Source of the DNA: Thiobacillus thioparus DSM 505
GTDB taxonomy: Bacteria > Pseudomonadota > Gammaproteobacteria > Burkholderiales > Thiobacillaceae
Length of the DNA: 64,000 bases
Assembly: GCF_000373385.1 (NCBI RefSeq)
Contig: NZ_KB891331.1
Span: 62,001 to 126,000, forward strand
Direction: 5' to 3'
Shown here piece by piece: positions 1-64,000 of the stretch (position 1 is the stretch's first letter; each line of letters starts with the position of its first letter). A model generated the notes under the pieces. It worked only from the letters and a program-made list of their open reading frames with translations. It did not search any database and had not been told where the DNA came from. A program made the translations under genes and the position numbers.

Positions 1-1
1 C

Positions 2-754
2 CGCCTGGTGGTCAACGCCGGTACCGCAGAGAAGGATCTGGCCTGGATGGAAAGGATGAACACCGACTGGGGCATGGGCCTCACACTGACGCCGCGCCGC
101 GACCTCGCCATGATCGCGATCCAGGGGCCCGACGCCACGCGCGTCCTCAATGAAGCCCTGCCCGGCGTCGACCAGATCACTGCCAGCCTCAAGCCCTTCA
201 ACGCCGCCGCCATGGGCGAGATGTTCATCGCCCGCACCGGCTATACCGGCGAGGACGGCTTCGAGGTAATGGTGCTGGCGAAATCGGCGCCTTTCTTCTG
301 GAAGGCGCTGATGGAAGCCGGCGGCAAGCCGATCGGCCTTGGCGCGCGCGACACCCTGCGTCTGGAAGCGGGGATGAATCTCTATGGCCAGGACATGGAT
401 GAAACCACCAGCCCGCTGGAATCCGGCCTCGCATGGACAGTGGATCTGAAGACCGCGCGCGACTTCATCGGTCGCAAGGCCCTGGAAGCCAGCGAGGTGA
501 CAAAGCAGCTCGCCGGCCTGCTTCTGCTCGACAAGGGTGTATTGCGCGGCCACCAGAAAGTCCACACCAAAAACGGCGACGGCGAAATCACCTCCGGCAC
601 GTTTTCGCCTACGATGCAGCAATCGATCGCGCTCGCCCGCATCCCGCTCGGGATCGCCCCGGGCGAGGAAGTCGAAGTCGAGATCCGCGACAAGAAACTG
701 AAAGCCAAAGTGGTGAAATATCCGTTCGTGCGCAACGGCAAAGTTTTGATTTGA
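2..754 (+). CDS. gcvT: Aminomethyltransferase GcvT (glycine cleavage T protein), 5' truncated by window edge
   Basis: T protein of the glycine cleavage system. It transfers the methylene group from aminomethyl-lipoyl GcvH to tetrahydrofolate and releases ammonia. About 250 C-terminal residues are visible, opening in frame with RLVVNAGT, a stretch that lies inside the folate-binding domain of GcvT, so the true start is upstream of the window and the GTG at base 8 is not a start. Visible family segments include [10 protein letters not shown], the [13 protein letters not shown] block and the C-terminal barrel ending in [12 protein letters not shown]. It is followed on the same strand by gcvH after an 84-base spacer that holds a palindromic repeat. 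Identification is firm; the N-terminus is unseen. Confidence 0.96.
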
Positions 755-760
755 ATTTCG

Positions 761-810
761 TCCACGAAGAACCCGAAGGCTGCAAAGCATGTCTTCATGT
801 CCTGCGTGGA
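761..810. repeat. Imperfect copy of a CCACGAAG-type palindromic repeat
   Basis: The gcvT-gcvH spacer contains TCCACGAAGAACCCGAAGG and ends with CCTGCGTGGA, an imperfect inverted repeat. It resembles the better preserved element at 1236-1294 in the next spacer of the same operon. It looks like a degenerate intergenic palindromic repeat that could form a hairpin in the mRNA. Function unknown. Confidence 0.5.
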
Positions 811-838
811 TAAAACCATAATTTATTTGGAGTAAACC

Positions 839-1228
839 ATGAGCATCCCCGCTGACCTCAAATACACCCCCAGCCACGAATGGGTGCGCGTCGAAGCCGA
901 CGGCACGTTGACCGTGGGCATCACCCATCACGCGCAGGATCTGCTCGGCGATATGGTTTTTATCGAAAATCCGGCTACCGGCCGCACGCTTGCCAAGGGT
1001 GAGGAATGCGCCGTGGTCGAGTCGGTCAAGGCCGCATCCGACGTCTACGCGCCCGTGGCCGGCGAAGTGATTGCTGCCAACGGCGACGTGGAATCCAGCC
1101 CCGAGTCCGTGAACAAGGACGCCTACAGTGCCTGGATGTTCAAACTCAAGCCCGCCAATGCCGGCGATGTCGCCGAACTGCTCGACGCCGCGGCTTACCA
1201 GAAGCTGGTCGAGTCCGAAGCCCACTGA
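839..1228 (+). CDS. gcvH: Glycine cleavage system H protein
   Basis: The 129-residue lipoyl carrier that shuttles the aminomethyl group from the P protein to GcvT and then to the L protein (the L protein is not in this window). The length is typical of the family. The lipoylation site is visible as [10 protein letters not shown], with Lys64 as the modified residue, preceded by the conserved [12 protein letters not shown] and followed by YAPVAGEV. The start is supported by GGAG at 829-832, six bases before the ATG. It lies between gcvT and gcvPA, separated from each by a spacer containing a CCACGAAG-type palindrome. Very secure. Confidence 0.98.
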
Positions 1229-1235
1229 CTTTTTC

Positions 1236-1294
1236 TCCACGAAGAACACGAAGGACCATGAAATTTTCTTCGCGTGCTTCGTGCCCTTCGTGGA
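1236..1294. repeat. CCACGAAG/CTTCGTGG palindromic repeat between gcvH and gcvPA
   Basis: A perfect 9-bp inverted repeat, TCCACGAAG (1236-1244) and CTTCGTGGA (1286-1294), encloses a second nested pair, CACGAAG (1247-1253) and CTTCGTG (1277-1283). The transcript could fold into a long hairpin just upstream of the gcvPA start; a GAGG that may act as its ribosome-binding site begins two bases after the outer arm. A degenerate sister copy lies at 761-810. Interspersed 'CCACGAAGGACACGAAGG' palindromes occur in many bacterial genomes; function here is unknown. Confidence 0.7.
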
Positions 1295-1309
1295 CGAGGT
1301 TTTTAAGCC

Positions 1310-2704
1310 ATGCCCTTCATCCCCCACACTGAAGAAGACGTTTCCACCATGCTCGGCGCCATCGGCGCCGCCAGCATCGAGGACTTGTTCGATGAAATCC
1401 CGCCCGCACTGAAGACCGGCAAGCTGAAGGCCGTACCCGACGGCCTGCCCGAAATGGCAGTAACGCGACTGATGCAGGAACGCGCGTCGCAGGACGGCTT
1501 CTGGTCCAATTTCATCGGCGCCGGCGTCTACGAGCACCACATTCCGGCAGCCATCTGGCAGATCACCACGCGCGGCGAGTTCTACTCCGCCTATACGCCC
1601 TACCAAGCCGAGGCAAGCCAGGGCACGCTGCAGCTGATCTACGAATACCAGACCATGATGACCCGGCTGACTGGACTCGACGTCTCGAACGCCTCGCTCT
1701 ACGACGGCGCTTCGGCGCTCGCCGAGGCGGTGCTGATGGCGGTCCGCTCGCACAAAACCTCGCGCCGCGTGCTGGTGCCGAAGACTGTCCATCCGATCTA
1801 CCGCCGCGTGGTTGACACCACCGTCAGGAACCAGGGCATCGAACTGGTCGAGCTCGACTACGACCTCGCCACCGGCCAGACCGTGCTGCCGGCCGATCCC
1901 GGCAGCTTCGCCGGCCTCGTCATTCCGCAACCCAACTTTTTTGGCGTGCTGGAAGACGTGCACGCGTTGACCGACTGGGCACACGACAAGGGCGCGCTGG
2001 CGATCGCGCTAATCAACCCGACCACGCTGGCGGTACTGGAAGCGCCCGGCAAATGGGGCACCAAGGGCGCCGACATTGCCGTGGGCGAAGGTCAGCCGCT
2101 GGGTGCGCCGATGGCTTCGGGCGGCCCCTATTTCGGCTTCATGTGCTGCCGCCAGGAGTTCGTGCGGCAGATGCCCGGGCGCATCGTCGGTCGCACCGTC
2201 GACCTCGACGGCAAGCCGGGTTTTGCGCTGACGCTGCAGGCCCGCGAGCAGCACATCCGCCGTTCCAAGGCCACCTCCAACATCTGTACCAACCAGGGCC
2301 TGGTGGTTACTGCGGCGACGCAATACATGTCGCTGCTGGGCCCGCAGGGTTTGGCGAAAGTCGCCGCCAACAGCCACGCCAATACCGTGGCGCTGGCCGA
2401 CAAGCTGGCGGCGATTCCCGGCGTCACACGTGCATTCGCTTCGCCCTTCTTCCACGAGGTGGTGTTGAAGCTCAACGACAATACCCTGAAGGGCACAAGT
2501 GCGAAGGACGTGCTGCGTGCCCTGCGCGCGCAGGGCATCCTCGGCGGCCTGGACCTCTCCGGCTGGTATCCCGAACTCGGTCAGGCGATCCTGGTGTGCG
2601 TCACCGAAACCAAGACCGCCGCCGACATCGACCACTACGCGCAACAAATGGAACGTATCCTGTCGAAACGGCGCGAAGCCCCGCCGTGTGCGTACAAGAG
2701 CTAA
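1310..2704 (+). CDS. gcvPA: Glycine dehydrogenase (decarboxylating) subunit 1
   Basis: N-terminal half of the split P protein, 464 residues (families are usually about 440-470). Together with GcvPB it forms the PLP-dependent decarboxylase that loads glycine's aminomethyl group onto GcvH. Typical segments are [11 protein letters not shown] at the start, [38 protein letters not shown] and [10 protein letters not shown]. The PLP lysine resides in the other subunit. The start is the ATG at 1310, with GAGG at 1296-1299 just after the palindromic repeat. Its partner gcvPB is not adjacent: a DUF3144 gene and tpx intervene. Confidence 0.97.
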
Positions 2705-2716
2705 TTGGAGTCAAGC

Positions 2717-3001
2717 ATGAGCGATGTACTGCGGGACAAGCAGTTCTGGGATATGACCGACTCGTTCATTCAACTGGCCAATACCCACCTGAACGAGGTG
2801 AAGCCCAGCCGGGTCAGCGCATGCGCGCTATTTGCAGCATCGAGATTCAACGCCTTCGTCATCACGGCGGCATCAGAGAGCAAGGAACAGCTGATCGCGG
2901 AAAAAGAGGCTGCGATCGCTTATTTTCTGGACCAATACGAAAAAATGCTGCGCGAAAATCTGGATGAGCATCTGGCGCGCTATGACCAGCACGGCAGTTA
3001 A
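2717..3001 (+). CDS. DUF3144 family protein
   Basis: A 94-residue soluble, mostly helical acidic protein with no signal peptide or membrane segment. The pattern FWDMTDSFIQLAN, then VSACALFAASRFNAFV, matches what I recall of the DUF3144 family, whose function is not established. I chose the ATG at 2717 because GGAG lies at 2707-2710; an in-frame TTG at 2705 would sit on top of that site. It is 12 bases after gcvPA and is probably co-transcribed with it. There is no sequence evidence for a direct role in glycine cleavage. Confidence 0.8.
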   Translation: MSDVLRDKQFWDMTDSFIQLANTHLNEVKPSRVSACALFAASRFNAFVITAASESKEQLIAEKEAAIAYFLDQYEKMLRENLDEHLARYDQHGS

Positions 3002-3017
3002 TTGGCAGGAAATGGAT

Positions 3018-3041
3018 CGGGCGCTATCGTTCTAGTGCCCG
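3018..3041 (+). terminator. Stem-loop between the DUF3144 gene and tpx; weak terminator or attenuator
   Basis: CGGGCGCTA (3018-3026) pairs with TAGTGCCCG (3033-3041) with one G-U pair and a six-base loop. It is followed by an AT-rich but not pure-T stretch. It may attenuate the gcv transcript ahead of tpx, but an efficient intrinsic terminator is not clearly shown. Confidence 0.4.
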
Positions 3042-3073
3042 GCATTTAATTGATTTATTCAAGGAGAGCAATC

Positions 3074-3565
3074 ATGGCAGTGACTCTAGGCGGCAACCCC
3101 ATCGACGTCGCAGGCAGTTTCCCCAAAGTCGGCGACACCGCGCCCGATTTCAAGCTGGTCAACAAGGATCTGGCCGACGTCTCGCTGGCCGATTTCGCCG
3201 GCAAGAAGAAAATCCTCAACATTGTGCCGAGCCTCGACACCCCGGTGTGCGCGACGTCGACCAAGAAATTCAACGACGCGGCCGTCGGCAATACCGCCGT
3301 GCTGATCATCTCGGCCGACCTGCCGTTCGCGATGAGCCGCTTCTGCGGCGCCGAAAGCACCAACAACGTGACCACGCTGTCGACCATGCGCGGCGCCGAT
3401 TTCATGAAGAACTACGGCGTCGCCATCACCAGCGGCCCGCTTGCCGGCATCACCGCACGCGCGGTCGTTGTGCTGGATGAGAACAACAAGGTGCTCCACG
3501 CCGAACTCGTTCCCGAGATCAAGCAGGAGCCGAACTACGATGCCGCGCTGGCTGCACTGAAGTAA
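3074..3565 (+). CDS. tpx: Thiol peroxidase Tpx (atypical 2-Cys peroxiredoxin)
   Basis: A 164-residue thiol-dependent peroxidase that reduces lipid and organic hydroperoxides with electrons from thioredoxin. The peroxidatic cysteine is in [12 protein letters not shown] (Cys59) and the resolving cysteine in SRFCGAES (Cys91), the Tpx arrangement. The N-terminal GDTAPDFKL and length are standard. The start ATG at 3074 follows AAGGAGAG at 3061-3068; an upstream in-frame codon at 3050 has no such support. It sits inside the gcv gene run between gcvPA and gcvPB, and a G+C-rich hairpin (3575-3598) follows it. Confidence 0.96.
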
Positions 3566-3574
3566 ACGCAACCC

Positions 3575-3598
3575 TCCGCGGAGCCATGCCTCCGCGGA
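3575..3598 (+). other. Strong GC hairpin between tpx and gcvPB
   Basis: TCCGCGGAG (3575-3583) and CTCCGCGGA (3590-3598) form a perfect 9-bp stem with a six-base loop just after the tpx stop and 15 bases before the gcvPB start. No T-tract follows. It could stabilise the tpx mRNA 3' end or modulate gcvPB translation; it is not a canonical terminator. Confidence 0.55.
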
Positions 3599-3613
3599 CA
3601 CCAGGTTTTGACC

Positions 3614-5077
3614 ATGCTGATATTCGACCATTCCCGTTCCGGCCGCACCGCCGCCGCCCAGCTGCCGGCTGCCGGCGGCAGTCTCGACGACCTGCCTGCT
3701 GCGCTCCTCCGTAAGGACAGGCCTGCCCTGCCCGAAGTCTCCGAGCTCGATGTGGTGCGCCACTACACACGCCTGTCGCAAAAGAATTTCTCGATTGACA
3801 CGCAGTTCTACCCGCTTGGCTCGTGCACCATGAAATACAACCCGCGCGCGTGCAATTCGCTGGCGATGCTACCGCAGTTCCTGGCGCGCCACCCGGCCAG
3901 CCCGGACGAGACCGGACAAGGTTTCCTGGCCAGCATGCACGAGCTGCAGGAAATGCTGAAGGACGTGACCGGCATGGCGGGCGTGTCGATGGCGCCGATG
4001 GCCGGCGCGCATGGCGAATTCGCCGGTGTCGCGATGATCCGTGCCTACCACGACGCGCGCGGCGACGCTGCGCGGCGCGAGATCATCGTGCCGGACGCGG
4101 CGCACGGCACCAACCCGGCCACCGCAACGATGTGCGGCTACACGGTCAAGGAAATCCCCACCGACGCCACCGGCAGCGTCGATCTGGTTGCACTCAAGGC
4201 CGCAGTCGGCCCGCAGACCGCGGGCCTGATGCTGACCAACCCGTCGACGCTCGGCGTGTTCGAGAAGACCATCGCCGACATCCAGAAGATCGTCCACGAC
4301 GCCGGCGGCCTGCTGTATTACGACGGTGCCAACCTCAACGCCATCCTCGGCAAGGTACGCCCCGGCGACATGGGCTTTGACGTCATCCACATGAACCTGC
4401 ACAAGACCTTCTCCACGCCGCACGGCGGCGGGGGGCCGGGTGCCGGGCCGGTGGGTGTATCGACGCGGCTACTGCCTTTCATGCCGATTCCGCTGGTACT
4501 GAACGAAAACGGCTTCTACCGGCTGGCGACCGAGGCCGACCTGCCGCAGTCGATCGGCCGCATGTCGGCCAACATGGGCAACGCCGGCGTGCTGATGCGC
4601 GCCTACATCTATGCGCGCCTGCTGGGACGCGAAGGCATGCACCGCGTCGCCGAATACGCCACGCTCAACGCCAACTACCTGATGGCCAAGCTGCGCGAAG
4701 CCGGCTTCGACCTGGCCTACCCCGAGCGCCGCGCCAGCCACGAGTTCATCGTCACGCTGAAAAAACTGAAGGACGCCACCGGCGTCTCGGCGATGGACTT
4801 CGCCAAGCGCCTGCTCGACTATGGCTACCACGCCCCGACGACTTATTTCCCGCTGCTGGTGCCGGAGTGCCTGCTGATCGAGCCGACCGAAACCGAAAGC
4901 CGCGAAACGCTCGACGGCTTCATCGAGGCGATGAAAGCGATCAAGCGGGAGGCCGAGACCACCCCGGATCTGGTGAAGGGCGCGCCCTACAGCCTGCCGG
5001 TGCGGCGGCTGGACGACGTCAAGGCCGCACGCGAGCTCGATCTGGCCTACAAACCTGTCGCCTCCGCCCAGGCATGA
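3614..5077 (+). CDS. gcvPB: Glycine dehydrogenase (decarboxylating) subunit 2
   Basis: C-terminal half of the split P protein, 487 residues, carrying the PLP site. The segment [15 protein letters not shown] contains the Schiff-base lysine (Lys264), and further glycine decarboxylase segments are [25 protein letters not shown] and the C-terminal [10 protein letters not shown] chose the ATG at 3614 (MLIFDHSR), because GcvPB proteins typically begin this way; a TTG two codons upstream is less likely. The stop overlaps the start of dgkA (ATGA), so the two are probably translationally coupled. Its partner gcvPA lies about 0.9 kb upstream. Confidence 0.97.
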
Positions 5078-5451
5078 CCCAACCCGTCAGCCCTTACAAG
5101 GGCAAGACCGGCCTGCGGCGCGTGCTGAACGCGGCGGGCTATTCGTGGGCCGGTCTCTCGGCCGCATTCCGGCACGAGGACGCATTCCGCCAGGAGGTGT
5201 TTCTCGCGCTGCTGCTGATTCCGCTCGCACTCTATCTGGGGGAGACCGGGATCAGCCGCGCACTGATGATCGGCGCAGTCCTTCTGGTACTGATCGTCGA
5301 ACTGCTGAATTCCGCGCTCGAGGCGGCGGTGGACCGGATTTCCCTCGAACACCACCAACTCATCAAACGCGCCAAGGACATGGGCAGTGCAGCCGTGATG
5401 ATCGCGCTGGCCAACGTAGTCGTCGTGTGGGCGCTTGTACTATTGGGTTGA
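5074..5451 (+). CDS. dgkA: Diacylglycerol kinase DgkA
   Basis: A 125-residue integral inner-membrane kinase that phosphorylates diacylglycerol to phosphatidic acid. The segment [13 protein letters not shown] matches the DgkA active-site signature, and [12 protein letters not shown] follows. Three hydrophobic helices are visible: around residues 45-58 ([13 protein letters not shown]), the segment ending in [12 protein letters not shown], and the C-terminal [17 protein letters not shown]. The N-terminal [13 protein letters not shown] is also characteristic. The start ATG at 5074 overlaps the gcvPB stop. It opens a region rich in lipid-handling genes. Confidence 0.95.
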
Positions 5452-5549
5452 GTGAACAACAAAAACCATGCCAATATGGCGCTGCACCCTAAAGTTGTGG
5501 CGTTCTTAGCCGGAATAGAGGTGTACACCCCTTATCGTTTTCCGACTGT

Positions 5550-7067
5550 GTGAACTTCAAAACTGTTTGCCTTCTTCTGAGTCTGTGCCAGGCCGGCTCC
5601 GCCGCAGCCTTGGGCATGGGTGATATCGCTGTACATTCGCAGCTGGGCCGATCCCTGAACGCGACCGTCACCCTGCTCGGCGCGACCGCCGACACGATGG
5701 CGGATTGTTTCAGCCTCGGCACCAGCGCAAACAACATCGCACCGCCGCTCCGCGCAAAACTGAGTATCGAACGGGCTGGGGATCAGACACGCCTGCTCAT
5801 CCGTACGTCCTACCCGGTGAACGATCCGATCGTACAGTTCGTGCTGGTTTCGGACTGCGAGGTGCGCTTGCAACGCGAGTATGTCGTGTTGCTCGACCCA
5901 CCTGTGGCGACGGAAGCCCCTCTCAATGAGAATGCCCCCGCTGCAAGCGCGCAAACCGGACCGGCACCCGCCGCCGCCCCACCCCATCCCGTTTCACCTC
6001 GGCGCGCCCATCGACCTTCCCATCGCGCAGCCGCATCCATCGCACGGCCGCCGAACGCGGCTGCGCGGACACCGACCCCGCCCCGGGTGCATGCCGCGCC
6101 GAAGGAAAGCGTCCCACGCTTGGTTCTGTCCGGAAAGCACGAGCTATCCAGCCAGAACGATCCGGTGGCGCTGCGTCTCGACACACGCCTACCTGACCTG
6201 ACGCAGCCGCGCCCCGATGGGCTGACCGCCACCGAACTGTCCGATGAAAACACGGCGCTGGGCCGCAAACTTGCGCACCTGGAGGCCCAACTCGCCGCGC
6301 TGCAGCGACGCAATGCCGAACTCGAAGCCGCACGACATGCCACCCTCACGGCGACACTTGCGCCTGCCGCTCCCTCGCAACCCGTCCAGTGGCCGTTATA
6401 TCTGCTGGCGATGGCGATCGTGGCCAGCTTGATTGCGCTGGCCACCTGGCTGCTGCGCCGCAACCGCTCCCTCCGGCCCACGCTTGGCAACACGCCCTGG
6501 ACGCAAACAGGAATGCCGGAGAAAACGCTGTCCGAATTGAGCGCCGACATGCCGGCTGACCCGCCGTCCGTCTCCCCGCGCATGCCTGAAATCGCTCCGC
6601 CCCAGCAAATCAGCGGCACTGAGGTCAAGGAAGATGTTCTCGACCAGGCCGAGGTGTTCATGGCCTTCGGGCATGGCGACCTGGCCATCCACCTGCTGCA
6701 GGAACATCTGCGTGCTACGCCGACCGAGTCGCCGATACCCTGGCTGCTGCTGCTCGATCTGTTGCACCGCGAAGGCGATACCGCCGGCTATGCGGCCGCC
6801 AGCGCCGAATGCCGCCGCTATTTCAACGTCAATCTCACCGACCATCCGATTTCCCAGGACAACGAAGTCGGCCAGGGGTTGGAAGCCTATCCTCACCTGC
6901 TGGAACAGTTGGTGAAGGTATGGAATACCCCGGATATCGAGGCCTTCTTCCACGATCTAATTTACGACAACCGGGGCGGCACGCGCATAGGTTTCGAGCC
7001 GGGCGCCTACCGCGACATCCTGCTGCTGCGCTCGATCGCGCAGGACGCATTGCCGCTCGCGGCCTGA
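5550..7067 (+). CDS. FimV-like polar/pilus assembly protein
   Basis: A 505-residue envelope protein with a FimV-type plan. It has a signal peptide (about residues 1-21), then a FimV N-terminal domain beginning LGMGDIAVHSQLGRSL and ending near the LQREYVVLLDPP segment, a long Pro/Ala-rich linker (about 120-210), a predicted coiled coil (about 225-265), one transmembrane helix (about 278-300) and a C-terminal TPR-like domain (DVLDQAEVFMAFGHGDLAI). FimV/HubP proteins organise type IV pili and cell poles. It is about half the length of Pseudomonas FimV and I see no LysM motif. The start is a GTG at 5550, because the signal peptide begins there. No pilus genes are adjacent. Confidence 0.8.
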   Translation: MNFKTVCLLLSLCQAGSAAALGMGDIAVHSQLGRSLNATVTLLGATADTMADCFSLGTSANNIAPPLRAKLSIERAGDQTRLLIRTSYPVNDPIVQFVLVSDCEVRLQREYVVLLDPPVATEAPLNENAPAASAQTGPAPAAAPPHPVSPRRAHRPSHRAAASIARPPNAAARTPTPPRVHAAPKESVPRLVLSGKHELSSQNDPVALRLDTRLPDLTQPRPDGLTATELSDENTALGRKLAHLEAQLAALQRRNAELEAARHATLTATLAPAAPSQPVQWPLYLLAMAIVASLIALATWLLRRNRSLRPTLGNTPWTQTGMPEKTLSELSADMPADPPSVSPRMPEIAPPQQISGTEVKEDVLDQAEVFMAFGHGDLAIHLLQEHLRATPTESPIPWLLLLDLLHREGDTAGYAAASAECRRYFNVNLTDHPISQDNEVGQGLEAYPHLLEQLVKVWNTPDIEAFFHDLIYDNRGGTRIGFEPGAYRDILLLRSIAQDALPLAA

Positions 7068-7136
7068 GTAACCACTTCACCAAACCATCACTTCGGCGTC
7101 ATCTGTTTGTCGCATGGCAGGGGCATGCTGCGCCCT

Positions 7137-8375
7137 ATGGATGCCGCCGAATTCACCTGCCAGACGCTTCCGTCCATGCGCCCGCAGTTGCGCATTGCGG
7201 TGGTGACCGAAACCTATCCGCCCGAAGTCAACGGCGTGGCCATGACGCTGGGCCGACTGGTCGACGGCCTGCAGGTGCGCAACCATCAGGTGCAGCTGAT
7301 CCGTCCGCGCCAGCATTCGGACGACCAGCCGCAGCCCACCGCCACCCTCAGCGAACACCTGCAACGCGGCATAGCGCTGCCGCGCTACGAAGGCCTGAAG
7401 ATGGGCCTGCCGGCGAAAGCCGCGCTGACCCGGTTGTGGGCCCGGCAGCGCCCGGACGTGGTACAGATCGCCACCGAAGGCCCGCTCGGCTGGTCGGCCC
7501 TGGCTGCCGCCAACAAACTGCGCCTGCCGGTGGCGAGCGACTTCCACACCAATTTCCACAGCTACAGCAGCCACTACGGCTTCGGCTTGCTGCGCCGCGC
7601 GATCGTCGCCTATCTGCGCAAATTCCATAACAAGGCCGCCGTCACGCTGGTGCCGACCGAGGGCATCCGCCGCGAACTGTTGGCGCATGGCTATGAGAAC
7701 ATCGAGATCATCGGACGCGGGGTGGATACGCAGCTGTTCCACCCCGGTCGCCGCGATGCGGCCTTGCGCGCGCAGTGGGGCGTGGGCGAATACGAGACTG
7801 CGGTGCTGTACGTAGGTCGCCTGGCGGCCGAGAAGAACCTGTCTCTGGTGTTCAGCGCCTTCGATGCCATGCATCAGGCACGCCCGGCCACCCGCCTGGT
7901 GCTAGTGGGTGACGGCCCGGAACGCGCCGGCTGGCAGGCCAAACGTCCCGATGCGATATTCTGCGGCACCCAGGTCGGCGAGGCGTTGGCCGCGCATTAC
8001 GCCTCGGGCGACGTGTTCCTGTTTCCCAGCCTGACCGAGACCTGGGGCAACGTGACAATCGAGGCGATGGCCTCCGGTCTCGCAGTGGTGGCCTACGATT
8101 GCGCGGCTGCCGAGGAAATCATTCGGCACGACGAAAACGGCCTCAAGGTAGCGCCCGAGGATCAGGCGGCGTTCATTGCCCAGGCGGTATCGCTGGTCTC
8201 CGATGTCGCACGGCAACGCCGCCTGGGCACTGCCGCCGCCGCGCGTGCCGCCCAATTGTCGTGGGATGCCATCATCGATAGTTTCGAGCGGGTGCTGCTG
8301 CGTCTCGCCCACCCCGAACCCGCGACCGAACCCCAGTTGGATTGGCCTGCCGCCGCCCCGACGGTCCGTTCATGA
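7137..8375 (+). CDS. GT4-family glycosyltransferase (MgtA-like, probable glycolipid mannosyl/glucosyltransferase)
   Basis: About 412 residues with GT-B architecture. The N-terminal Rossmann domain opens with RIAVVTETYPPEVNGVAM, a typical start for GT4 enzymes of the SqdX/MgtA/PimB type, and the C-terminal donor domain has VLYVGRLAAEKNL, FLFPSLTETWGNVTIEAMA and the retaining-GT EX7E region. The acceptor is probably a lipid, but this is inferred only from relatives and from the PAP2 gene 10 bases downstream. The start is uncertain: ATGs at 7125, 7137 and 7176 are all possible, and none has a convincing ribosome-binding site; I use 7137. Confidence 0.85.
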   Translation: MDAAEFTCQTLPSMRPQLRIAVVTETYPPEVNGVAMTLGRLVDGLQVRNHQVQLIRPRQHSDDQPQPTATLSEHLQRGIALPRYEGLKMGLPAKAALTRLWARQRPDVVQIATEGPLGWSALAAANKLRLPVASDFHTNFHSYSSHYGFGLLRRAIVAYLRKFHNKAAVTLVPTEGIRRELLAHGYENIEIIGRGVDTQLFHPGRRDAALRAQWGVGEYETAVLYVGRLAAEKNLSLVFSAFDAMHQARPATRLVLVGDGPERAGWQAKRPDAIFCGTQVGEALAAHYASGDVFLFPSLTETWGNVTIEAMASGLAVVAYDCAAAEEIIRHDENGLKVAPEDQAAFIAQAVSLVSDVARQRRLGTAAAARAAQLSWDAIIDSFERVLLRLAHPEPATEPQLDWPAAAPTVRS

Positions 8376-8385
8376 GGAACCCGCC

Positions 8386-8931
8386 ATGCAAAATCGTCTG
8401 AGTCTGGTTGCCCACCACGGCCTAGATCGACTGGCCGCACGCGAACATGCCTGGCTGGAGCGCCTCAACGGCGTGCGCCTGCCCGGCTGGGAGGTCGGGC
8501 TGCTGCGACTCGCCAGCCGGCTCGGAGACGGCGTGTTCTGGTATGCGCTGATGCTGGCGTTGATCGCGTGGAACGGATGGGACGCCCTGCCGGCCGTGCT
8601 CCACATGATCGCGGCGGGCCTCGTCGGCACGCTCGTCTACAAATGGCTGAAGGGCGCCACCGAACGTCCGCGTCCCTATCAGGCCTGTCCATCGATCTGC
8701 TGCCTGACCGCGCCGCTCGACCGCTTCAGCTTTCCCTCCGGCCACACCCTGCATGCGGTGGTCTTCAGCGCGGTCGCTACCGCCTATTATCCGGCACTGG
8801 GCTGGCTGGTATGGCCGTTCACGGCGCTGGTTGCGCTGTCACGGCTGGTCCTGGGACTGCACTACGTGAGCGATGTCCTGGTAGGTGCGCTGCTCGGCGG
8901 CACGATTGCCGCCCTCTCGCTGGCGTTCTAG
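8386..8931 (+). CDS. PAP2-superfamily membrane phosphatase
   Basis: A 181-residue integral-membrane protein with the three PAP2 phosphatase motifs: KGATERPRP (KX6RP), FPSGH (PSGH) and SRLVLGLHYVSDVLVG (SRX5HX3D). All catalytic residues are present. Enzymes of this family dephosphorylate phosphatidic acid, undecaprenyl diphosphate or similar lipid phosphates at the periplasmic face. Several hydrophobic helices are visible. GAGGA at 8374-8378 precedes the ATG, ten bases after the glycosyltransferase stop, so the two form an operon. The exact substrate cannot be told from sequence. Confidence 0.92.
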   Translation: MQNRLSLVAHHGLDRLAAREHAWLERLNGVRLPGWEVGLLRLASRLGDGVFWYALMLALIAWNGWDALPAVLHMIAAGLVGTLVYKWLKGATERPRPYQACPSICCLTAPLDRFSFPSGHTLHAVVFSAVATAYYPALGWLVWPFTALVALSRLVLGLHYVSDVLVGALLGGTIAALSLAF

Positions 8932-8948
8932 ACACCCAATCACAGCCC

Positions 8949-9821
8949 TCAGGCTGCGTTGCGGAAACGCGACTGCACTTCGGCTTCGAATAGATCCCCC
9001 GGCAGCGGCAACCGGCATGCCACCAGTTCCGGCGCGTGCGCGGCGATACGTTCGCGTGCCACCGCCACTGGCGGACAATCCGGCAACCAGGCGGGCGCCT
9101 CGCCGGCCAGCACCCGGTTCATCTGCGGCAACCGGGCCGTCACTTCCTCGATGTAGTAATCGAAACGCGCCGCAAGCTTGCGATCCAGCACGCATCCCAC
9201 GCCATGCAGCGCATGGGGCAGGCGGCTCTGCCGCAACAGGCGTTCTGCGCCCGACAGCTGGCGGATCGCACGGCGACTGACAGCAGGCGAGCAATCGAAG
9301 TTGCGCGCCACATAGTCAACCAGCCAGTCATCAGGTTTCAGCAAGGGCGCGGCGGATGGTTTGAACAGATGCTGCCCGATGTGGCGGTCCATCGCCCATT
9401 CCGCCGCAGCGTGCGTCAGCATCGGCACGTTCCACCACAGATGCTCGTGCGCGGGCACGAAGTGATTGTGCGCAATGATGTCAACCCACAGATGGCTCAT
9501 CGCACCGACCGCGCAGGCCCGCGACTCGTCGTCGCGCGCCGCATCCAACAGCGCATGGGCGGTCTCCCAGTGGTGGCTTGCATCGAATGCCCGGGTGCCT
9601 GCCGTGGTACCCATCAGTGCCAGATCGGGCAGGCAGGCGCCGGCCATCAGGCGCTGCGGAAACCGCCGTACCGCGCGGCGCAGCATGGGATCGGCCAGCG
9701 GTATGGCCCAGACGAACAGTTGCGCAAAATACACATGGGTCGTCAGTCCCCATGCCAACGCATCGGCGGCAAACAGGCTTGCCGGAATCGACCACCAGAG
9801 AGCGAGGCGCTGTGCATACAT
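8949..9821 (-). CDS. Zinc-dependent phospholipase C-like protein
   Basis: A 290-residue protein with a hydrophobic N-terminal signal-like segment and the zinc-dependent phospholipase C/S1-P1-like fold signature: WGLTTHVYFAQL near the N-terminus, GACLPDLALMG, SHHWETAHALL, and GAMSHLWVDIIAHNHFV with several histidines and aspartates positioned as metal ligands. If active it would hydrolyse phospholipids to diacylglycerol, the substrate of the DgkA encoded upstream; this link is inference. It is transcribed towards, and ends 17 bases from, the PAP2 gene. Many relatives are annotated only as hypothetical. Confidence 0.78.
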   Translation of the reverse strand: MYAQRLALWWSIPASLFAADALAWGLTTHVYFAQLFVWAIPLADPMLRRAVRRFPQRLMAGACLPDLALMGTTAGTRAFDASHHWETAHALLDAARDDESRACAVGAMSHLWVDIIAHNHFVPAHEHLWWNVPMLTHAAAEWAMDRHIGQHLFKPSAAPLLKPDDWLVDYVARNFDCSPAVSRRAIRQLSGAERLLRQSRLPHALHGVGCVLDRKLAARFDYYIEEVTARLPQMNRVLAGEAPAWLPDCPPVAVARERIAAHAPELVACRLPLPGDLFEAEVQSRFRNAA

Positions 9822-9900
9822 GCGCGCAGCATGGCCGCGCTGCGTGAACCTGCGCTGTCAGGTGCATGAATCTTCCGTGAATCCCGGCCAACCGGCTGCG

Positions 9901-9906
9901 TATAAT
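9901..9906 (+). promoter_or_regulatory. Putative -10 element upstream of the PfkB kinase
   Basis: A perfect TATAAT lies 30 bases before the ATG at 9937, in the divergent spacer between the phospholipase-like gene and the kinase. No good -35 is seen at the right distance (TGAATC at 9878-9883 with a 17-base spacer is weak). Confidence 0.5.
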
Positions 9907-9936
9907 CCGGGCTGTCGTTTTCATCCCACACCCATC

Positions 9937-10869
9937 ATGCGCACCCTCATCTGCGGTTCCCTCGCCTTCGATTCCATCATGGTGTTCCAGGACCACTTCA
10001 AGCACCACATCCTGCCCGACAAGATCCACATGCTGAACGTGTCGTTCCTGGTGCCGGAGATGCGCCGCGAGTATGGCGGCTGCGCCGGCAATATCGCTTA
10101 CAACCTGAAATTGCTGGGCGGCGAGCCGCTGATCATGGCGACCGTCGGCGACGACTTCGCCGCCTATGCCGAACGCCTCGACGCCTTGGCGATCCCACGC
10201 GACTACATCCACCATGTCGCCGGCACCTACACCGCCCAGGCTTTCATCACCACCGACCTCGACGACAACCAGATCACCGCCTTCCATCCCGGGGCGATGA
10301 ACTACTCGCACGAGAACGACGTACGCCAGGTACCGGACGTCAAGCTGGGCATCGTCGCCCCGGATGGGCGAGACGGCATGCTGCGCCACGTGCGCGGTTT
10401 CCACGAGGCCAACGTGCCGTGCGTGTTCGATCCGGGCCAGGGCATGCCGCTGTTTTCCGGCGATGAATTGCTGGAATGCGTGCATAAATCCAGCTACGTC
10501 ATCCTCAATGATTACGAAGCCGAGCTGCTACAGAGCCGCACCGGGGAAAACCTGGCCACGCTTGCACGCCACGTCGAGGCGCTGATCGTGACGCGCGGCG
10601 GCGAAGGTTCGGTGATCCACACGGCTGCCGGACAGATCGACATTCCTGCCGTGCGGCCGGCAGCCATCCTCGATCCCACCGGCTGCGGCGATGCCTACCG
10701 CAGCGGCATTCTGTACGGCATCACCCACGGACTCGACTGGGAAACCTCCGGCCAACTGGCGAGCGTAATGGGCGCGATCAAGATCGAGCACCGCGGTGGC
10801 CAGAACCACGCGCCAAGCCGGCAGGAAATCGCCGGGCGGTTCAAGATCGCGTTCGGCAAAACGCTCTGA
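9937..10869 (+). CDS. PfkB-family carbohydrate kinase (probable adenosine kinase)
   Basis: A 310-residue ribokinase-fold kinase. The N-terminal CGSLAFDSIMVF, the GGCAGNIAYNLKLLG substrate-binding segment and the C-terminal PfkB signature LDPTGCGDAYRSGIL, whose Asp is the catalytic base, are all present. The organisation, with an ILNDYEAELL segment in the centre, resembles betaproteobacterial proteins annotated as adenosine kinase or carbohydrate kinase, so the substrate is likely a nucleoside but is not proven. The ATG at 9937 is chosen because the fold begins immediately after it. It is monocistronic or leads into the lipoprotein gene downstream. Confidence 0.88.
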   Translation: MRTLICGSLAFDSIMVFQDHFKHHILPDKIHMLNVSFLVPEMRREYGGCAGNIAYNLKLLGGEPLIMATVGDDFAAYAERLDALAIPRDYIHHVAGTYTAQAFITTDLDDNQITAFHPGAMNYSHENDVRQVPDVKLGIVAPDGRDGMLRHVRGFHEANVPCVFDPGQGMPLFSGDELLECVHKSSYVILNDYEAELLQSRTGENLATLARHVEALIVTRGGEGSVIHTAAGQIDIPAVRPAAILDPTGCGDAYRSGILYGITHGLDWETSGQLASVMGAIKIEHRGGQNHAPSRQEIAGRFKIAFGKTL

Positions 10870-10934
10870 ACCACGCCGAAAATCGACGGTCACACCGCCT
10901 ATAGTGAAACGTGTGCAACTACAGGACCCGCATC

Positions 10935-11399
10935 ATGAAGAACACCCCAACCATCGTTGCCGTAACCCTGATGACAACCAGCTTGGCTTTACTTGGCGGC
11001 TGCGCCAGCGGCGTTGGCGGCAAGGACTACAGCCGCGACCAGACCCGGGCCGTCCAGGAGGTCCAGATGGGCGTGGTGGAATCGGTGCGTGAGGTGAATA
11101 TCGAAGGTACCAAGACGCCGATTGGGGCCGGCGCTGGCGCCGTCGTCGGCGGCGTGGCCGGCAGCACGGTGGGCGGCGGCAGAGGCAGCGTGGTCGGCGC
11201 GGCGGTCGGCGCGGTACTGGGGGGACTGGGGGGCGCAGCCGCGGAAGAGGCAACCACTCGCCAGAAAGGCGTGGAAATCACGGTCAAGCTCGATTCGGGG
11301 CGGATGCTCGCCATCACCCAGGCTGCGGATGAGGAATTCCGGGTAGGCGATCGCGTACGGGTATTGTCGGGCGGGGGGGCGACACGCGTATCGCATTGA
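10935..11399 (+). CDS. SlyB/Pcp-like glycine-zipper outer-membrane lipoprotein
   Basis: A 154-residue lipoprotein. Signal peptide ends at a lipobox LALLGGC (Cys at about residue 23), followed by a mature domain with a glycine-zipper stretch (GAGAGAVVGGVAGSTVGGG, then GAAVGAVLGGLGG) and a C-terminal beta domain (ITVKLDSGRMLAI, RVGDRVRVL), the layout of SlyB/Pcp peptidoglycan-associated lipoproteins. These stabilise the outer membrane and often respond to Mg2+ or membrane stress. The ATG at 10935 is chosen because the signal peptide starts there. Confidence 0.9.
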   Translation: MKNTPTIVAVTLMTTSLALLGGCASGVGGKDYSRDQTRAVQEVQMGVVESVREVNIEGTKTPIGAGAGAVVGGVAGSTVGGGRGSVVGAAVGAVLGGLGGAAAEEATTRQKGVEITVKLDSGRMLAITQAADEEFRVGDRVRVLSGGGATRVSH

Positions 11400-11529
11400 A
11401 GCCGGAACAGCCCGGTCTTCTTCGGGGGTATTCCCATGATTCGCAGGTCATCGTTCCGAAACCTGAACGTCACGTCGGGTTAACACCCGATCTCTAAGCT
11501 GGGCGCATTTCATCAATGGGAGTGCCCCC

Positions 11530-12279
11530 ATGCTCGACGTTCTCAGCACCCAACCATCCCTCTCTGCCAGCCGCTACCACGTCTCGCTGGCGGTGGACGA
11601 CAACGAAATCCGCGAAGCGCAGCGCCTGCGTTACAAGGTGTTTGCCGAGGAGATGGGGGCGCGTCTGTCCTCCGTTCTGCCGGGGCACGATATCGATCTG
11701 TACGATCCCTTCTGCGACCATCTGCTGGTACGCGATCTGGCCAGCGGCGAAGTCGTGGGCACCTATCGCATCCTGCCGCCCGACGCCGCCAAGCGCGTCG
11801 GCAGCTATTACTCCGAACAGGAATTCGACCTGACCCGGCTGCAATTCCTGCGCCCGCGCATGGCCGAACTGGGACGTTCGTGCGTGCATCCGGTGCACCG
11901 CAGCGGCGCCGTCATCGCCCGTCTGTGGATGGGGCTGGCCGACTACATGACGCGTTATGGCTACGAATACATCGTCGGCTGCGCCAGCATCGGCATGGCG
12001 GACGGCGGCCATGTCGCGGCCAGCGTGTACCGCCAGATCATCCAGCGCCATCTCGCGCCGGTCGAATGGCGCGCCACACCGCGCTACCGCCTGCCCGTCG
12101 AATCACTCGACGAAGGCCAGACCGCAACGCTGCCGCCGCTGATCAAGGGCTACACCCGGCTCGGCGCGATGGTATGCGGCGAACCGGCGTGGGATCCCGA
12201 TTTCAACACCGCCGATCTCCTGATGCTGCTGCCGCTGGCGCAGCTCAACCGCAACTATGCCCGCCGTCTCATCGGATGA
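11530..12279 (+). CDS. olsB: GNAT-fold acyltransferase, OlsB-like (ornithine-acyl-ACP N-acyltransferase)
   Basis: A 249-residue acyltransferase of the OlsB/hemolysin-like family. Recognisable are EIREAQRLRYKVFAEEMG, DPFCDHLLVRD, EVVGTYRILPP and ELGRSCVHPVHRSG. OlsB attaches a 3-hydroxyacyl chain to the alpha-amino group of ornithine, giving lyso-ornithine lipid. The next gene is an OlsA-like acyltransferase 17 bases downstream, the expected partner, which supports ornithine-lipid synthesis. GGGAG (11518-11522) lies ahead of the ATG. The amino-acid specificity (ornithine, lysine or glycine lipids) cannot be read from sequence. Confidence 0.86.
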   Translation: MLDVLSTQPSLSASRYHVSLAVDDNEIREAQRLRYKVFAEEMGARLSSVLPGHDIDLYDPFCDHLLVRDLASGEVVGTYRILPPDAAKRVGSYYSEQEFDLTRLQFLRPRMAELGRSCVHPVHRSGAVIARLWMGLADYMTRYGYEYIVGCASIGMADGGHVAASVYRQIIQRHLAPVEWRATPRYRLPVESLDEGQTATLPPLIKGYTRLGAMVCGEPAWDPDFNTADLLMLLPLAQLNRNYARRLIG

Positions 12280-12295
12280 GTCTTACAATGAACGG

Positions 12296-13105
12296 GTGAG
12301 CCTTGCCTATTTCCCCCCTTCTCTGCGCCGCGTCCTCCGCATCAGCCTGCTGGCCCTGCACCTGGTCTGGGGCGTCATCCTTGCAGGGCTGATTTTCCCC
12401 CTGCTCAACCCTGCACAGCGAGACCGCCGCATCATGGCCTGGGCCCGCCGCCTGCTCCGTGTACTTGGCGTACGGCTGAAGGCGGATGTCGCGCCGCGCC
12501 TGCCTGGCGGCGCACTACTGGTATGCAATCACGTGTCGTGGCTGGATATCTACCTGATCTATGCGGCCCAGCGGGTGCACTTCGTCTCCAAGGCCGAAGT
12601 GCGCAACTGGCCGGTGGCAGGCTGGCTGGCACACAAGACCGGCACGCTGTTCATCGAACGCGGCCGCCGTGCCGACACGGCGCGCATCAACACCGAAATG
12701 CGGGCGCTGATGCAGTCCGGCGCCTGGGTCGCCGTGTTTCCCGAAGGCACCACCGGCGACGGGAAAGGGCTGCGGCGCTTCATGCCGTCGCTGCTGCAGC
12801 CGGCGGTCGAGCTGAATTGCCCGATCGTGCCGGCGGCCCTGCGCTACCGCACGCTGGACGGCGAATACAGCGCTGCACCCGCCTACATCGACGACCTCAG
12901 CATGTGGCAAAGCCTGAAGCAGATCGTCAGCGAGCCCGGCCTCATCGCCGAACTGCATGTCGGCGAGCCCATCCTGCCCAACGGCCACCGGCGCGAACTG
13001 GCGGCGCAGGCGGAAGCCGCCACCGCCAGGCTGTTGGGCCTCAGGATTTCGGAAGCCGAATCTGCGGGCACTGTACCGCATACACCTGCCGGTCCTCCAG
13101 CCTGA
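12296..13105 (+). CDS. olsA: 1-acyl-glycerol-3-phosphate acyltransferase family, OlsA-like
   Basis: About 269 residues, PlsC/LPLAT family. Motif [11 protein letters not shown] carries the catalytic HX4D; FIERGRR and [10 protein letters not shown] are motifs II and III; and the PIVPAAL segment follows. An N-terminal hydrophobic helix ([17 protein letters not shown]) anchors it to the inner membrane. Next to olsB it most likely makes ornithine lipid by O-acylation of lyso-ornithine lipid, though PlsC-like activity on lysophosphatidate is possible. The start is uncertain: GTG at 12296 (used here) or an ATG at 12257 that would overlap olsB. Its 3' end overlaps the convergent apaH by 65 bases. Confidence 0.87.
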
Positions 13106-13862
13106 CGGCGGTCAATCTGCCGCCCCACAGACAACCCGTATCCAGCGCGATCAGGTTGCCGCGGTTGATCAGCCCAAGCGTCGACCAGTGACCGATGACG
13201 AGGGTCGCCTCGGCGCTCCGGCGTCCCGGCACCTCGAACCACGGCAGCCAGCCGGCCGGCTGTGTGCCCGGCGCGCCCCTGTGGTGGAATTCCATCTCGC
13301 CCGCCGCCGAACAGTAACGCAGCCGGGTGAAGGCGTTGACGATCACCCGCAGGCGCTCGACCCCATGCAGCGCCGCATCCCACGCCACCGGCGCATTGCC
13401 GTACATCTGCGCGAAGAATTCCCGGTAATGCGGGCTTTGTAGCGCAGCTTCCGCCTCCGCGGCATGCTGCATCGTGTCGTCCACCGTCCAGGCCGGCAGC
13501 ACGCCCGCGTGCACCATGAGGAACTCGCCATCGCGCCAGGCCAGTTTCTGCTGCCGCAGCCAATGCAGCAGTTCGTCGCGATCAGGCGCATCGAGGATCC
13601 CGTCGAGCGTATCGCCCTTGTGCACCCGCCCGAAGCCTTCGGCAAGCGCCAGCAAGTGCAAATCGTGGTTGCCGAGCACACTGATGGCGGCATCCCCCAG
13701 TTCCCTGACGGTCCGCAACACCGCCAGCGAATCCGGTCCGCGATTGACCAGATCGCCGACAAGCCACAGCCGGTCGGCGCCCGGGTCGAATCGGATCGCA
13801 TCCAATAAACGCAGCAGGGACGTGTGACACCCCTGAAGATCGCCAATGGCATAGATAGACAT
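13041..13862 (-). CDS. apaH: Symmetrical bis(5'-nucleosyl)-tetraphosphatase
   Basis: A 273-residue calcineurin-like metallophosphatase that hydrolyses Ap4A to two ADP. Conserved metal-binding motifs are visible: GDLQGC (GDxxG), [10 protein letters not shown] (GDxxDRG type, with Asn in place of Asp), [10 protein letters not shown] (GNHE type) and MVHAGVLP. C-terminal GHWSTLG and [17 protein letters not shown] are also typical of ApaH. Length matches the family. The ATG at 13862 is used, since [11 protein letters not shown] is the usual N-terminus; a longer open frame continues upstream without family similarity. It is convergent with olsA and divergent from the glutaredoxin gene. Confidence 0.95.
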
Positions 13863-13940
13863 ATAAAATACGGCTTCTTTGTGTGCTGTGCTGACCTGCA
13901 TCATAGCGCGCCCGCCCGAACCTCTTGTGACGCCTGCGCC

Positions 13941-14333
13941 ATGAAACCCCTGATCCGCCTGTTTTTCCGTACCCTGCGCCTCATCCTCGCCCCCTTCATG
14001 CTGCTGGGCTACTGGCTGACGCGCCCGAAGGGCATCGTGCGTCCCGCTGCCGCGCAAGCAGTCGTCGACGCGCGCACGCGCAAGCTGGCGCTGTACCATT
14101 ACCCCACCTGCCCGTTCTGCCTGAAGACCCGGCGCACGATGCAGCGCCTGTCGCTCAACATCGAGTTGCGCGATGCCCAGCACGACGCAACGCACCGCGC
14201 TGCGCTGATCGCCGGCGGCGGCAAGCCGCAGGTGCCGTGCCTTTTGATCACCGACGATCAGGGCAAGCAGACCTGGCTGTATGAATCGGACGCCATCAAT
14301 GCCCGGCTGAACCGCGAATTCGGCGCGGCATGA
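13941..14333 (+). CDS. Membrane-anchored glutaredoxin
   Basis: A 130-residue protein with an N-terminal hydrophobic helix (about residues 10-24, [15 protein letters not shown]), then a glutaredoxin/GST-N fold with active site [12 protein letters not shown] (CPFC). The segments GKPQVPCLL and [12 protein letters not shown] give the cis-proline and the GSH-binding region. It probably uses glutathione to reduce disulfides at the cytoplasmic membrane face; substrate unknown. The stop overlaps the rep start by four bases (ATGA), so the two genes are translationally coupled. Confidence 0.88.
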
Positions 14334-16312
14334 GTCTGCTCGCCGCATTGAATCCGCCGCAACGCGAGGCGGCGAAATACCTCGACGGCCCCTTGCTCGT
14401 GCTGGCTGGCGCCGGTTCGGGCAAGACGCGCGTCATCACCCACAAGATCGCCTACCTGATCGGCGAATGCGGCTACAAGCCGGCCTCAATCGCCGCGATC
14501 ACCTTCACCAACAAGGCGGCGCGCGAGATGCAGGACCGCGCCGCCAAGCTCACGCAGGGCGTCAACACCAAAGGCCTGATCGTCACCACCTTCCACTCGA
14601 TGGGCCTCAGGATGCTGCGCGAGGACGCGAAATTCGCCGAACTGAAACCGGCGTTTTCCATCCTCGATTCGGCCGACGCCGCGGGCATCGTCTCGGAAAT
14701 CCTCAAGACCACCGACAAGCAGGAAATCCGCCGCGCGGTGTCACGCATCTCGCTGTGGAAGAACGAACTGAAGTCGCCCGCCGCCGCGCTCGCCACGGCC
14801 GAGGACGACAACGCGCGTGCCTACGCCAAGATCTACGACCGCTACGACGCCACCCTGCGCGCGTATCAGGCGGTCGACTTCGACGACCTGATCCGCCTGC
14901 CTGCAGAACTGCTCGACACCCACGCCGAACTACGCGAGAAATGGCAGAACCGCCTGCGCCACATCCTGGTCGACGAATACCAGGACACCAACGTCGCGCA
15001 GTACCGTCTGCTGCAGAAGCTCACCGGCGTGCGCGCCGCGTTCACCGCGGTCGGCGACGACGACCAGGCGATCTACGGCTGGCGCGGCGCCTCGGCCGAC
15101 AACCTGCGCCAGCTGAACGAGGACTACCCGCACCTGCACGTGGTCAAGCTGGAGCAGAATTACCGTTCGAGCGTGCGCATCCTGAAGGCCGCCAACAGCC
15201 TCATCGCCAACAACCCCAAGCTGTTCGAGAAGCGCCTGTGGAGCGACCTCGGCCTCGGCGACGCGATCCAGGTGATGCCGACGAAGGACGACGAGCACGA
15301 AGCCGAATCGGTAGTGATGCGGCTCTTGTCGCACAAGTTCCAGCACCGCACCGAATGGCGCGACTACGCCATCCTGTACCGCGGCAACTACCAGGCGCGC
15401 ATCTTCGAGCAGGCGCTGCGCAACGAAAAGGTGCCGTACCAGCTGTCGGGCGGGCAGTCGTTCTTCGACCGCGCCGAGATCAAGGATGTGATTTCCTACC
15501 TGCGCCTGATCGCCAACAGCGACGACGATCCCGCCTTCATCCGCGCGGTCACCACACCCAAGCGCGGCATCGGCGCGGCCACGCTGGAAAAGCTCGGCCA
15601 GGTCGCCGCCACCCTGCACGTGAGCCTGTTCGAGGCGGTGTTCTCGGCAGCCGCCATGTCCCAGATCGGCGAGCGCCAGCTGGCGCCGCTGGTCGAGTTC
15701 TGCAACTTCATCAACCGCATGGAGGAGCGCGTGCCGCGCGAGCCGGCCGGCGAACTGCTGAACGACCTCCTGAAAACGATCGACTACGAGGTGTATCTCT
15801 TCGACCAGGACGACCAGCGCGCGGCGCAGAACAAGTGGAACAACGTGCTCGAGTTCGCCGCCTGGATCGCCAAGAAGGGCGAGGAAGACGAGAAGGATCT
15901 GCTTCAGCTCACGCAGACCATCGCGCTGATCACCCTGCTGGAAGGCCGCGAGGAGGAAGAGCCCGATGCCGTGCGGCTGTCCACGCTGCACGCCGCCAAG
16001 GGACTGGAGTTCGGTCACGTGTTCCTGGTTGGCGTCGAGGAGAACATCCTGCCGCACCGCGACGCGGTCGACGAAGGCCGTCTGGAAGAGGAGCGCCGCC
16101 TGATGTACGTCGGCGTCACCCGCGCGAAGAAGTCGCTCACGCTGTCCTACTGCAGTCGCCGCAAGCGCGCCCGCGAAACGGTAGCCTGCGATCCGTCGCG
16201 CTTCATTGACGAGCTCGGCGACGATGTCCGCCAGCCGGAAAAACCCTCCAGTGCCGATGCCAAGGCGAGCGGCAGTGACCGTCTGGCGGCGTTGAAGGCC
16301 ATGCTCGGCTGA
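14330..16312 (+). CDS. rep: ATP-dependent DNA helicase Rep (UvrD/Rep family)
   Basis: A 660-residue superfamily 1A 3'-5' helicase that helps forks past obstacles. Motif I is [11 protein letters not shown], motif [10 protein letters not shown], motif [16 protein letters not shown], motif IV EQNYRSS, motif [23 protein letters not shown] and motif [17 protein letters not shown]. The short Rep-like C-terminus, without the long UvrD tail, favours Rep over UvrD. The start ATG overlaps the glutaredoxin stop. A strong bidirectional terminator follows at 16348-16377. Confidence 0.95.
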
Positions 16313-16347
16313 CGCCGGCCTGACGGCGTTGCCACTTGTCAGGAAAC

Positions 16348-16377
16348 AAAAAAGGGACACCACGGCGTCCCTTTTTT
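16348..16377. terminator. Bidirectional intrinsic terminator between rep and fba
   Basis: AAAAAAGGGAC (16348-16358) pairs with GTCCCTTTTTT (16367-16377) around an eight-base loop, giving a hairpin with a T-run on both strands. It lies between the convergent rep and fba genes and can terminate both. Confidence 0.9.
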
Positions 16378-16396
16378 GATTACTGCAATCCGGTGA

Positions 16397-17464
16397 TCAG
16401 TTGACCTTGGGATCCAGTTCGCCCTTGTCGTAGCGCTTCTGCATTTCTTCCAGGTTGAAAACCTTCTTGATCTTGCTGGCCTGGCCGGCGGCGCCGAAGG
16501 CTTCGTAGCGCGCCTTGCAGATGTCGCTCATGCCCTTGGTGGCTTCCTTGAGGAATTTGCGCGGGTCGAAGTTCGACTTGTTTTCGGCCAGGTGCTTGCG
16601 GATCGCGCCGGTGGAGGCCATGCGCAGGTCGGTGTCGATGTTGACCTTGCGCACGCCGTTCTTGATGCCTTCGACGATTTCGCTGACCGGCACGCCGTAG
16701 GTCTGGCCCATGTCGCCGCCGTAGCTGTTGATGATGGCGAGCCAGTCTTCCGGCACCGAGGAGGAGCCGTGCATCACCAGGTGCACGTTGGGAATGCGGG
16801 CGTGGATTTCCTTCACGCGGTCGATGCGCAGCACCTTGCCAGTGGGTTTCTGGGTGAACTTGTAGGCACCGTGCGAGGTGCCGATAGCGATCGCCAGGGC
16901 ATCGACCTTGGTCTTGGACACGAAGTCGGCAGCTTCGTCGGGATCGGTCAGCAGGGCGGAATGGTCCAGCACGCCTTCGGCGCCGTGGCCGTCTTCCTCA
17001 CCGGCCTTGCCGGTCTCGAGCGAGCCCAGGCAGCCCAGTTCACCTTCAACGGACACGCCGCATGCATGCGCCAGCTCGGACACCTTGGCGGTGGTGGCGA
17101 CGTTGTATTCGTAGGTGGACGGGGTCTTGCCGTCGGTACCGAGCGAGCCGTCCATCATCACCGAGCTGAAGCCGGACTGGATGGAGCGGAAGCAGATGGC
17201 GGGCGACGCGCCGTGGTCCTGGTGCATGCAGATGGGAATCTGTGGGTACATTTCGATCGCGGCCAGGATCAGGTGGCGCAGGAAGGGCTCGCCAGCATAG
17301 GAACGGGCACCGGCGGAACCTTGCAGGATCACCGGCGAATCCACTGCGGCGGCGGCCTGCATGATGGCATGGACCTGTTCCATGTTGTTGACGTTGAACG
17401 CAGGCAGGCCATAGCCGTTTTCGGCGGCATGGTCGAGCAATTGACGAAGGGAAATCAGGGCCAT
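16397..17464 (-). CDS. fba: Class II fructose-1,6-bisphosphate aldolase
   Basis: A 355-residue zinc-dependent aldolase that cleaves or forms fructose-1,6-bisphosphate (and sedoheptulose-1,7-bisphosphate in the Calvin cycle). Zinc and substrate segments include [46 protein letters not shown] and KVNIDTDLR. It is the last gene of the minus-strand tkt-gap-pgk-pyk-fba block, 45 bases after pyk, and reads into the terminator at 16348-16377. In autotrophic betaproteobacteria this gene is called cbbA; without RuBisCO in view I keep the neutral symbol. Confidence 0.97.
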
Positions 17465-17509
17465 TTACAGTCTCCTAGGTTAAAAATGTGCAGCAAGCTG
17501 TTTTCAAAA

Positions 17510-18943
17510 TCAGGATTTTTTCGATCCGCCCACGCGGACGATTTTCATGGTGTTGGTGCCGCCCGACTGGCCGATGGGTTCACCGATGGTCAGCAGGATC
17601 AGGTCGCCGTCACGTACCGCGCCACGCCGCCGCAACTCTTCCTCGGCTTCGGCCAGCAACGCATCGCGCTCCTTGCTGGCGGTTTTCAGGTTGATCGGAT
17701 AGACGCCGCGGAATAGAGTGACTTTTCTACGGGTTTCGACCTGCGGTGTCAAGGCATAGATCGGCACCCGGGTGGACAGACGGCTCATCCACAGACAGGT
17801 GTTGCCCGACTCGGTCAGGGCGGCGATCGCCTTGATGTTGAGGTGGACCGACGTGAACACGGCCGACATGGCGATCGCCTCGTCGGCACGCAGGAAGCTG
17901 TGGTCGAGCCGCTCCTTGGTGAATCCGGGTTCGGCTTCCTTTTCCGCTTCCAGGCAGACGCGGTCCATGGCCTGCACCGCTTCGACCGGGAACTGGCCCG
18001 CCGCCGTTTCGGCCGACAGCATCACCGCGTCGGTACCGTCGAGCACGGCGTTGGCGACGTCGGACACCTCGGCACGGGTCGGGATCGGGCTGGAGATCAT
18101 CGACTCCATCATCTGCGTGGCGGTGATGACCACCTTGTTGCGTTCGATCGCCATGCGGATCATGCGCTTCTGCAGCGCAGGCACCGCCGCGTCGCCGACT
18201 TCCACGCCGAGATCGCCGCGCGCCACCATGATGGCGTCGGAGGCCTCGAGAATCTCTTCCAGATTCTCGATCGCTTCGGTCCGCTCGATCTTGGCCACCA
18301 GCTGGCTCTTGCCGCCGGCCGCACGCAGCAGTTCGCGCGCCTGGCGCATGTCGGCGCCGGAACGCGGGAACGACACCGCCAGGTAATCCGCCTTCAGTGC
18401 AGCGGCAGTCTTGATGTCTTCGATGTCCTTCTCGGTCAGCGCCGAGGCCGACAAGCCGCCTCCCTTGCGGTTGATGCCTTTGTTGTTCGACAGCACCCCG
18501 CCCTGCACCACCTTGCAGATGATCTCCGCGCCCTGGACGTCCTCGACCCAGAACTCGATGCGGCCGTCGTCCAGCAGCAGGGTCACGCCCCGCTTCACGT
18601 CATTCGGCAATTCCTTGTAGTCGAGGCCGACGCGGGTCTGGTCGCCCAGCGCGCAGGCGGCATCGAGGATGAAGGTATCGCCCTTGGCCAGCGTGATCTT
18701 GCTGTCCTTGAACTTGCCGATGCGGATTTTCGGGCCTTGCAGGTCGACCAGCACGCCGACCGCGCGGCCGCGTGTGCGTGCCAGCGACCGCACCAGTTCG
18801 GCACGGTCGATATGGTCTTGCGCAACGCCATGTGAGAAGTTGAGGCGCACCACGTCCAGGCCGGCCTCCATCATGCGATCCAGGGTTTTGGGATCGGAAC
18901 AGGCGGGGCCGAGGGTGGCGACGATTTTGGTTCTGCGAATCAT
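17510..18943 (-). CDS. pyk: Pyruvate kinase
   Basis: A 477-residue enzyme that converts phosphoenolpyruvate and ADP to pyruvate and ATP. The N-terminal RRTKIVATLGPA, the active-site VAKIERTEAIENL, MVARGDLGVEV, ATQMMESM (K+/Mg2+ and substrate loops) and the C-terminal NTMKIVRVG are all present. Length is typical of type II bacterial pyruvate kinase. It sits between pgk and fba. A terminator-like hairpin (18985-19019) separates it from pgk, so pyk-fba may also have their own promoter. Confidence 0.96.
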   Translation of the reverse strand: MIRRTKIVATLGPACSDPKTLDRMMEAGLDVVRLNFSHGVAQDHIDRAELVRSLARTRGRAVGVLVDLQGPKIRIGKFKDSKITLAKGDTFILDAACALGDQTRVGLDYKELPNDVKRGVTLLLDDGRIEFWVEDVQGAEIICKVVQGGVLSNNKGINRKGGGLSASALTEKDIEDIKTAAALKADYLAVSFPRSGADMRQARELLRAAGGKSQLVAKIERTEAIENLEEILEASDAIMVARGDLGVEVGDAAVPALQKRMIRMAIERNKVVITATQMMESMISSPIPTRAEVSDVANAVLDGTDAVMLSAETAAGQFPVEAVQAMDRVCLEAEKEAEPGFTKERLDHSFLRADEAIAMSAVFTSVHLNIKAIAALTESGNTCLWMSRLSTRVPIYALTPQVETRRKVTLFRGVYPINLKTASKERDALLAEAEEELRRRGAVRDGDLILLTIGEPIGQSGGTNTMKIVRVGGSKKS

Positions 18944-18984
18944 ATGTGGGTGAGCAGTGAGCGGTAAGCAGCAAGCGGTACAGA

Positions 18985-19019
18985 AACAAAAAACGGTGAG
19001 CGTAGTCCGCTCACCGTTT
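18985..19019 (-). terminator. Hairpin terminator at the end of pgk
   Basis: On the minus strand AAACGGTGAGC and GCTCACCGTTT (arms 18991-19001 and 19009-19019) form an 11-bp stem, followed by a T-run (complement of 18986-18993). It lies 13 bases past the pgk stop and ahead of pyk. The same GTGAGC-AAGCGG sequence elements recur at 18951-18979 and at 20284-20318, so it may be part of a repeat family. Confidence 0.7.
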
Positions 19020-19031
19020 GCCGTTTGCTCC

Positions 19032-20213
19032 TTAGCCTTTCGCGCGTTCCTCCAGGATCGCCACGGCGGGCAGCACTTTACCCTCCAGGTATTCGAGGAA
19101 GGCGCCGCCGGCGGTGGAAATGTAGCTCACCTTGTCGTAGATGTCGTACTTCTGGATCGCGGCGATGGTGTCGCCGCCGCCGGCCAGGGTGAAGGCATTG
19201 GTGTTGGCGATCGCCATGGCGATGGTCTTGGTGCCTTCGCCGAACTGGTCGAACTCGAACACGCCGACCGGGCCGTTCCACACTACGGTGCCGGCCTTCA
19301 TGATGATGTCGGCGAGTTGCTGCGCGCTCTTCGGGCCGATGTCGAAAATCATGTCGTCATCGGCGACGTCGCCGGCGTCCTTCAGCACGGCAGGCTCGTT
19401 GGCGTCGAATTTCTTGCCGCACACCACATCGACGGCGATGGGAATGGTTGCGCCACGGGCGGTCATCTTCTCGATCAGCGCCTGCGCGGTGGGAACCAGG
19501 TCGTCCTCGCACAGCGACTTGCCGACGTTATGGCCGGTGGCCTTGAGGAAGGTGTTGGCGATGCCGCCGCCGACCACCAGCTGTTCGCATTTCTCGGCCA
19601 GCGCCTCCAGCACGGTCAGCTTGGTGGAAACCTTGGAGCCGCCGACGATGGCGACCATCGGGCGCGCCGGGTTGGCCAGCGCCTTGTCGAGCGCGTCGAG
19701 TTCTTCGGTCAGCAGGATGCCGGCCGCAGCGGTCGGCGCGAACTTGGCGATGCCGTGGGTCGAGGCTTCGGCACGGTGGGCAGTACCGAAGGCGTCCATC
19801 ACGAACACATCACACAGGGCGGCGTATTTCTTCGCGGTCTCGTCGACGTTTTTCTTCTCGCCCTTGTTGACGCGGCAGTTTTCCAGCACCACCAGTTCGC
19901 CGTCGGCGACGTCAAAGCCGCCGTTGGTCCACTCGCGAACCAGGCGCACATTCTTGCCGAGCTTCTGTGCGATCACGTCGACCACGGGTTTGAGCGAATC
20001 CTCTTCCTTGAACTCGCCTTCGGTCGGACGGCCGAGGTGGGAGGTGACCATCACCTTGGCACCGGACTTGAGGCAGTGCTCGATGGTGCGCATCGACGCG
20101 GTGATGCGGGCGTCGGAGGTGACCTTGCCGTCCTTGACGGGCACGTTCATGTCGGCGCGGATGAAGACGCGCTTGCCTGCCAGATCGAGATCGGTGACGC
20201 GGATGAATGCCAT
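19032..20213 (-). CDS. pgk: Phosphoglycerate kinase
   Basis: A 393-residue enzyme that interconverts 3-phosphoglycerate plus ATP and 1,3-bisphosphoglycerate plus ADP, in glycolysis and the Calvin cycle. Conserved stretches are [48 protein letters not shown] and the C-terminal [14 protein letters not shown]. It lies between gap and pyk on the minus strand. Spacers on both sides hold related hairpins. Confidence 0.97.
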
Positions 20214-20283
20214 AGCTAGTTTCTCCAGAAAATTAAGCGGTAAGGGTTGGGCAGCGTGCCGCCCAGGCCTTACAGCTCAGTCG

Positions 20284-20318
20284 GGTGAGCAGTAAGCGGA
20301 ATCCGCTGGCTGCTCACC
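20284..20318. repeat. Nested palindrome in the gap-pgk spacer, related to the pgk-pyk hairpin
   Basis: GGTGAGCAG (20284-20292) pairs with CTGCTCACC (20310-20318), and inside it AGCGGA (20295-20300) pairs with TCCGCT (20302-20307). The same words (GTGAGCAG, TAAGCGG, GCTCACCGTTT) occur in the pgk-pyk spacer around 18951-19019. It could act as a processing or stabilising hairpin, or as a weak terminator for gap. Confidence 0.6.
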
Positions 20319-20328
20319 GTTTACCGAA

Positions 20329-21333
<1,005 letters not shown>

Positions 21334-21454
21334 TCAGTCTCCAGTGAGTTGAAAATCTTTTAGGATTTAGAAACCGGGAGTCGGGGTGAGGGGGAGCGGG
21401 CTGAGACCGCACTTCCCCTTCATTCCTGGCCCCTTGGTTCCTCGTCCCTTATAT

Positions 21455-23440
21455 TTACAGAACGCCCTTGACCGCGGCCGCGACGGCCTCGGCGGTGATG
21501 CCAAACTCCTTGAACAATGCCGGAGCCGGGGCGGATTCGCCGAAGCGGTCGATGCCGATGACCGCGCCTTCGAGGCCCACGTACTTGCGCCAGAAGTCGG
21601 TGACGCCGGCTTCGACGGCGACACGCGGCAGGCCCTTGGGCAGCACGCTGGCCTTGTAGGCGGCGTCCTGCTTGTCGAAGGTGTTGGTCGAGGGCATCGA
21701 GACCACACGTACCGCGATGCCTTCGGCAGCCAGCGCTTCCTGTGCCTTGACGGCCAGTTCGACTTCGGAACCGGTGGCGATGATGACGGCCTTGGCACCC
21801 ACGGCATCCTTCAGCACGTAACCGCCCTTGGCGATGTTGGCCAGCGTCGTGTCGTCGCGTTTCATGAACGGCAGATTCTGACGCGACAGGATGTGGCAGG
21901 TGGGGCCGTCGCGGCGTTCGACCGAGGCCGCCCAGCCGACCATCGTTTCCACGGTGTCGCACGGACGCCAGACGTCGATATTGGGGATCATGCGCAGGGT
22001 GGCGGTCTGCTCGACCGGCTGGTGGGTCGGACCGTCTTCGCCGAGGCCGATGGAGTCGTGCGTGAACACGTGGATCACGCGCTGCTTCATCAGCGCGGCC
22101 ATGCGGATGGCGTTGCGCGAGTATTCGGAGAACATCAGGAAGGTACCGCCGAAGGGCAAGAGGCCACCATGCAGCGCCATGCCATTCATGATCGCGGCCA
22201 TGCCGAATTCACGCACGCCGTAGCTGATGTAGTTGCCGGGGTTGCCGTGGCGCACCGGGTGGCAGCCTTCCCAGTTGGTCAGGTTGGAACCGGTGAGGTC
22301 GGCCGAACCGCCGAGGAACTCGGGCAGCGCAGGGGCCAGCGCGTTGATCGCGATCTGGCTGGCCTTGCGGGTGGCGACGGTCTCGCCCTTGGCGTTGATT
22401 GCAGCCAGCTTCTCGGCGACATGCGCCTTCCAGTTGGCAGGCAGATCGCCCTTCATGCGGCGCTCGAACTCGGCGGCCTCGGCTGGATAGGCCTTCTTGT
22501 ACTCGGCGAACTTGTTGTTCCACAGCGTCTCAAGGCCCTGGCCCTTGGTCTTGGCGTCCCAGCCGGCGTAGATGTCGGCGGGGACTTCGAACGCGGGGTG
22601 GTTCCAGCCCATGTTCTTGCGGGTGGCTTCGACTTCGTCGTGGCCCAGCGCAGCGCCGTGCACGTCGTGGGTGCCGGCCTTGTTGGGTGAGCCCTTGCCG
22701 ATGACGGTCTTGCAGCAGATCAGCGTGGGCTTGTCGGTGCTGGCCTTGGCTTTCTGGATGGCGGCTTCGAGGGCGACCACGTCATGGCCGTCGACATTCG
22801 GCACCACGTTCCAGCCGTAGGCTTCGAAGCGCTTGGCGGTGTCGTCGGTGTACCAGTTCTCGATATGACCGTCGATCGAGATGCCGTTGTCGTCCCAGAA
22901 GGCGACCAGCTTGTTCAGCTTCCAGGTGCCGGCCAGCGCGCAGGCTTCGTGCGAGATGCCCTCCATCATGCAGCCGTCGCCCATGAACACGTAGGTGTGG
23001 TGGTCGACGATGGTGTGGTCGGGCTTGTTGAATTCGGCGGCGAGAATCTTTTCCGCCATCGCCATGCCGACGGCATTGGTGATGCCCTGGCCGAGCGGGC
23101 CGGTAGTGGTTTCAATACCCGGCGCGTAGCCATACTCGGGGTGGCCCGGGGTCTTGGAATGCAGTTGACGGAACTGCTTGAGATCGTCCACCGACAGGTC
23201 GTAGCCGGTCAGATGCAACAAGGCATAGATCAGCATCGAGCCATGGCCGTTCGACAGCACGAAGCGGTCGCGGTCGGCCCACTTGGGGTTGGTGGGGTTA
23301 TGGCGCATGTGGTGGTTCCACAGCGTTTCAGCGATTTCCGCCATGCCCATGGGGGCGCCGGGGTGGCCGGATTTGGCTTTTTCGACGGCATCCATCGCAA
23401 GCGCGCGGATGGCATTGGCCAGGTCATTACGGGTTGGCAT
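21455..23440 (-). CDS. tkt: Transketolase
   Basis: A 661-residue thiamine-diphosphate enzyme that transfers two-carbon ketol units in the pentose phosphate and Calvin cycles. ThDP and substrate segments visible: [52 protein letters not shown] with the GDG...N motif, [19 protein letters not shown] and [16 protein letters not shown] use the ATG at 23440, as [19 protein letters not shown] is the usual N-terminus and AGAAGGGA precedes it; the open frame continues upstream without similarity. First gene of the tkt-gap-pgk-pyk-fba block. The 233-base spacer to suhB presumably holds its promoter. Confidence 0.97.
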
Positions 23441-23673
23441 TGCGTTCCCTTCTGCTAAGTAAAAAACGGTCGCATCCCCACCCGGGAAAGCCGCGCACAG
23501 ACAGCTTGGGCAGAATATGCAAAAACCTTGATTATCCGTCAGCAGGGCAGGCTTCCGCAAGCCGAGCCAAAACCGGACAAAATAGATGCCGCGACAAGGA
23601 CTTAAGCCGACAAGCTCAAGCCATGGCTCATAAATGAGACCCTAAAATCTTTTTATTTACCCGATGCGCCGGC

Positions 23674-24456
23674 TTATGCGCCTGCCGCCTTCAGCCAGTC
23701 GCGCCACAACTCGAACAGTTCGGGGCTGGCCGAGGCGACGACGGAACGCTCCCACACATTGGCGATGTCGAAACTGCCCGACAGGCTGGCCAGCCGTCCG
23801 CCCGCCTCCTCCAGAATCAGCGCGCCGGCGGCGTAATCCCATAATTTCTGCCCGCCATGGACATAGATGTCGAAGCGGCCGGCAGCCGTGTAGCACCAAT
23901 CCAGGGTGGACGCGCCGAAATTGCGCTGCGAGGCATAGGGCGGCCACGAAGCCAGGCGGCCGGCCAGTTCGCGATCGATGCGCTTCATCTCGACGCCGGC
24001 AAGCGCGCGGCGTAACTCCGTGGCAGGTGCCCGCAGGGGCAAGGGGGTCCCGTTGAGATGAGCACCGTGCCCGCGTTCGGCGCTGAACATCTCGTCGGCT
24101 ACCGGGTCGTATACCACGCCAAGCTGGCGCTCGCCCTTGTAGAGATAGGCCACCGACACGGCGAAATAGGGCACGCCGGCGACGAAGTTGGACGTGCCGT
24201 CGATCGGGTCGACGCACCACAATCCGTCGCGGCCGGCCTCCCAGGCATCGTGCTGCTGCCGCTCGGTCATCTCTTCGCCCAGCACCGGCACGTTGCGGAT
24301 CCGGGGCAGCGCTTCTTCCAATGCGGCCTGGGTCGCCGCATCGGCCTCGGTAAAGAGGCTGCCGTCGAGCTTGTGGCTATGCGCCACCTTGAGGAAGCGC
24401 GGCGTCACTTCACGCCGCGCCACCTCGCGGACCAGCGCCTCGACCTGTTCAAGCAT
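23674..24456 (-). CDS. Inositol monophosphatase family protein (SuhB-like)
   Basis: A 260-residue Li+-sensitive, Mg2+-dependent phosphatase of the inositol-monophosphatase superfamily. Metal-binding motifs are VLGEEM, the WCVDPIDGTSNFVAG active-site signature and the C-terminal LWDYAAGALILEEAGG. Substrates could include inositol-1-phosphate, 3'-phosphoadenosine phosphate, fructose-1,6-bisphosphate or histidinol phosphate; I cannot decide. It is downstream of and almost abutting a methyltransferase gene (two-base gap), in a three-gene minus-strand run with a redoxin. Confidence 0.9.
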   Translation of the reverse strand: MLEQVEALVREVARREVTPRFLKVAHSHKLDGSLFTEADAATQAALEEALPRIRNVPVLGEEMTERQQHDAWEAGRDGLWCVDPIDGTSNFVAGVPYFAVSVAYLYKGERQLGVVYDPVADEMFSAERGHGAHLNGTPLPLRAPATELRRALAGVEMKRIDRELAGRLASWPPYASQRNFGASTLDWCYTAAGRFDIYVHGGQKLWDYAAGALILEEAGGRLASLSGSFDIANVWERSVVASASPELFELWRDWLKAAGA

Positions 24457-24458
24457 GG

Positions 24459-25073
24459 TCAGATCCGCACGCAATAACAGTAGACAAATTCCTGCTCCTT
24501 GCCCGCCGGCGTGTGATGGATTTCGGTTTCGTGCCCAAGCAGGCGAAATGGCGCGCCGAATTCGGCGTGCAGCGAGTCGGGGGCATAGCGCACCACGTCC
24601 AGCCCAGAACATTGCAGCGGCCCGCCGGGGCCGAATGCGGCCACGACGACATGCCCGCCCGGTTTTACACTGGCCAGAACCTGCGCCACATAGCGCGCAC
24701 GATCCGCGGGATCGGTCAGGAAATGGAACACGGCCCGGTCGTGCCAGACGTCGTAGCGTGCCGCCGGCAATTCGGCCCGGGTGATATCCGCGACGATCCA
24801 CTGCACTGACTGCGCGCGCGCGCCAAGCCGCGCGCGACTGGCTTCCAGCGCCGATTCGGCGAGGTCGAGCACGGTCAGGTTGCGGTAGCCGGCATCGAGC
24901 AGGTCGTCCACCAGGACCGACGCACCGCCGCCGACGTCGATGATGTGCGCATCCTTGCCGGCGTTGGCTTCGATCAAACGAAGCGACGACGCGGCATGCG
25001 GCTGGAACCAGCCGACCTGGTCCGCCGTCTTGCCGCGATACACGTTTTCCCAATGCTGCCGACGGTCAGCCAT
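24459..25073 (-). CDS. Class I SAM-dependent methyltransferase
   Basis: A 204-residue protein with a Rossmann methyltransferase fold. Motif I is HIIDVGGGASVLVDDLL, then VLDLAESALEASR, the DRAVFHFLTDPADRARYVA segment after motif II, and KPGGHVVVAAFGPGGP. The N-terminal HWENVYRGKTADQVGWFQP resembles small thiol/arsenite or tellurite-type methyltransferases; the substrate is not defined. I use the ATG at 25073, which leaves a one-base gap after the upstream redoxin and begins right before the conserved HWENVY. Confidence 0.85.
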   Translation of the reverse strand: MADRRQHWENVYRGKTADQVGWFQPHAASSLRLIEANAGKDAHIIDVGGGASVLVDDLLDAGYRNLTVLDLAESALEASRARLGARAQSVQWIVADITRAELPAARYDVWHDRAVFHFLTDPADRARYVAQVLASVKPGGHVVVAAFGPGGPLQCSGLDVVRYAPDSLHAEFGAPFRLLGHETEIHHTPAGKEQEFVYCYCVRI

Positions 25074-25074
25074 G

Positions 25075-25632
25075 TCACGCCTCCTTCCATTTGATCGAAC
25101 AGCCCATGCTGGGAATCTGCTCTGCAGGTCCATGCTGGGTCGCCGCGATGGCCTTCATCGCCTCGAACAGGTCGCGCCGTACGCCCTCGGGCGCGGTCTC
25201 CTTGCGCGATTCGTCGAAGCGGCCGCGATACTGCAGTTCGAAATTACGGTTGAAGCCGAAAAAATCGGGGGTGCATACGGCCCCATAGGCTTTTGCCACG
25301 TCCTGGGCTTCATCGATCACGTAAGGGAACGGAAAACCGAATTCGGCGGCCACCTTTTTCATATTGTCGAACGAATCCTCGGCGTACTCGGTCGGATCGT
25401 TCGACATGATGGCGATGGCCTGGATGCCATGCGCCTTGAGCTCGGCCAGATCGCGCACCAGGCGCGGGCGGATCGCCTTCACATACGGGCAATGGTTGCA
25501 GATGAACATCACCAGCAAGCCGTTCTGGCCCATCGCGTCGCGCAGCGTCCATATCCTGCCGTCGATGCCGGGCAGGCTGAAACCGGGGGCCTTCCAGCCA
25601 AAGTCGCATACCGGGGTGGTGAGGGAAACCAT
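25075..25632 (-). CDS. Thioredoxin-fold redoxin with CNHC motif
   Basis: A 185-residue cytoplasmic thioredoxin/AhpC-TSA-fold protein. FICNHCPYVKAI carries a CXXC motif at the start of the first helix, and AVCTPDFFGF is the typical cis-proline region. It resembles conserved 'thioredoxin family proteins' of unclear partner. The ATG at 25632 is preceded by GGAG; an upstream ATG in the same frame would be within the rsmE promoter area. It is first in a minus-strand run with the methyltransferase and SuhB-like genes and divergent from rsmE. Confidence 0.85.
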   Translation of the reverse strand: MVSLTTPVCDFGWKAPGFSLPGIDGRIWTLRDAMGQNGLLVMFICNHCPYVKAIRPRLVRDLAELKAHGIQAIAIMSNDPTEYAEDSFDNMKKVAAEFGFPFPYVIDEAQDVAKAYGAVCTPDFFGFNRNFELQYRGRFDESRKETAPEGVRRDLFEAMKAIAATQHGPAEQIPSMGCSIKWKEA

Positions 25633-25677
25633 GTCGCGCTCCGCAAAATCTCTGGACAACGTCGGCATAATACCAAG

Positions 25678-26406
25678 ATGTCACCGCCACGCTTCTACCT
25701 TGACCAGCCGCTTGCACCGGGCGCCCGTTTCAACCTGCCAGCCGGTCCCGCGCGCCATGCCGTGCGCGCGCTGCGGCTGGCGGTGAACGACGCCATCACC
25801 CTGTTCAACGGCCATGGCGGCGAATATGCCGCGCGTATCGAACGTATCCAGAAGGATGGGGTGGCCGTCAACGTCACCGGTTTTGTCGATGTCGAACGCG
25901 AATCGCGCTTGCGTGTGATGCTGGCGCAAGGCATCTCGAGCGGCGAGCGCATGGACTACACGTTGCAGAAGGCAGTCGAGCTGGGCGTGGTGGCGATCCA
26001 GCCGATCGCTGCCAAACGGAGCGTAGTCAAGCTGGCAGGCGATCGCGCCGACAAGCGGGTGGCGCACTGGCAAGGCGTCGTGGCGAGTGCCTGCGAACAG
26101 TGCGGCCGCAACCAGGTACCCGTAGTGGCTGCACCGATGTCGCTGGCCAACTGGTTGGGGCAGCATGAGGCCGGGCGCCTGCTGTTTTTGTCCCCGGCGG
26201 CCGAAGTGCGACTGGCCGACCTGCCATCATCGACTATCCAGGATTGGCTGGTGGCCGGCCCTGAGGGGGGCTTTGAGGCCGATGAAATCGCTGCACTGCA
26301 TGCAGCAGGTGCCGTTCCGGTCCGACTGGGGCCGCGCGTGCTGCGTACCGAGACCGCAGCCTTGGCCGCGCTGGCTGCCATGCAAACGCTATGGGGCGAC
26401 TTTTAG
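25678..26406 (+). CDS. rsmE: 16S rRNA (uracil1498-N3)-methyltransferase
   Basis: A 242-residue SPOUT-class methyltransferase that methylates U1498 of 16S rRNA. The N-terminal PUA-like domain begins PPRFYLDQPL with HAVRALRL, and the trefoil-knot C-terminal domain has KAVELGVVAIQPI, the AGPEGGFEADEI SAM-binding loop and LGPRVLRTETAALAALA. Length is typical. The ATG at 25678 is chosen as the family N-terminus. Followed by a strong bidirectional terminator (26423-26446). Confidence 0.95.
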   Translation: MSPPRFYLDQPLAPGARFNLPAGPARHAVRALRLAVNDAITLFNGHGGEYAARIERIQKDGVAVNVTGFVDVERESRLRVMLAQGISSGERMDYTLQKAVELGVVAIQPIAAKRSVVKLAGDRADKRVAHWQGVVASACEQCGRNQVPVVAAPMSLANWLGQHEAGRLLFLSPAAEVRLADLPSSTIQDWLVAGPEGGFEADEIAALHAAGAVPVRLGPRVLRTETAALAALAAMQTLWGDF

Positions 26407-26422
26407 GCGCGTACTGGCATAA

Positions 26423-26446
26423 AAAACCGGGCAGCTGCCCGGTTTT
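26423..26446. terminator. Bidirectional terminator between rsmE and the DsrE-family gene
   Basis: AAAACCGGGCAG and CTGCCCGGTTTT form a perfect 12-bp palindrome with A and T tracts on the outside. It lies between two convergent genes. Confidence 0.9.
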
Positions 26447-26461
26447 CAAATCCGCATCCGG

Positions 26462-26896
26462 TCACGGACGCAGATAGGCATACCCCTGCTGCTGGCGTTG
26501 GAGAATTTCCACCACGCCGGCCTTGACGTAGCCGACCTTGGCATTCATGTCAGCCTTGCTGAGCTTCTGGCCGCGCATGGTATTTTCGCACGCCATCACC
26601 TGGACGCCCGAATCGACCGCCTCGTCGATGCGGTTGGCCACTTCGGCATCGGCCTTGAGCATGCCGATGCCGGGACCGTATGCCACGAGTTCGAGATCGA
26701 CGTTGTCCTTGCCCAGATCCTTCTGAACGTTCTTGATGTTGTTCAGCGCCAGATTCCAGGTGGCGGGATTGGCGTCGCTGACCTGGACCACCAGTTTCGC
26801 CTTGTCCGCGGCCTGGGCGGCGGTCGGCAGTGCCAACGCACCCATCATCAGCGCACCGCCCAGCAGGGCGCCCATCAATTTGTTCATTTGCTTCAT
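26462..26896 (-). CDS. Secreted DsrE/F-like family protein
   Basis: A 144-residue protein with a Sec signal peptide (about residues 1-29, cleavage after AAQAA) and a DsrE/F-like fold: KLVVQVSDANPATWNLALNNI, LELVAYGPGIGML, and GVQVMACENTMRGQKLSKAD. The cysteine in MACENTM is at the usual DsrE position. Such periplasmic DsrE-like proteins are common in sulfur-metabolising and other betaproteobacteria; the function is not settled. GGAGG five bases before the ATG supports 26896. Confidence 0.82.
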   Translation of the reverse strand: MKQMNKLMGALLGGALMMGALALPTAAQAADKAKLVVQVSDANPATWNLALNNIKNVQKDLGKDNVDLELVAYGPGIGMLKADAEVANRIDEAVDSGVQVMACENTMRGQKLSKADMNAKVGYVKAGVVEILQRQQQGYAYLRP

Positions 26897-27063
26897 TTTT
26901 GCCTCCTTCAGTCGTTGAAACGGTTGCGGTTAATGTTGTCACGCCTTGTTATGACGCCAAGCCTATCTGATTTATTCCATTTATTTCATGCAGAAAAGTC
27001 GGCGTCCTCCAGTTTCGCAGGGTTTTCTGTATCCTTCGCCCTAAAGATTCCCCGTTCCAGGCC

Positions 27064-28398
27064 ATGTCATTGAAAGACACTACCCATTTCGTCCACTGGT
27101 TCCGCTCGGCCGCGCCGTACATTCACGGTTTTCGCGGCAAGACCTTCGTCATTGCGTTTGGCGGCGAACTGGTGGCGGACGGGGGGTTTGTGCAGCTGGC
27201 GCACGACGTCAACCTGCTGAATAGTTTGGGCGTCCGGCTGGTATTGGTGCACGGCGTACGGCCGCAGGTCGAGGCGCGCCTGACCGAGAACGGTACCGCG
27301 ATCCGCTATGTGAGCGGTCTGCGCGTCACCGACGACGCGGCGCTGGCCTGCGTCAAGGAAGCCGCCGGCACGGTGCGGGTCGAGATCGAGGCCCTGCTGT
27401 CGCTGGGGCTCGCCAACACGCCGATGGCAGGCGCCGACATCCGGGTGGCCTCGGGCAACTTCGTTACCGCCAAGCCTATCGGCGTCATCGAAGGCGAGGA
27501 TCTGCTGCACACCGGGGAAGTCCGCAAGATCGACGCCGCCGCCATACGCAGGCGGCTGGATCAGCACGACATCGTGCTGCTTTCGCCCATCGGCTACTCG
27601 CCGACCGGCGAAATCTTCAACCTCAGCCTGGAAGACGTGGCCACCCAGGCCGCGGTCGAACTGGCAGCCGACAAGCTGATTTTCCTGATGGACACCGAAG
27701 GCGTGCCGGGCAAGGGCCGTACGATCCACAACGCCCTCACTGTCAACGAGGCGCGACAGGTGCTCGAACAGGCAGGGCACGGCAAGGCCCGCAAATTGCC
27801 CGAGGACGTGACCTACTATCTGCCCTGTACGATCACCGCCTGCACGCAGGGCGTCAAGCGCGCCCATCTCATCAGCCGCCACCGCGACGGTGCGCTGCTG
27901 TCCGAATTGTTCACCCGCGAAGGCGTCGGCACCCTCATTACGCCGGCGCCGCTGGAAACCCTGCGCGCCGCCACCATCGACGATGTCGGGGGCATCCTCG
28001 GCCTGATCGAACCACTCGAACGCGACGGCATCCTGGTGCGGCGCTCGCGCGAGCTGCTGGAAATGGAAGTCGAGCGTTTCCTGGTGCTCGAATCCGACGG
28101 CGTCATTGCCGGCTGCGTGGCGCTGTATCCCTTTCCTGAAGAGCAGGCGGCCGAGCTCGCCTGCCTGGCGGTTTCCGGCGAATATCGCGGACGCGGCTTC
28201 GGCAATCTGCTGCTGGCCGAAGCCGAGAAAAGGGGAAAGAAGGCAGGATTCAAGCAACTGTTCGTGCTGACCACGCGTACCGAACACTGGTTCGAGGAGC
28301 GCGGCTTCGTCGACAGCAGCCCGGATCATCTGCCCCGCAGCAAGCAGGCGTTATACAACTACAAGCGGAGATCCAAGGTTCTGCAAAAAAAACTGTAA
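27064..28398 (+). CDS. argA: Amino-acid N-acetyltransferase (N-acetylglutamate synthase)
   Basis: A 444-residue bifunctional-architecture enzyme that catalyses the first step of arginine synthesis, acetyl-CoA plus glutamate to N-acetylglutamate. The N-terminal amino-acid-kinase-like domain (about 1-290) has FRGKTFVIAFGGEL, VRPQVEARL and VLLSPIGYSPTGE; the C-terminal GNAT domain (about 300-444) has LACLAVSGEYRGRGFGNLL for acetyl-CoA binding, then FVLTTRTEHWFEERGF. The ATG at 27064 begins MSLKDTTHFVHWFRSAAPYI, the classical ArgA N-terminus. Confidence 0.96.
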   Translation: MSLKDTTHFVHWFRSAAPYIHGFRGKTFVIAFGGELVADGGFVQLAHDVNLLNSLGVRLVLVHGVRPQVEARLTENGTAIRYVSGLRVTDDAALACVKEAAGTVRVEIEALLSLGLANTPMAGADIRVASGNFVTAKPIGVIEGEDLLHTGEVRKIDAAAIRRRLDQHDIVLLSPIGYSPTGEIFNLSLEDVATQAAVELAADKLIFLMDTEGVPGKGRTIHNALTVNEARQVLEQAGHGKARKLPEDVTYYLPCTITACTQGVKRAHLISRHRDGALLSELFTREGVGTLITPAPLETLRAATIDDVGGILGLIEPLERDGILVRRSRELLEMEVERFLVLESDGVIAGCVALYPFPEEQAAELACLAVSGEYRGRGFGNLLLAEAEKRGKKAGFKQLFVLTTRTEHWFEERGFVDSSPDHLPRSKQALYNYKRRSKVLQKKL

Positions 28399-28413
28399 AC
28401 GAGGAAAGCACGC

Positions 28414-29406
28414 TTGCATCGATTTTTCCCGCGGCCGAGTTTGTCCCGCCTTTACGCCCATGCGCTCGCGCACGTCATCTCCCAACACCTGCCGGGCCGG
28501 GCCGTGCACGTGTCGGCGCACGTCCGCGCCATGGGCCACCGCCTCCCGGCCTGGGTGCCGTGGCTCAGGTTTGTAGTCCTGTCGGGGGCGCTTGCCTTCG
28601 TGTTGATTGCCGACGCCCATTCAGAAACCGATACGGACACTCCGCTCATATTCGGTGTCTTTCCCAACATGACGGCCAAGCAGACCCTCGAAATCTACCA
28701 GCCGCTGGCCCGGGAGATGGAAAAGCGCTTGCGGCGGCGAGTCGCCATCTATAGCGCGCGCGACTTCAAGACCTTTGTCGAACGTACCCGCCAGGGCGAC
28801 TACGACATCCTGCTTACCGCCCCGCACCTGGCCTGGCTGGCCCGGCAGGATGCCGGCTATCGGCCACTGCTGAAGTATGCCCAGCCCACGCGCGGCCTGC
28901 TGGTCGTCAAGAGCACCGGGCCCTATCGGATAGCGGAGGACTTGCGCGACCAAAACATCGCCACCCCCGATTCCATTGCCGTGGCAGCCTTGGCCGTGCA
29001 GGCGGATATGGCCGCGTTGGGGCTTCGGCGCGATATCGATTACCAGATCACGGATTACGGCTCCCACCTCAATGCCGTGATGCAGGTCATCAACGGACGC
29101 ACGGCGGCGGCTATGCTGGGCTTGCATCCCTACAAGCTGCTGCCCGCCGAAATACGCAAACAATTGCGTATCGTCGTCGAGACCGCGCCCCTTTCAAGCC
29201 TGATGTATCTGACACACCCCCGCCTGCGCGACCAGGAAGCGAACGCAGTCCGCCGGGCATTGCTCGATTTCGCCACCACTCCGCAGGGCAAGGTATTTTT
29301 GCAGCACGGCGGGTACGGGGGATTCGTCCCGGTGGATGGCAATGAATTGCGCGCTTTCCGCCCGTACGCCCTGCAGGCGGAGAAAATGATGCAGGTGGCG
29401 CATTGA
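28414..29406 (+). CDS. PhnD-like periplasmic substrate-binding protein
   Basis: A 330-residue protein of the phosphate/phosphite/phosphonate binding-protein family (PhnD-like). A long basic N-terminus is followed by a transmembrane/signal segment (about 47-68, FVVLSGALAFVLIADAHS), then the binding domain with LIFGVFPNMTAKQTLEIYQPL, YSARDFKTFVERTRQGDYDILLT-type features and HLAWLARQDAGYRPL. There is no ABC permease or ATPase next to it. Instead its stop overlaps the start of a GGDEF-EAL sensor gene (TTGA), so it probably acts as a ligand-sensing partner. The start is a TTG at 28414 with GAGGA at 28401-28405. Confidence 0.84.
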   Translation: MHRFFPRPSLSRLYAHALAHVISQHLPGRAVHVSAHVRAMGHRLPAWVPWLRFVVLSGALAFVLIADAHSETDTDTPLIFGVFPNMTAKQTLEIYQPLAREMEKRLRRRVAIYSARDFKTFVERTRQGDYDILLTAPHLAWLARQDAGYRPLLKYAQPTRGLLVVKSTGPYRIAEDLRDQNIATPDSIAVAALAVQADMAALGLRRDIDYQITDYGSHLNAVMQVINGRTAAAMLGLHPYKLLPAEIRKQLRIVVETAPLSSLMYLTHPRLRDQEANAVRRALLDFATTPQGKVFLQHGGYGGFVPVDGNELRAFRPYALQAEKMMQVAH

Positions 29407-32180
29407 GGGCCTGGTTCGGGCGCCTCTCGTTGCGCTACAAGCTCACCCTCGCTGCATTGGGTGTGGAAGCGCTGATGCTGGCATTCCTGATCATCAACGG
29501 TGTCCACCTCACCAGCGAGGAATTGCAGCAACAGGCCGAGAACCGGGCACACGACATGGGCAAGACCCTGGTTGCCGCCCTGCTGGCCCCGCTCTCGCAG
29601 CAGGATGACGCCAGCGTGCGCGACATCGTCGAAACCCTTCAACGCGAAGGCGGCCTGAAAATGATCGAGGTACGCGACAACAACCGGCGTATCGTGCATC
29701 AAGCAGGAGCCGAAAGCACCGATGCCGATTTCCGTCTGGTCCTGCCGATCGAGTATGCCGGCCAGCGTTATGGTGAAATCGCCCTGGCTCTGTCGAGCGA
29801 TTTCATCCAGCACGCGCGCAACCGTTACCTCCGGCAAAGCCTGTTCATTGCGGCAGCGGCCTTGCTGCTGACCGGCATTCTGCTGGCCCTGTCGGTCGGC
29901 GGCGTGATCCGCCGCTTCGATGCGCTGACCCGTGCCAGCAAGCGCATGGCACAGGGCGATCTGGACGTGAAACTGACCGGCGCGGGCGAGGACGAAATCG
30001 GCCAGCTGATCGACACCTTCAATCGCATGGCCGAGTCGGTACGCTTCAACGTCGACCGTGCACGTGAAAACGAAGCACGCTTTCACGCCATCGCCGATTA
30101 CACCCACGATCTCGAATTCTGGCTGTCGCCCGACGGCAAGCTCCTGTGGGTGAATCCCTCGGTCGAGCGCATGCTCGGCCATAGTGTCGGCGAATGCATG
30201 ACGCAGATGAACTTCCCAGCCGACATCATCCATCCGGAAGACCGTACCGCTGCCGAATTCCAGTTGCGCCACGCCCTGCGCGGCACGTCCGGCCAGGGAT
30301 ATGCCTTGCGCATCTGCCGCAAGGACGGCGGCCATTTCTGGGCGGCGGTGAACTGGCAGCCGATTCACGATTACAGCGGCGTCTATCAGGGCATCCGCGC
30401 CAGCATCCACAGCATCGACGACCTCAAGGCAACCGAGGCCAACCTGCGTCAGGCCATCAACGAACTGCGCACGGCGGAAAGCCTGCAAGGCCGTTATCTG
30501 GAAGAGACCGAGCAGGAACGTGCCCGGCTGGTGTCGCTGCTGTCGGCCATGAATCTCGGCATTCTGTTCGTTGCTGCCGACGGCCGGGTGATCTATCACA
30601 ATCCCGCGTTCACCCGCATGTGGATGATCGACGAGGAGATCCATCTGATCGGCCTGCCGGTGCATGAAGTACTGGCCAAATCGACCTCGATGCTGGCGCG
30701 CCCCGACCATTTCTCCAAGCATCTGCTGTCGGTGCTGGAAACACGCGAACTCTCCGACAGCTACGAAATCCAGATGACCGACGGACGCGTCATCACCGAG
30801 CTCGACTACCCGGTACGCGACCGCGAAAACCGCTTCATCGGCCATCTGTGGATTTACGAGGATGTCACCCGCGAGCGCCAGACGGCCGAACAACTGGTGT
30901 ACCTGGCCGAACGCGACGCCCTGACCGGGCTCTACAACCGCCACCGCTTCCAGCAGGAGCTGGCGCGCACCATGCTGGACAGCGACCGCCATCAGACGCA
31001 GTGCGCGGTCATGTTCTTCGACCTCGACGAATTCAAGACCATCAATGACAGCTACGGCCATCGCGCCGGCGATGCGCTGCTGATCCGGGTAGCCAGCGAG
31101 ATCAGCACGCTGGTGCGGCGCAATGAAGTCCTGGCACGGCTGGGCGGCGACGAGTTCGCCATCCTGCTGCCGTCGGCGCAAGGCAATGAAGCCGAAGTGC
31201 TGGCCGACCGCGTGGTGCGGGCGATCGCGCAGATCCCCTTCCGCTTCGAGGGACAGAACCTGCGGCTCACCACCAGCCTCGGCATCGCCTACTATCCCGG
31301 ACATGCCGCCGACGCCGACGACCTGGTCGCGCGCGCCGACATCGCCATGTACCAGGCCAAGGATGCCGGCAAGAACACCTGGCGCGTATTTCGCGCGGAC
31401 ACCGAGGCCGATACCGAAATGCGCACCCGCCTGTCGTGGGGCGAGCGCATCAGCAATGCGCTCGACAAGGGCCTGTTCCAGCTGCATTTCCAGGGGGTAT
31501 ACCGGGCGGAAGACGGCACCCTGTCCCACCTGGAAGCGCTCATCCGCATGATCGACGAGCGCAATCCCGGCCAGCTCATCATGCCGTGGCATTTCATCCA
31601 GCTGGCCGAGAAAAGCGGACGCATCCTCGACATCGACCGCTGGGTGGTCCACGAAACCTTGCGCCGGCTGGCGGAGAATCCGGCGATTCCATCGATCGCG
31701 CTCAACCTGTCCGGGCGCTCGCTGTCCGAACCCGGCCTGCCGCAATACATCGGCGACGAACTGCGCCAGGCCGGCGTCAATCCCAGCCGCCTGATCGTCG
31801 AGATCACCGAGACCGCGGCCGTGTCCGACCTGCACGATGCGCAGCGCATGATCGAAGCCTTGCGCCAGCTCGGCTGTGGCGTCTGTCTCGACGATTTCGG
31901 CGTCGGTTTTGCCTCCTTTGCCTACCTCAAGCATCTGCACGTCGACACCATCAAGATCGACGGCATTTTCATCCGCGATCTGCCCAGCGACCCCGACAAC
32001 CAGGTGTTCGTCCAGGCCATGGTCAGCGTCGCGCTCGGCCTCGGCAAGTCCGTCGTCGCGGAATATGTCGAGGATGGCCCGACGCTTGCCCTGCTGCGCC
32101 AGTTCGGCGTCGACCTGGTACAAGGCTATTTTCTCGACCGGCCGATTCTCGACCACCCGGCGCTGCACGTCTCCACCTAG
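29403..32180 (+). CDS. Membrane-bound HAMP-PAS-PAS-GGDEF-EAL sensor (c-di-GMP turnover)
   Basis: A 925-residue inner-membrane protein. It has a transmembrane helix (about 17-35), a periplasmic sensor (about 36-140), a second helix (about 146-168), HAMP (about 170-220), a first PAS/PAC (about 225-345), a coiled linker, a second PAS (about 380-495), GGDEF (about 500-670) and EAL (about 690-925). The cyclase site LGGDEFAIL (near residue 580) is intact, while the I-site is RRNE rather than RXXD. EAL motifs include [37 protein letters not shown] and VVAEYVED, with Tyr replacing the usual Gly. The TTG start overlaps the PhnD-like gene by four bases, pointing to a paired periplasmic sensor. Confidence 0.93.
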
Positions 32181-32266
32181 CTGTGTCCGACAGCCGGCAG
32201 GCCGTCCGCCATGATCACGCGGGCGGAATGTTAAAATGCCCGGCTTTGCGTCCCAGGATTTCCGCC

Positions 32267-33859
32267 GTGCTCACCGCTTCCAGCATCACCCTGCAATTCG
32301 CCTCCAAGCCGCTGTTCGAGAACGTCAACGTCAAGTTCGGCGACGGCAACCGCTATGGCCTGATCGGCGCCAACGGCTGCGGCAAGTCGACCTTCATGAA
32401 GATCCTGGCCGGCGAGCTGGAGCCGACTGCCGGCAACGTCTCGCTTGATCCCGGCGAGCGCATGGCCTGGCTGCGCCAGGACCAGTTCGGCTACGAGGAC
32501 CAGCGCGTGCTCGACGTGGTGCTGCAGGGACATGCCGAGATGTGGCGCGTGATGCAGGAAAAGGACGCCATCTACATGAATCCCGAGGCGAGCGAGGAAG
32601 ACTACCTGCATGCCGCCGAACTCGAAGCCAAGTTCGGCGAAATGGGCGGCTACGACGCCGAGGCCCGCGCCGGCCAATTGCTGCTCGGCGTCGGCATCCC
32701 CACCGAACAGCACAATGGACCCATGAGCGAGATCGCGCCGGGCTTCAAGCTGCGCGTGCTGCTGACGCAGGCGCTATTCTCCAATCCAGACATCCTTCTA
32801 CTGGACGAACCGACCAACAACCTCGACATCAACACGATCCGCTGGCTGGAGAACGTGCTGAACGAGAGCAACGCCACCATCATCGTCATCTCGCACGACC
32901 GCCACTTCCTGAACCAGGTCTGTACCCACATGGCCGACCTCGATTTCGGCACCATCAAGGTCTACCCGGGCAACTACGACGACTACATGCTGGCCTCCAC
33001 GCAAGCCAAGGAGCGCCAAGCCTCGGCCAACGCCAAGGCCAAGGACAAGGTGGCCGAACTGCAGGAGTTCGTGCGCCGCTTCTCGGCCAACAAGTCGAAG
33101 GCACGCCAGGCCACCAGCCGCATGAAGATGATCGACAAGATCAAGATCGAGGATTTCAAGCCGTCGTCGCGGCAGAACCCCTACATCCGTTTCGAACCGG
33201 AAAAGCTGCTGCACCGCCGCGCGCTCGAAGTCGAAAACCTGAAATTCGGCTACGACGGCACGCCCCTGTTTTCCAACATGAACTTTTCGCTGGAAGCCGG
33301 CGAAAAAATGGCCGTCATCGGCGGCAACGGCGTCGGCAAATCGACGCTGATGAAGCTGTTGATGAATGAACTCACGCCCCAGTTCGGCGAAGTGAAATGG
33401 AGCGAGAACGCCAGCATCGGCTACTTCTCGCAGGACCACGTCAGCGATTTCGACATGGATCTCAACCTCACCGACTGGATGCACCAGTGGACCCAGCAGG
33501 GCGACGACGAGCAAGTGCTGCGCGGCATTCTCGGACGCCTGCTGTTCTCCGGTGACGACGTCAAGAAATCGGTGCGCGTGCTGTCCGGCGGGGAGAAAGG
33601 CCGCATGCTGTATGGCAAGCTGATGCTCGGCCGCCACAACGTGCTCGTCATGGACGAGCCGACCAACCACATGGACATGGAATCGATCGAATCGCTCAAC
33701 CTCGCGCTCGACCTGTTCAAGGGTACGCTGATCTTCGTCTCGCACGACCGCCAGTTCGTCAGCAGCCTGGCCACCCGCATCCTGGAAATCACGCCTGAAG
33801 GCGTCGAGTTCTACCTGGGCACCTACGACGAATACCTGCATTCGAAGGGCCTCGAGTGA
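32267..33859 (+). CDS. ybiT: ABC-F family ATPase YbiT
   Basis: A 530-residue soluble ABC-F protein with two ATPase domains and no transmembrane part. Walker A sequences are GANGCGKST and GGNGVGKST; Walker B regions are [11 protein letters not shown] and [11 protein letters not shown]; the second signature is LSGGEKGR while the first is degenerate, as in YbiT. The inter-domain linker (about 245-300) contains [15 protein letters not shown]. It closely resembles E. coli YbiT throughout. These proteins act at the ribosome E site. The GTG at 32267 is used because [10 protein letters not shown] is the family N-terminus and AGGA is about eight bases before it. Confidence 0.95.
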
Positions 33860-34611
33860 ACGGAGTCGTCGTCATCGGCCTCGGCCAGCTCGGCCGCGTA
33901 TTCGCCGGCGGCCTGCTGCGCGCCGGCCTTACCGTGGTTCCGGTCAATCGCGGTGACGACATGGCAGCCGTGGCGCAACGCCATCCCGCGCCGGAACTCG
34001 TCTTGATCGCAGTTGCCGAAGCCGATCTGCACACGATACTGGCCGCGCTGCCCGATGCCTGGAAGCCGCGTGCCGCGCTGATCCAGAACGAACTGCTGCC
34101 GCGCGACTGGGAAGCCCACGGCTACGTCGACCCCACGGTGATCTCGGTCTGGTTCGAAAAAAAGAAAGGCACCGACGCCCGGCCGCTGATCGCCTCGCCG
34201 GCGGCCGGGCCGGGCGCCGGCCTGCTGTGCAGGGCACTGGCGGCCATCGATCTGCCGTGCCGCGAAGTTTCCCCGGGCGGCGCATTGCTGTTTGAACTGG
34301 TGCGCAAGAACGTCTACATCCTCACCACCAATATCGCCGGTTTGAAAACCGGCGACACAGTTTCACAGCTGTGGGCGCAGCACGAAGCATTCGCGCGCCA
34401 GGTGGCGAACGAGGTGATGGACATTCAGGATGCGCTGACCGGCGTCGTGCACGACCGCAACGCACTGATCGCCGGCATGCTCGAGGCTTTCGACGGCGAT
34501 CCGGATCATGGCTGCACCGGCCGGTCGGCGCCGGCACGGTTGGCGCGCGCGCTGCATCACGCCGACGCATTCGGGCTAAGCGTCCCCACCCTGCGCTCCC
34601 TGGCGGGCTGA
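33856..34611 (+). CDS. PanE-like NAD(P)-binding protein, hypothetical
   Basis: A 251-residue protein with an N-terminal dinucleotide-binding fold ([21 protein letters not shown], a GXGXXG motif) and a helical C-terminal half, reminiscent of ketopantoate reductase or 6-phosphogluconate dehydrogenase relatives but without the clear catalytic residues. A Lys-Lys-Lys stretch (EKKKGTD) follows ISVWF. The GTG start overlaps the ybiT stop by four bases. I cannot assign a substrate; a cofactor-binding oxidoreductase is the most that sequence supports. Confidence 0.7.
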
Positions 34612-34641
34612 CCCTTCCTGGATGGGCCTCTGCCGCCCCGG

Positions 34642-35121
34642 TCAGACTGCGTGGCCCTGGGGCTTCTCCTTGTCGCCACCATACACGCCCGCATGGTCGA
34701 ACGGCACCCAGTTGGGCGAGCGGTCGGTCTTGAGCCGGCCGTGGATGCGATAAGGGACGCCCGCCTTCAAGGATTCCGGCGACAGGCTCTCGATCTGCCG
34801 GATCAGATCCTTCGACTGCGTGATGGCATCGATCCGCAGCAATGTGCTGGAGGTCGCCGCAATCCGGGTCGAGGTCTGCGACAAGCCGCTGGCGAAGGGT
34901 TGCCCGTTCACCTCCAGTTCGAAATCCAGCGCCTCGATCGTCAGGTCGAAATCGTTCGGATTGCTCACGCGCAAACCGACATCGAAATGCTGTTCGAAGA
35001 AACCAAGACGGCTGACCGCAACATCCGCCACGCTCACCTTGGGTGCGACCGCATTGAACGGCAAGCCGGAACAGGCGACCAGGCCCAAGGCGAAGAACAG
35101 GACGAGCAGACGCTGCAGCAT
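34642..35121 (-). CDS. LEA type 2-like lipoprotein
   Basis: A 159-residue lipoprotein: signal peptide with lipobox LGLVAC (Cys about 17), then a LEA14/WHy-like beta-sandwich domain with LRVSNPNDFDLTIEALDFELEVNG, the hallmark of this family. It is the last gene of a five-gene minus-strand run (DUF971, radical SAM, ATP-grasp, fructosamine kinase and this gene), separated from the fructosamine kinase by seven bases. Exported, outer-membrane or periplasmic. Function unknown. Confidence 0.83.
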   Translation of the reverse strand: MLQRLLVLFFALGLVACSGLPFNAVAPKVSVADVAVSRLGFFEQHFDVGLRVSNPNDFDLTIEALDFELEVNGQPFASGLSQTSTRIAATSSTLLRIDAITQSKDLIRQIESLSPESLKAGVPYRIHGRLKTDRSPNWVPFDHAGVYGGDKEKPQGHAV

Positions 35122-35128
35122 GGAAAAC

Positions 35129-36010
35129 CTATCGAATCTGCGCCAGCAGCTGGGCGGTCATGCGCGCGGCCTGCGTTGCATAGCCGCCGCCGAACAGATT
35201 GGCGTGGTTGAGAATATGGTAGAGATTGTAGAGCGTTTTACGCACGGCGTAGCCTGCGTCAAGCGGCCACGCCTCGCGGTAGGCCGCGTAAAAATCCGGC
35301 GCGAACCCGCCGAACAGTTCGCTCATCGCCAGGTCGCTTTCGCGGTCGCCGAAATACACCGCCGGATCGAAGATCACGGGCGTTCCGTCGGCCAGATAGG
35401 CGTGGTTGCCGCCCCACAAGTCACCGTGTAGCAGCGAAGGGACAGGCACGTAGCTGTCGAAAAAGGCGTCGAGACGGGCAATCAGGGATTCGCCGTCCCG
35501 CTGTAGCGCGCCGCCGTAGCCATTTTCGGCTGCACGCTGCAGCTGGAACCCGAGCCGTTGCGTGCGCCAGAAGCCGACCCAGTCGTCGTGCCGGGCATTC
35601 GGCTGCGGCGTAGCGCCGATCCAATTGTCGCGCGTCCAACCGAACTGTGCGGCGCTGACACGGTGTTGTTGCGCGAGTTGCCGCCCCAGTTGCACGGCGT
35701 CGCCCCGCGCACCCAAGGACAGATAGTCGAGTACCAGATATGCCTGCCCTGCGGCCATGCCATGACAGATCACCTGCGGGACCCGCACGGCGTTCGCGGC
35801 CGCCAGTTCGGCAAGCCCGGCCGCTTCGGTTTCGAACATCGCGAGCCCGGCAGCAGGCTGGATCTTGACGAACACGCTGCGTACCCCGTCGCTGAGCTTG
35901 AAAGCCTGGCTGATGTCTCCGCCATGCATGGCCTGTGCGCCGGATACCACGAATGGCAAGCCCGTGGCGTGGCCGATGGCCGTGGCGAGTTCATGATGGA
36001 AGGTGTTCAT
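35129..36010 (-). CDS. Fructosamine kinase family protein
   Basis: A 293-residue APH-like kinase of the fructosamine-3-kinase family, which phosphorylates ketoamine adducts on proteins or small molecules so that they come off. It has VSGAQAMHGGDISQAFKL at the N-terminus, VFVKIQP (the ATP-anchoring lysine), HGDLWGGN (catalytic loop) and FDPAVYFGDRESDL (the metal-binding segment). The ATG at 36010 overlaps the stop of the ATP-grasp gene by four bases. Its place in a radical SAM/ATP-grasp operon suggests it could act on a small-molecule intermediate, but that is inference. Confidence 0.9.
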   Translation of the reverse strand: MNTFHHELATAIGHATGLPFVVSGAQAMHGGDISQAFKLSDGVRSVFVKIQPAAGLAMFETEAAGLAELAAANAVRVPQVICHGMAAGQAYLVLDYLSLGARGDAVQLGRQLAQQHRVSAAQFGWTRDNWIGATPQPNARHDDWVGFWRTQRLGFQLQRAAENGYGGALQRDGESLIARLDAFFDSYVPVPSLLHGDLWGGNHAYLADGTPVIFDPAVYFGDRESDLAMSELFGGFAPDFYAAYREAWPLDAGYAVRKTLYNLYHILNHANLFGGGYATQAARMTAQLLAQIR

Positions 36011-37230
36011 GGCGCGAGCAAAGGCTGGACGCGAACGGTGAGCGCCGCATGGGCGGCCCGCAGGGCATGTTCGGCCGCCTGCGGCGTGGCGGCACGGCTG
36101 AAGATGAAGCCGAGATAGCTCGCGCCCGCGGGCGGCGGCGCCACCAGCTGACCGGCCCGGGCAGTGATTTCGATGCCGCTGACATGCGGTACGTCGCGTG
36201 CCGCGTCGAGGCCGTCGACGCCCTGCAGGATACCGCTCGTCGGCACGGGGACCATCATCACGCCTGCCGCCTCCTTGCCCGCCTGCGCCGGCAGCGGCAG
36301 GCCCACTGCATGGCGCAGCACAATTTCGGCCGACGCCATGCCCAGCGTTGCGTTCAGCACGCGTCCGCATAGCCCGCCGATGCCGCGCGGCGCGATTTCA
36401 AGCAGCCACACGCCGGCGTCGTTGATGCGGGCTTCGGCATGGATCATGCCCTCGGCCACGCCGCTCGCCGCACAGGCGCGCTGCACGGCGGCGATCAGTT
36501 CGGCCTGCGTGGCCCCAGGTAGCCGCGAAGGCGTGATGAACAGCGTTTCCTCGAAGTAGGGCCCATCGAGCGGATCGGGTTTGTCGAACACGGCAAGAAC
36601 CTGCAATACGCCGTGGACCAGTATGCCGTCGAGTGCGACTTCGGCACCCGGGATGAAACGCTCGACCAGTAGGCCTGCACCGGCGTCGCGCTGGGCGTGC
36701 GCCTGGATGCGCCGAACCTGTCCGAGCGCACGCCTGAGTTGATCGGCATCGTCCACCCGGATCACGCCGCGGCTGGCGTTCAACCGGCGCGCTTTCACCA
36801 CCAGCGGAAAACCCAGTGCAAGCGCGGTGCCCATGTCATCGTCTCCGACTTCGACAAATGCAGGGCAGGGCAATCCGATCGTTTGCTGCTGTCTGCGGAA
36901 GCGCAGCTTGTCGGTCAGCGTCGCCACGGCCTCGGGCGGATTGCCGGGCAGCTTGAGTGCCACGCGCAGCTGCGCGGCCAGGGCCGCACCGTGATCGTCC
37001 ACGGCCAGCACCGCATCGACGATCTGCGTCAAGGCACACAAAACCTGGGGCACGGCGATGTCGGGCTGATCGAAGGGTACGCTCATCAGCGGCGGCAGGC
37101 CCCAGCCCGGCGCAAGCCGATGACAATAGTCGGCGCAGGCGACGAGTTCGATGTCCAGCCGCCTGGCAGCGGCGATGAAGTCCTGGTTGGCATAGCCCGC
37201 GGCGGGGAGCAGCAACAGGAGGCGCGGCAT
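36007..37230 (-). CDS. ATP-grasp domain protein next to a CCAEP-tail radical SAM
   Basis: A 407-residue ATP-grasp enzyme, i.e. a carboxylate-amine/thiol ligase type. A pre-ATP-grasp N-terminal domain (about 1-110, LLLLPAAGYANQDF) is followed by the ATP-grasp fold with FPLVVKARRLNASRGV, LLVERFIPGAEVALDG and VWLLEIAPRGIGGLCG. A C-terminal beta-domain extends to residue 407. The substrate is unknown. The start at 37230 is two bases after the stop of the radical SAM gene, and the stop overlaps the fructosamine kinase start. The open frame continues upstream, but only as a shadow of the radical SAM gene. Confidence 0.9.
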   Translation of the reverse strand: MPRLLLLLPAAGYANQDFIAAARRLDIELVACADYCHRLAPGWGLPPLMSVPFDQPDIAVPQVLCALTQIVDAVLAVDDHGAALAAQLRVALKLPGNPPEAVATLTDKLRFRRQQQTIGLPCPAFVEVGDDDMGTALALGFPLVVKARRLNASRGVIRVDDADQLRRALGQVRRIQAHAQRDAGAGLLVERFIPGAEVALDGILVHGVLQVLAVFDKPDPLDGPYFEETLFITPSRLPGATQAELIAAVQRACAASGVAEGMIHAEARINDAGVWLLEIAPRGIGGLCGRVLNATLGMASAEIVLRHAVGLPLPAQAGKEAAGVMMVPVPTSGILQGVDGLDAARDVPHVSGIEITARAGQLVAPPPAGASYLGFIFSRAATPQAAEHALRAAHAALTVRVQPLLAP

Positions 37231-37232
37231 GG

Positions 37233-38648
37233 TTAGAAGCTGGCGAGTTGGGTTTCGGTCGGCTCGGCGCAGCAGTACCAGGGCTCGGAATGATGCGCGA
37301 TGGTCTCGCCGAATTGCACGGGATCGAGCGGCGGCGGCGTCTCGCCCAGGGCAGCATGGGTGCGCATCCAGATTCCGGCGAACACGTCGGCACGCGGCAG
37401 TCCATTTTTCTCGGCGTCCATCACCCAGGCCATGATCTCGCTTTGCAAGGCATCGACAAGCGCATCGTCGGCCTGCCACGGGTAGCCCAGCATGGCCTCG
37501 TCGAAGGCGCCGACGCGCGCCGCGAAATCCTGAAGCTGCAGCAGATGCGAGCCCTGCGGCACCAGCAGGCGGATCGCCAGCTGCACCGGCGGCACGGCCT
37601 CGACCAGATGCAGCCGCAGCAGGGTGGCGAGCAGCTCGCGATAGCCTGCCAGCGTAGTCCACGGCGTGAACGGCACGAAGGTGGGGGCCAGCGCGATGCC
37701 GAGCGTGCGGCAGTGCGCCAGTACCGCTTCGAAATCGGCGCGGGTATGGCCCTTGGCGAGCCGGTCCAGGATCGCGTCGTCGACCGATTCGACCGCGGTG
37801 ACGATGAACAGCAGGCCACGTTGCTTGAGGCGTGGCAGCAGATCTGCGTGATTCAGCAGGTGCTCGACCTTGATCGTGGCATCCCAGCTCAAATCGGGGA
37901 ATTGCGCGTGCAAGGCCTCGGCCACTTTCAACGCATGCGTCGGCCCATTGAGAAAATCGGGATCGCCAAAGCTGATGTGCTGCGCACCCACTTCGACCTG
38001 CTGCGCGATGTCGGCCATCACCGTCTCCACCGGGACGATGCGGAATTTCCCTTCGTACACCGGCACCACCGGACAGTGGCGGCACAAATGTTTGCAACCG
38101 CGGCTCGCCTCGGCGAAACCGGTGATTTTTTGCGTGCCGTCGGCCAGGATCAACTTGGCGTAGCGCTGCAGATCGGGCAGTCCGCGTCGTTCGGGCAGCA
38201 GGAACGTGATCTTGTCGCGCCGCACCAGGGTGTCGGCCGGTGCAATCCCCGTTCGCACCCAGTCCAGCAGGTCGGGCTCGGATTCGCCGCCGAAGATCGC
38301 GTCCACGCCCAGCGTTTTCAACCATGCGGCGTTGACCGGCGCATACAGGCCGAAGGCGGCGATGCGCGCACGCGGAGCGAGCGAGCGGATTTTCGGCAGC
38401 GCCGCAGCGGCAATCCGCGTGGCGGTATGCATGCCCAGGTAAATCGCCACGTATTCGGCATCGGCAAAAGTGGCAGGGTCGAGTTTTTGCTGCGACAGGT
38501 CGACGCAGGCGGCGGCAATGTGTTCGCGCGCGAACCACGCGGCAGGCTGCGCCAGGTTGAACGGCTGTCGACCCAGTTCGTACGGGCTCACCAAAACAAC
38601 ACGCGCCCCGGAAGGCGCGTGTGTGGGTACGGCACAGGAATTGCCCAT
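37233..38648 (-). CDS. Radical SAM protein with C-terminal CCAEP tail
   Basis: A 471-residue enzyme with an N-terminal B12-binding-like Rossmann domain (about 15-130, lacking a clear DXHXXG) and a radical SAM domain. The cluster motif SRGCKHLCRHCP gives C185-X3-C189-X2-C192. The last residues are YCCAEPTETQLASF, with Cys459-Cys460 followed by AEP. I recognise this as the CUAEP/CCAEP-tail radical SAM (seleno)protein family, where some members have selenocysteine at that position; here both codons are TGC (Cys). Product unknown. It is directly followed by an ATP-grasp gene and preceded by DUF971 with a six-base gap. Confidence 0.9.
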   Translation of the reverse strand: MGNSCAVPTHAPSGARVVLVSPYELGRQPFNLAQPAAWFAREHIAAACVDLSQQKLDPATFADAEYVAIYLGMHTATRIAAAALPKIRSLAPRARIAAFGLYAPVNAAWLKTLGVDAIFGGESEPDLLDWVRTGIAPADTLVRRDKITFLLPERRGLPDLQRYAKLILADGTQKITGFAEASRGCKHLCRHCPVVPVYEGKFRIVPVETVMADIAQQVEVGAQHISFGDPDFLNGPTHALKVAEALHAQFPDLSWDATIKVEHLLNHADLLPRLKQRGLLFIVTAVESVDDAILDRLAKGHTRADFEAVLAHCRTLGIALAPTFVPFTPWTTLAGYRELLATLLRLHLVEAVPPVQLAIRLLVPQGSHLLQLQDFAARVGAFDEAMLGYPWQADDALVDALQSEIMAWVMDAEKNGLPRADVFAGIWMRTHAALGETPPPLDPVQFGETIAHHSEPWYCCAEPTETQLASF

Positions 38649-38654
38649 GACAGG

Positions 38655-39053
38655 CTACTTGGCCTTGGGGCGCTGCTCGAACATCTTGGCGATGCCGGGA
38701 TCGCGCGAGGCGCCAGCGGCGTCCATGCGTTTGAGATACTCGTCCCATAACGCAGCCTGGTTGGTGCCCAGATCGTAGAGATATTCCCAGGAATAGATCC
38801 CGGTGTCGTGGCCGTCGGAAAAGAAGAAGTTGATGCCGTACAAGCCTACGGGTTCGGCGGCATTGATCAGTACTTCACGTTTGCCGACCTGCAGCACTTC
38901 CTGCCCGGGGCCGTGGCCACGCACTTCGGCGGACGGCGAATAGACCCGCAGAAGCTCGAACGGCAATTCGAAACGGGCGCCGTCGCTGAAGGCGATTTCC
39001 AGCTTGCGCGAAACCTGATGCAACTTGATGTCGGTCGGGGTGGGATGGGCCAT
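38655..39053 (-). CDS. DUF971 family protein
   Basis: A 132-residue protein of the DUF971 (gamma-butyrobetaine hydroxylase N-terminal-like) family: SDGARFELPFELLRVYSPSA, VGLYGINFFFSDGHDTGIYSWEYLYDLG. No signal peptide; cytoplasmic. In other organisms DUF971 domains are linked to iron-sulfur proteins such as Mrp/ApbC, but the role of the stand-alone protein is not established. The ATG at 39053 begins the family N-terminus. It is first in the five-gene minus-strand operon with the radical SAM and ATP-grasp genes. Confidence 0.9.
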   Translation of the reverse strand: MAHPTPTDIKLHQVSRKLEIAFSDGARFELPFELLRVYSPSAEVRGHGPGQEVLQVGKREVLINAAEPVGLYGINFFFSDGHDTGIYSWEYLYDLGTNQAALWDEYLKRMDAAGASRDPGIAKMFEQRPKAK

Positions 39054-39158
39054 GTTGTAACACTCGAAATTGAACGCCAGCACGAAGTTTAAACCCGTCA
39101 TGCGAAGTTTAAACCCTTGAGGGACAAGGGGCTGAAGCCGATGGGGTATCGGGAAAAC

Positions 39159-39235
39159 TGGCGCGCCCGGCGCGATTCGAACGCACGACCCCTGCCTTCG
39201 GAGGGCAGTACTCTATCCAGCTGAGCTACGGGCGC
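39159..39235 (-). tRNA. tRNA-Arg (anticodon CCG)
   Basis: On the minus strand the cloverleaf is complete: acceptor GCGCCCG pairing with CGGGCGC, D-arm AGCTCAGCTGGATAGAGT, anticodon stem CTGCC/GGCAG around loop CTCCGAA (anticodon CCG, reading CGG codons), T-arm with GTTCGAATC, and an encoded CCA end. It has 77 bases. It sits alone between the DUF971 gene and a divergent cytochrome c gene. Confidence 0.97.
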
Positions 39236-39318
39236 TAGGAGCCGCGAAGCATAGCCTTTTTGCCACGTGGCGTCCATCCGCCGGGCGCAACGCCCTTTCC
39301 TGTCGGGGTGGCTTTCCT

Positions 39319-39324
39319 TATAAT
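39319..39324 (+). promoter_or_regulatory. Putative -10 element for the cytochrome c operon
   Basis: TATAAT, with TTTCCT at 39296-39301 as a poor -35 at a 17-base spacing. It lies 36 bases ahead of the ATG at 39360. AAGGA at 39348-39352 gives the ribosome-binding site. Confidence 0.5.
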
Positions 39325-39359
39325 CGCCGCTTTCGATGCCACCCCCCAAGGAACCTTTC

Positions 39360-40151
39360 ATGGCCGATTCGCACGCCAAGATGACTCAAGCCACCCCGCA
39401 GGAGATCATCATTTCCGTTCTTGCCGGATTGTTTGCGCCGCTGCTGGCGATTTTCCTGATCGTCATGCTGGTGCTCAGCATTCAGGACAAGCACCTGCCC
39501 GACACCACCAGCGAAGCTGCCCAGAAAGCAACACTCGACCGCATCAAGCCTTTCGCCCATCTGGTCGCGCTCGACGCCAATGCGCCCAAGGTTGAGAAGT
39601 CCGGCCAGGAAGTCTTCGATGCCGTGTGTACCACGTGCCACACGCCCGGCGCGCTGGGCGCGCCAAAGTTCGGCAACAAGGGCGACTGGGGGCCACGTAT
39701 CAGCCAGGGCTATGAGACCCTGATCAAGCATGCCCTCGAAGGCATCCGCCAGATGCCGCCGCGTGGTGGCGACGGCGACTTGTCCGACACCGAAGTGGCT
39801 CGCGCAGTGGCCTACATGGCCGATGCAGCCGGCGCCAAATTCAAGGCACCGGAAGCTGCGGCACCGGCGGCTGCCGCAGCGTCGACCGCCAAACCTGACC
39901 CGTCCAAGGGCAAGGCTGTCTACGAAGCCAATTGCGCCGTCTGCCATGCCACCGGCGTGGCCGGCGCCCCCAAGATGGGCGACAAGGCAGCCTGGAGCCC
40001 GCGCGTGAGCCAGGGCTATGCGACGCTCTACAGCCATGCGCTGAATGGCATTCGCGGCATGCCGGCCAAAGGCGGCAACGCCGGTTTGTCGGAAGCCGAT
40101 CTCGCCAACGCGGTCGGCTTCCTCATGACCCAGGGAGGCGGCAAGCTGTAA
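39360..40151 (+). CDS. Membrane-anchored di-heme cytochrome c (c5-like)
   Basis: A 263-residue protein with an N-terminal transmembrane helix (about 16-42) and two tandem cytochrome c5-like domains. CXXCH sites are CTTCH (Cys90-His94) and CAVCH (Cys192-His196); each is followed by a G-APK-G...W-PR-SQGY...MP-GG block with distal methionine in QMPPRGG and GMPAKGG. An Ala/Pro linker separates the domains. Likely an electron shuttle at the periplasmic face. The next gene encodes a single-domain version of the same cytochrome; domain duplication is evident. Confidence 0.93.
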   Translation: MADSHAKMTQATPQEIIISVLAGLFAPLLAIFLIVMLVLSIQDKHLPDTTSEAAQKATLDRIKPFAHLVALDANAPKVEKSGQEVFDAVCTTCHTPGALGAPKFGNKGDWGPRISQGYETLIKHALEGIRQMPPRGGDGDLSDTEVARAVAYMADAAGAKFKAPEAAAPAAAAASTAKPDPSKGKAVYEANCAVCHATGVAGAPKMGDKAAWSPRVSQGYATLYSHALNGIRGMPAKGGNAGLSEADLANAVGFLMTQGGGKL

Positions 40152-40167
40152 ACCGGGATTGCGCGAA

Positions 40168-40180
40168 CGGGCTTCGCCCG
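40168..40180. other. Short CTTCG-loop hairpin between two cytochrome genes
   Basis: CGGGC/GCCCG around the triplet loop TTC, embedded in a GCGCGAACGGGC...GCCCGAACGCGC context, 16 bases after the first cytochrome stop. Possible mRNA-stabilising hairpin; weak support. Confidence 0.35.
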
Positions 40181-40212
40181 AACGCGCATTGGGAGACGAG
40201 GAGGCAGCCGCC

Positions 40213-40674
40213 ATGAAATACGTCACGTTGCTGACCATGCTGGCTCCCCTGTCGCTCGCAGCCTGCGATCAATCCGGCATGACCCCGGCGGGAATGGGCA
40301 TGGCATCCACCCAGATGCAAACCGGGCCTCGCGCCATGCTCCCGCCTGAATTGCCCGCCGCTTCCGCACAACCCGCTCCGACCGCCGTCCCCGGCAGCGA
40401 CGGCGGCGTCTCTCCTGCAATCCAGTCCGACCTCGCTCACGGCCTGCAGGTCTATCGCCAGACCTGCGCCTTCTGCCATGACAAGGGCATCGCGGGCGCA
40501 CCGATCATCGGTGAAGCCAGCGATTGGCGTCCCCGCCTGGCCCAAGGCATGACCGCCCTCTACGCCTCGGCCCTGCAAGGCAGGAACGCCATGCCGGCCA
40601 AAGGCGGCAATCCGTCGCTGGCGGATGCCGACGTCCGGGCGGCGGTCGATTACCTCGCCGGGCAGGTACATTGA
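40213..40674 (+). CDS. Cytochrome c5-like lipoprotein
   Basis: A 153-residue lipoprotein with lipobox LSLAAC (Cys18) and a single c-type heme site CAFCH (Cys85-His89), followed by the same fold block as its neighbour (DWRPRLAQG, NAMPAKGG, VDYLAG). An unstructured Met/Pro/Ala-rich region (about 19-70) tethers the heme domain to the membrane. The gene is 61 bases downstream of the di-heme cytochrome and overlaps the start of the next gene. Probably a short periplasmic electron carrier. Confidence 0.93.
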   Translation: MKYVTLLTMLAPLSLAACDQSGMTPAGMGMASTQMQTGPRAMLPPELPAASAQPAPTAVPGSDGGVSPAIQSDLAHGLQVYRQTCAFCHDKGIAGAPIIGEASDWRPRLAQGMTALYASALQGRNAMPAKGGNPSLADADVRAAVDYLAGQVH

Positions 40675-41438
40675 TGGCCCATCTACCGCACATCTGTCCC
40701 CAATGCGGAAGCGACAAGATTCGCAGCGGTTCGCTGCATGCCCATGACGGGATCCGCCACCTCCTGCTGCACACGCCCCTGCGCTGCCGCGATTGCCGCC
40801 ATCGCTTCTGGGTTTTCAATCCCCTGAAACCGGTGCTGCTGCTAGCGACCGTCGGTGCGCTGGTCGCCATCACCGCCTGGTTTGCCATCGACCCGCGCGA
40901 CACCATGAGCGCCGCACAGGAGCCCATCAGCGTGCCGCACGCCCGGGCCGAGAAAGGCGATCCCGAGGCCCAATTGCAATTGGGCATGCGCTATGCCGAG
41001 GGCGACGGTGTAATCCAGAACGACAAGGAAGCGGCCCGCTGGTTTGCTCTGGCCGCCCAGCAGGGCCTGCCCGAAGCGCAATATCGTTACGGCCTCGCCT
41101 TGCTGAAGGGACGCGGCGTCGTACAGGATTACCGCGCAGCCTTCAGCTGGATCGAGAAACCCGCGAAACGCGGCTACGCCAAGGCTCAGTACAGTCTGGG
41201 TGAACTCTACCGCTATGGAACCGGCACGGCGATCGACAAGGCGCGTGCCTATCTCTGGTTCAATCTCGCCGCGGCGCAAGGGATCGAGGCTGCCGCCAAG
41301 GCGCGCGACAGCCTGGTATGGCAGCTGAAGCCCGAACAGATCACCGCGATGCAGGAAGAGGCCCGGCGCATGAGCCCGACGCCCTCGCCGCCCGCTTCGG
41401 CCCGCCCGGAGCAGGCGCCCGCCCCTGACACGCCCTGA
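40674..41438 (+). CDS. Zinc-ribbon, single-TM, Sel1-repeat protein
   Basis: A 254-residue protein. The N-terminus has two CXXC pairs (HICPQCGSD, CRDCRHR), a zinc-ribbon; then a transmembrane helix (about 57-75) and Sel1/TPR-like repeats (about 90-210, with QLQLGMRYAEGDGV, EAQYRYGLALLKGRGV, KAQYSLGELYRYGTG). The tail is Pro/Ala-rich. The start ATG overlaps the stop of the upstream cytochrome, so it is coupled to it. A role as a scaffold in the cytochrome operon is speculation. Confidence 0.85.
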   Translation: MAHLPHICPQCGSDKIRSGSLHAHDGIRHLLLHTPLRCRDCRHRFWVFNPLKPVLLLATVGALVAITAWFAIDPRDTMSAAQEPISVPHARAEKGDPEAQLQLGMRYAEGDGVIQNDKEAARWFALAAQQGLPEAQYRYGLALLKGRGVVQDYRAAFSWIEKPAKRGYAKAQYSLGELYRYGTGTAIDKARAYLWFNLAAAQGIEAAAKARDSLVWQLKPEQITAMQEEARRMSPTPSPPASARPEQAPAPDTP

Positions 41439-41468
41439 ACGAGGGCGGTCTCGGCTTGACGCCCCGTT

Positions 41469-42746
41469 TTACGGATGTGCGTGCTCGCTGTCCTGGTCCG
41501 CAGCCACATCGAGCGGCCACAATCTATGGGCGTCCAGCTTCAATCGGGCATCTGCCGCCAACGCAGCGAATTGCGCCTGCTGGGCGTTCAACTGGCCTTC
41601 CAGCGCCAGCCGACGGTTGAGCAACACCTGATCCAGACTGCCTTCGCCCAGGCTGTAGGCACGCGCCGCCAGGCGCGCCGCTTCAGCCAGCGACTGGGCG
41701 GCATGGTCGGCCTGTTGCCAGTTCGCCACCTGGGCCATCGCCGTCTCGAAATCCGCGCGCGCCTCCTGGCGCAAGCGTTGCTCCAGCCGAATGGCTGCCT
41801 CCTCTGCGGTGGTACTGAGCTGCTCGGCGGCCTGCTGGTCGGTACGCCGCGCGCTGCCCGGCAACGTCAGCCCGACGCTTACGCCCAGTTGGTGCTCACT
41901 GCCGCCCAATTCGTTTTTGTAGAACACGCCGACAGTGGGGTCGATACTGCGGCGGCTGGCCAGTTGTCGGGCTTCGGCCCGCAACACCTCGGCCTGGCGC
42001 CGCGCGCGGAACAGTTCGTGGTTGTGTGCCAGCACGGCGCTGACATAGTCCTCGGCCGGCCCGGCTGGCTCGACCGGCAACGGCAACGTGTCGTCCGCCG
42101 TCACCGGCAGGCCCGGGTATTGCGCCATGAGCCGGCTGCGCGCCCGCTGCTCGCGCGTGGCCGCCTGCTGCTGCTGCAGACGCGCCTGCGCCAGCGCCGC
42201 TTCCGCGTTGACGCGCTCGGAGCGCGGCGCCTCGCCCAGGCGAATGCGCGCATCCACGGTAGCGAGCTGCTGTTCGGCCAGATTCACCTGCGCCAGCCAC
42301 AGCCTGGTCTGGCCGGCTTCGTTCAGCCAGTCGAACCAGAGCGCAAGCAGTTGCCGTCCGCTTTCGTGCATCGCTTCACCGTAACTCGCTTCGGCGTGGG
42401 CGGTCAGCGCACCGGCAAGCACGCGGTCTGCCGCGGCGCGCCCGGGCAGACGCAGCGGGCGCGACAGCGCCACCCCCCACTCCGCGAAACGATCCTGCGG
42501 CGTATCGATCCGGCGTTGCAGGGCGTCCGCACCCAGCACCCACTCTTCGCGCCCGCGGCGCAGGCTCTCGCTTCGCAGCGATTGCGCGGCAAATTCGCCG
42601 CGTGCCTGCGCCACCATGGACGAGGCTCGCAGAGCGGCTTCGGCGGCAGCCGGATCAGGCAGATAATCGGCGTGCGCCATCGCGGAAAAAACCGGCGCGG
42701 CAAACGCCAGTGCCAGCGCAAGGGTCAATGTATGCACGGCACTCAT
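41469..42746 (-). CDS. TolC/CzcC-like outer-membrane efflux protein
   Basis: A 425-residue outer-membrane channel of a heavy-metal RND system. A signal peptide (about 1-26) is followed by long alpha-helical periplasmic repeats typical of CzcC/CusC/TolC (for example the SRPLRLPGRAAADR and VGLTLPGSARRTDQQAA segments). The N-terminus lacks a lipobox. It is the last gene of the czcI-like, adaptor, RND pump and outer-membrane run, with its start overlapping the RND stop by four bases. Confidence 0.9.
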   Translation of the reverse strand: MSAVHTLTLALALAFAAPVFSAMAHADYLPDPAAAEAALRASSMVAQARGEFAAQSLRSESLRRGREEWVLGADALQRRIDTPQDRFAEWGVALSRPLRLPGRAAADRVLAGALTAHAEASYGEAMHESGRQLLALWFDWLNEAGQTRLWLAQVNLAEQQLATVDARIRLGEAPRSERVNAEAALAQARLQQQQAATREQRARSRLMAQYPGLPVTADDTLPLPVEPAGPAEDYVSAVLAHNHELFRARRQAEVLRAEARQLASRRSIDPTVGVFYKNELGGSEHQLGVSVGLTLPGSARRTDQQAAEQLSTTAEEAAIRLEQRLRQEARADFETAMAQVANWQQADHAAQSLAEAARLAARAYSLGEGSLDQVLLNRRLALEGQLNAQQAQFAALAADARLKLDAHRLWPLDVAADQDSEHAHP

Positions 42747-45700
42747 GCGCGCACTCCTTTCAGAATGAATTGACGGTACAACAGCGGCAGCATCACCAGC
42801 GTCAGCAGGGTGGCGCTGACCAGGCCGCCGATGACGACGATGGCGAGCGGGCGCTGGATTTCGGAACCGGGCCCGGTCGCGAACAGCAGCGGCACCAGGC
42901 CGAACGCGGCGATGCTGGCGGTCATCAGCACCGGGCGCAGGCGCCGCAACGCGCCGTCACGCACCACGGCGTCGCCCTGCAGTCCCTGTGCACGCAACTG
43001 GTTGAAGTGGCTGACCAGCACCACGCCGTTCAGCACCGCGATGCCCAAGAGCGCAATGAAGCCGACCGAAGCGGGCACCGACAGATACTCGCCCGACGCC
43101 CACAGCGCGAAGATGCCGCCGATCAGTGCCAGTGGCACGTTCATCATCACCAGCAGCGCCTGGCGCGCATCGCCGAAGGTGACATACAGCAGGAAGCCGA
43201 TCAGCAGCAGCGCCACCGGCACCACGATCATCAGGCGTTTCGCGGCACGCTGCTGGTTTTCGAACTGGCCGCCCCAGGTCAAGCTGTAGCCAGGCGGCAG
43301 CTTGACCTGTGCGGCCACGGCAGCTTTCGCATCCTCGACGAAGCTGACCAGATCGCGCCCGGCGACGTTGCTCTGTACTACGGTGAAACGGGCTGCGTTT
43401 TCGCGCTTCACTGCCACCGGACCGTTGGTGCGCTTCAGGTGCGCCACCTGGTCGAGGCTGATCTCGCGGCCGTCAGCCAGGGTCAGGCGCAGCGCCTGCA
43501 GGGCATTGGGCGACGCGCGCAAATCGGCGGGCCCGCGCAATTGCAGTGGGATGCGCCGCCCCTGTTGCTGGATCGTGCCGATGACTTCGCCCTCGAGTTG
43601 CGTACGCAACAGCATGGCGATATCGTCGGCACTGAGACCGAAACGGGCAGCCGCATTCCGGTCGACTTCCGCCTGCAGATACTGCACGCCCGCGTTCTGC
43701 TGGGTATAGACGTCGGACGCGCCGGGGACTTTTCCGACCACGTTGAAGATCTCGCCGGTCAGCCGGTTGAGCGTGGCAAGGTCGGGGCCGAAAATCTTGA
43801 TCGCGACGTCGCCGCGCGAGCCGGTGAGCATTTCCGAGACCCGCATGTCGATCGGCTGGGTGAAAGTGTAGGCGATGCCGGGAAAGCCTTCGACCACGGT
43901 TCGGATTTCCCCGATCAGCCATTCCTTGTCCGGACGACGCCACTCGGTCATCGGCTTCAGCACCAGGAAGGAATCGGTGTCGTTGAGCCCCATCGGGTCG
44001 AGCCCGAGCTCGTCGGCGCCGGCGCGCGCAACGATTCGGCGGATCTCCGGCACATTCTTCAGCAGCGCCTGCTGCACCCGCAGATCCTGCGCGACAGCCT
44101 CTTCCAGGCTGATCGAGGGCAGTTTTTCCAGTTGTACCAGGATATCGCCCTCGTCCATGGTCGGCATGAAGGTTTTACCGATCAGCGGATAAACGCCGAC
44201 CGCCGCCAGCATCAGTACACCCGCAGTGACGTAGACGAGCTTCGGTCGCGCCAGCGCGCGATCGAGCAGCGGCGTGTAGAGGCCTTGCGCCTTGCGCAGC
44301 AGCCACGGATCGGTGTGCGCGCCCTGCTTCAGCAACATCGAGGCCAGCACCGGGATCACAGTGAGCGCAAGCAGCAGGGACGCCGCCAGGGCGAACACGA
44401 TGGTCAGCGCGACCGGCGCGAACAGCTTGCCTTCCAGGCCTTGCAGCGTCAGCAGCGGCAGGAACACGATGGCAATGATGGCGATGCCCGAAGTCACCGG
44501 GCGGGCGACTTCCTGCGTCGCCCACAGCACGCGCTGCGGCGGCGTTTCGCTGGTGTCTTCCGGATCGTGCGCCAGATGCGCGACGACGTTCTCCACCACC
44601 ACCACCGCTGCATCGACCAGCAAGCCGATCGCGATGGCCAGTCCGCCCAGGCTCATCAGGTTGGCGGACAACCCGAACTGGCGCATCAGCACAAACGTCG
44701 CCAGCACCGACAACGGCAGGATCAAGGCCACCACGATGGCCGCGCGTAGATTGCCAAGGAACAGCAGCAGCAGGATGACCACCAGCACCGCCGCCTCGAG
44801 CAGCGCCTTGCTCACCGTACCAACGGCGCGGTCGACCAGTTGCGCGCGGTCGTAGAACGGCGAAATCGTCACACCTTTGGGCAGGGTGGCCTGGATTTCT
44901 GCGAGCTTGGCCTTGACGTTCTTGATGAGCTCGCCCGCATTGACGCCTTTCAGGCCGATGACCAGGCCTTCCACGGCCTCGCCCCGGCCGTTTTGCGTCA
45001 CGGCGCCGTAGCGGGTCATCTCACCCAGTTCCACGCGCGCGACGTCGCTGACGGTGACGACCACGCCGCCCACTGTCTTGATGCCGATGTGCCGCAAATC
45101 CTCCAGCGAACCGATGCCGCCGTTGACGCGCACCACCCAGGTTTCCTCGCCTTCGTTGACACGCCCGGCGCCGTCGTTACGGGTGTTGCTTTCCAGCGCC
45201 CTGCGCAATTCGTCATAGGTGATGCCACGCGCGGCCAGTGCCGCCGGGTCGGGACTCACCGCGAAGGTGGCGACGCGGCCACCGAGCGAATTGACGTCGG
45301 CCACCCCGGGAATCGCCCGCAATTGCGGGCGCACCGTCCAGTCGAGCAGGGTGCGTTTTTCCGACAGCGACAGCGGCCCTTCGAGGGTGAACATGTAGAG
45401 TTCCGACAGTGGCGTGGAAATCGGCGCCAAGCCGCCCGATACGTTGGCAGGCAGATCGCCCTTCACGTTGGCGAAGCGCTCCGCCACCTGCTGACGCGCC
45501 CAGTAGATGTCCGTGCCTTCGGCAAAATCGACGGTAATGTCGACCAGAGCGTTTTTCGACTGGCTGCGCAGGATGGTCTGTTTCGGAATGCCCAGCAGTT
45601 CGGTTTCGACCGGTTGGGCGATGCGCGACTCCACCTCTTCCGGCGTCATGCCCGGCGCCTTCAGGATCAGCTTGACCTGGGTGGTCGAGACATCGGGGAA

Positions 45701-45814
45701 GGCATCGATGGGAATCTGCTGGAACGCGCGCACGCCCAGCCCAGCCAGCACCAGTGCCAACGCAAGGACGAACCAGCGTCGCGCGAGCGCGGTTTCGATC
45801 AGGATGTTCATCAT
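42743..45814 (-). CDS. Heavy-metal efflux RND transporter (CzcA/CusA family)
   Basis: A 1023-residue proton-driven RND pump of the HME family. Features: N-terminal MNILIETALARRWF with helix 1, DAFPDVSTTQVKL, periplasmic loops, the TM4 motif GGLAIAIGLLVDAAVVVVENV with the acidic residue, EGDILVQLEKLPSISLEEA, and a Met-containing periplasmic segment PIDMRVSEMLTG. Twelve transmembrane helices are expected. Metal choice (Cu/Ag versus Zn/Co/Cd/Ni) is not clear from sequence; a CusF-like gene nearby favours copper. Start at 45814 or the adjacent Met at 45811. It is two bases from the adaptor gene stop. Confidence 0.94.
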   Translation of the reverse strand: MMNILIETALARRWFVLALALVLAGLGVRAFQQIPIDAFPDVSTTQVKLILKAPGMTPEEVESRIAQPVETELLGIPKQTILRSQSKNALVDITVDFAEGTDIYWARQQVAERFANVKGDLPANVSGGLAPISTPLSELYMFTLEGPLSLSEKRTLLDWTVRPQLRAIPGVADVNSLGGRVATFAVSPDPAALAARGITYDELRRALESNTRNDGAGRVNEGEETWVVRVNGGIGSLEDLRHIGIKTVGGVVVTVSDVARVELGEMTRYGAVTQNGRGEAVEGLVIGLKGVNAGELIKNVKAKLAEIQATLPKGVTISPFYDRAQLVDRAVGTVSKALLEAAVLVVILLLLFLGNLRAAIVVALILPLSVLATFVLMRQFGLSANLMSLGGLAIAIGLLVDAAVVVVENVVAHLAHDPEDTSETPPQRVLWATQEVARPVTSGIAIIAIVFLPLLTLQGLEGKLFAPVALTIVFALAASLLLALTVIPVLASMLLKQGAHTDPWLLRKAQGLYTPLLDRALARPKLVYVTAGVLMLAAVGVYPLIGKTFMPTMDEGDILVQLEKLPSISLEEAVAQDLRVQQALLKNVPEIRRIVARAGADELGLDPMGLNDTDSFLVLKPMTEWRRPDKEWLIGEIRTVVEGFPGIAYTFTQPIDMRVSEMLTGSRGDVAIKIFGPDLATLNRLTGEIFNVVGKVPGASDVYTQQNAGVQYLQAEVDRNAAARFGLSADDIAMLLRTQLEGEVIGTIQQQGRRIPLQLRGPADLRASPNALQALRLTLADGREISLDQVAHLKRTNGPVAVKRENAARFTVVQSNVAGRDLVSFVEDAKAAVAAQVKLPPGYSLTWGGQFENQQRAAKRLMIVVPVALLLIGFLLYVTFGDARQALLVMMNVPLALIGGIFALWASGEYLSVPASVGFIALLGIAVLNGVVLVSHFNQLRAQGLQGDAVVRDGALRRLRPVLMTASIAAFGLVPLLFATGPGSEIQRPLAIVVIGGLVSATLLTLVMLPLLYRQFILKGVRA

Positions 45815-45817
45815 GGA

Positions 45818-46891
45818 TTACTCTCCCAGCCACTGCGCCTTGAGCGCCGCCACACCCTTGGCGGCAACGCGGCTGCCGGTGGCCAGGCCGGTCACTTCGG
45901 CCTGGCTGGCATTCTGGCGAATCAGCTGCACCGGTGTCGGCGCGAAGCCCTGCGCGGTTTCGACGAATACATAGGGCAGGCTGGCCTGCCATACCAACGC
46001 GGCGGCCGGCACAATCAGGGTCTGGGCCGTCTGTTTGCCCTGCGGGACAGATGTTCCGGCCAGGGCAACCTGAACCGACTGGCCGGGACGCAGCAGCTTG
46101 TCGGGATCGACAAGGCTGGCGCGCGCCAGCACGCTTTGCGACGCATTGAGTTGCGGCAGCAGCGCAATGACACGCCCGCTGGCCTTGCTGTCCGCCACCG
46201 TCACGGATTGCCCGACCGCCACCTGGCGCGCCTGAATCGTCGACAACGGAATCTCCAGGGCCAGATTCGACAGATCCGCCACCTTCACCAGCGCCATGCC
46301 GGCATCCACGCGCTGGCCCGGCTCCGCGACACTCTCCGTCACCACGCCGGCGATCGGTGCGGTCAGCGTGATCGAACTGCCTGTCACCTTGCCCGCGCCC
46401 ATCATGGACAATGCGGTCTGTGCCGCAACCAGGCTGGCATGCGCCGACTGGGCCTCGGAGCGGGTGGCGCGCAGGCGCGACTCCGCGATCAGGCCCTCGC
46501 TGAACAGTTTTTCGTCGCGCGCGGCATTGCTGGTCGCCAGCTGCGATCTCAGCCGCGCCTGTGTCAGGGCATTCTGCGCTTCGGCCAGGCCGGTCATCGA
46601 CAGGGTGACGAGCGGGGCGCCGCGCTTGACCGTGTCGCCCGCCTGTACATGCAGCTGGGTGACCAGGCCGGCGCCGGCCGCCGCGGCCACACGCACACTG
46701 GCAGGCGGCAGGGTCACCCGCGCCGTATAGGCGAGCGCGGGACTGGTGTCTTGCGTGGCCGCAACGACGGTGACGATGCCAAGGTTCTTCTTCTGCGCGG
46801 CGGACAAGGGCAGGACGTCGGCTGCGAAAGCCGGGGCGGCGCCGAGCAACGCCAATACGAGAATACGAGTAGAAACATAACCAGCGATCAT
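45818..46891 (-). CDS. Periplasmic adaptor of the heavy-metal RND system (CzcB/CusB-like)
   Basis: A 357-residue membrane-fusion protein. A signal peptide (about 1-23, ending AAPAFA) precedes a lipoyl-like domain (VTQLHVQAGDTVKRGAPLVTL), an alpha-hairpin with the segments LTQARLRSQLATSNAARDE and SRLRATRSEAQSAHASL, a beta-barrel domain (APIAGVVTESVAEPGQRVDAG) and a C-terminal membrane-proximal domain. GGAG seven bases before the ATG at 46891 supports the start; the open frame extends much further upstream only as a shadow. It lies upstream of the RND pump gene, with a two-base gap. Confidence 0.92.
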   Translation of the reverse strand: MIAGYVSTRILVLALLGAAPAFAADVLPLSAAQKKNLGIVTVVAATQDTSPALAYTARVTLPPASVRVAAAAGAGLVTQLHVQAGDTVKRGAPLVTLSMTGLAEAQNALTQARLRSQLATSNAARDEKLFSEGLIAESRLRATRSEAQSAHASLVAAQTALSMMGAGKVTGSSITLTAPIAGVVTESVAEPGQRVDAGMALVKVADLSNLALEIPLSTIQARQVAVGQSVTVADSKASGRVIALLPQLNASQSVLARASLVDPDKLLRPGQSVQVALAGTSVPQGKQTAQTLIVPAAALVWQASLPYVFVETAQGFAPTPVQLIRQNASQAEVTGLATGSRVAAKGVAALKAQWLGE

Positions 46892-46953
46892 GCTTGATCT
46901 CCATGAGCAAGAAATTCGGGCAGGCGCACAGGCAGGTGCGCCGCGTGGAACGA

Positions 46954-47343
46954 TCAGCGGCGCGGCGGCGCCAGCGCGTGCGGCAGGGCGTGATCGGGGA
47001 GTACGGCCTGCAAGGGGGCGACGTCCAGCCAGGCAGGGCCTGGCCTGGCTGCTCTTGCCGCCGACGGCGGAAGCGCCGGTGCCGGGTATGACGCATCGGC
47101 ATCCGCCACAAACAGCACGGCCTGCCGCAACGATCGTATACCCTGCGCCACCTCGATCTCTGCGCCCTGCTCCCTGTTTTCGGCCAGGTGATAGGCCACG
47201 TCGCCAGGCACGCCCGCATGGCCATGCAGCCAACTTGCATGGCTCGCTTGCGCCGATCCCGCATGGGCATGGACGAACGGCGTCATCGCCTGCAAGGCGA
47301 TGACCAACCAGAGCATCAACAGGCGAAGAAATCGGTTCGGCAC
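46954..47343 (-). CDS. CzcI-like small His-rich secreted protein
   Basis: About 129 residues: signal peptide (LLMLWLVIALQAMTPF, then VHAHAG), then a His-rich stretch (SHASWLHGHAGVPG) and a low-complexity Ala/Pro C-terminus. In metal-resistance operons of betaproteobacteria a small secreted protein of this kind (CzcI and relatives) often precedes the RND genes, as here. I use GTG at 47343 because a TATAAT at 47374-47379 would place the transcript start near 47367; a longer ATG at 47424 would lie upstream of that. The identification as CzcI is by position and size only. Confidence 0.6.
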   Translation of the reverse strand: MPNRFLRLLMLWLVIALQAMTPFVHAHAGSAQASHASWLHGHAGVPGDVAYHLAENREQGAEIEVAQGIRSLRQAVLFVADADASYPAPALPPSAARAARPGPAWLDVAPLQAVLPDHALPHALAPPRR

Positions 47344-47373
47344 GGGGCGAAGTGAATGCGTCGCAAAAGTTAA

Positions 47374-47379
47374 ATTATA
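47374..47379 (-). promoter_or_regulatory. Putative -10 element for the heavy-metal RND operon
   Basis: TATAAT on the minus strand, with no acceptable -35 at 16-18 bases. A missing -35 would fit activator-dependent transcription; a tandem CTTAAG operator lies about 60 bases further upstream (47439-47455). Confidence 0.5.
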
Positions 47380-47438
47380 TGGATGGGCGTCGGCACTGAT
47401 CCCTCCACCAGGCTCGATGCGCATCCTGCCTGTGAATT

Positions 47439-47455
47439 CTTAAGACCGCCTTAAG
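47439..47455. promoter_or_regulatory. Tandem CTTAAG-N5-CTTAAG operator upstream of the RND operon
   Basis: A perfect CTTAAG ACCGC CTTAAG repeat, the same 11-base register as PmrA (CTTAAT-N5-CTTAAT) and QseB (CTTAA-N6-CTTAA) boxes. It is in the spacer between the interrupted reductase gene and the czcI-like gene, both on the minus strand, so it most likely controls the RND operon. A near-identical site precedes the operon that encodes a QseB/PmrA-like regulator (49007-49023). Confidence 0.75.
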
Positions 47456-47507
47456 TGGCTGTCCGGCGCGCCTGGCAGGGCGGTCGTTCCATTTCGGACG
47501 ATGGCTT

Positions 47508-47585
47508 TCAGCGCATCTGAAACACTTCCTGGTGAAAATCATCCGGCGCCAGGCCATGGACGACGAAATCGTTCCGTATGGCCTA
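47508..47585 (-). other. Remnant 3' end of the flavocytochrome reductase gene after an in-frame amber
   Basis: Directly after the TAG (47585-47583) the same frame continues for 24 codons (AIRNDFVVHGLAPDDFHQEV to FQMR, then TGA). This matches the usual C-terminus of ferredoxin-reductase-like proteins (G-Q/K-A-L-R...FHQE-F-MR). The TAG sits where a Gln or Lys codon is normal, so a CAG to TAG change would explain it. Confidence 0.82.
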
Positions 47586-48842
47586 GCCAAATCCCGGCGG
47601 ACCGCAGAACCAGATGCTCGCCGACTGCCATTGCGGCACGGCTGCGCGAATGCGATCGGCATCGAGTCGTCCATCTTTCCCGCTGACCAGCACATGCAGG
47701 CGTACATGGGCCGCCTGGGCATCGGCCGTGAGTTTGTCGATGGCGGCCTGTTCGAAATCCGCCGTCGGATGGAACAGGTCGATCTCCTGTTCGCCGGGCA
47801 TGCGCGCCAGCTGCTTCATGCGGGCGATGAAGGGGGTGATGCCGATGCCGGCGCCGATCCATATCTGGCGCGAGCGCCCGTCGCGGAAATCGAAGCAGCC
47901 ATAAGGCCCTTCCACCGTGACGGGCGCACCGATCTTCAAGCGATCATGCAGCTTGCTGGTATGGTCGCCAAGCGCCTTGGTGATGAAGACGATGCGGCGG
48001 TCATCGGCGTCCCAGGCCGATGCAATCGTGTACGGATGAGCGCCTTCGCTTTTTCTGGACGTGACAAAGGCAAACTGTCCGGCATTGTGGCCAGGCCAGC
48101 CGCTTTCCAGGCGGATAGCCGTTTCGAGTACGCGCAATTCCGGGTAGTAGATGAGCGATTCGATCGTGCCCTGCACTCTGCGGTTGACCCCGACGCGACG
48201 CAACAGGACAAGCAGCGCCGCCACGGTGCCGCCCAGCATCAACAGGGCCATGGCCCACCCGACTGGCTGCGACCAGTAGGCAAACTTGAGCAGCACGACG
48301 GAGTGATAAACCAGTATCAGATAAACCACCGCCAGCCATTTGTGCGTCTTGGTGAACAGGTGGTAGGGAAAACGCCTGACCAGCGCCAGGACGATCAGCA
48401 CCACCGCGGCATAAAACGCCCACTCGCCCAGCGATTCAGCCAGCCCGCGCTGGCCGCGCAGCCAGCTCTCGGCCGGCCCCAGCATCTGGCCGGCAGCCGA
48501 CTTGCGTGCAGGCCTGCTGAGCCATCCCCAGCCCACCATCCACTTGGTTCCTTGCGCCCACCACCAGTGAATGCAGGAAAACACCAGCCCGGTGATCCCC
48601 AGCCATTTATGCAAGCGATACATCTTGTCGAGCCCGTCCAGAGGGGGCTCCAGCCATTTTGGCCGCGTGGCCAGCAGCATGGCGACACTCATGGCGCCCA
48701 TGCCGATGACGCCGGTGTATTGCATCAGTACGGTGCGAAGCGCGAAATAGGTGAAAGGATCGGGCACCCACGTGTCGGCCAGCAACCACAGAGCCGTCAG
48801 TGCCAGCAGTAGCGCCCAAAAAACCAGCTTGATGTTCTTCAT
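47583..48842 (-). CDS. Ferric-reductase-like flavocytochrome, C-terminally truncated by amber
   Basis: The visible product has 419 residues. It has an N-terminal ferric-reductase transmembrane domain with about six helices and heme-ligand His candidates (MYRLHKWLGITGLVFSCIHWW, THKWLAVVYLILVYH), then a FAD-binding domain (GHNAGQFAFVT, HPYTIAS) and an NAD-binding domain (WIGAGIGITPFIARM) ending at FCGPPGFG. It moves electrons from NAD(P)H to a periplasmic acceptor, perhaps metal. The last 25 codons, normally ending in FHQE-F-MR, are beyond the in-frame TAG. The ATG at 48842 is chosen as the start of the first helix. Function may be lost unless the TAG is read through. Confidence 0.8.
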   Translation of the reverse strand: MKNIKLVFWALLLALTALWLLADTWVPDPFTYFALRTVLMQYTGVIGMGAMSVAMLLATRPKWLEPPLDGLDKMYRLHKWLGITGLVFSCIHWWWAQGTKWMVGWGWLSRPARKSAAGQMLGPAESWLRGQRGLAESLGEWAFYAAVVLIVLALVRRFPYHLFTKTHKWLAVVYLILVYHSVVLLKFAYWSQPVGWAMALLMLGGTVAALLVLLRRVGVNRRVQGTIESLIYYPELRVLETAIRLESGWPGHNAGQFAFVTSRKSEGAHPYTIASAWDADDRRIVFITKALGDHTSKLHDRLKIGAPVTVEGPYGCFDFRDGRSRQIWIGAGIGITPFIARMKQLARMPGEQEIDLFHPTADFEQAAIDKLTADAQAAHVRLHVLVSGKDGRLDADRIRAAVPQWQSASIWFCGPPGFG

Positions 48843-49006
48843 GCCCAAATCTCGATCCGGTTGATTGCAAATGGCTCCGCGCGATGACTCAAAGTACGCA
48901 TGTGGACATGCATGTGTTTTTCGACCCACTGTCAGAATAGCTTTTACGCGCGTATTTGGAGAAGGTGAACCCATGCGGCGCCCAGGATTGCCGAATAAAC
49001 GTTTCT

Positions 49007-49023
49007 CTTAAGGTGCCCCTAAG
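49007..49023 (+). promoter_or_regulatory. CTTAAG-N5-CCTAAG operator upstream of the b561/SHP/DHC/two-component operon
   Basis: CTTAAG at 49007-49012, five bases, then CCTAAG at 49018-49023: a tandem repeat in the same 11-base register as the perfect site at 47439-47455. A -10-like TACAGT lies at 49034-49039, so the repeat would overlap the -35 region, as PmrA boxes do. The downstream operon encodes the QseB/PmrA-like regulator itself, which suggests autoregulation. Confidence 0.7.
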
Positions 49024-49068
49024 CTGGGGCGCATACAGTCTGCTGCATTCCCCTCTCAGGAGACTGCC

Positions 49069-49692
49069 ATGTCACATGCCGCCACCCATCCGCACCGCGT
49101 GTTCGACCCCTTGCTGCGCCTGCTGCACTGGGTCATTGCGCTGTCCATCGTATCGCTCATCGTCACCAGCCAACTGGCCGACTGGTTCGAACACGGGCCG
49201 TATGAAAAGACACTCTGGAATCTGCACATTCTCATCGGCTACACCCTGACGGCAGGCCTGTTGACACGCCTGCTGTGGAGTTTGGCTGGTCCGGCCAGCG
49301 CGCGTTGGCGCGACCTGTGGCATCCCGCCGTGTGGAAGGACAGCGTCAGGAATTTGCGCCTGCCCAAGACCCACCGCGCCGGACACGATCCGCTCGCCAG
49401 CCTGGGCTATCTGTTCGCCTATGGCGTGATGACGCTGATGGTCGTCACCGGGCTGGGGCTGGCCGCCAGCGAATTCCAGACGGGCCCGCTCGCCGGCTGG
49501 CTGGGCGATGTGGCGTGGCTGGAGGATGTGCTGGGTGAACCGCACGAATTCGGATTCGGCCTGATGCTCGGTTTCATCGGCCTGCATCTGGCTGCGCTGG
49601 TGTTTCACCAATGGCGCGGCGAACGGGTGGCGCAAAGCATGGTGACCGGCAAGCAATACCTCGGCACGGGAAACGAGGTGCAGCATGATTAA
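49069..49692 (+). CDS. Cytochrome b561-type membrane protein
   Basis: A 207-residue protein with four transmembrane helices and histidines in the heme-ligand positions: DPLLRLLHWVIALS, LWNLHILIGYTL, GLMLGFIGLHLAALVFH. A VWKDSVRNLRLPKTHRAGHDPLA loop follows the second helix. It resembles the membrane cytochrome b that accompanies SHP and diheme cytochrome c. It probably delivers quinol electrons to the soluble cytochromes encoded next, overlapping the following start by eight bases. AGGAG at 49058-49062 is its ribosome-binding site. Confidence 0.9.
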   Translation: MSHAATHPHRVFDPLLRLLHWVIALSIVSLIVTSQLADWFEHGPYEKTLWNLHILIGYTLTAGLLTRLLWSLAGPASARWRDLWHPAVWKDSVRNLRLPKTHRAGHDPLASLGYLFAYGVMTLMVVTGLGLAASEFQTGPLAGWLGDVAWLEDVLGEPHEFGFGLMLGFIGLHLAALVFHQWRGERVAQSMVTGKQYLGTGNEVQHD

Positions 49693-50095
49693 GCCCCTTC
49701 TCTACGGTGGCCTGGCGGTACTCGGCATGGCCTCCGCCATGGCGAAGGCCGACAGCCCTGCCAGTCTGATGGCGCAGTATGCGCAGCAGGCGGGCGTGCC
49801 GGTGTCCGGCTTGTCCGCCTCGCGCGGCGCGACCTTGTATCGCACCGAGCACCCGGGCCGCGATGGTCAGGCCGTGAGCTGTGCCGGCTGCCACACCGCC
49901 AACCCGGCCCAGGCCGGACGCAGCCGCGTCGGCAAGCGCATCGAGCCGCTGGCGCCGGCGGCCAATCCGCAGCGCTTCACCGATGCGGCCAAGGTCGAGA
50001 AATGGTTCCGACGCAACTGCCAGGATGTCCTGCAACGCGAATGCAGCGCGCAAGAAAAGGGCGATTTCATCGCCTGGTTGAGCCAGGCCCGATAA
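49685..50095 (+). CDS. SHP-type cytochrome c (DUF1924)
   Basis: A 136-residue periplasmic protein with signal peptide (about 1-22). The heme site is CAGCH (Cys66-His70). The C-terminal half strongly resembles the sphaeroides heme protein: RIEPLAPAANPQRFTD, VEKWFRRNCQDVLQREC. In SHP an Asn is the sixth iron ligand and is displaced by O2 or NO; here the matching residue is Asn111, and Cys112/Cys120 would form the loop disulfide. Encoded between cytochrome b561 and a diheme cytochrome c, its expected partners. Confidence 0.92.
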   Translation: MIKPLLYGGLAVLGMASAMAKADSPASLMAQYAQQAGVPVSGLSASRGATLYRTEHPGRDGQAVSCAGCHTANPAQAGRSRVGKRIEPLAPAANPQRFTDAAKVEKWFRRNCQDVLQRECSAQEKGDFIAWLSQAR

Positions 50096-50105
50096 GGAGC
50101 ACACC

Positions 50106-50636
50106 ATGAATTATCTATTACGCGGAATCGGGGTCGTCGCGGCGGTCGGCGTATTCAGCCTGTTGGCGTTTTCGTTGCCTTCGGGCGATGCGCATGGCGA
50201 TGGCGGCGGCAATGTCCTGCCACGGACGGCCAACAAGGCCTGGCAACAGGAATGCGCAAGCTGCCATATCGCCTATTCGCCGGCTTTCCTGCCGAAGGCG
50301 TCGTGGCGACGCCTGATGAGCGGGCTCGACCAGCACTTCGGTGAAAACGCCAGCCTTGATCCGGCAACCCAGGCTGATATCCTGCGATTCCTGGAGGCCA
50401 ACGCCGCCGACAGCGGCACCAGCCGGATGGGCAGTCGGGTGATGCAAAGCATGGGAGTCAGTGCGGCACCCTTGCGCATCACCGACACCCGCTGGTTCGT
50501 GCGCAAGCACGACGAGGTTTCGCAGGCGACGTGGTCGCGCAAATCGATCGGCTCCGCCGCCAATTGTGCTGCCTGCCACCGCCAGGCGGAACAGGGCGTG
50601 TTCGACGAGGACACGGTCAGGATTCCGAAACAATGA
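50106..50636 (+). CDS. Diheme cytochrome c (DHC family)
   Basis: A 176-residue periplasmic protein with an N-terminal signal/anchor (about 1-30). Two heme sites: CASCH (Cys50-His54) and CAACH (Cys154-His158), with WRRLMSGLDQHFGENASLD between them, the DHC pattern. DHC passes electrons from membrane cytochrome b to SHP. It starts ten bases after the SHP stop. The response-regulator gene follows after 20 bases. Confidence 0.92.
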   Translation: MNYLLRGIGVVAAVGVFSLLAFSLPSGDAHGDGGGNVLPRTANKAWQQECASCHIAYSPAFLPKASWRRLMSGLDQHFGENASLDPATQADILRFLEANAADSGTSRMGSRVMQSMGVSAAPLRITDTRWFVRKHDEVSQATWSRKSIGSAANCAACHRQAEQGVFDEDTVRIPKQ

Positions 50637-50656
50637 CCCAAGGATGAACCGGAACG

Positions 50657-51325
50657 ATGCGCATATTGTTGGTGGAAGATGACCGCCTTCTGGGCGACGG
50701 CCTGCAGGTGGGACTGACCCAGGCGGGCTATGCCGTCGACTGGCTGCGCGATGGCGAGGCGGCGGTAATGGCCCTGTCCACCGAATCGTTTGCGGCTGTG
50801 GTGCTCGACCTGGGGCTGCCGAAACGCGACGGCCTGTCGGTGCTGCAATGGCTGCGTGGGCGCCATGACGCGACGCCGGTGCTGATCCTGACCGCGCGCG
50901 ACCAGCTGGAGGACAAAGTGCGCGGGCTTGACCTCGGCGCCGATGACTATGTGCTGAAGCCCTTCGACCTCGACGAGATTACCGCCCGCCTGCGCGCGCT
51001 GGTACGGCGCGCCCATGGCCGCCCTGAGCCCGTGCTCGCCGTCGGCGAGATCGAACTCAATCCGGCGGCACGCAGCGTGACGCGCGCCGGCCAGGCCGTC
51101 GAACTGACCCCGCGCGAATTCGACCTGCTGCACCTGCTGCTGGAAAACACCGACCGGGTGCTGACACGCCGCGCGTTGGAAGAACAGCTCTACACCTGGA
51201 ACGAGGCCGTCGACAGTAACGCGCTCGAAGTCCACATCCACCACCTGCGGAAGAAGCTCGGCAACGACCTGATCCGTACCGTGCGCGGCGTCGGCTACAT
51301 GGTGCCGGCGGGCGCGACGCCATGA
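50657..51325 (+). CDS. OmpR-family response regulator (QseB/PmrA-like)
   Basis: A 222-residue two-component regulator. Receiver domain (about 1-115): MRILLVEDDRLLGDGL with the acidic pocket, VVLDLGLPKRDG carrying the phospho-acceptor Asp, and LGADDYVLKPF with the conserved Lys. The winged-helix DNA-binding domain (about 125-222) ends HIHHLRKKLG and VRGVGYMV. It resembles QseB/PmrA. The CTTAAG-type operator pair seen upstream (49007-49023) and near the RND operon (47439-47455) fits the known binding site of that subfamily. The stop overlaps the sensor kinase start by four bases. Confidence 0.94.
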   Translation: MRILLVEDDRLLGDGLQVGLTQAGYAVDWLRDGEAAVMALSTESFAAVVLDLGLPKRDGLSVLQWLRGRHDATPVLILTARDQLEDKVRGLDLGADDYVLKPFDLDEITARLRALVRRAHGRPEPVLAVGEIELNPAARSVTRAGQAVELTPREFDLLHLLLENTDRVLTRRALEEQLYTWNEAVDSNALEVHIHHLRKKLGNDLIRTVRGVGYMVPAGATP

Positions 51326-52692
51326 ACCAGCCCTATTCCCTGCGGCGGCGGCTGGTGTGGCTGCTGACCGGCTCGGTGGCGGCGATCTGGCTGCTGTCCG
51401 CGCTGGTGGTGTATCAGCGCGCGCACCATGAAGCGGACGAATTGCTCGACGGCCAGCTGACACAGGTCGCCGACACCTTGCTGGCGATCGTGGCGGCCGG
51501 CGAAGTCGAGCATTTTGCGAAGGAACTCCAGGATCACAGCCATCACAATCCGGTGCCCATCGCATTCGAGGTGTGGCACGACACTGACGGACGGATGCTG
51601 CGTCTGGCCACGTCCATGGGTCACGCCGGGTTTGAATCCGGGATCGGGCCGGGATTCAGCGAGCGCCAGTACGAAGGCGCACGCTGGCGATTCTATGCGG
51701 TACAGGATCCCGACGCGGAATATCGGGTCGTCGTCGGCCAGGCCCACGCGGCACGCGAAGGTCTGGCGCGCGAGATTGGCCTGTCTCTGCTGATTCCCGC
51801 CGCGCTGGCGCTGCCGCTGATGGCGCTGGCGGTCTGGTGGGGCATCGGCCGCAACCTGCGGCCGGTGGATACGGTGGCGCACCAAGTCGGCGCGCTCGAT
51901 GTGCAGGCCCTGACGCCACTCGACGAATCGCCCGCCCTGCCCGAAGAAATTGCGCCGCTGCGCGCCGCACTCAACGCACTGATCCGGCGCGTCAACGAAG
52001 CCTTCGAAAACGAGCGCCGCTTCACCGCGGATGCCGCGCACGAATTGCGCACCCCGCTGGCGGCATTGAAAGTGCAGACGCAGGTCGCGCTGCGCGCGCA
52101 AACGGCTGACAGCCAGCAGCATGCGCTGGCGCAGGTGATCGTCGGCGTAGACCGGATGACGCACCTGGTCGAGCAATTGCTGACCCTCGCGCGCGTCGAT
52201 CCGGCTACGCAGGGCAGCCCGCCCGCGCCCCTGGATCCCGCAGAAATCGTGGCGACAGTGTGCGAAGAACTTTTGCCCCAAGCGCAACGCCAGGGGCAAA
52301 CCCTGACGGTCGATGCGGCAGCGGGATGCCGTATCGCCATCACGGCGGCATGGCTGCAGGTCGCGGTCCGCAACCTGCTCGACAACGCCGTTCACTATGC
52401 GGGGGAAGGCGCGCGGATCGACGTACGCATCGCGCATCGCGGAACGAGCTGTGCCATCACCGTTGCCGACGATGGCCCAGGCGTGGCCCCTGCGCTGCGG
52501 TCGCAACTCAGTGCCCGCTTCGTGCGCGGAGAGGTCGAAAACGAGGGATGCGGCCTCGGTCTTTCCATCGTCGCGCGCATTGCAGCACTCTCACATGCCC
52601 AGCTTGAACTGGGGGATGGACTGCAGCGTGCGGATGGCGGCCACGGGTTTGCGGCCACGCTGCGCTTCAACGCAACGACCGTTCCCGCCTAA
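51322..52692 (+). CDS. Sensor histidine kinase (QseC-like)
   Basis: A 456-residue inner-membrane kinase. TM1 (about 13-30, LVWLLTGSVAAIWLLSALVV) and TM2 (about 153-175) bound a periplasmic sensor of about 120 residues with a His-rich part (KELQDHSHHNPVP), then HAMP-like and HisKA domains (FTADAAHELRTPLAALK, phospho-His) and an HATPase domain (NLLDNAVHYA, DDGPGVAP, GCGLGLSIVARI). It phosphorylates the response regulator. The histidines in its periplasmic loop might sense metal, an inference. The ATG at 51322 overlaps the regulator stop. Confidence 0.93.
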   Translation: MNQPYSLRRRLVWLLTGSVAAIWLLSALVVYQRAHHEADELLDGQLTQVADTLLAIVAAGEVEHFAKELQDHSHHNPVPIAFEVWHDTDGRMLRLATSMGHAGFESGIGPGFSERQYEGARWRFYAVQDPDAEYRVVVGQAHAAREGLAREIGLSLLIPAALALPLMALAVWWGIGRNLRPVDTVAHQVGALDVQALTPLDESPALPEEIAPLRAALNALIRRVNEAFENERRFTADAAHELRTPLAALKVQTQVALRAQTADSQQHALAQVIVGVDRMTHLVEQLLTLARVDPATQGSPPAPLDPAEIVATVCEELLPQAQRQGQTLTVDAAAGCRIAITAAWLQVAVRNLLDNAVHYAGEGARIDVRIAHRGTSCAITVADDGPGVAPALRSQLSARFVRGEVENEGCGLGLSIVARIAALSHAQLELGDGLQRADGGHGFAATLRFNATTVPA

Positions 52693-52709
52693 CCGCACGA
52701 GGCAACCCG

Positions 52710-53093
52710 CTAGCGGCGGGAACCGGACCCCATGCCAGAACCCGGTCCCATTCCTGGTCCCATCCCCGGCCCCATACCGGATCCGGGCCCCATGCCCGCA
52801 GGCGGCATGTCGGGCAGGGTCTTGCCCTGGGCCTGGGCACGCTCCTGCATCTGCTTGTGATGTTCCAGGCGGAAAGCTTCGCGTTCCTGCTGGGTTTTCA
52901 GCGTACGCATGTGATTGCGGTATTCGATCCGCTCCTGCTGTGTCATCAGTTCGGAACCGTAAATACGATCCTGATCCCGTACCTGGGTGCGGTCCTGATC
53001 GCGCGCCTGATCGGCGGCGTATACCGGCATGATGCCCGCCATCCCCAAGGAAAGGGCAAGGGCGGCTATTGATATGCGTGATATGCGTTTCAT
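52710..53093 (-). CDS. Secreted Met/Gly-rich low-complexity protein
   Basis: A 127-residue exported protein with a signal peptide (about 1-26, ending VYAA), a charged helical middle (RDQDRTQVRDQDRIYG, RNHMRTLKTQQEREAF) and a C-terminal tail of MGPG/SGMG repeats (about 98-125). The Met-rich tail, next to copper genes, could bind Cu(I), but this is inference. AAGGAG six bases before the ATG at 53093 supports the start. I do not recognise a family. Confidence 0.75.
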   Translation of the reverse strand: MKRISRISIAALALSLGMAGIMPVYAADQARDQDRTQVRDQDRIYGSELMTQQERIEYRNHMRTLKTQQEREAFRLEHHKQMQERAQAQGKTLPDMPPAGMGPGSGMGPGMGPGMGPGSGMGSGSRR

Positions 53094-53250
53094 CTCTGTC
53101 TCCTTAGCGAAATAAATGTCCTCACACGCGATATTGCGCCTGCTCGACATTGTTCATTTCCAATCTAGTACAAACGACCTGCTTATCCTAATGTTGGATG
53201 CTTCATGCCTGAATGACCCTCCGCGGTTCGCCAGATCCAGGTCTTGTCCG

Positions 53251-53562
53251 CTATTGCGCAGGCTGGATCGCGGTGACGGTCAGGGTATCGTCGATGCTCT
53301 CGGCATGAAATTTCACTACATCGCCCACTTTGAGGCCCTTCATCAGTTCCGGAGGCTGCACCCGGAACACCATGGTCATGGCGGGCATATCGAGGTTGAC
53401 GATCGGCCCATGTCGCAGGGTGAGCTTGCCGTTGGCGGCATCCACCCGACGCACGACGCCGTCGGTCATCACATTGGCCTGCGCAGCCGGCGGAGCCGCA
53501 GGTTCGGCGCGTAGCGGGGAAACGATCGCCAGCGCGGCAAGCAATGGAATCCATGTCTTCAT
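53251..53562 (-). CDS. CusF-like periplasmic copper-binding protein
   Basis: A 103-residue periplasmic protein: signal peptide (about 1-19), then an OB-fold resembling CusF with GVVRRVDAANGKLTLRHGPI and LDMPAMTMVF. CusF binds Cu(I)/Ag(I) via His, two Met and a Trp; here the His (in RHGPI) and both Met (in PAMTM) are kept, but the Trp is replaced by Met (LDM). It may deliver copper to an RND adaptor. It is 33 bases downstream of the multicopper oxidase gene on the same minus-strand run. Confidence 0.9.
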   Translation of the reverse strand: MKTWIPLLAALAIVSPLRAEPAAPPAAQANVMTDGVVRRVDAANGKLTLRHGPIVNLDMPAMTMVFRVQPPELMKGLKVGDVVKFHAESIDDTLTVTAIQPAQ

Positions 53563-53595
53563 TTCAGCTCCTTCATGTATCGCTATCGATAGCGT

Positions 53596-54984
53596 TCAAT
53601 GACCGGCGTGGCCGGTGGGTTTGCGCACAGTCACTTCGACGTCGCCCGGCATGCCCTGGGGCGAGGCGGCTTGCGGCGCGCGCACGGCCGGCTCGGCCGA
53701 CGCATCGAGGACTTCGCGCGCCTGCGTGCCAGGTGGCTGCTTGTACCAGCCAGAGTCGGAATAGTCGCCGCGTTTCTGTCCGCGCCGCACCTTCATGACA
53801 CTGAACATGCCGCCCATCTCGACCGAGCCGAAGGGGCCTCGGCCGGTCATCATCGGCAGCGTGTTGTCGGGCAGCGGCATCTCCATGTTGGCCATGTCGG
53901 CCATGCCGCGCTCGCCCATTGCCATGTAGTCGGGAATGAGCTTGTTGATCTTGCTCGCCAGGCCGCTGTAATCGACGCCGATCATGGTTGGCACCGCATG
54001 GCCCATTGCATTCATGGTGTGATGGCTTTTGTGGCAGTGGAAGGCCCAGTCGCCTTCCTCGTCGGCGACGAATTCGATCTGGCGCATCTGACCGACCGCG
54101 ATGTCAACGGTCACCTCCGGCCAGCGTGCCGATTTCGGCACCGGACCGCCATCGGTGCCAGTCACCTCGAAATCCACGCCGTGCAGATGCATCGGGTGGT
54201 TGGTCATGGTGAGGTTGCCCATGCGGATGCGCACCCGATCGTTCAGTCGCACATTGAGCGTGTCGATGCCCGGAAAGGCACGGCTGTTCCAGGTCCACAG
54301 GTTGAAGTCGAGCATGGTATTCACCGAGGGCGTGGCGCTACCGGGGTCGATATCGTAGGCGTTGATGAGGAAGCAGAAATCGCGGTCGACCGGTTCGATC
54401 AAGGGGTGTTTGCCTTTGGGATGCGTCACCCAGAAACCCATCATGCCCATCGCCATCTGCGTCATCTCGTCGGCGTGCGGGTGGTACATGAAGGTACCGG
54501 GGCGGCGCGCGACGAATTCGTAGACGAAGGTCTTGCCCGGCTGGATATGGGGCTGGGTCAGCCCGCCAATGCCGTCCATGCCATTGGGCAGGCGCTGGCC
54601 GTGCCAGTGGATGGTGGTGTGTTCGGGCAGGCGGTTGGTGACGAAAATACGCACGCGATCGCCTTCCACCACTTCTATCGTGGGGCCGGGGCTCTGGCCG
54701 TTGTAACCCCACAGATGCGCCTTCATGCCGGGCGCGATCTCGCGCACCACCGGCTCGGCGACGAGGTGGAACTCCTTCACGCCATCTTTCATGCGCCAGG
54801 GCAGCGTCCAGCCGTTCAGCGTCACCACCGGATTGTAGGGACGGCCGTTGGGCGGCAGCAGCGGTGGCTGGGTATCGGGCTTGTCCATGCTGATCACTTC
54901 AGGAAGGACCGCCAGGGCAGCCGGGCTCACCGTAGCGACGGCTGCTGCTCCGCCGAGTTTGAAAAAATCACGTCTTGAGGTCAT
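53596..54984 (-). CDS. Multicopper oxidase (CopA/CueO-like), TAT-exported
   Basis: A 462-residue copper oxidase. The Tat signal begins MTSRRDFFKLGG. Copper-ligand motifs are IHWHGQ, YHPHADEM, NHPMHLHG and FHCHKSHHTMNAM (the type 1/type 3 pattern). A Met-rich region is seen at about 370-420 (GMADMANMEM, DNTLPMM), which is common in copper-detoxifying enzymes. It may oxidise Cu(I) in the periplasm. The ATG at 54984 has AAAGGA seven bases before it. It is followed by the TolC-like gene upstream and by the CusF gene downstream. Confidence 0.93.
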   Translation of the reverse strand: MTSRRDFFKLGGAAAVATVSPAALAVLPEVISMDKPDTQPPLLPPNGRPYNPVVTLNGWTLPWRMKDGVKEFHLVAEPVVREIAPGMKAHLWGYNGQSPGPTIEVVEGDRVRIFVTNRLPEHTTIHWHGQRLPNGMDGIGGLTQPHIQPGKTFVYEFVARRPGTFMYHPHADEMTQMAMGMMGFWVTHPKGKHPLIEPVDRDFCFLINAYDIDPGSATPSVNTMLDFNLWTWNSRAFPGIDTLNVRLNDRVRIRMGNLTMTNHPMHLHGVDFEVTGTDGGPVPKSARWPEVTVDIAVGQMRQIEFVADEEGDWAFHCHKSHHTMNAMGHAVPTMIGVDYSGLASKINKLIPDYMAMGERGMADMANMEMPLPDNTLPMMTGRGPFGSVEMGGMFSVMKVRRGQKRGDYSDSGWYKQPPGTQAREVLDASAEPAVRAPQAASPQGMPGDVEVTVRKPTGHAGH

Positions 54985-54995
54985 GGAAAATCCTT

Positions 54996-56408
54996 TCAGT
55001 GTCCACCCGTCGCATCGGCAGACGCGGGCGGGAGAGAGGTGACCGGGGTTTTACCCGGCGTGCCGGCCAGCGCCATCTGCATGTCGGCGTCGGCGAGCCA
55101 GAAATCGCGCTGCGCCTCGATGGCAGCGTTGACCGACGCGATCTGCGAACGCGCATCGGCCAGCAGTTCGAACACGCCGATCAGCATGCCGTTGTAGCGA
55201 TACTGGTTTTCCTCGGAGATGCGCTGTTTCAGCGGGACTATCTCATCGCGCAGGTGTCGTGCGATGGCGTACTGGCTCTGCTGCATGGCATAGGCCTCGC
55301 GCACCTCAGAACGCGCGTTGACCGCGGTCTCGCGTGCGCGCTCGAGCGCCTGGCGGTAGCGGGATTCGGCCTGCACCACCCGGGTCTGCCCCCAGTCGAA
55401 CAGCGGCAGTTCGAAGCTGATTTCGTAGCCGCGCTGCAAAGGCACTTCGTTCGAACTGTTGCTGATGGCGCCCAGTTCCAGCACGTTGACGAAGCGCGTG
55501 CGACGCGTGAGGCCCAGGTTCTTGGCCAGCGCCTCGGTTTGCAGCCGGGTTGCCTGCAGATCCAGGCGTGAATCCATGGCCTGCTGTTCGACATCCGGCA
55601 GCGCGGGCAGGGTTGCAGGCAGATCCGGCAAGCGTTCGGGCAATTGCAGCGCATCGCCAGTGGACAGGCCCAGCAGCCGGACCAGGCGTTCGCGCGCCTG
55701 CAGCTTCGTCTGTTCGGCACGCGCCACCGCCAGTGCGGCGTCCGCATAGAACGACTGCTCGCGCGCCTGTTTCAGCTTGCTCCAGTTGCCAACCTGCGCC
55801 ATGCGGCGCGCCAGTTCCGCACCGGCTTCGGCAGCATCCATCGTCTGCTGCTGGTAATGCGCGGATTGCTTCGCCGCCACCGCGACAACCCAGGCCTTGC
55901 GGGTGTCCGCCGCCAGCCGCAGGACGTTCAGAACCAGTTCGCGCCGGGTCTGCTCGAACAGCCGCTGCTCGATGTCGATGCGCATCGGCATGGTCAGCAG
56001 CCGCATCAGGTTGAGATGCAGGCTGCGCTCCCATTCCACCTCGCTGCCCCGTGTGAGACGTCCGATGGAAACACCCGGATTTGGCAGGCGCTGCGCCGCA
56101 ATCCAGTCGGCCTCTGCAAGGCCGAGCGCGTTGAACGCTGCCTGCAGCCGGGGATTGTTGAGAAGCGCGATCTGCACTGCGTCGTCCGCTGAAAGCGGCT
56201 TCGCCAGCAGCGCATCGATGCGTGCCTGGGTCTGCGTGCGGCTGGCTTCGTCGCGCGCCCAGACGACATCCTTCTGGATGCGCGACTGGGTGGCAGACTG
56301 GACCGCGCCGAAGCCGCCGTCAGCCGAAAAGCTCGCGCAACCGCCCAGCAGGACGACAGACAGCACGGCGAGAACCAGCGTACGCGGCGTAAGAAAAGTC
56401 GGAGGCAT
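54996..56408 (-). CDS. TolC-family outer-membrane lipoprotein in the copper cluster
   Basis: A 470-residue outer-membrane channel: lipobox VVLLGGC (Cys about 25), a helical repeat region typical of TolC/CusC (NPRLQAAFNALGLAEADWIAAQ, RYRQALERARETAVNARSE), and a Pro/Ala tail. There is no RND pump or adaptor adjacent; it is followed within 11 bases by the multicopper oxidase gene, so it may form a CopB-like outer-membrane partner. The ATG at 56408 is chosen because AGGGGA is seven bases before it; a longer ATG at 56429 is possible. Confidence 0.87.
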   Translation of the reverse strand: MPPTFLTPRTLVLAVLSVVLLGGCASFSADGGFGAVQSATQSRIQKDVVWARDEASRTQTQARIDALLAKPLSADDAVQIALLNNPRLQAAFNALGLAEADWIAAQRLPNPGVSIGRLTRGSEVEWERSLHLNLMRLLTMPMRIDIEQRLFEQTRRELVLNVLRLAADTRKAWVVAVAAKQSAHYQQQTMDAAEAGAELARRMAQVGNWSKLKQAREQSFYADAALAVARAEQTKLQARERLVRLLGLSTGDALQLPERLPDLPATLPALPDVEQQAMDSRLDLQATRLQTEALAKNLGLTRRTRFVNVLELGAISNSSNEVPLQRGYEISFELPLFDWGQTRVVQAESRYRQALERARETAVNARSEVREAYAMQQSQYAIARHLRDEIVPLKQRISEENQYRYNGMLIGVFELLADARSQIASVNAAIEAQRDFWLADADMQMALAGTPGKTPVTSLPPASADATGGH

Positions 56409-56418
56409 GGTCTTCCCC

Positions 56419-56718
56419 TCAGTGTGCATGGTGTGCCTGCCCAGTCTGATCCGGAGCCTCGCCGGTTTGCTGCGACTCGCGCAGATAGGTACGCCAGCCG
56501 CCGATTTCGCCCACCCGGTCATTGGCTTTGCGCCAGTCCTGCAATGCGTCCTCGCGCCAGGCCTGATAGTGCGCGAAAGGATTGGATACCGCCGGCGGAG
56601 AGGCCGGAGCTTCGGCAGCCTGTGCGGCGGGCAACGCTGCCAACCACGCAGCCCCCGTAAGGCCAAGCAGCGATGCGTGCGCCACCGGCGCCGCATGGCA
56701 TAAGAAAAATTTCAACAT
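56419..56718 (-). CDS. Small secreted hypothetical protein
   Basis: A 99-residue protein: signal peptide (about 1-33, ending AAQAA), then a short acidic/aromatic domain (FAHYQAWREDALQDWRKANDRV). The tail is Gln/His-rich (GQAHHAH). GAGGA before the ATG at 56718 supports the start. It sits between the DUF2946-like gene and the TolC-like lipoprotein on the same strand. No family recognised; the terminal His-His-Ala-His could bind metal. Confidence 0.7.
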   Translation of the reverse strand: MLKFFLCHAAPVAHASLLGLTGAAWLAALPAAQAAEAPASPPAVSNPFAHYQAWREDALQDWRKANDRVGEIGGWRTYLRESQQTGEAPDQTGQAHHAH

Positions 56719-56786
56719 GATCGTCCTCGCAAGTTCACGGCAGGATCGCCGCGCGCAAAACGGAACCGCGCGTCGTCGCGCGGGGC

Positions 56787-57155
56787 TCAGGCGAGGGCGG
56801 TTCGGGGGGGACGGTCGAGACTGTCGGGAATGAAGCCGCTGAACGATGCGGCGGGCTGCGGAGCGAAGCGGTGTGCGATCGGGACGGCCGGCGTGCGGTC
56901 GGCGAACCCGACCGGTATGGCCGTGGCCAGTGCGCAGGCGGCGCAGAACTTGCATTCGTGCTGGCCGGACGGAGGCTGCGGCTGGTCGGACGTGTGGCAG
57001 TCCGCCATGATCGTGGCTTCGTCGGGCATCGCCATCTGTTCCATCGCGGCATGGTCCGGCAGGATGCAGACCTGCATGGCGGAATAGGCGAACGCCTGCG
57101 CCGGCAGGGTCAGCATCAACAACAACAGCAGGAATCGTCGGAGTCGTGTGCGCAC
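56787..57155 (-). CDS. Small secreted Cys-rich protein (DUF2946-like)
   Basis: A 122-residue protein with a signal peptide (about 1-23) and a Cys-containing core (VCILPDHAAMEQM, ADCHTSDQPQPP, HECKFCAACALATAIP). This layout resembles DUF2946-like proteins often near copper genes; my identification rests on length, export and the CXXC-rich motif only. It is the most upstream gene of the minus-strand copper run and probably its first reading frame; the 69-base spacer to the next gene (57156-57224) may hold its promoter. Confidence 0.65.
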   Translation of the reverse strand: MRTRLRRFLLLLLMLTLPAQAFAYSAMQVCILPDHAAMEQMAMPDEATIMADCHTSDQPQPPSGQHECKFCAACALATAIPVGFADRTPAVPIAHRFAPQPAASFSGFIPDSLDRPPRTALA

Positions 57156-57224
57156 GCGGAAAGTGTAATCAAAAAGCGAAAGCTGACAAGTGGCCGGGCG
57201 CAGCGACCCGGGTTCCCGCGCCGC

Positions 57225-57671
57225 TCATGGGCGACGCTTGCGCGGTTCGTAGTGCACCACGGCTCGCATGATCTCGGAATAGGGGAAATCGGCAATGTCG
57301 CCGAAACGCGCCCGCCCCTGCAGCACGCTGGTGGCAATGTCGGTCGCCTCGTCGGTCGGGCCATCGAGCGCGGCCGACAGCCCGCGCACGCCGCCGCATT
57401 GGGCACGGATCTCCTTGCCGAACGGCCATGGCGCATCGGGGTTGATCCTGAGCGCGAACTGCGCGTTCTCGTGCAGGTCCTGGTAAAACGTCAGGCAATG
57501 CTCGCGTACCGTGGGATCGCTGCAGGCAATCGCCTCGCGCTCGGCAAGATTCAGCTTGCGCGAGCGGTCGCAGCTCACGCAGCGCGACAACAGGGCCCGC
57601 TCGAATGGGCAGCTGTACTCGATGTAGGCTTTTCTAGCCAGCCGATAAGCGTCTTCGTTGTATTCAGCCAT
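57225..57671 (-). CDS. Conserved hypothetical Cys-rich protein
   Basis: A 148-residue cytoplasmic protein with at least six cysteines, including CPFERALLSRCVSCDRS and EHCLTFYQ. No signal or membrane segment. The Cys spacing might bind a metal or iron-sulfur cluster, but I know no characterised family. It has ordinary composition for this genome and starts with ATG at 57671. Flanked by the copper run and a 75-residue hypothetical on the same strand. Confidence 0.7.
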   Translation of the reverse strand: MAEYNEDAYRLARKAYIEYSCPFERALLSRCVSCDRSRKLNLAEREAIACSDPTVREHCLTFYQDLHENAQFALRINPDAPWPFGKEIRAQCGGVRGLSAALDGPTDEATDIATSVLQGRARFGDIADFPYSEIMRAVVHYEPRKRRP

Positions 57672-57746
57672 CGCAGCTTAATCAGAGTTGATCAGAAACC
57701 GCCGGCCGCGTCCCGGACGACAGGTCGCGACAGTGGGTGAGCAACT

Positions 57747-57974
57747 TTACCAGTCGTCGCCCGACAAGCGCTGATCCAGTTCCCGCTCCGCCATCAGCGT
57801 GTCCTGGGCGGCGATCTCGTTCTCGGCGAAGATCATCTTGTATTTGTCGCCGGTCTTGGGATCGAGCGTCTTGCGCAGTTCGTTGGTGTGGGCCTTGGCT
57901 TCCTTGAAGCTCGCCCATTCGCCCTGCTTTTCCAGCACTTTGAACATTCCCAGACGAAAAACGTAGTAGGGCAT
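57747..57974 (-). CDS. Small conserved hypothetical protein (secA-adjacent)
   Basis: A 75-residue protein beginning MPYYVFRLG, with a basic helical middle (SFKEAKAHTNELRKTLDPKTG) and an acidic C-terminus. I have seen similar short proteins in betaproteobacteria but know no function. It starts nine bases after the secA stop, so it is likely co-transcribed. Confidence 0.75.
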   Translation of the reverse strand: MPYYVFRLGMFKVLEKQGEWASFKEAKAHTNELRKTLDPKTGDKYKMIFAENEIAAQDTLMAERELDQRLSGDDW

Positions 57975-57983
57975 GGTGAGTCC

Positions 57984-60689
<2,706 letters not shown>

Positions 60690-60778
60690 GAGGAATCCGA
60701 AATGCCCGCAGGACGCGGTAAACCGTTGAATCTTAACATAGCGGGGCCGGCATCCCGTGACGCCGGCGTGTCACGCCC

Positions 60779-61210
60779 ATGAGCGCCTCGAGCCTGGCCG
60801 ACCTGCTCGCCAGCCAACTGCCGAACGGCCTGGCCATACGCGCCCGTACCCTGCTCAAGACCCAGGCTGCCCTCGATCGTTCCCTGCCTGCTGCGCTGGC
60901 CGGACACGTTCGCGTCATGCTGCTGGATAATGAGGTATTGAGCCTCGCCTGTGACAGCGGGGCCGTCGCCAGCCGCCTGCGCCACCAGACCGACGTGCTG
61001 ATCGCCAGCCTCGGCAAGCACGGAATCGTGGCGACGGCAGTACGCGTCAGCGTCAACCCCGAGTTGCTTGCGCGTTATGTCCATCCCGTCGAAAAAACCG
61101 GCTTGCCGCCCGCCGCATTGGAGGGACTGGCGCATCTCAATGCGGAAATCGAGGATGGTCCGCTAAAGGACGCCCTGGACAAGCTATTGCGCCACCATCG
61201 GAAAACCTGA
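60779..61210 (+). CDS. DUF721 family protein (DciA-like)
   Basis: A 143-residue protein, a DUF721 member: LADLLASQLPNGLAIRARTLL, LDRSLPAALAGHVRVMLLDNEVLSL, and LLARYVHPV. DUF721 includes DciA, a replicative-helicase regulator in other phyla, but many proteobacterial versions are uncharacterised. It is divergent from secA, 90 bases away. ATG at 60779. No secretion signal. Confidence 0.82.
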   Translation: MSASSLADLLASQLPNGLAIRARTLLKTQAALDRSLPAALAGHVRVMLLDNEVLSLACDSGAVASRLRHQTDVLIASLGKHGIVATAVRVSVNPELLARYVHPVEKTGLPPAALEGLAHLNAEIEDGPLKDALDKLLRHHRKT

Positions 61211-61337
61211 TCAAACTGGCTTGGCCCGCCAGCCGTGCCCGTTCTATTGCACGTTGAACTAAATATTGCACGCTCGCCGAAAACCACCCGGTCGATGTCA
61301 TACTGCCTTCATTGACCCCATGTCCTGCATGGGTGTT

Positions 61338-61346
61338 TGCTAAAAT
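61338..61346 (+). promoter_or_regulatory. Extended -10 promoter for the diguanylate cyclase gene
   Basis: TGCTAAAAT is an extended -10 (TGNTAAAAT). TTGACC at 61312-61317 is too far away (23 bases) to be an ordinary -35. The start site would be near 61352, consistent with translation from 61370 rather than from the TTG at 61337. Confidence 0.5.
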
Positions 61347-61369
61347 CGCGCGCGCCCTGTTTTTTATAT

Positions 61370-62833
61370 ATGTACTCTGCACAACGCATTTTCAAGCGGC
61401 AGCGCCTGCTTCTGTGGTTGAGCATCCTGTTGGCAGCCGGTTTCTTCGCCACCACGCTCAGCAGCTACTACGTGTCGAAACAGGCGATCCTGAATGCCAT
61501 CGTCGCCCAGGAACTGCCGCTCACATCGAGCAATATCTATTCGGAAATCCAGAAAGACCTGGTGCGGCCCATTCTCATCTCGTCGACCATGGCGCACGAC
61601 ACTTTCCTGCGCGACTGGGTTGTGGGTGGGGAGCAGGACGTCGACGCCATGGTCCGTTATCTGCAGGAGATCAAAACGCGCTACGGCGCATTCAGCAGCT
61701 TCTTCGTGTCCGAGCGTAGCGCCAACTACTACACCGGCGAGGGCATCCTGAAGCAGGTGTCACCGAAGGCATCCCGCGACGTCTGGTACTACCGGGTGCG
61801 CGCCATGTCGGAACCCTACGAGATCAATGTCGACCCCGATCTCGCCAACCGGGATGCACTGACCATCTTCGTCAACTATCGCGTCTTCGACTTCGACGGC
61901 CGCTTTCTCGGCGCTACCGGCGTCGGGCTCACTGTGGATGCCGTGCGCCACCTCATCTCGAATTACCAGCAGCGTTTCCAGCGCACCATCTATTTCGTGG
62001 ATGCCCACGGCAAGACCGTCCTGTTCGGCAACCAGTCCGGACGCCAGGAAACCGACCTGCGCGCGACGCCGGGCCTGCGCGACATCGTCGACCACGTCCT
62101 GCGTGAAAAATCCGGTTCCTATCAGTTCAGGGACAGCCACGGCCTGCATCTGCTCAATGTGAACTACATCCCCGAACTCAAGTGGTATCTGTTCGTGGAA
62201 AAAGGCGTGGATGCCGCGCTGGCCGACATCCGTCAGACTCTCTACGTCAATCTCGCGGTATGTCTGGGCATTACGCTGCTGGTGCTCTTCCTGACTCATA
62301 TCGCGCTCGCGCGGTACCAACAGCGCATCGAGGACATGGCCGCCACCGACAAGCTCACCGGCCTGCTCAACTGCCAGGCCTTCAGCATCCTGATCGACAA
62401 GACCTTTGCCGAATACCGGCGCGACCCACGCCCGATTTCCATTCTGCTGATCGACATCGATCACTTCAAATCGATAAACGACCGGTTCGGGCACATCGGC
62501 GGCGATCGCATCCTGAGCCAGGTCGCAGTCTCGCTTCAGAAAGGGCTGCGGGCGTCGGATATCGCCATCCGTTGGGGCGGGGAAGAGTTTCTCGTCGTAC
62601 TCAAAGGCAGCACACTCGAACAAGGGCAGCATGTCGCCGAACAGTTGCGCCTGAAAATCGAGCAGACGCAGTTCACCGTTGACACGCAGCCGGCCTCGGT
62701 CAGCATCAGTATCGGCGTCAGCCAGTATGATGGTGCGGAGTCCTACGAGCAGGCCATCAGCCGCGCGGACGCCGGCCTCTATGCGGCGAAGCATGGCGGC
62801 CGCAATCGTGTCTGCGTGGCGCCGCGCGCCTAG
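61370..62833 (+). CDS. Membrane diguanylate cyclase (dCache-like sensor, GGDEF)
   Basis: A 487-residue protein: TM helix (about 11-31), a periplasmic dCache-like domain (about 32-290) with FFVSERSANYYTGEGIL, DVWYYRVRA, VFDFDGRFLGATGVGL, then TM2 (about 295-315) and a C-terminal GGDEF domain (about 325-485). Catalytic motif RWGGEEFLVVL (GGEEF) is intact, and the I-site RASD is exactly five residues before it, so product inhibition is likely. ATG at 61370 is chosen; another in-frame TTG at 61337 lies upstream of the promoter. It senses an unknown ligand and makes c-di-GMP. Confidence 0.92.
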   Translation: MYSAQRIFKRQRLLLWLSILLAAGFFATTLSSYYVSKQAILNAIVAQELPLTSSNIYSEIQKDLVRPILISSTMAHDTFLRDWVVGGEQDVDAMVRYLQEIKTRYGAFSSFFVSERSANYYTGEGILKQVSPKASRDVWYYRVRAMSEPYEINVDPDLANRDALTIFVNYRVFDFDGRFLGATGVGLTVDAVRHLISNYQQRFQRTIYFVDAHGKTVLFGNQSGRQETDLRATPGLRDIVDHVLREKSGSYQFRDSHGLHLLNVNYIPELKWYLFVEKGVDAALADIRQTLYVNLAVCLGITLLVLFLTHIALARYQQRIEDMAATDKLTGLLNCQAFSILIDKTFAEYRRDPRPISILLIDIDHFKSINDRFGHIGGDRILSQVAVSLQKGLRASDIAIRWGGEEFLVVLKGSTLEQGQHVAEQLRLKIEQTQFTVDTQPASVSISIGVSQYDGAESYEQAISRADAGLYAAKHGGRNRVCVAPRA

Positions 62834-62938
62834 GGCCATCATTGATTGCCCACGCGGACGCGGATTCGAGACGGCCGCTTGCGGTCGCCTGGCAAGCCAT
62901 CCTCGAACCGCGCCTGTTTCCTCTGCCCATGAAAACAA

Positions 62939-62966
62939 AAAGGCCGCATCCGTAGATGCGGCCTTT
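62939..62966. terminator. Bidirectional terminator between the diguanylate cyclase and ompA-like gene
   Basis: AAAGGCCGCATC (62939-62950) pairs with GATGCGGCCTTT (62955-62966) around a CGTA loop, with A/T tracts at the ends. It lies between two convergent genes. Confidence 0.88.
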
Positions 62967-62990
62967 CCGTGTACAGCAGCGATGCTGCGT

Positions 62991-64000
62991 TTACTTGACG
63001 ACCAATTCCACGCGGCGGTTCTTGGCGCGGCCTTCGCGCGTCGTGTTGCTGGCGATGGGCTTGGTCTCGCCATAGCCCTTGGTGGTCAGCCGGTCGGCGG
63101 CGATGCCTTTGTTGATGAAATAGTCGTACACCGACTTGGCGCGGCGCTCGGACAGGCCCTGGTTGTACTGCTTGGTACCGGTGCTGTCGGTGTGGCCGAC
63201 CACGTCCACGCTGATGTCCTTGCGACGGTTCAGCACGGTCGCGGCCTCGTCGAGGATGGTGATGGCATCCGGGCGCAGGCGGGCGGAATCAAACTCGAAA
63301 TTCACGCCTTCCAGGATCACCACCACATCGCCTGACTTGGCTTGATCGAGTTGCTGCGCCTGCGGGGTCGTGAGTGCCGCTGCGGCAGGCTCTGGCTGCA
63401 CGACAGGCGCAGGTGCGGGGGCAGGCATGGGAGCGGGAGCGGGCTCAGCAACGGGTGCGGGTGCGGGTTCCGACTTGGGCATGGGCTGGGCTTTCTGGCC
63501 CAGGGCGAAATTCAGGCCGACGCTGATGATCGCGTCTCCGAAATCATTCGCCCCGAACGCCTTGGTGGAGTTGCCATCCATGCGGTAGCGCGCGTCGGCA
63601 CGCAGGGAAATGTTGTCAGTCAGACGCTTCATGATGCCGAAGCCGATATTGCCCATCAGGCCGGTGTCATGCTTGCCCGGAATGTCGGTATACAAGGCGC
63701 CCAGGCCCACCACGCCATAGGGCGTAAAGTCGGCATTGCGGTTGAAGAGATAAAGCGCGTCGACCCCCAGTCCCCACAGGTCGTATTTGCCGCTGCCAGT
63801 CTTGTAGTCAAGCGAGCTGCCCGTCAGCGACAACTCCATGTTCAGGTGCTCGGTAATGGGTTTGCCGAGCGCCAGGCCGCCGCCCCAGCCGTCGTCGGCG
63901 TGGCGATCGTTGTCGGAGAAGGTGTAGTTCACGGTCGGCGCGACGTAGAGGCGGTCGTCCGCCGCGTGCGCCTGCAGGGCCGTGCCGGCAAGGGCGATGA
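62991..64000 (-). CDS. OmpA-family outer-membrane protein (5' end outside window)
   Basis: At least 336 residues are visible, and the reading frame runs off the window end, so the start is missing. The last upstream bases encode the end of a signal peptide (LAGTALQAHA, followed by ADDRLYVAPTVNYTF). It has an 8-stranded beta-barrel domain with GWGGGLALGKPI, DLWGLGVDALYLF and MGNIGFGIMKRL, then a Pro/Ala-rich linker (PMPKSEPAPAPVAEPAPAP) and an OmpA/MotB C-terminal domain (FEFDSARLRP, VVGHTDSTGTKQYN, ERRAKSVYDYF) that binds peptidoglycan. A bidirectional terminator lies at 62939-62966. Confidence 0.92.
   Translation of the reverse strand, partial: IALAGTALQAHAADDRLYVAPTVNYTFSDNDRHADDGWGGGLALGKPITEHLNMELSLTGSSLDYKTGSGKYDLWGLGVDALYLFNRNADFTPYGVVGLGALYTDIPGKHDTGLMGNIGFGIMKRLTDNISLRADARYRMDGNSTKAFGANDFGDAIISVGLNFALGQKAQPMPKSEPAPAPVAEPAPAPMPAPAPAPVVQPEPAAAALTTPQAQQLDQAKSGDVVVILEGVNFEFDSARLRPDAITILDEAATVLNRRKDISVDVVGHTDSTGTKQYNQGLSERRAKSVYDYFINKGIAADRLTTKGYGETKPIASNTTREGRAKNRRVELVVK

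Follow-up and report, generated by a model that had tools for sequence, protein, structure and literature searches.

A shared direct-repeat promoter architecture probably joins an SHP cytochrome/two-component operon and an RND metal pump operon in Thiobacillus

The SHP, a c-type haem protein that binds oxygen, was recognised decades ago, yet its function is still unsettled. In the available portion of a 2010 proteobacterial survey, QseC-like sensors are found in SHP operons and a link between SHP and Czc is suggested, mainly for the SK1 systems of Chromatiaceae (PMC2909971). When Allochromatium vinosum grows on pyrite, expression of the SHP/DHC/b561 cluster and its regulator rises jointly with that of a CzcA-type RND (PMC11267869). 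The sensor there is of the SK1 type, so this co-induction is only analogous to the case described below.

Among the related regulators, BqsR is an activator, and the downstream pentamer of its TTAAG-N6-TTAAG repeat overlaps the -35 element (PMC4682146). The BqsRS kinase senses Fe2+ via an ExxE motif (PMC12666569). The verified PmrA boxes include CTTAAT-N5-CCTAAG (PMC3973317), and Salmonella PreA/QseB strongly activates a cytochrome b561 gene (PMC2653508). Here, we describe a locus of Thiobacillus thioparus DSM 505 that we read, with a probability of about 0.8 on comparative grounds, as a self-activating two-component system with a small local regulon, co-inducing SHP cytochromes and a heavy-metal efflux (HME) RND pump.

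The window, meaning the whole stretch analysed, comprises 64,000 nucleotides (contig NZ_KB891331.1, positions 62,001 to 126,000). On its plus strand, tightly packed genes from 49069 encode a cytochrome b561-type membrane protein (49069..49692, PF01292), the monohaem c-type protein SHP (DUF1924; 49685..50095, PF09086), a dihaem cytochrome c or DHC (50106..50636, PF09626), an OmpR-type response regulator of the QseB/PmrA clade (50657..51325) and a QseC-like sensor kinase with a 2CSK_N periplasmic domain (51322..52692, by profile matches). All of them being in one operon, this is an SHP operon with an SK2 sensor.

The pump operon runs on the minus strand. It comprises a small leader gene of 120 aa (46954..47316), a membrane-fusion protein (45818..46891, PF16576 and TIGR01730 above cut-off), an HME-type RND transporter (42743..45814) and an outer-membrane channel, OEP (41469..42746, PF02321). 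The profile matches bear out the b561, SHP, DHC, OmpR-type and RND pump assignments of a first-pass annotation. Its 'czcI-like' frame is indeed a conserved small leader gene, but no Pfam family matches it to back that label.

The transporter belongs to the CusA/CzcA subfamily of heavy-metal efflux (TIGR00914, 1067.5 bits against a cut-off of 701.45), and its nearest solved structures are ZneA and CusA. At the positions aligned with the methionine triad of CusA, a Cu+/Ag+ pump, it carries not methionines but acidic residues as in ZneA, judged by eye on the CusA alignment rather than by structure. This tentatively suggests that the exported ion would be divalent.

The best solved-structure match of the regulator is PmrA, and its recognition helix, SNALEVHIHHLRKKLG in this genome, follows the PmrA-type pattern EVHIHxLRxK. 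Both proteins score below the equivalog cut-offs, the regulator with 262.3 against 345 bits for QseB and 252 against 330 for PmrA, and the kinase with 276.9 against 475 for QseC and 189.5 against 314 for PmrB. Hence the resemblance to QseB/PmrA noted earlier holds for the helix of that clade but does not extend to membership in either equivalog, QseBC being the closest named family for regulator and kinase. The periplasmic domain of the kinase contains HHEADE in most, not all, orthologues, and an ExxE iron motif is not strictly conserved among them.

As the first-pass annotation had claimed, a perfect CTTAAG-N5-CTTAAG precedes the pump operon at 47439..47455 (CTTAAGACCGCCTTAAG, read on the minus strand as CTTAAGGCGGTCTTAAG; 0 mismatches), and a one-mismatch copy, CTTAAG-N5-CCTAAG, precedes the cytochrome/two-component operon at 49007..49023 on the plus strand (CTTAAGGTGCCCCTAAG). 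Each consists of two TTAAG/CTTAA half-sites that point the same way and are 11 bp apart, as in the PmrA/BqsR-type operators. In shuffles of the window, 0.28 matches are expected at up to two mismatches versus two observed, and two were reached in 4 of 100 shuffles. These window-only statistics are weak alone, so a genome-wide count was needed.

Over the 3,201,518 bases of the genome, no site beyond these two comes within one mismatch, and the reversed pattern gives five. At up to two mismatches the count is 15 sites versus 96 with the pattern reversed, which makes the motif otherwise rare in this genome. The search for regulon members across the genome was by pattern matching only. It argues against a random occurrence of the repeats at many unrelated promoters, which the first-pass annotation had named as the outcome that would undo the link.

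The operator is followed at both sites by a predicted -10 hexamer exactly 10 bp downstream, CAGGAT in the pump promoter (47423..47428, minus strand) and TACAGT in the b561 promoter (49034..49039, plus strand). This equal distance and the minus-strand reading of the pump site, whose composite of operator and -10 spans 47423-47455, had been missed earlier. With 15 fixed positions (box, N10, YANNNT), the motif has its single exact match in the window at the pump, and the b561 site differs by one mismatch, its downstream half-site being degenerate (NNTAAG).

Scanning the genome with a core of 12 positions from the motif gave one exact match, the pump site, and two with one mismatch. One of the latter is the b561 site. 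The other lies on contig C2 (C2:159980-160011, L212) before a PepSY_2/DUF2271 gene pair, about 500 bp away from the first clear ORF.

Neither promoter has a -35 element at the proper distance, where the bases read AGGCGG and AGGTGC, so the box takes its place. A box over the -35 place that keeps exactly 10 bp from the -10 shows the class II activator geometry, as with BqsR, and supports the activation proposed in the first-pass annotation. The opposite sign is improbable but deserves weighing. A regulator that kept RNA polymerase off both promoters, until a signal relieved the repression, would work at the same -35 position, and repression in the phosphorylated state has been proposed for some family members (discussed in PMC2653508). 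The missing -35 and the exact spacing make repression the less likely sign at these promoters.

The fixed geometry can be followed in the relatives. Regulator and pump regions were fetched from the same-genus genomes, 38 of which have a readable pump promoter. The box, at up to one mismatch, precedes 37 of the 38 pump operons, in genomes that are related and not independent samples. An xANNNT hexamer begins at exactly +10 bp in 37/38, and it is CAGGAT in 26/38. For three loci (L037, L056, L057) the automatic pick was a neighbouring divergent box, and the pump-proximal one was set by hand before this count. On the b561 side, the composite promoter lies close upstream in all 32 aligned operons of the genus, with xANNNT at +10 in 32/32. 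Other offsets in the same-genus promoters give far lower counts.

Within 56 genomes of the genus, the composite motif at up to one mismatch has about 108 matches, both strands summed, versus 7 when the motif is reversed. Of 77 such sites in 36 genomes, 49 fall within the fetched regulator and pump loci. The single exception among the 38 pump promoters is that of genome G067, whose pump and regulator lie on separate contigs; the box before the pump is missing there, so the link between regulator and pump is not universal. Other RND pumps were considered as targets and rejected, the G002 pump (62%) being without the box.

Some loci of the comparison depart from the common layout. L107 and L053 hold remnants of the pump operon, namely the outer-membrane channel and, in L107, also the pump end; the pump and its promoter have seemingly been deleted. 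In three Thiobacillus genomes (L059, L109 and L111), b561 and SHP are lost and DHC is lost or degenerate, and the common promoter precedes, in b561's place, a sulfatase-fold membrane gene (Pfam assignment made on one of the three) beside the regulator-kinase pair. This layout resembles pmrCAB.

The surroundings of the two sites in T. thioparus contain further genes. Between them lies a ferric-reductase-like gene (47583-48842, minus strand), which the earlier annotation had missed. Its in-frame TAG at 47583-47585 comes about 25 codons short of the frame end in the close relatives G016 and G060, where the gene is intact. The site at 49007 was considered as its divergent promoter and rejected, as the minus strand there has no -10 at +10 and the gene is in only three examined loci (this genome, G016 and G060).

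Downstream of the kinase are a Tat-signal multicopper oxidase (53596-54984) and a small unnamed exported protein (52710-53150), both often kept beside the regulator. The small gene was likewise considered as the place of a third conserved site, and this was rejected, an upstream box being found only in L045 and L055 and absent in this genome. L041 has a differently placed box at the corresponding gene.

Beyond the genus, Rhodocyclaceae (Dechloromonas and others) have a pump of about 65% identity, in most of them upstream of the SHP operon and on the same strand, an orientation opposite to that in Thiobacillus. The composite site, at up to 2 mismatches in 15, precedes the membrane-fusion gene in six of nine genomes. 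Degenerate copies with 3 and 4 mismatches occupy the same position in two more, making 8/9, and one of the nine has no composite site before the pump. Among SHP-type operons outside the genus, 36 of 41 have the box (up to two mismatches, within 260 bp), followed by a -10 at +10 in 32 of the 36 and often arranged as tandem boxes at an 11-bp period. The downstream half-site over the -35 place with a -10 behind it, the arrangement of the PmrA/BqsR-type operators, recurs outside Thiobacillus.

The distribution of the boxes also bears on who would read them. That another OmpR-family regulator, a paralogue encoded elsewhere, does so instead of the cognate one is improbable, a shade more so than repression. 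Three more regulators in the genome match at 44-50% identity, and a 61% paralogue in some Thiobacillus genomes (L064, L065, L116, L117) is accompanied by TTAAG-type boxes of its own close to its operon. However, the TTAAG boxes follow the operon of the cognate regulator across genera, and G006, a genome without the regulator, has no TTAAG boxes. The nearest paralogue in the T. thioparus genome, at C2:39261, adjoins GTAAG-N6-GTAAG boxes with a -10 and has a different helix, EVYIHRLRRKL, which makes its reading of the TTAAG boxes unlikely.

Two such GTAAG boxes with a following -10 stand beside this paralogous regulator, at C2:38820 and 39151 (L119 at about 9821 and 10152). GTAAG-N6-GTAAG is likely a sister operator with changed specificity.

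The idea that the repeat is incidental sequence co-inherited in a conserved cluster, with no shared regulation, has very little left for it: the two operons do adjoin in most genomes examined, but box and -10 are nearly unchanged amid freely varying intergenic flanks, the genes between the two sites differ among same-genus loci, and the paired sites persist at operon distances of about 0.1 kb (L035, L054), 2 kb, 6 kb (L033) and 10-11 kb (L041), and the pump box persists in another family with a different gene order.

Hence the cognate regulator, acting as an activator at both promoters, is the reading that we retain. The comparison strongly supports the first-pass proposal that a regulator of the PmrA/QseB clade would control both its own cytochrome operon and the RND operon. 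The further tie between periplasmic redox and metal homeostasis that was proposed there is conjectural. The distance from box to start signal is equal in both promoters and is kept in relatives despite the change in gene order, which makes it very probable that a single sensor switches on the two operons. From these sequence patterns, we infer box binding by the cognate regulator, activation rather than repression and positive autoregulation.

In the proposed mechanism, the QseC-like kinase would phosphorylate the response regulator (50657-51325), most likely on a periplasmic metal or metal-plus-redox signal, the metal nature of which is a tentative part of the scheme. The phosphorylated regulator, as a tandem dimer, would occupy the direct repeat TTAAG-N6-TTAAG, which stands in for the -35 of the two promoters, and would recruit RNA polymerase to the -10 found 10 bp beyond it. 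One promoter would drive b561, SHP, DHC, regulator and kinase, hence the positive autoregulation, and the other the HME-RND efflux operon. The outcome would be a local two-operon regulon in which SHP electron-transfer proteins and metal-ion efflux are co-induced.

More speculatively, and with odds clearly below even, SHP may be part of a metal-stress response. One self-activating two-component system, in several betaproteobacterial families, might sense periplasmic metal, perhaps Fe2+, and co-induce SHP electron transfer and RND export, with SHP dealing with the oxidation or reduction of the metal being exported. A small regulon that gives SHP and a metal pump one promoter architecture would reduce the question of SHP function to which metal or redox signal the kinase senses and whether cells that lose SHP become metal-sensitive. 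The operator model TTAAG-N6-TTAAG-N10-YANNNT can be used to find regulon members in other betaproteobacteria.

Among the known systems, PmrAB targets lipid A modification genes, unlike the operons here. The half-sites of the enterobacterial PmrAB (BasRS), CTTAAT/CCTAAG, are likewise 5 bp apart and are bound head to tail (PMC3973317). The Fe(II)-responsive BqsRS/CarRS of Pseudomonas aeruginosa likewise works from TTAAG-N6-TTAAG, its downstream repeat covering the -35, and it is an activator with targets for cationic stress (PMC4682146); the individual targets differ from those here. The BqsR motif has 432 near-matches at up to two changes in its genome, whereas the present one has two at up to one mismatch. 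Outside Thiobacillus the conserved box core is TTAAG with a variable leading C, so the operator core TTAAG-N6-TTAAG, as read from these alignments, matches BqsR no less well than PmrA/QseB.

QseBC/PreAB is autoregulated and its Salmonella member activates cytochrome b561 (PMC2653508), but among the targets reported in the part of this literature available there is no RND metal pump. The SHP operons with an SK2 (QseC-like) sensor in the available portion of the 2010 survey have b561, SHP, DHC and a QseC-like pair in one operon, as here. That portion gives no operator (PMC2909971), and the shared promoter architecture described here for SK2-type systems supports the SHP-Czc link proposed in it. 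The two-operon SHP and HME-RND regulon seems undescribed in the literature surveyed. Thus the operator is of the known PmrA/BqsR/QseB kind, while the predicted content of its regulon, SHP cytochromes together with an HME-RND pump, appears new.
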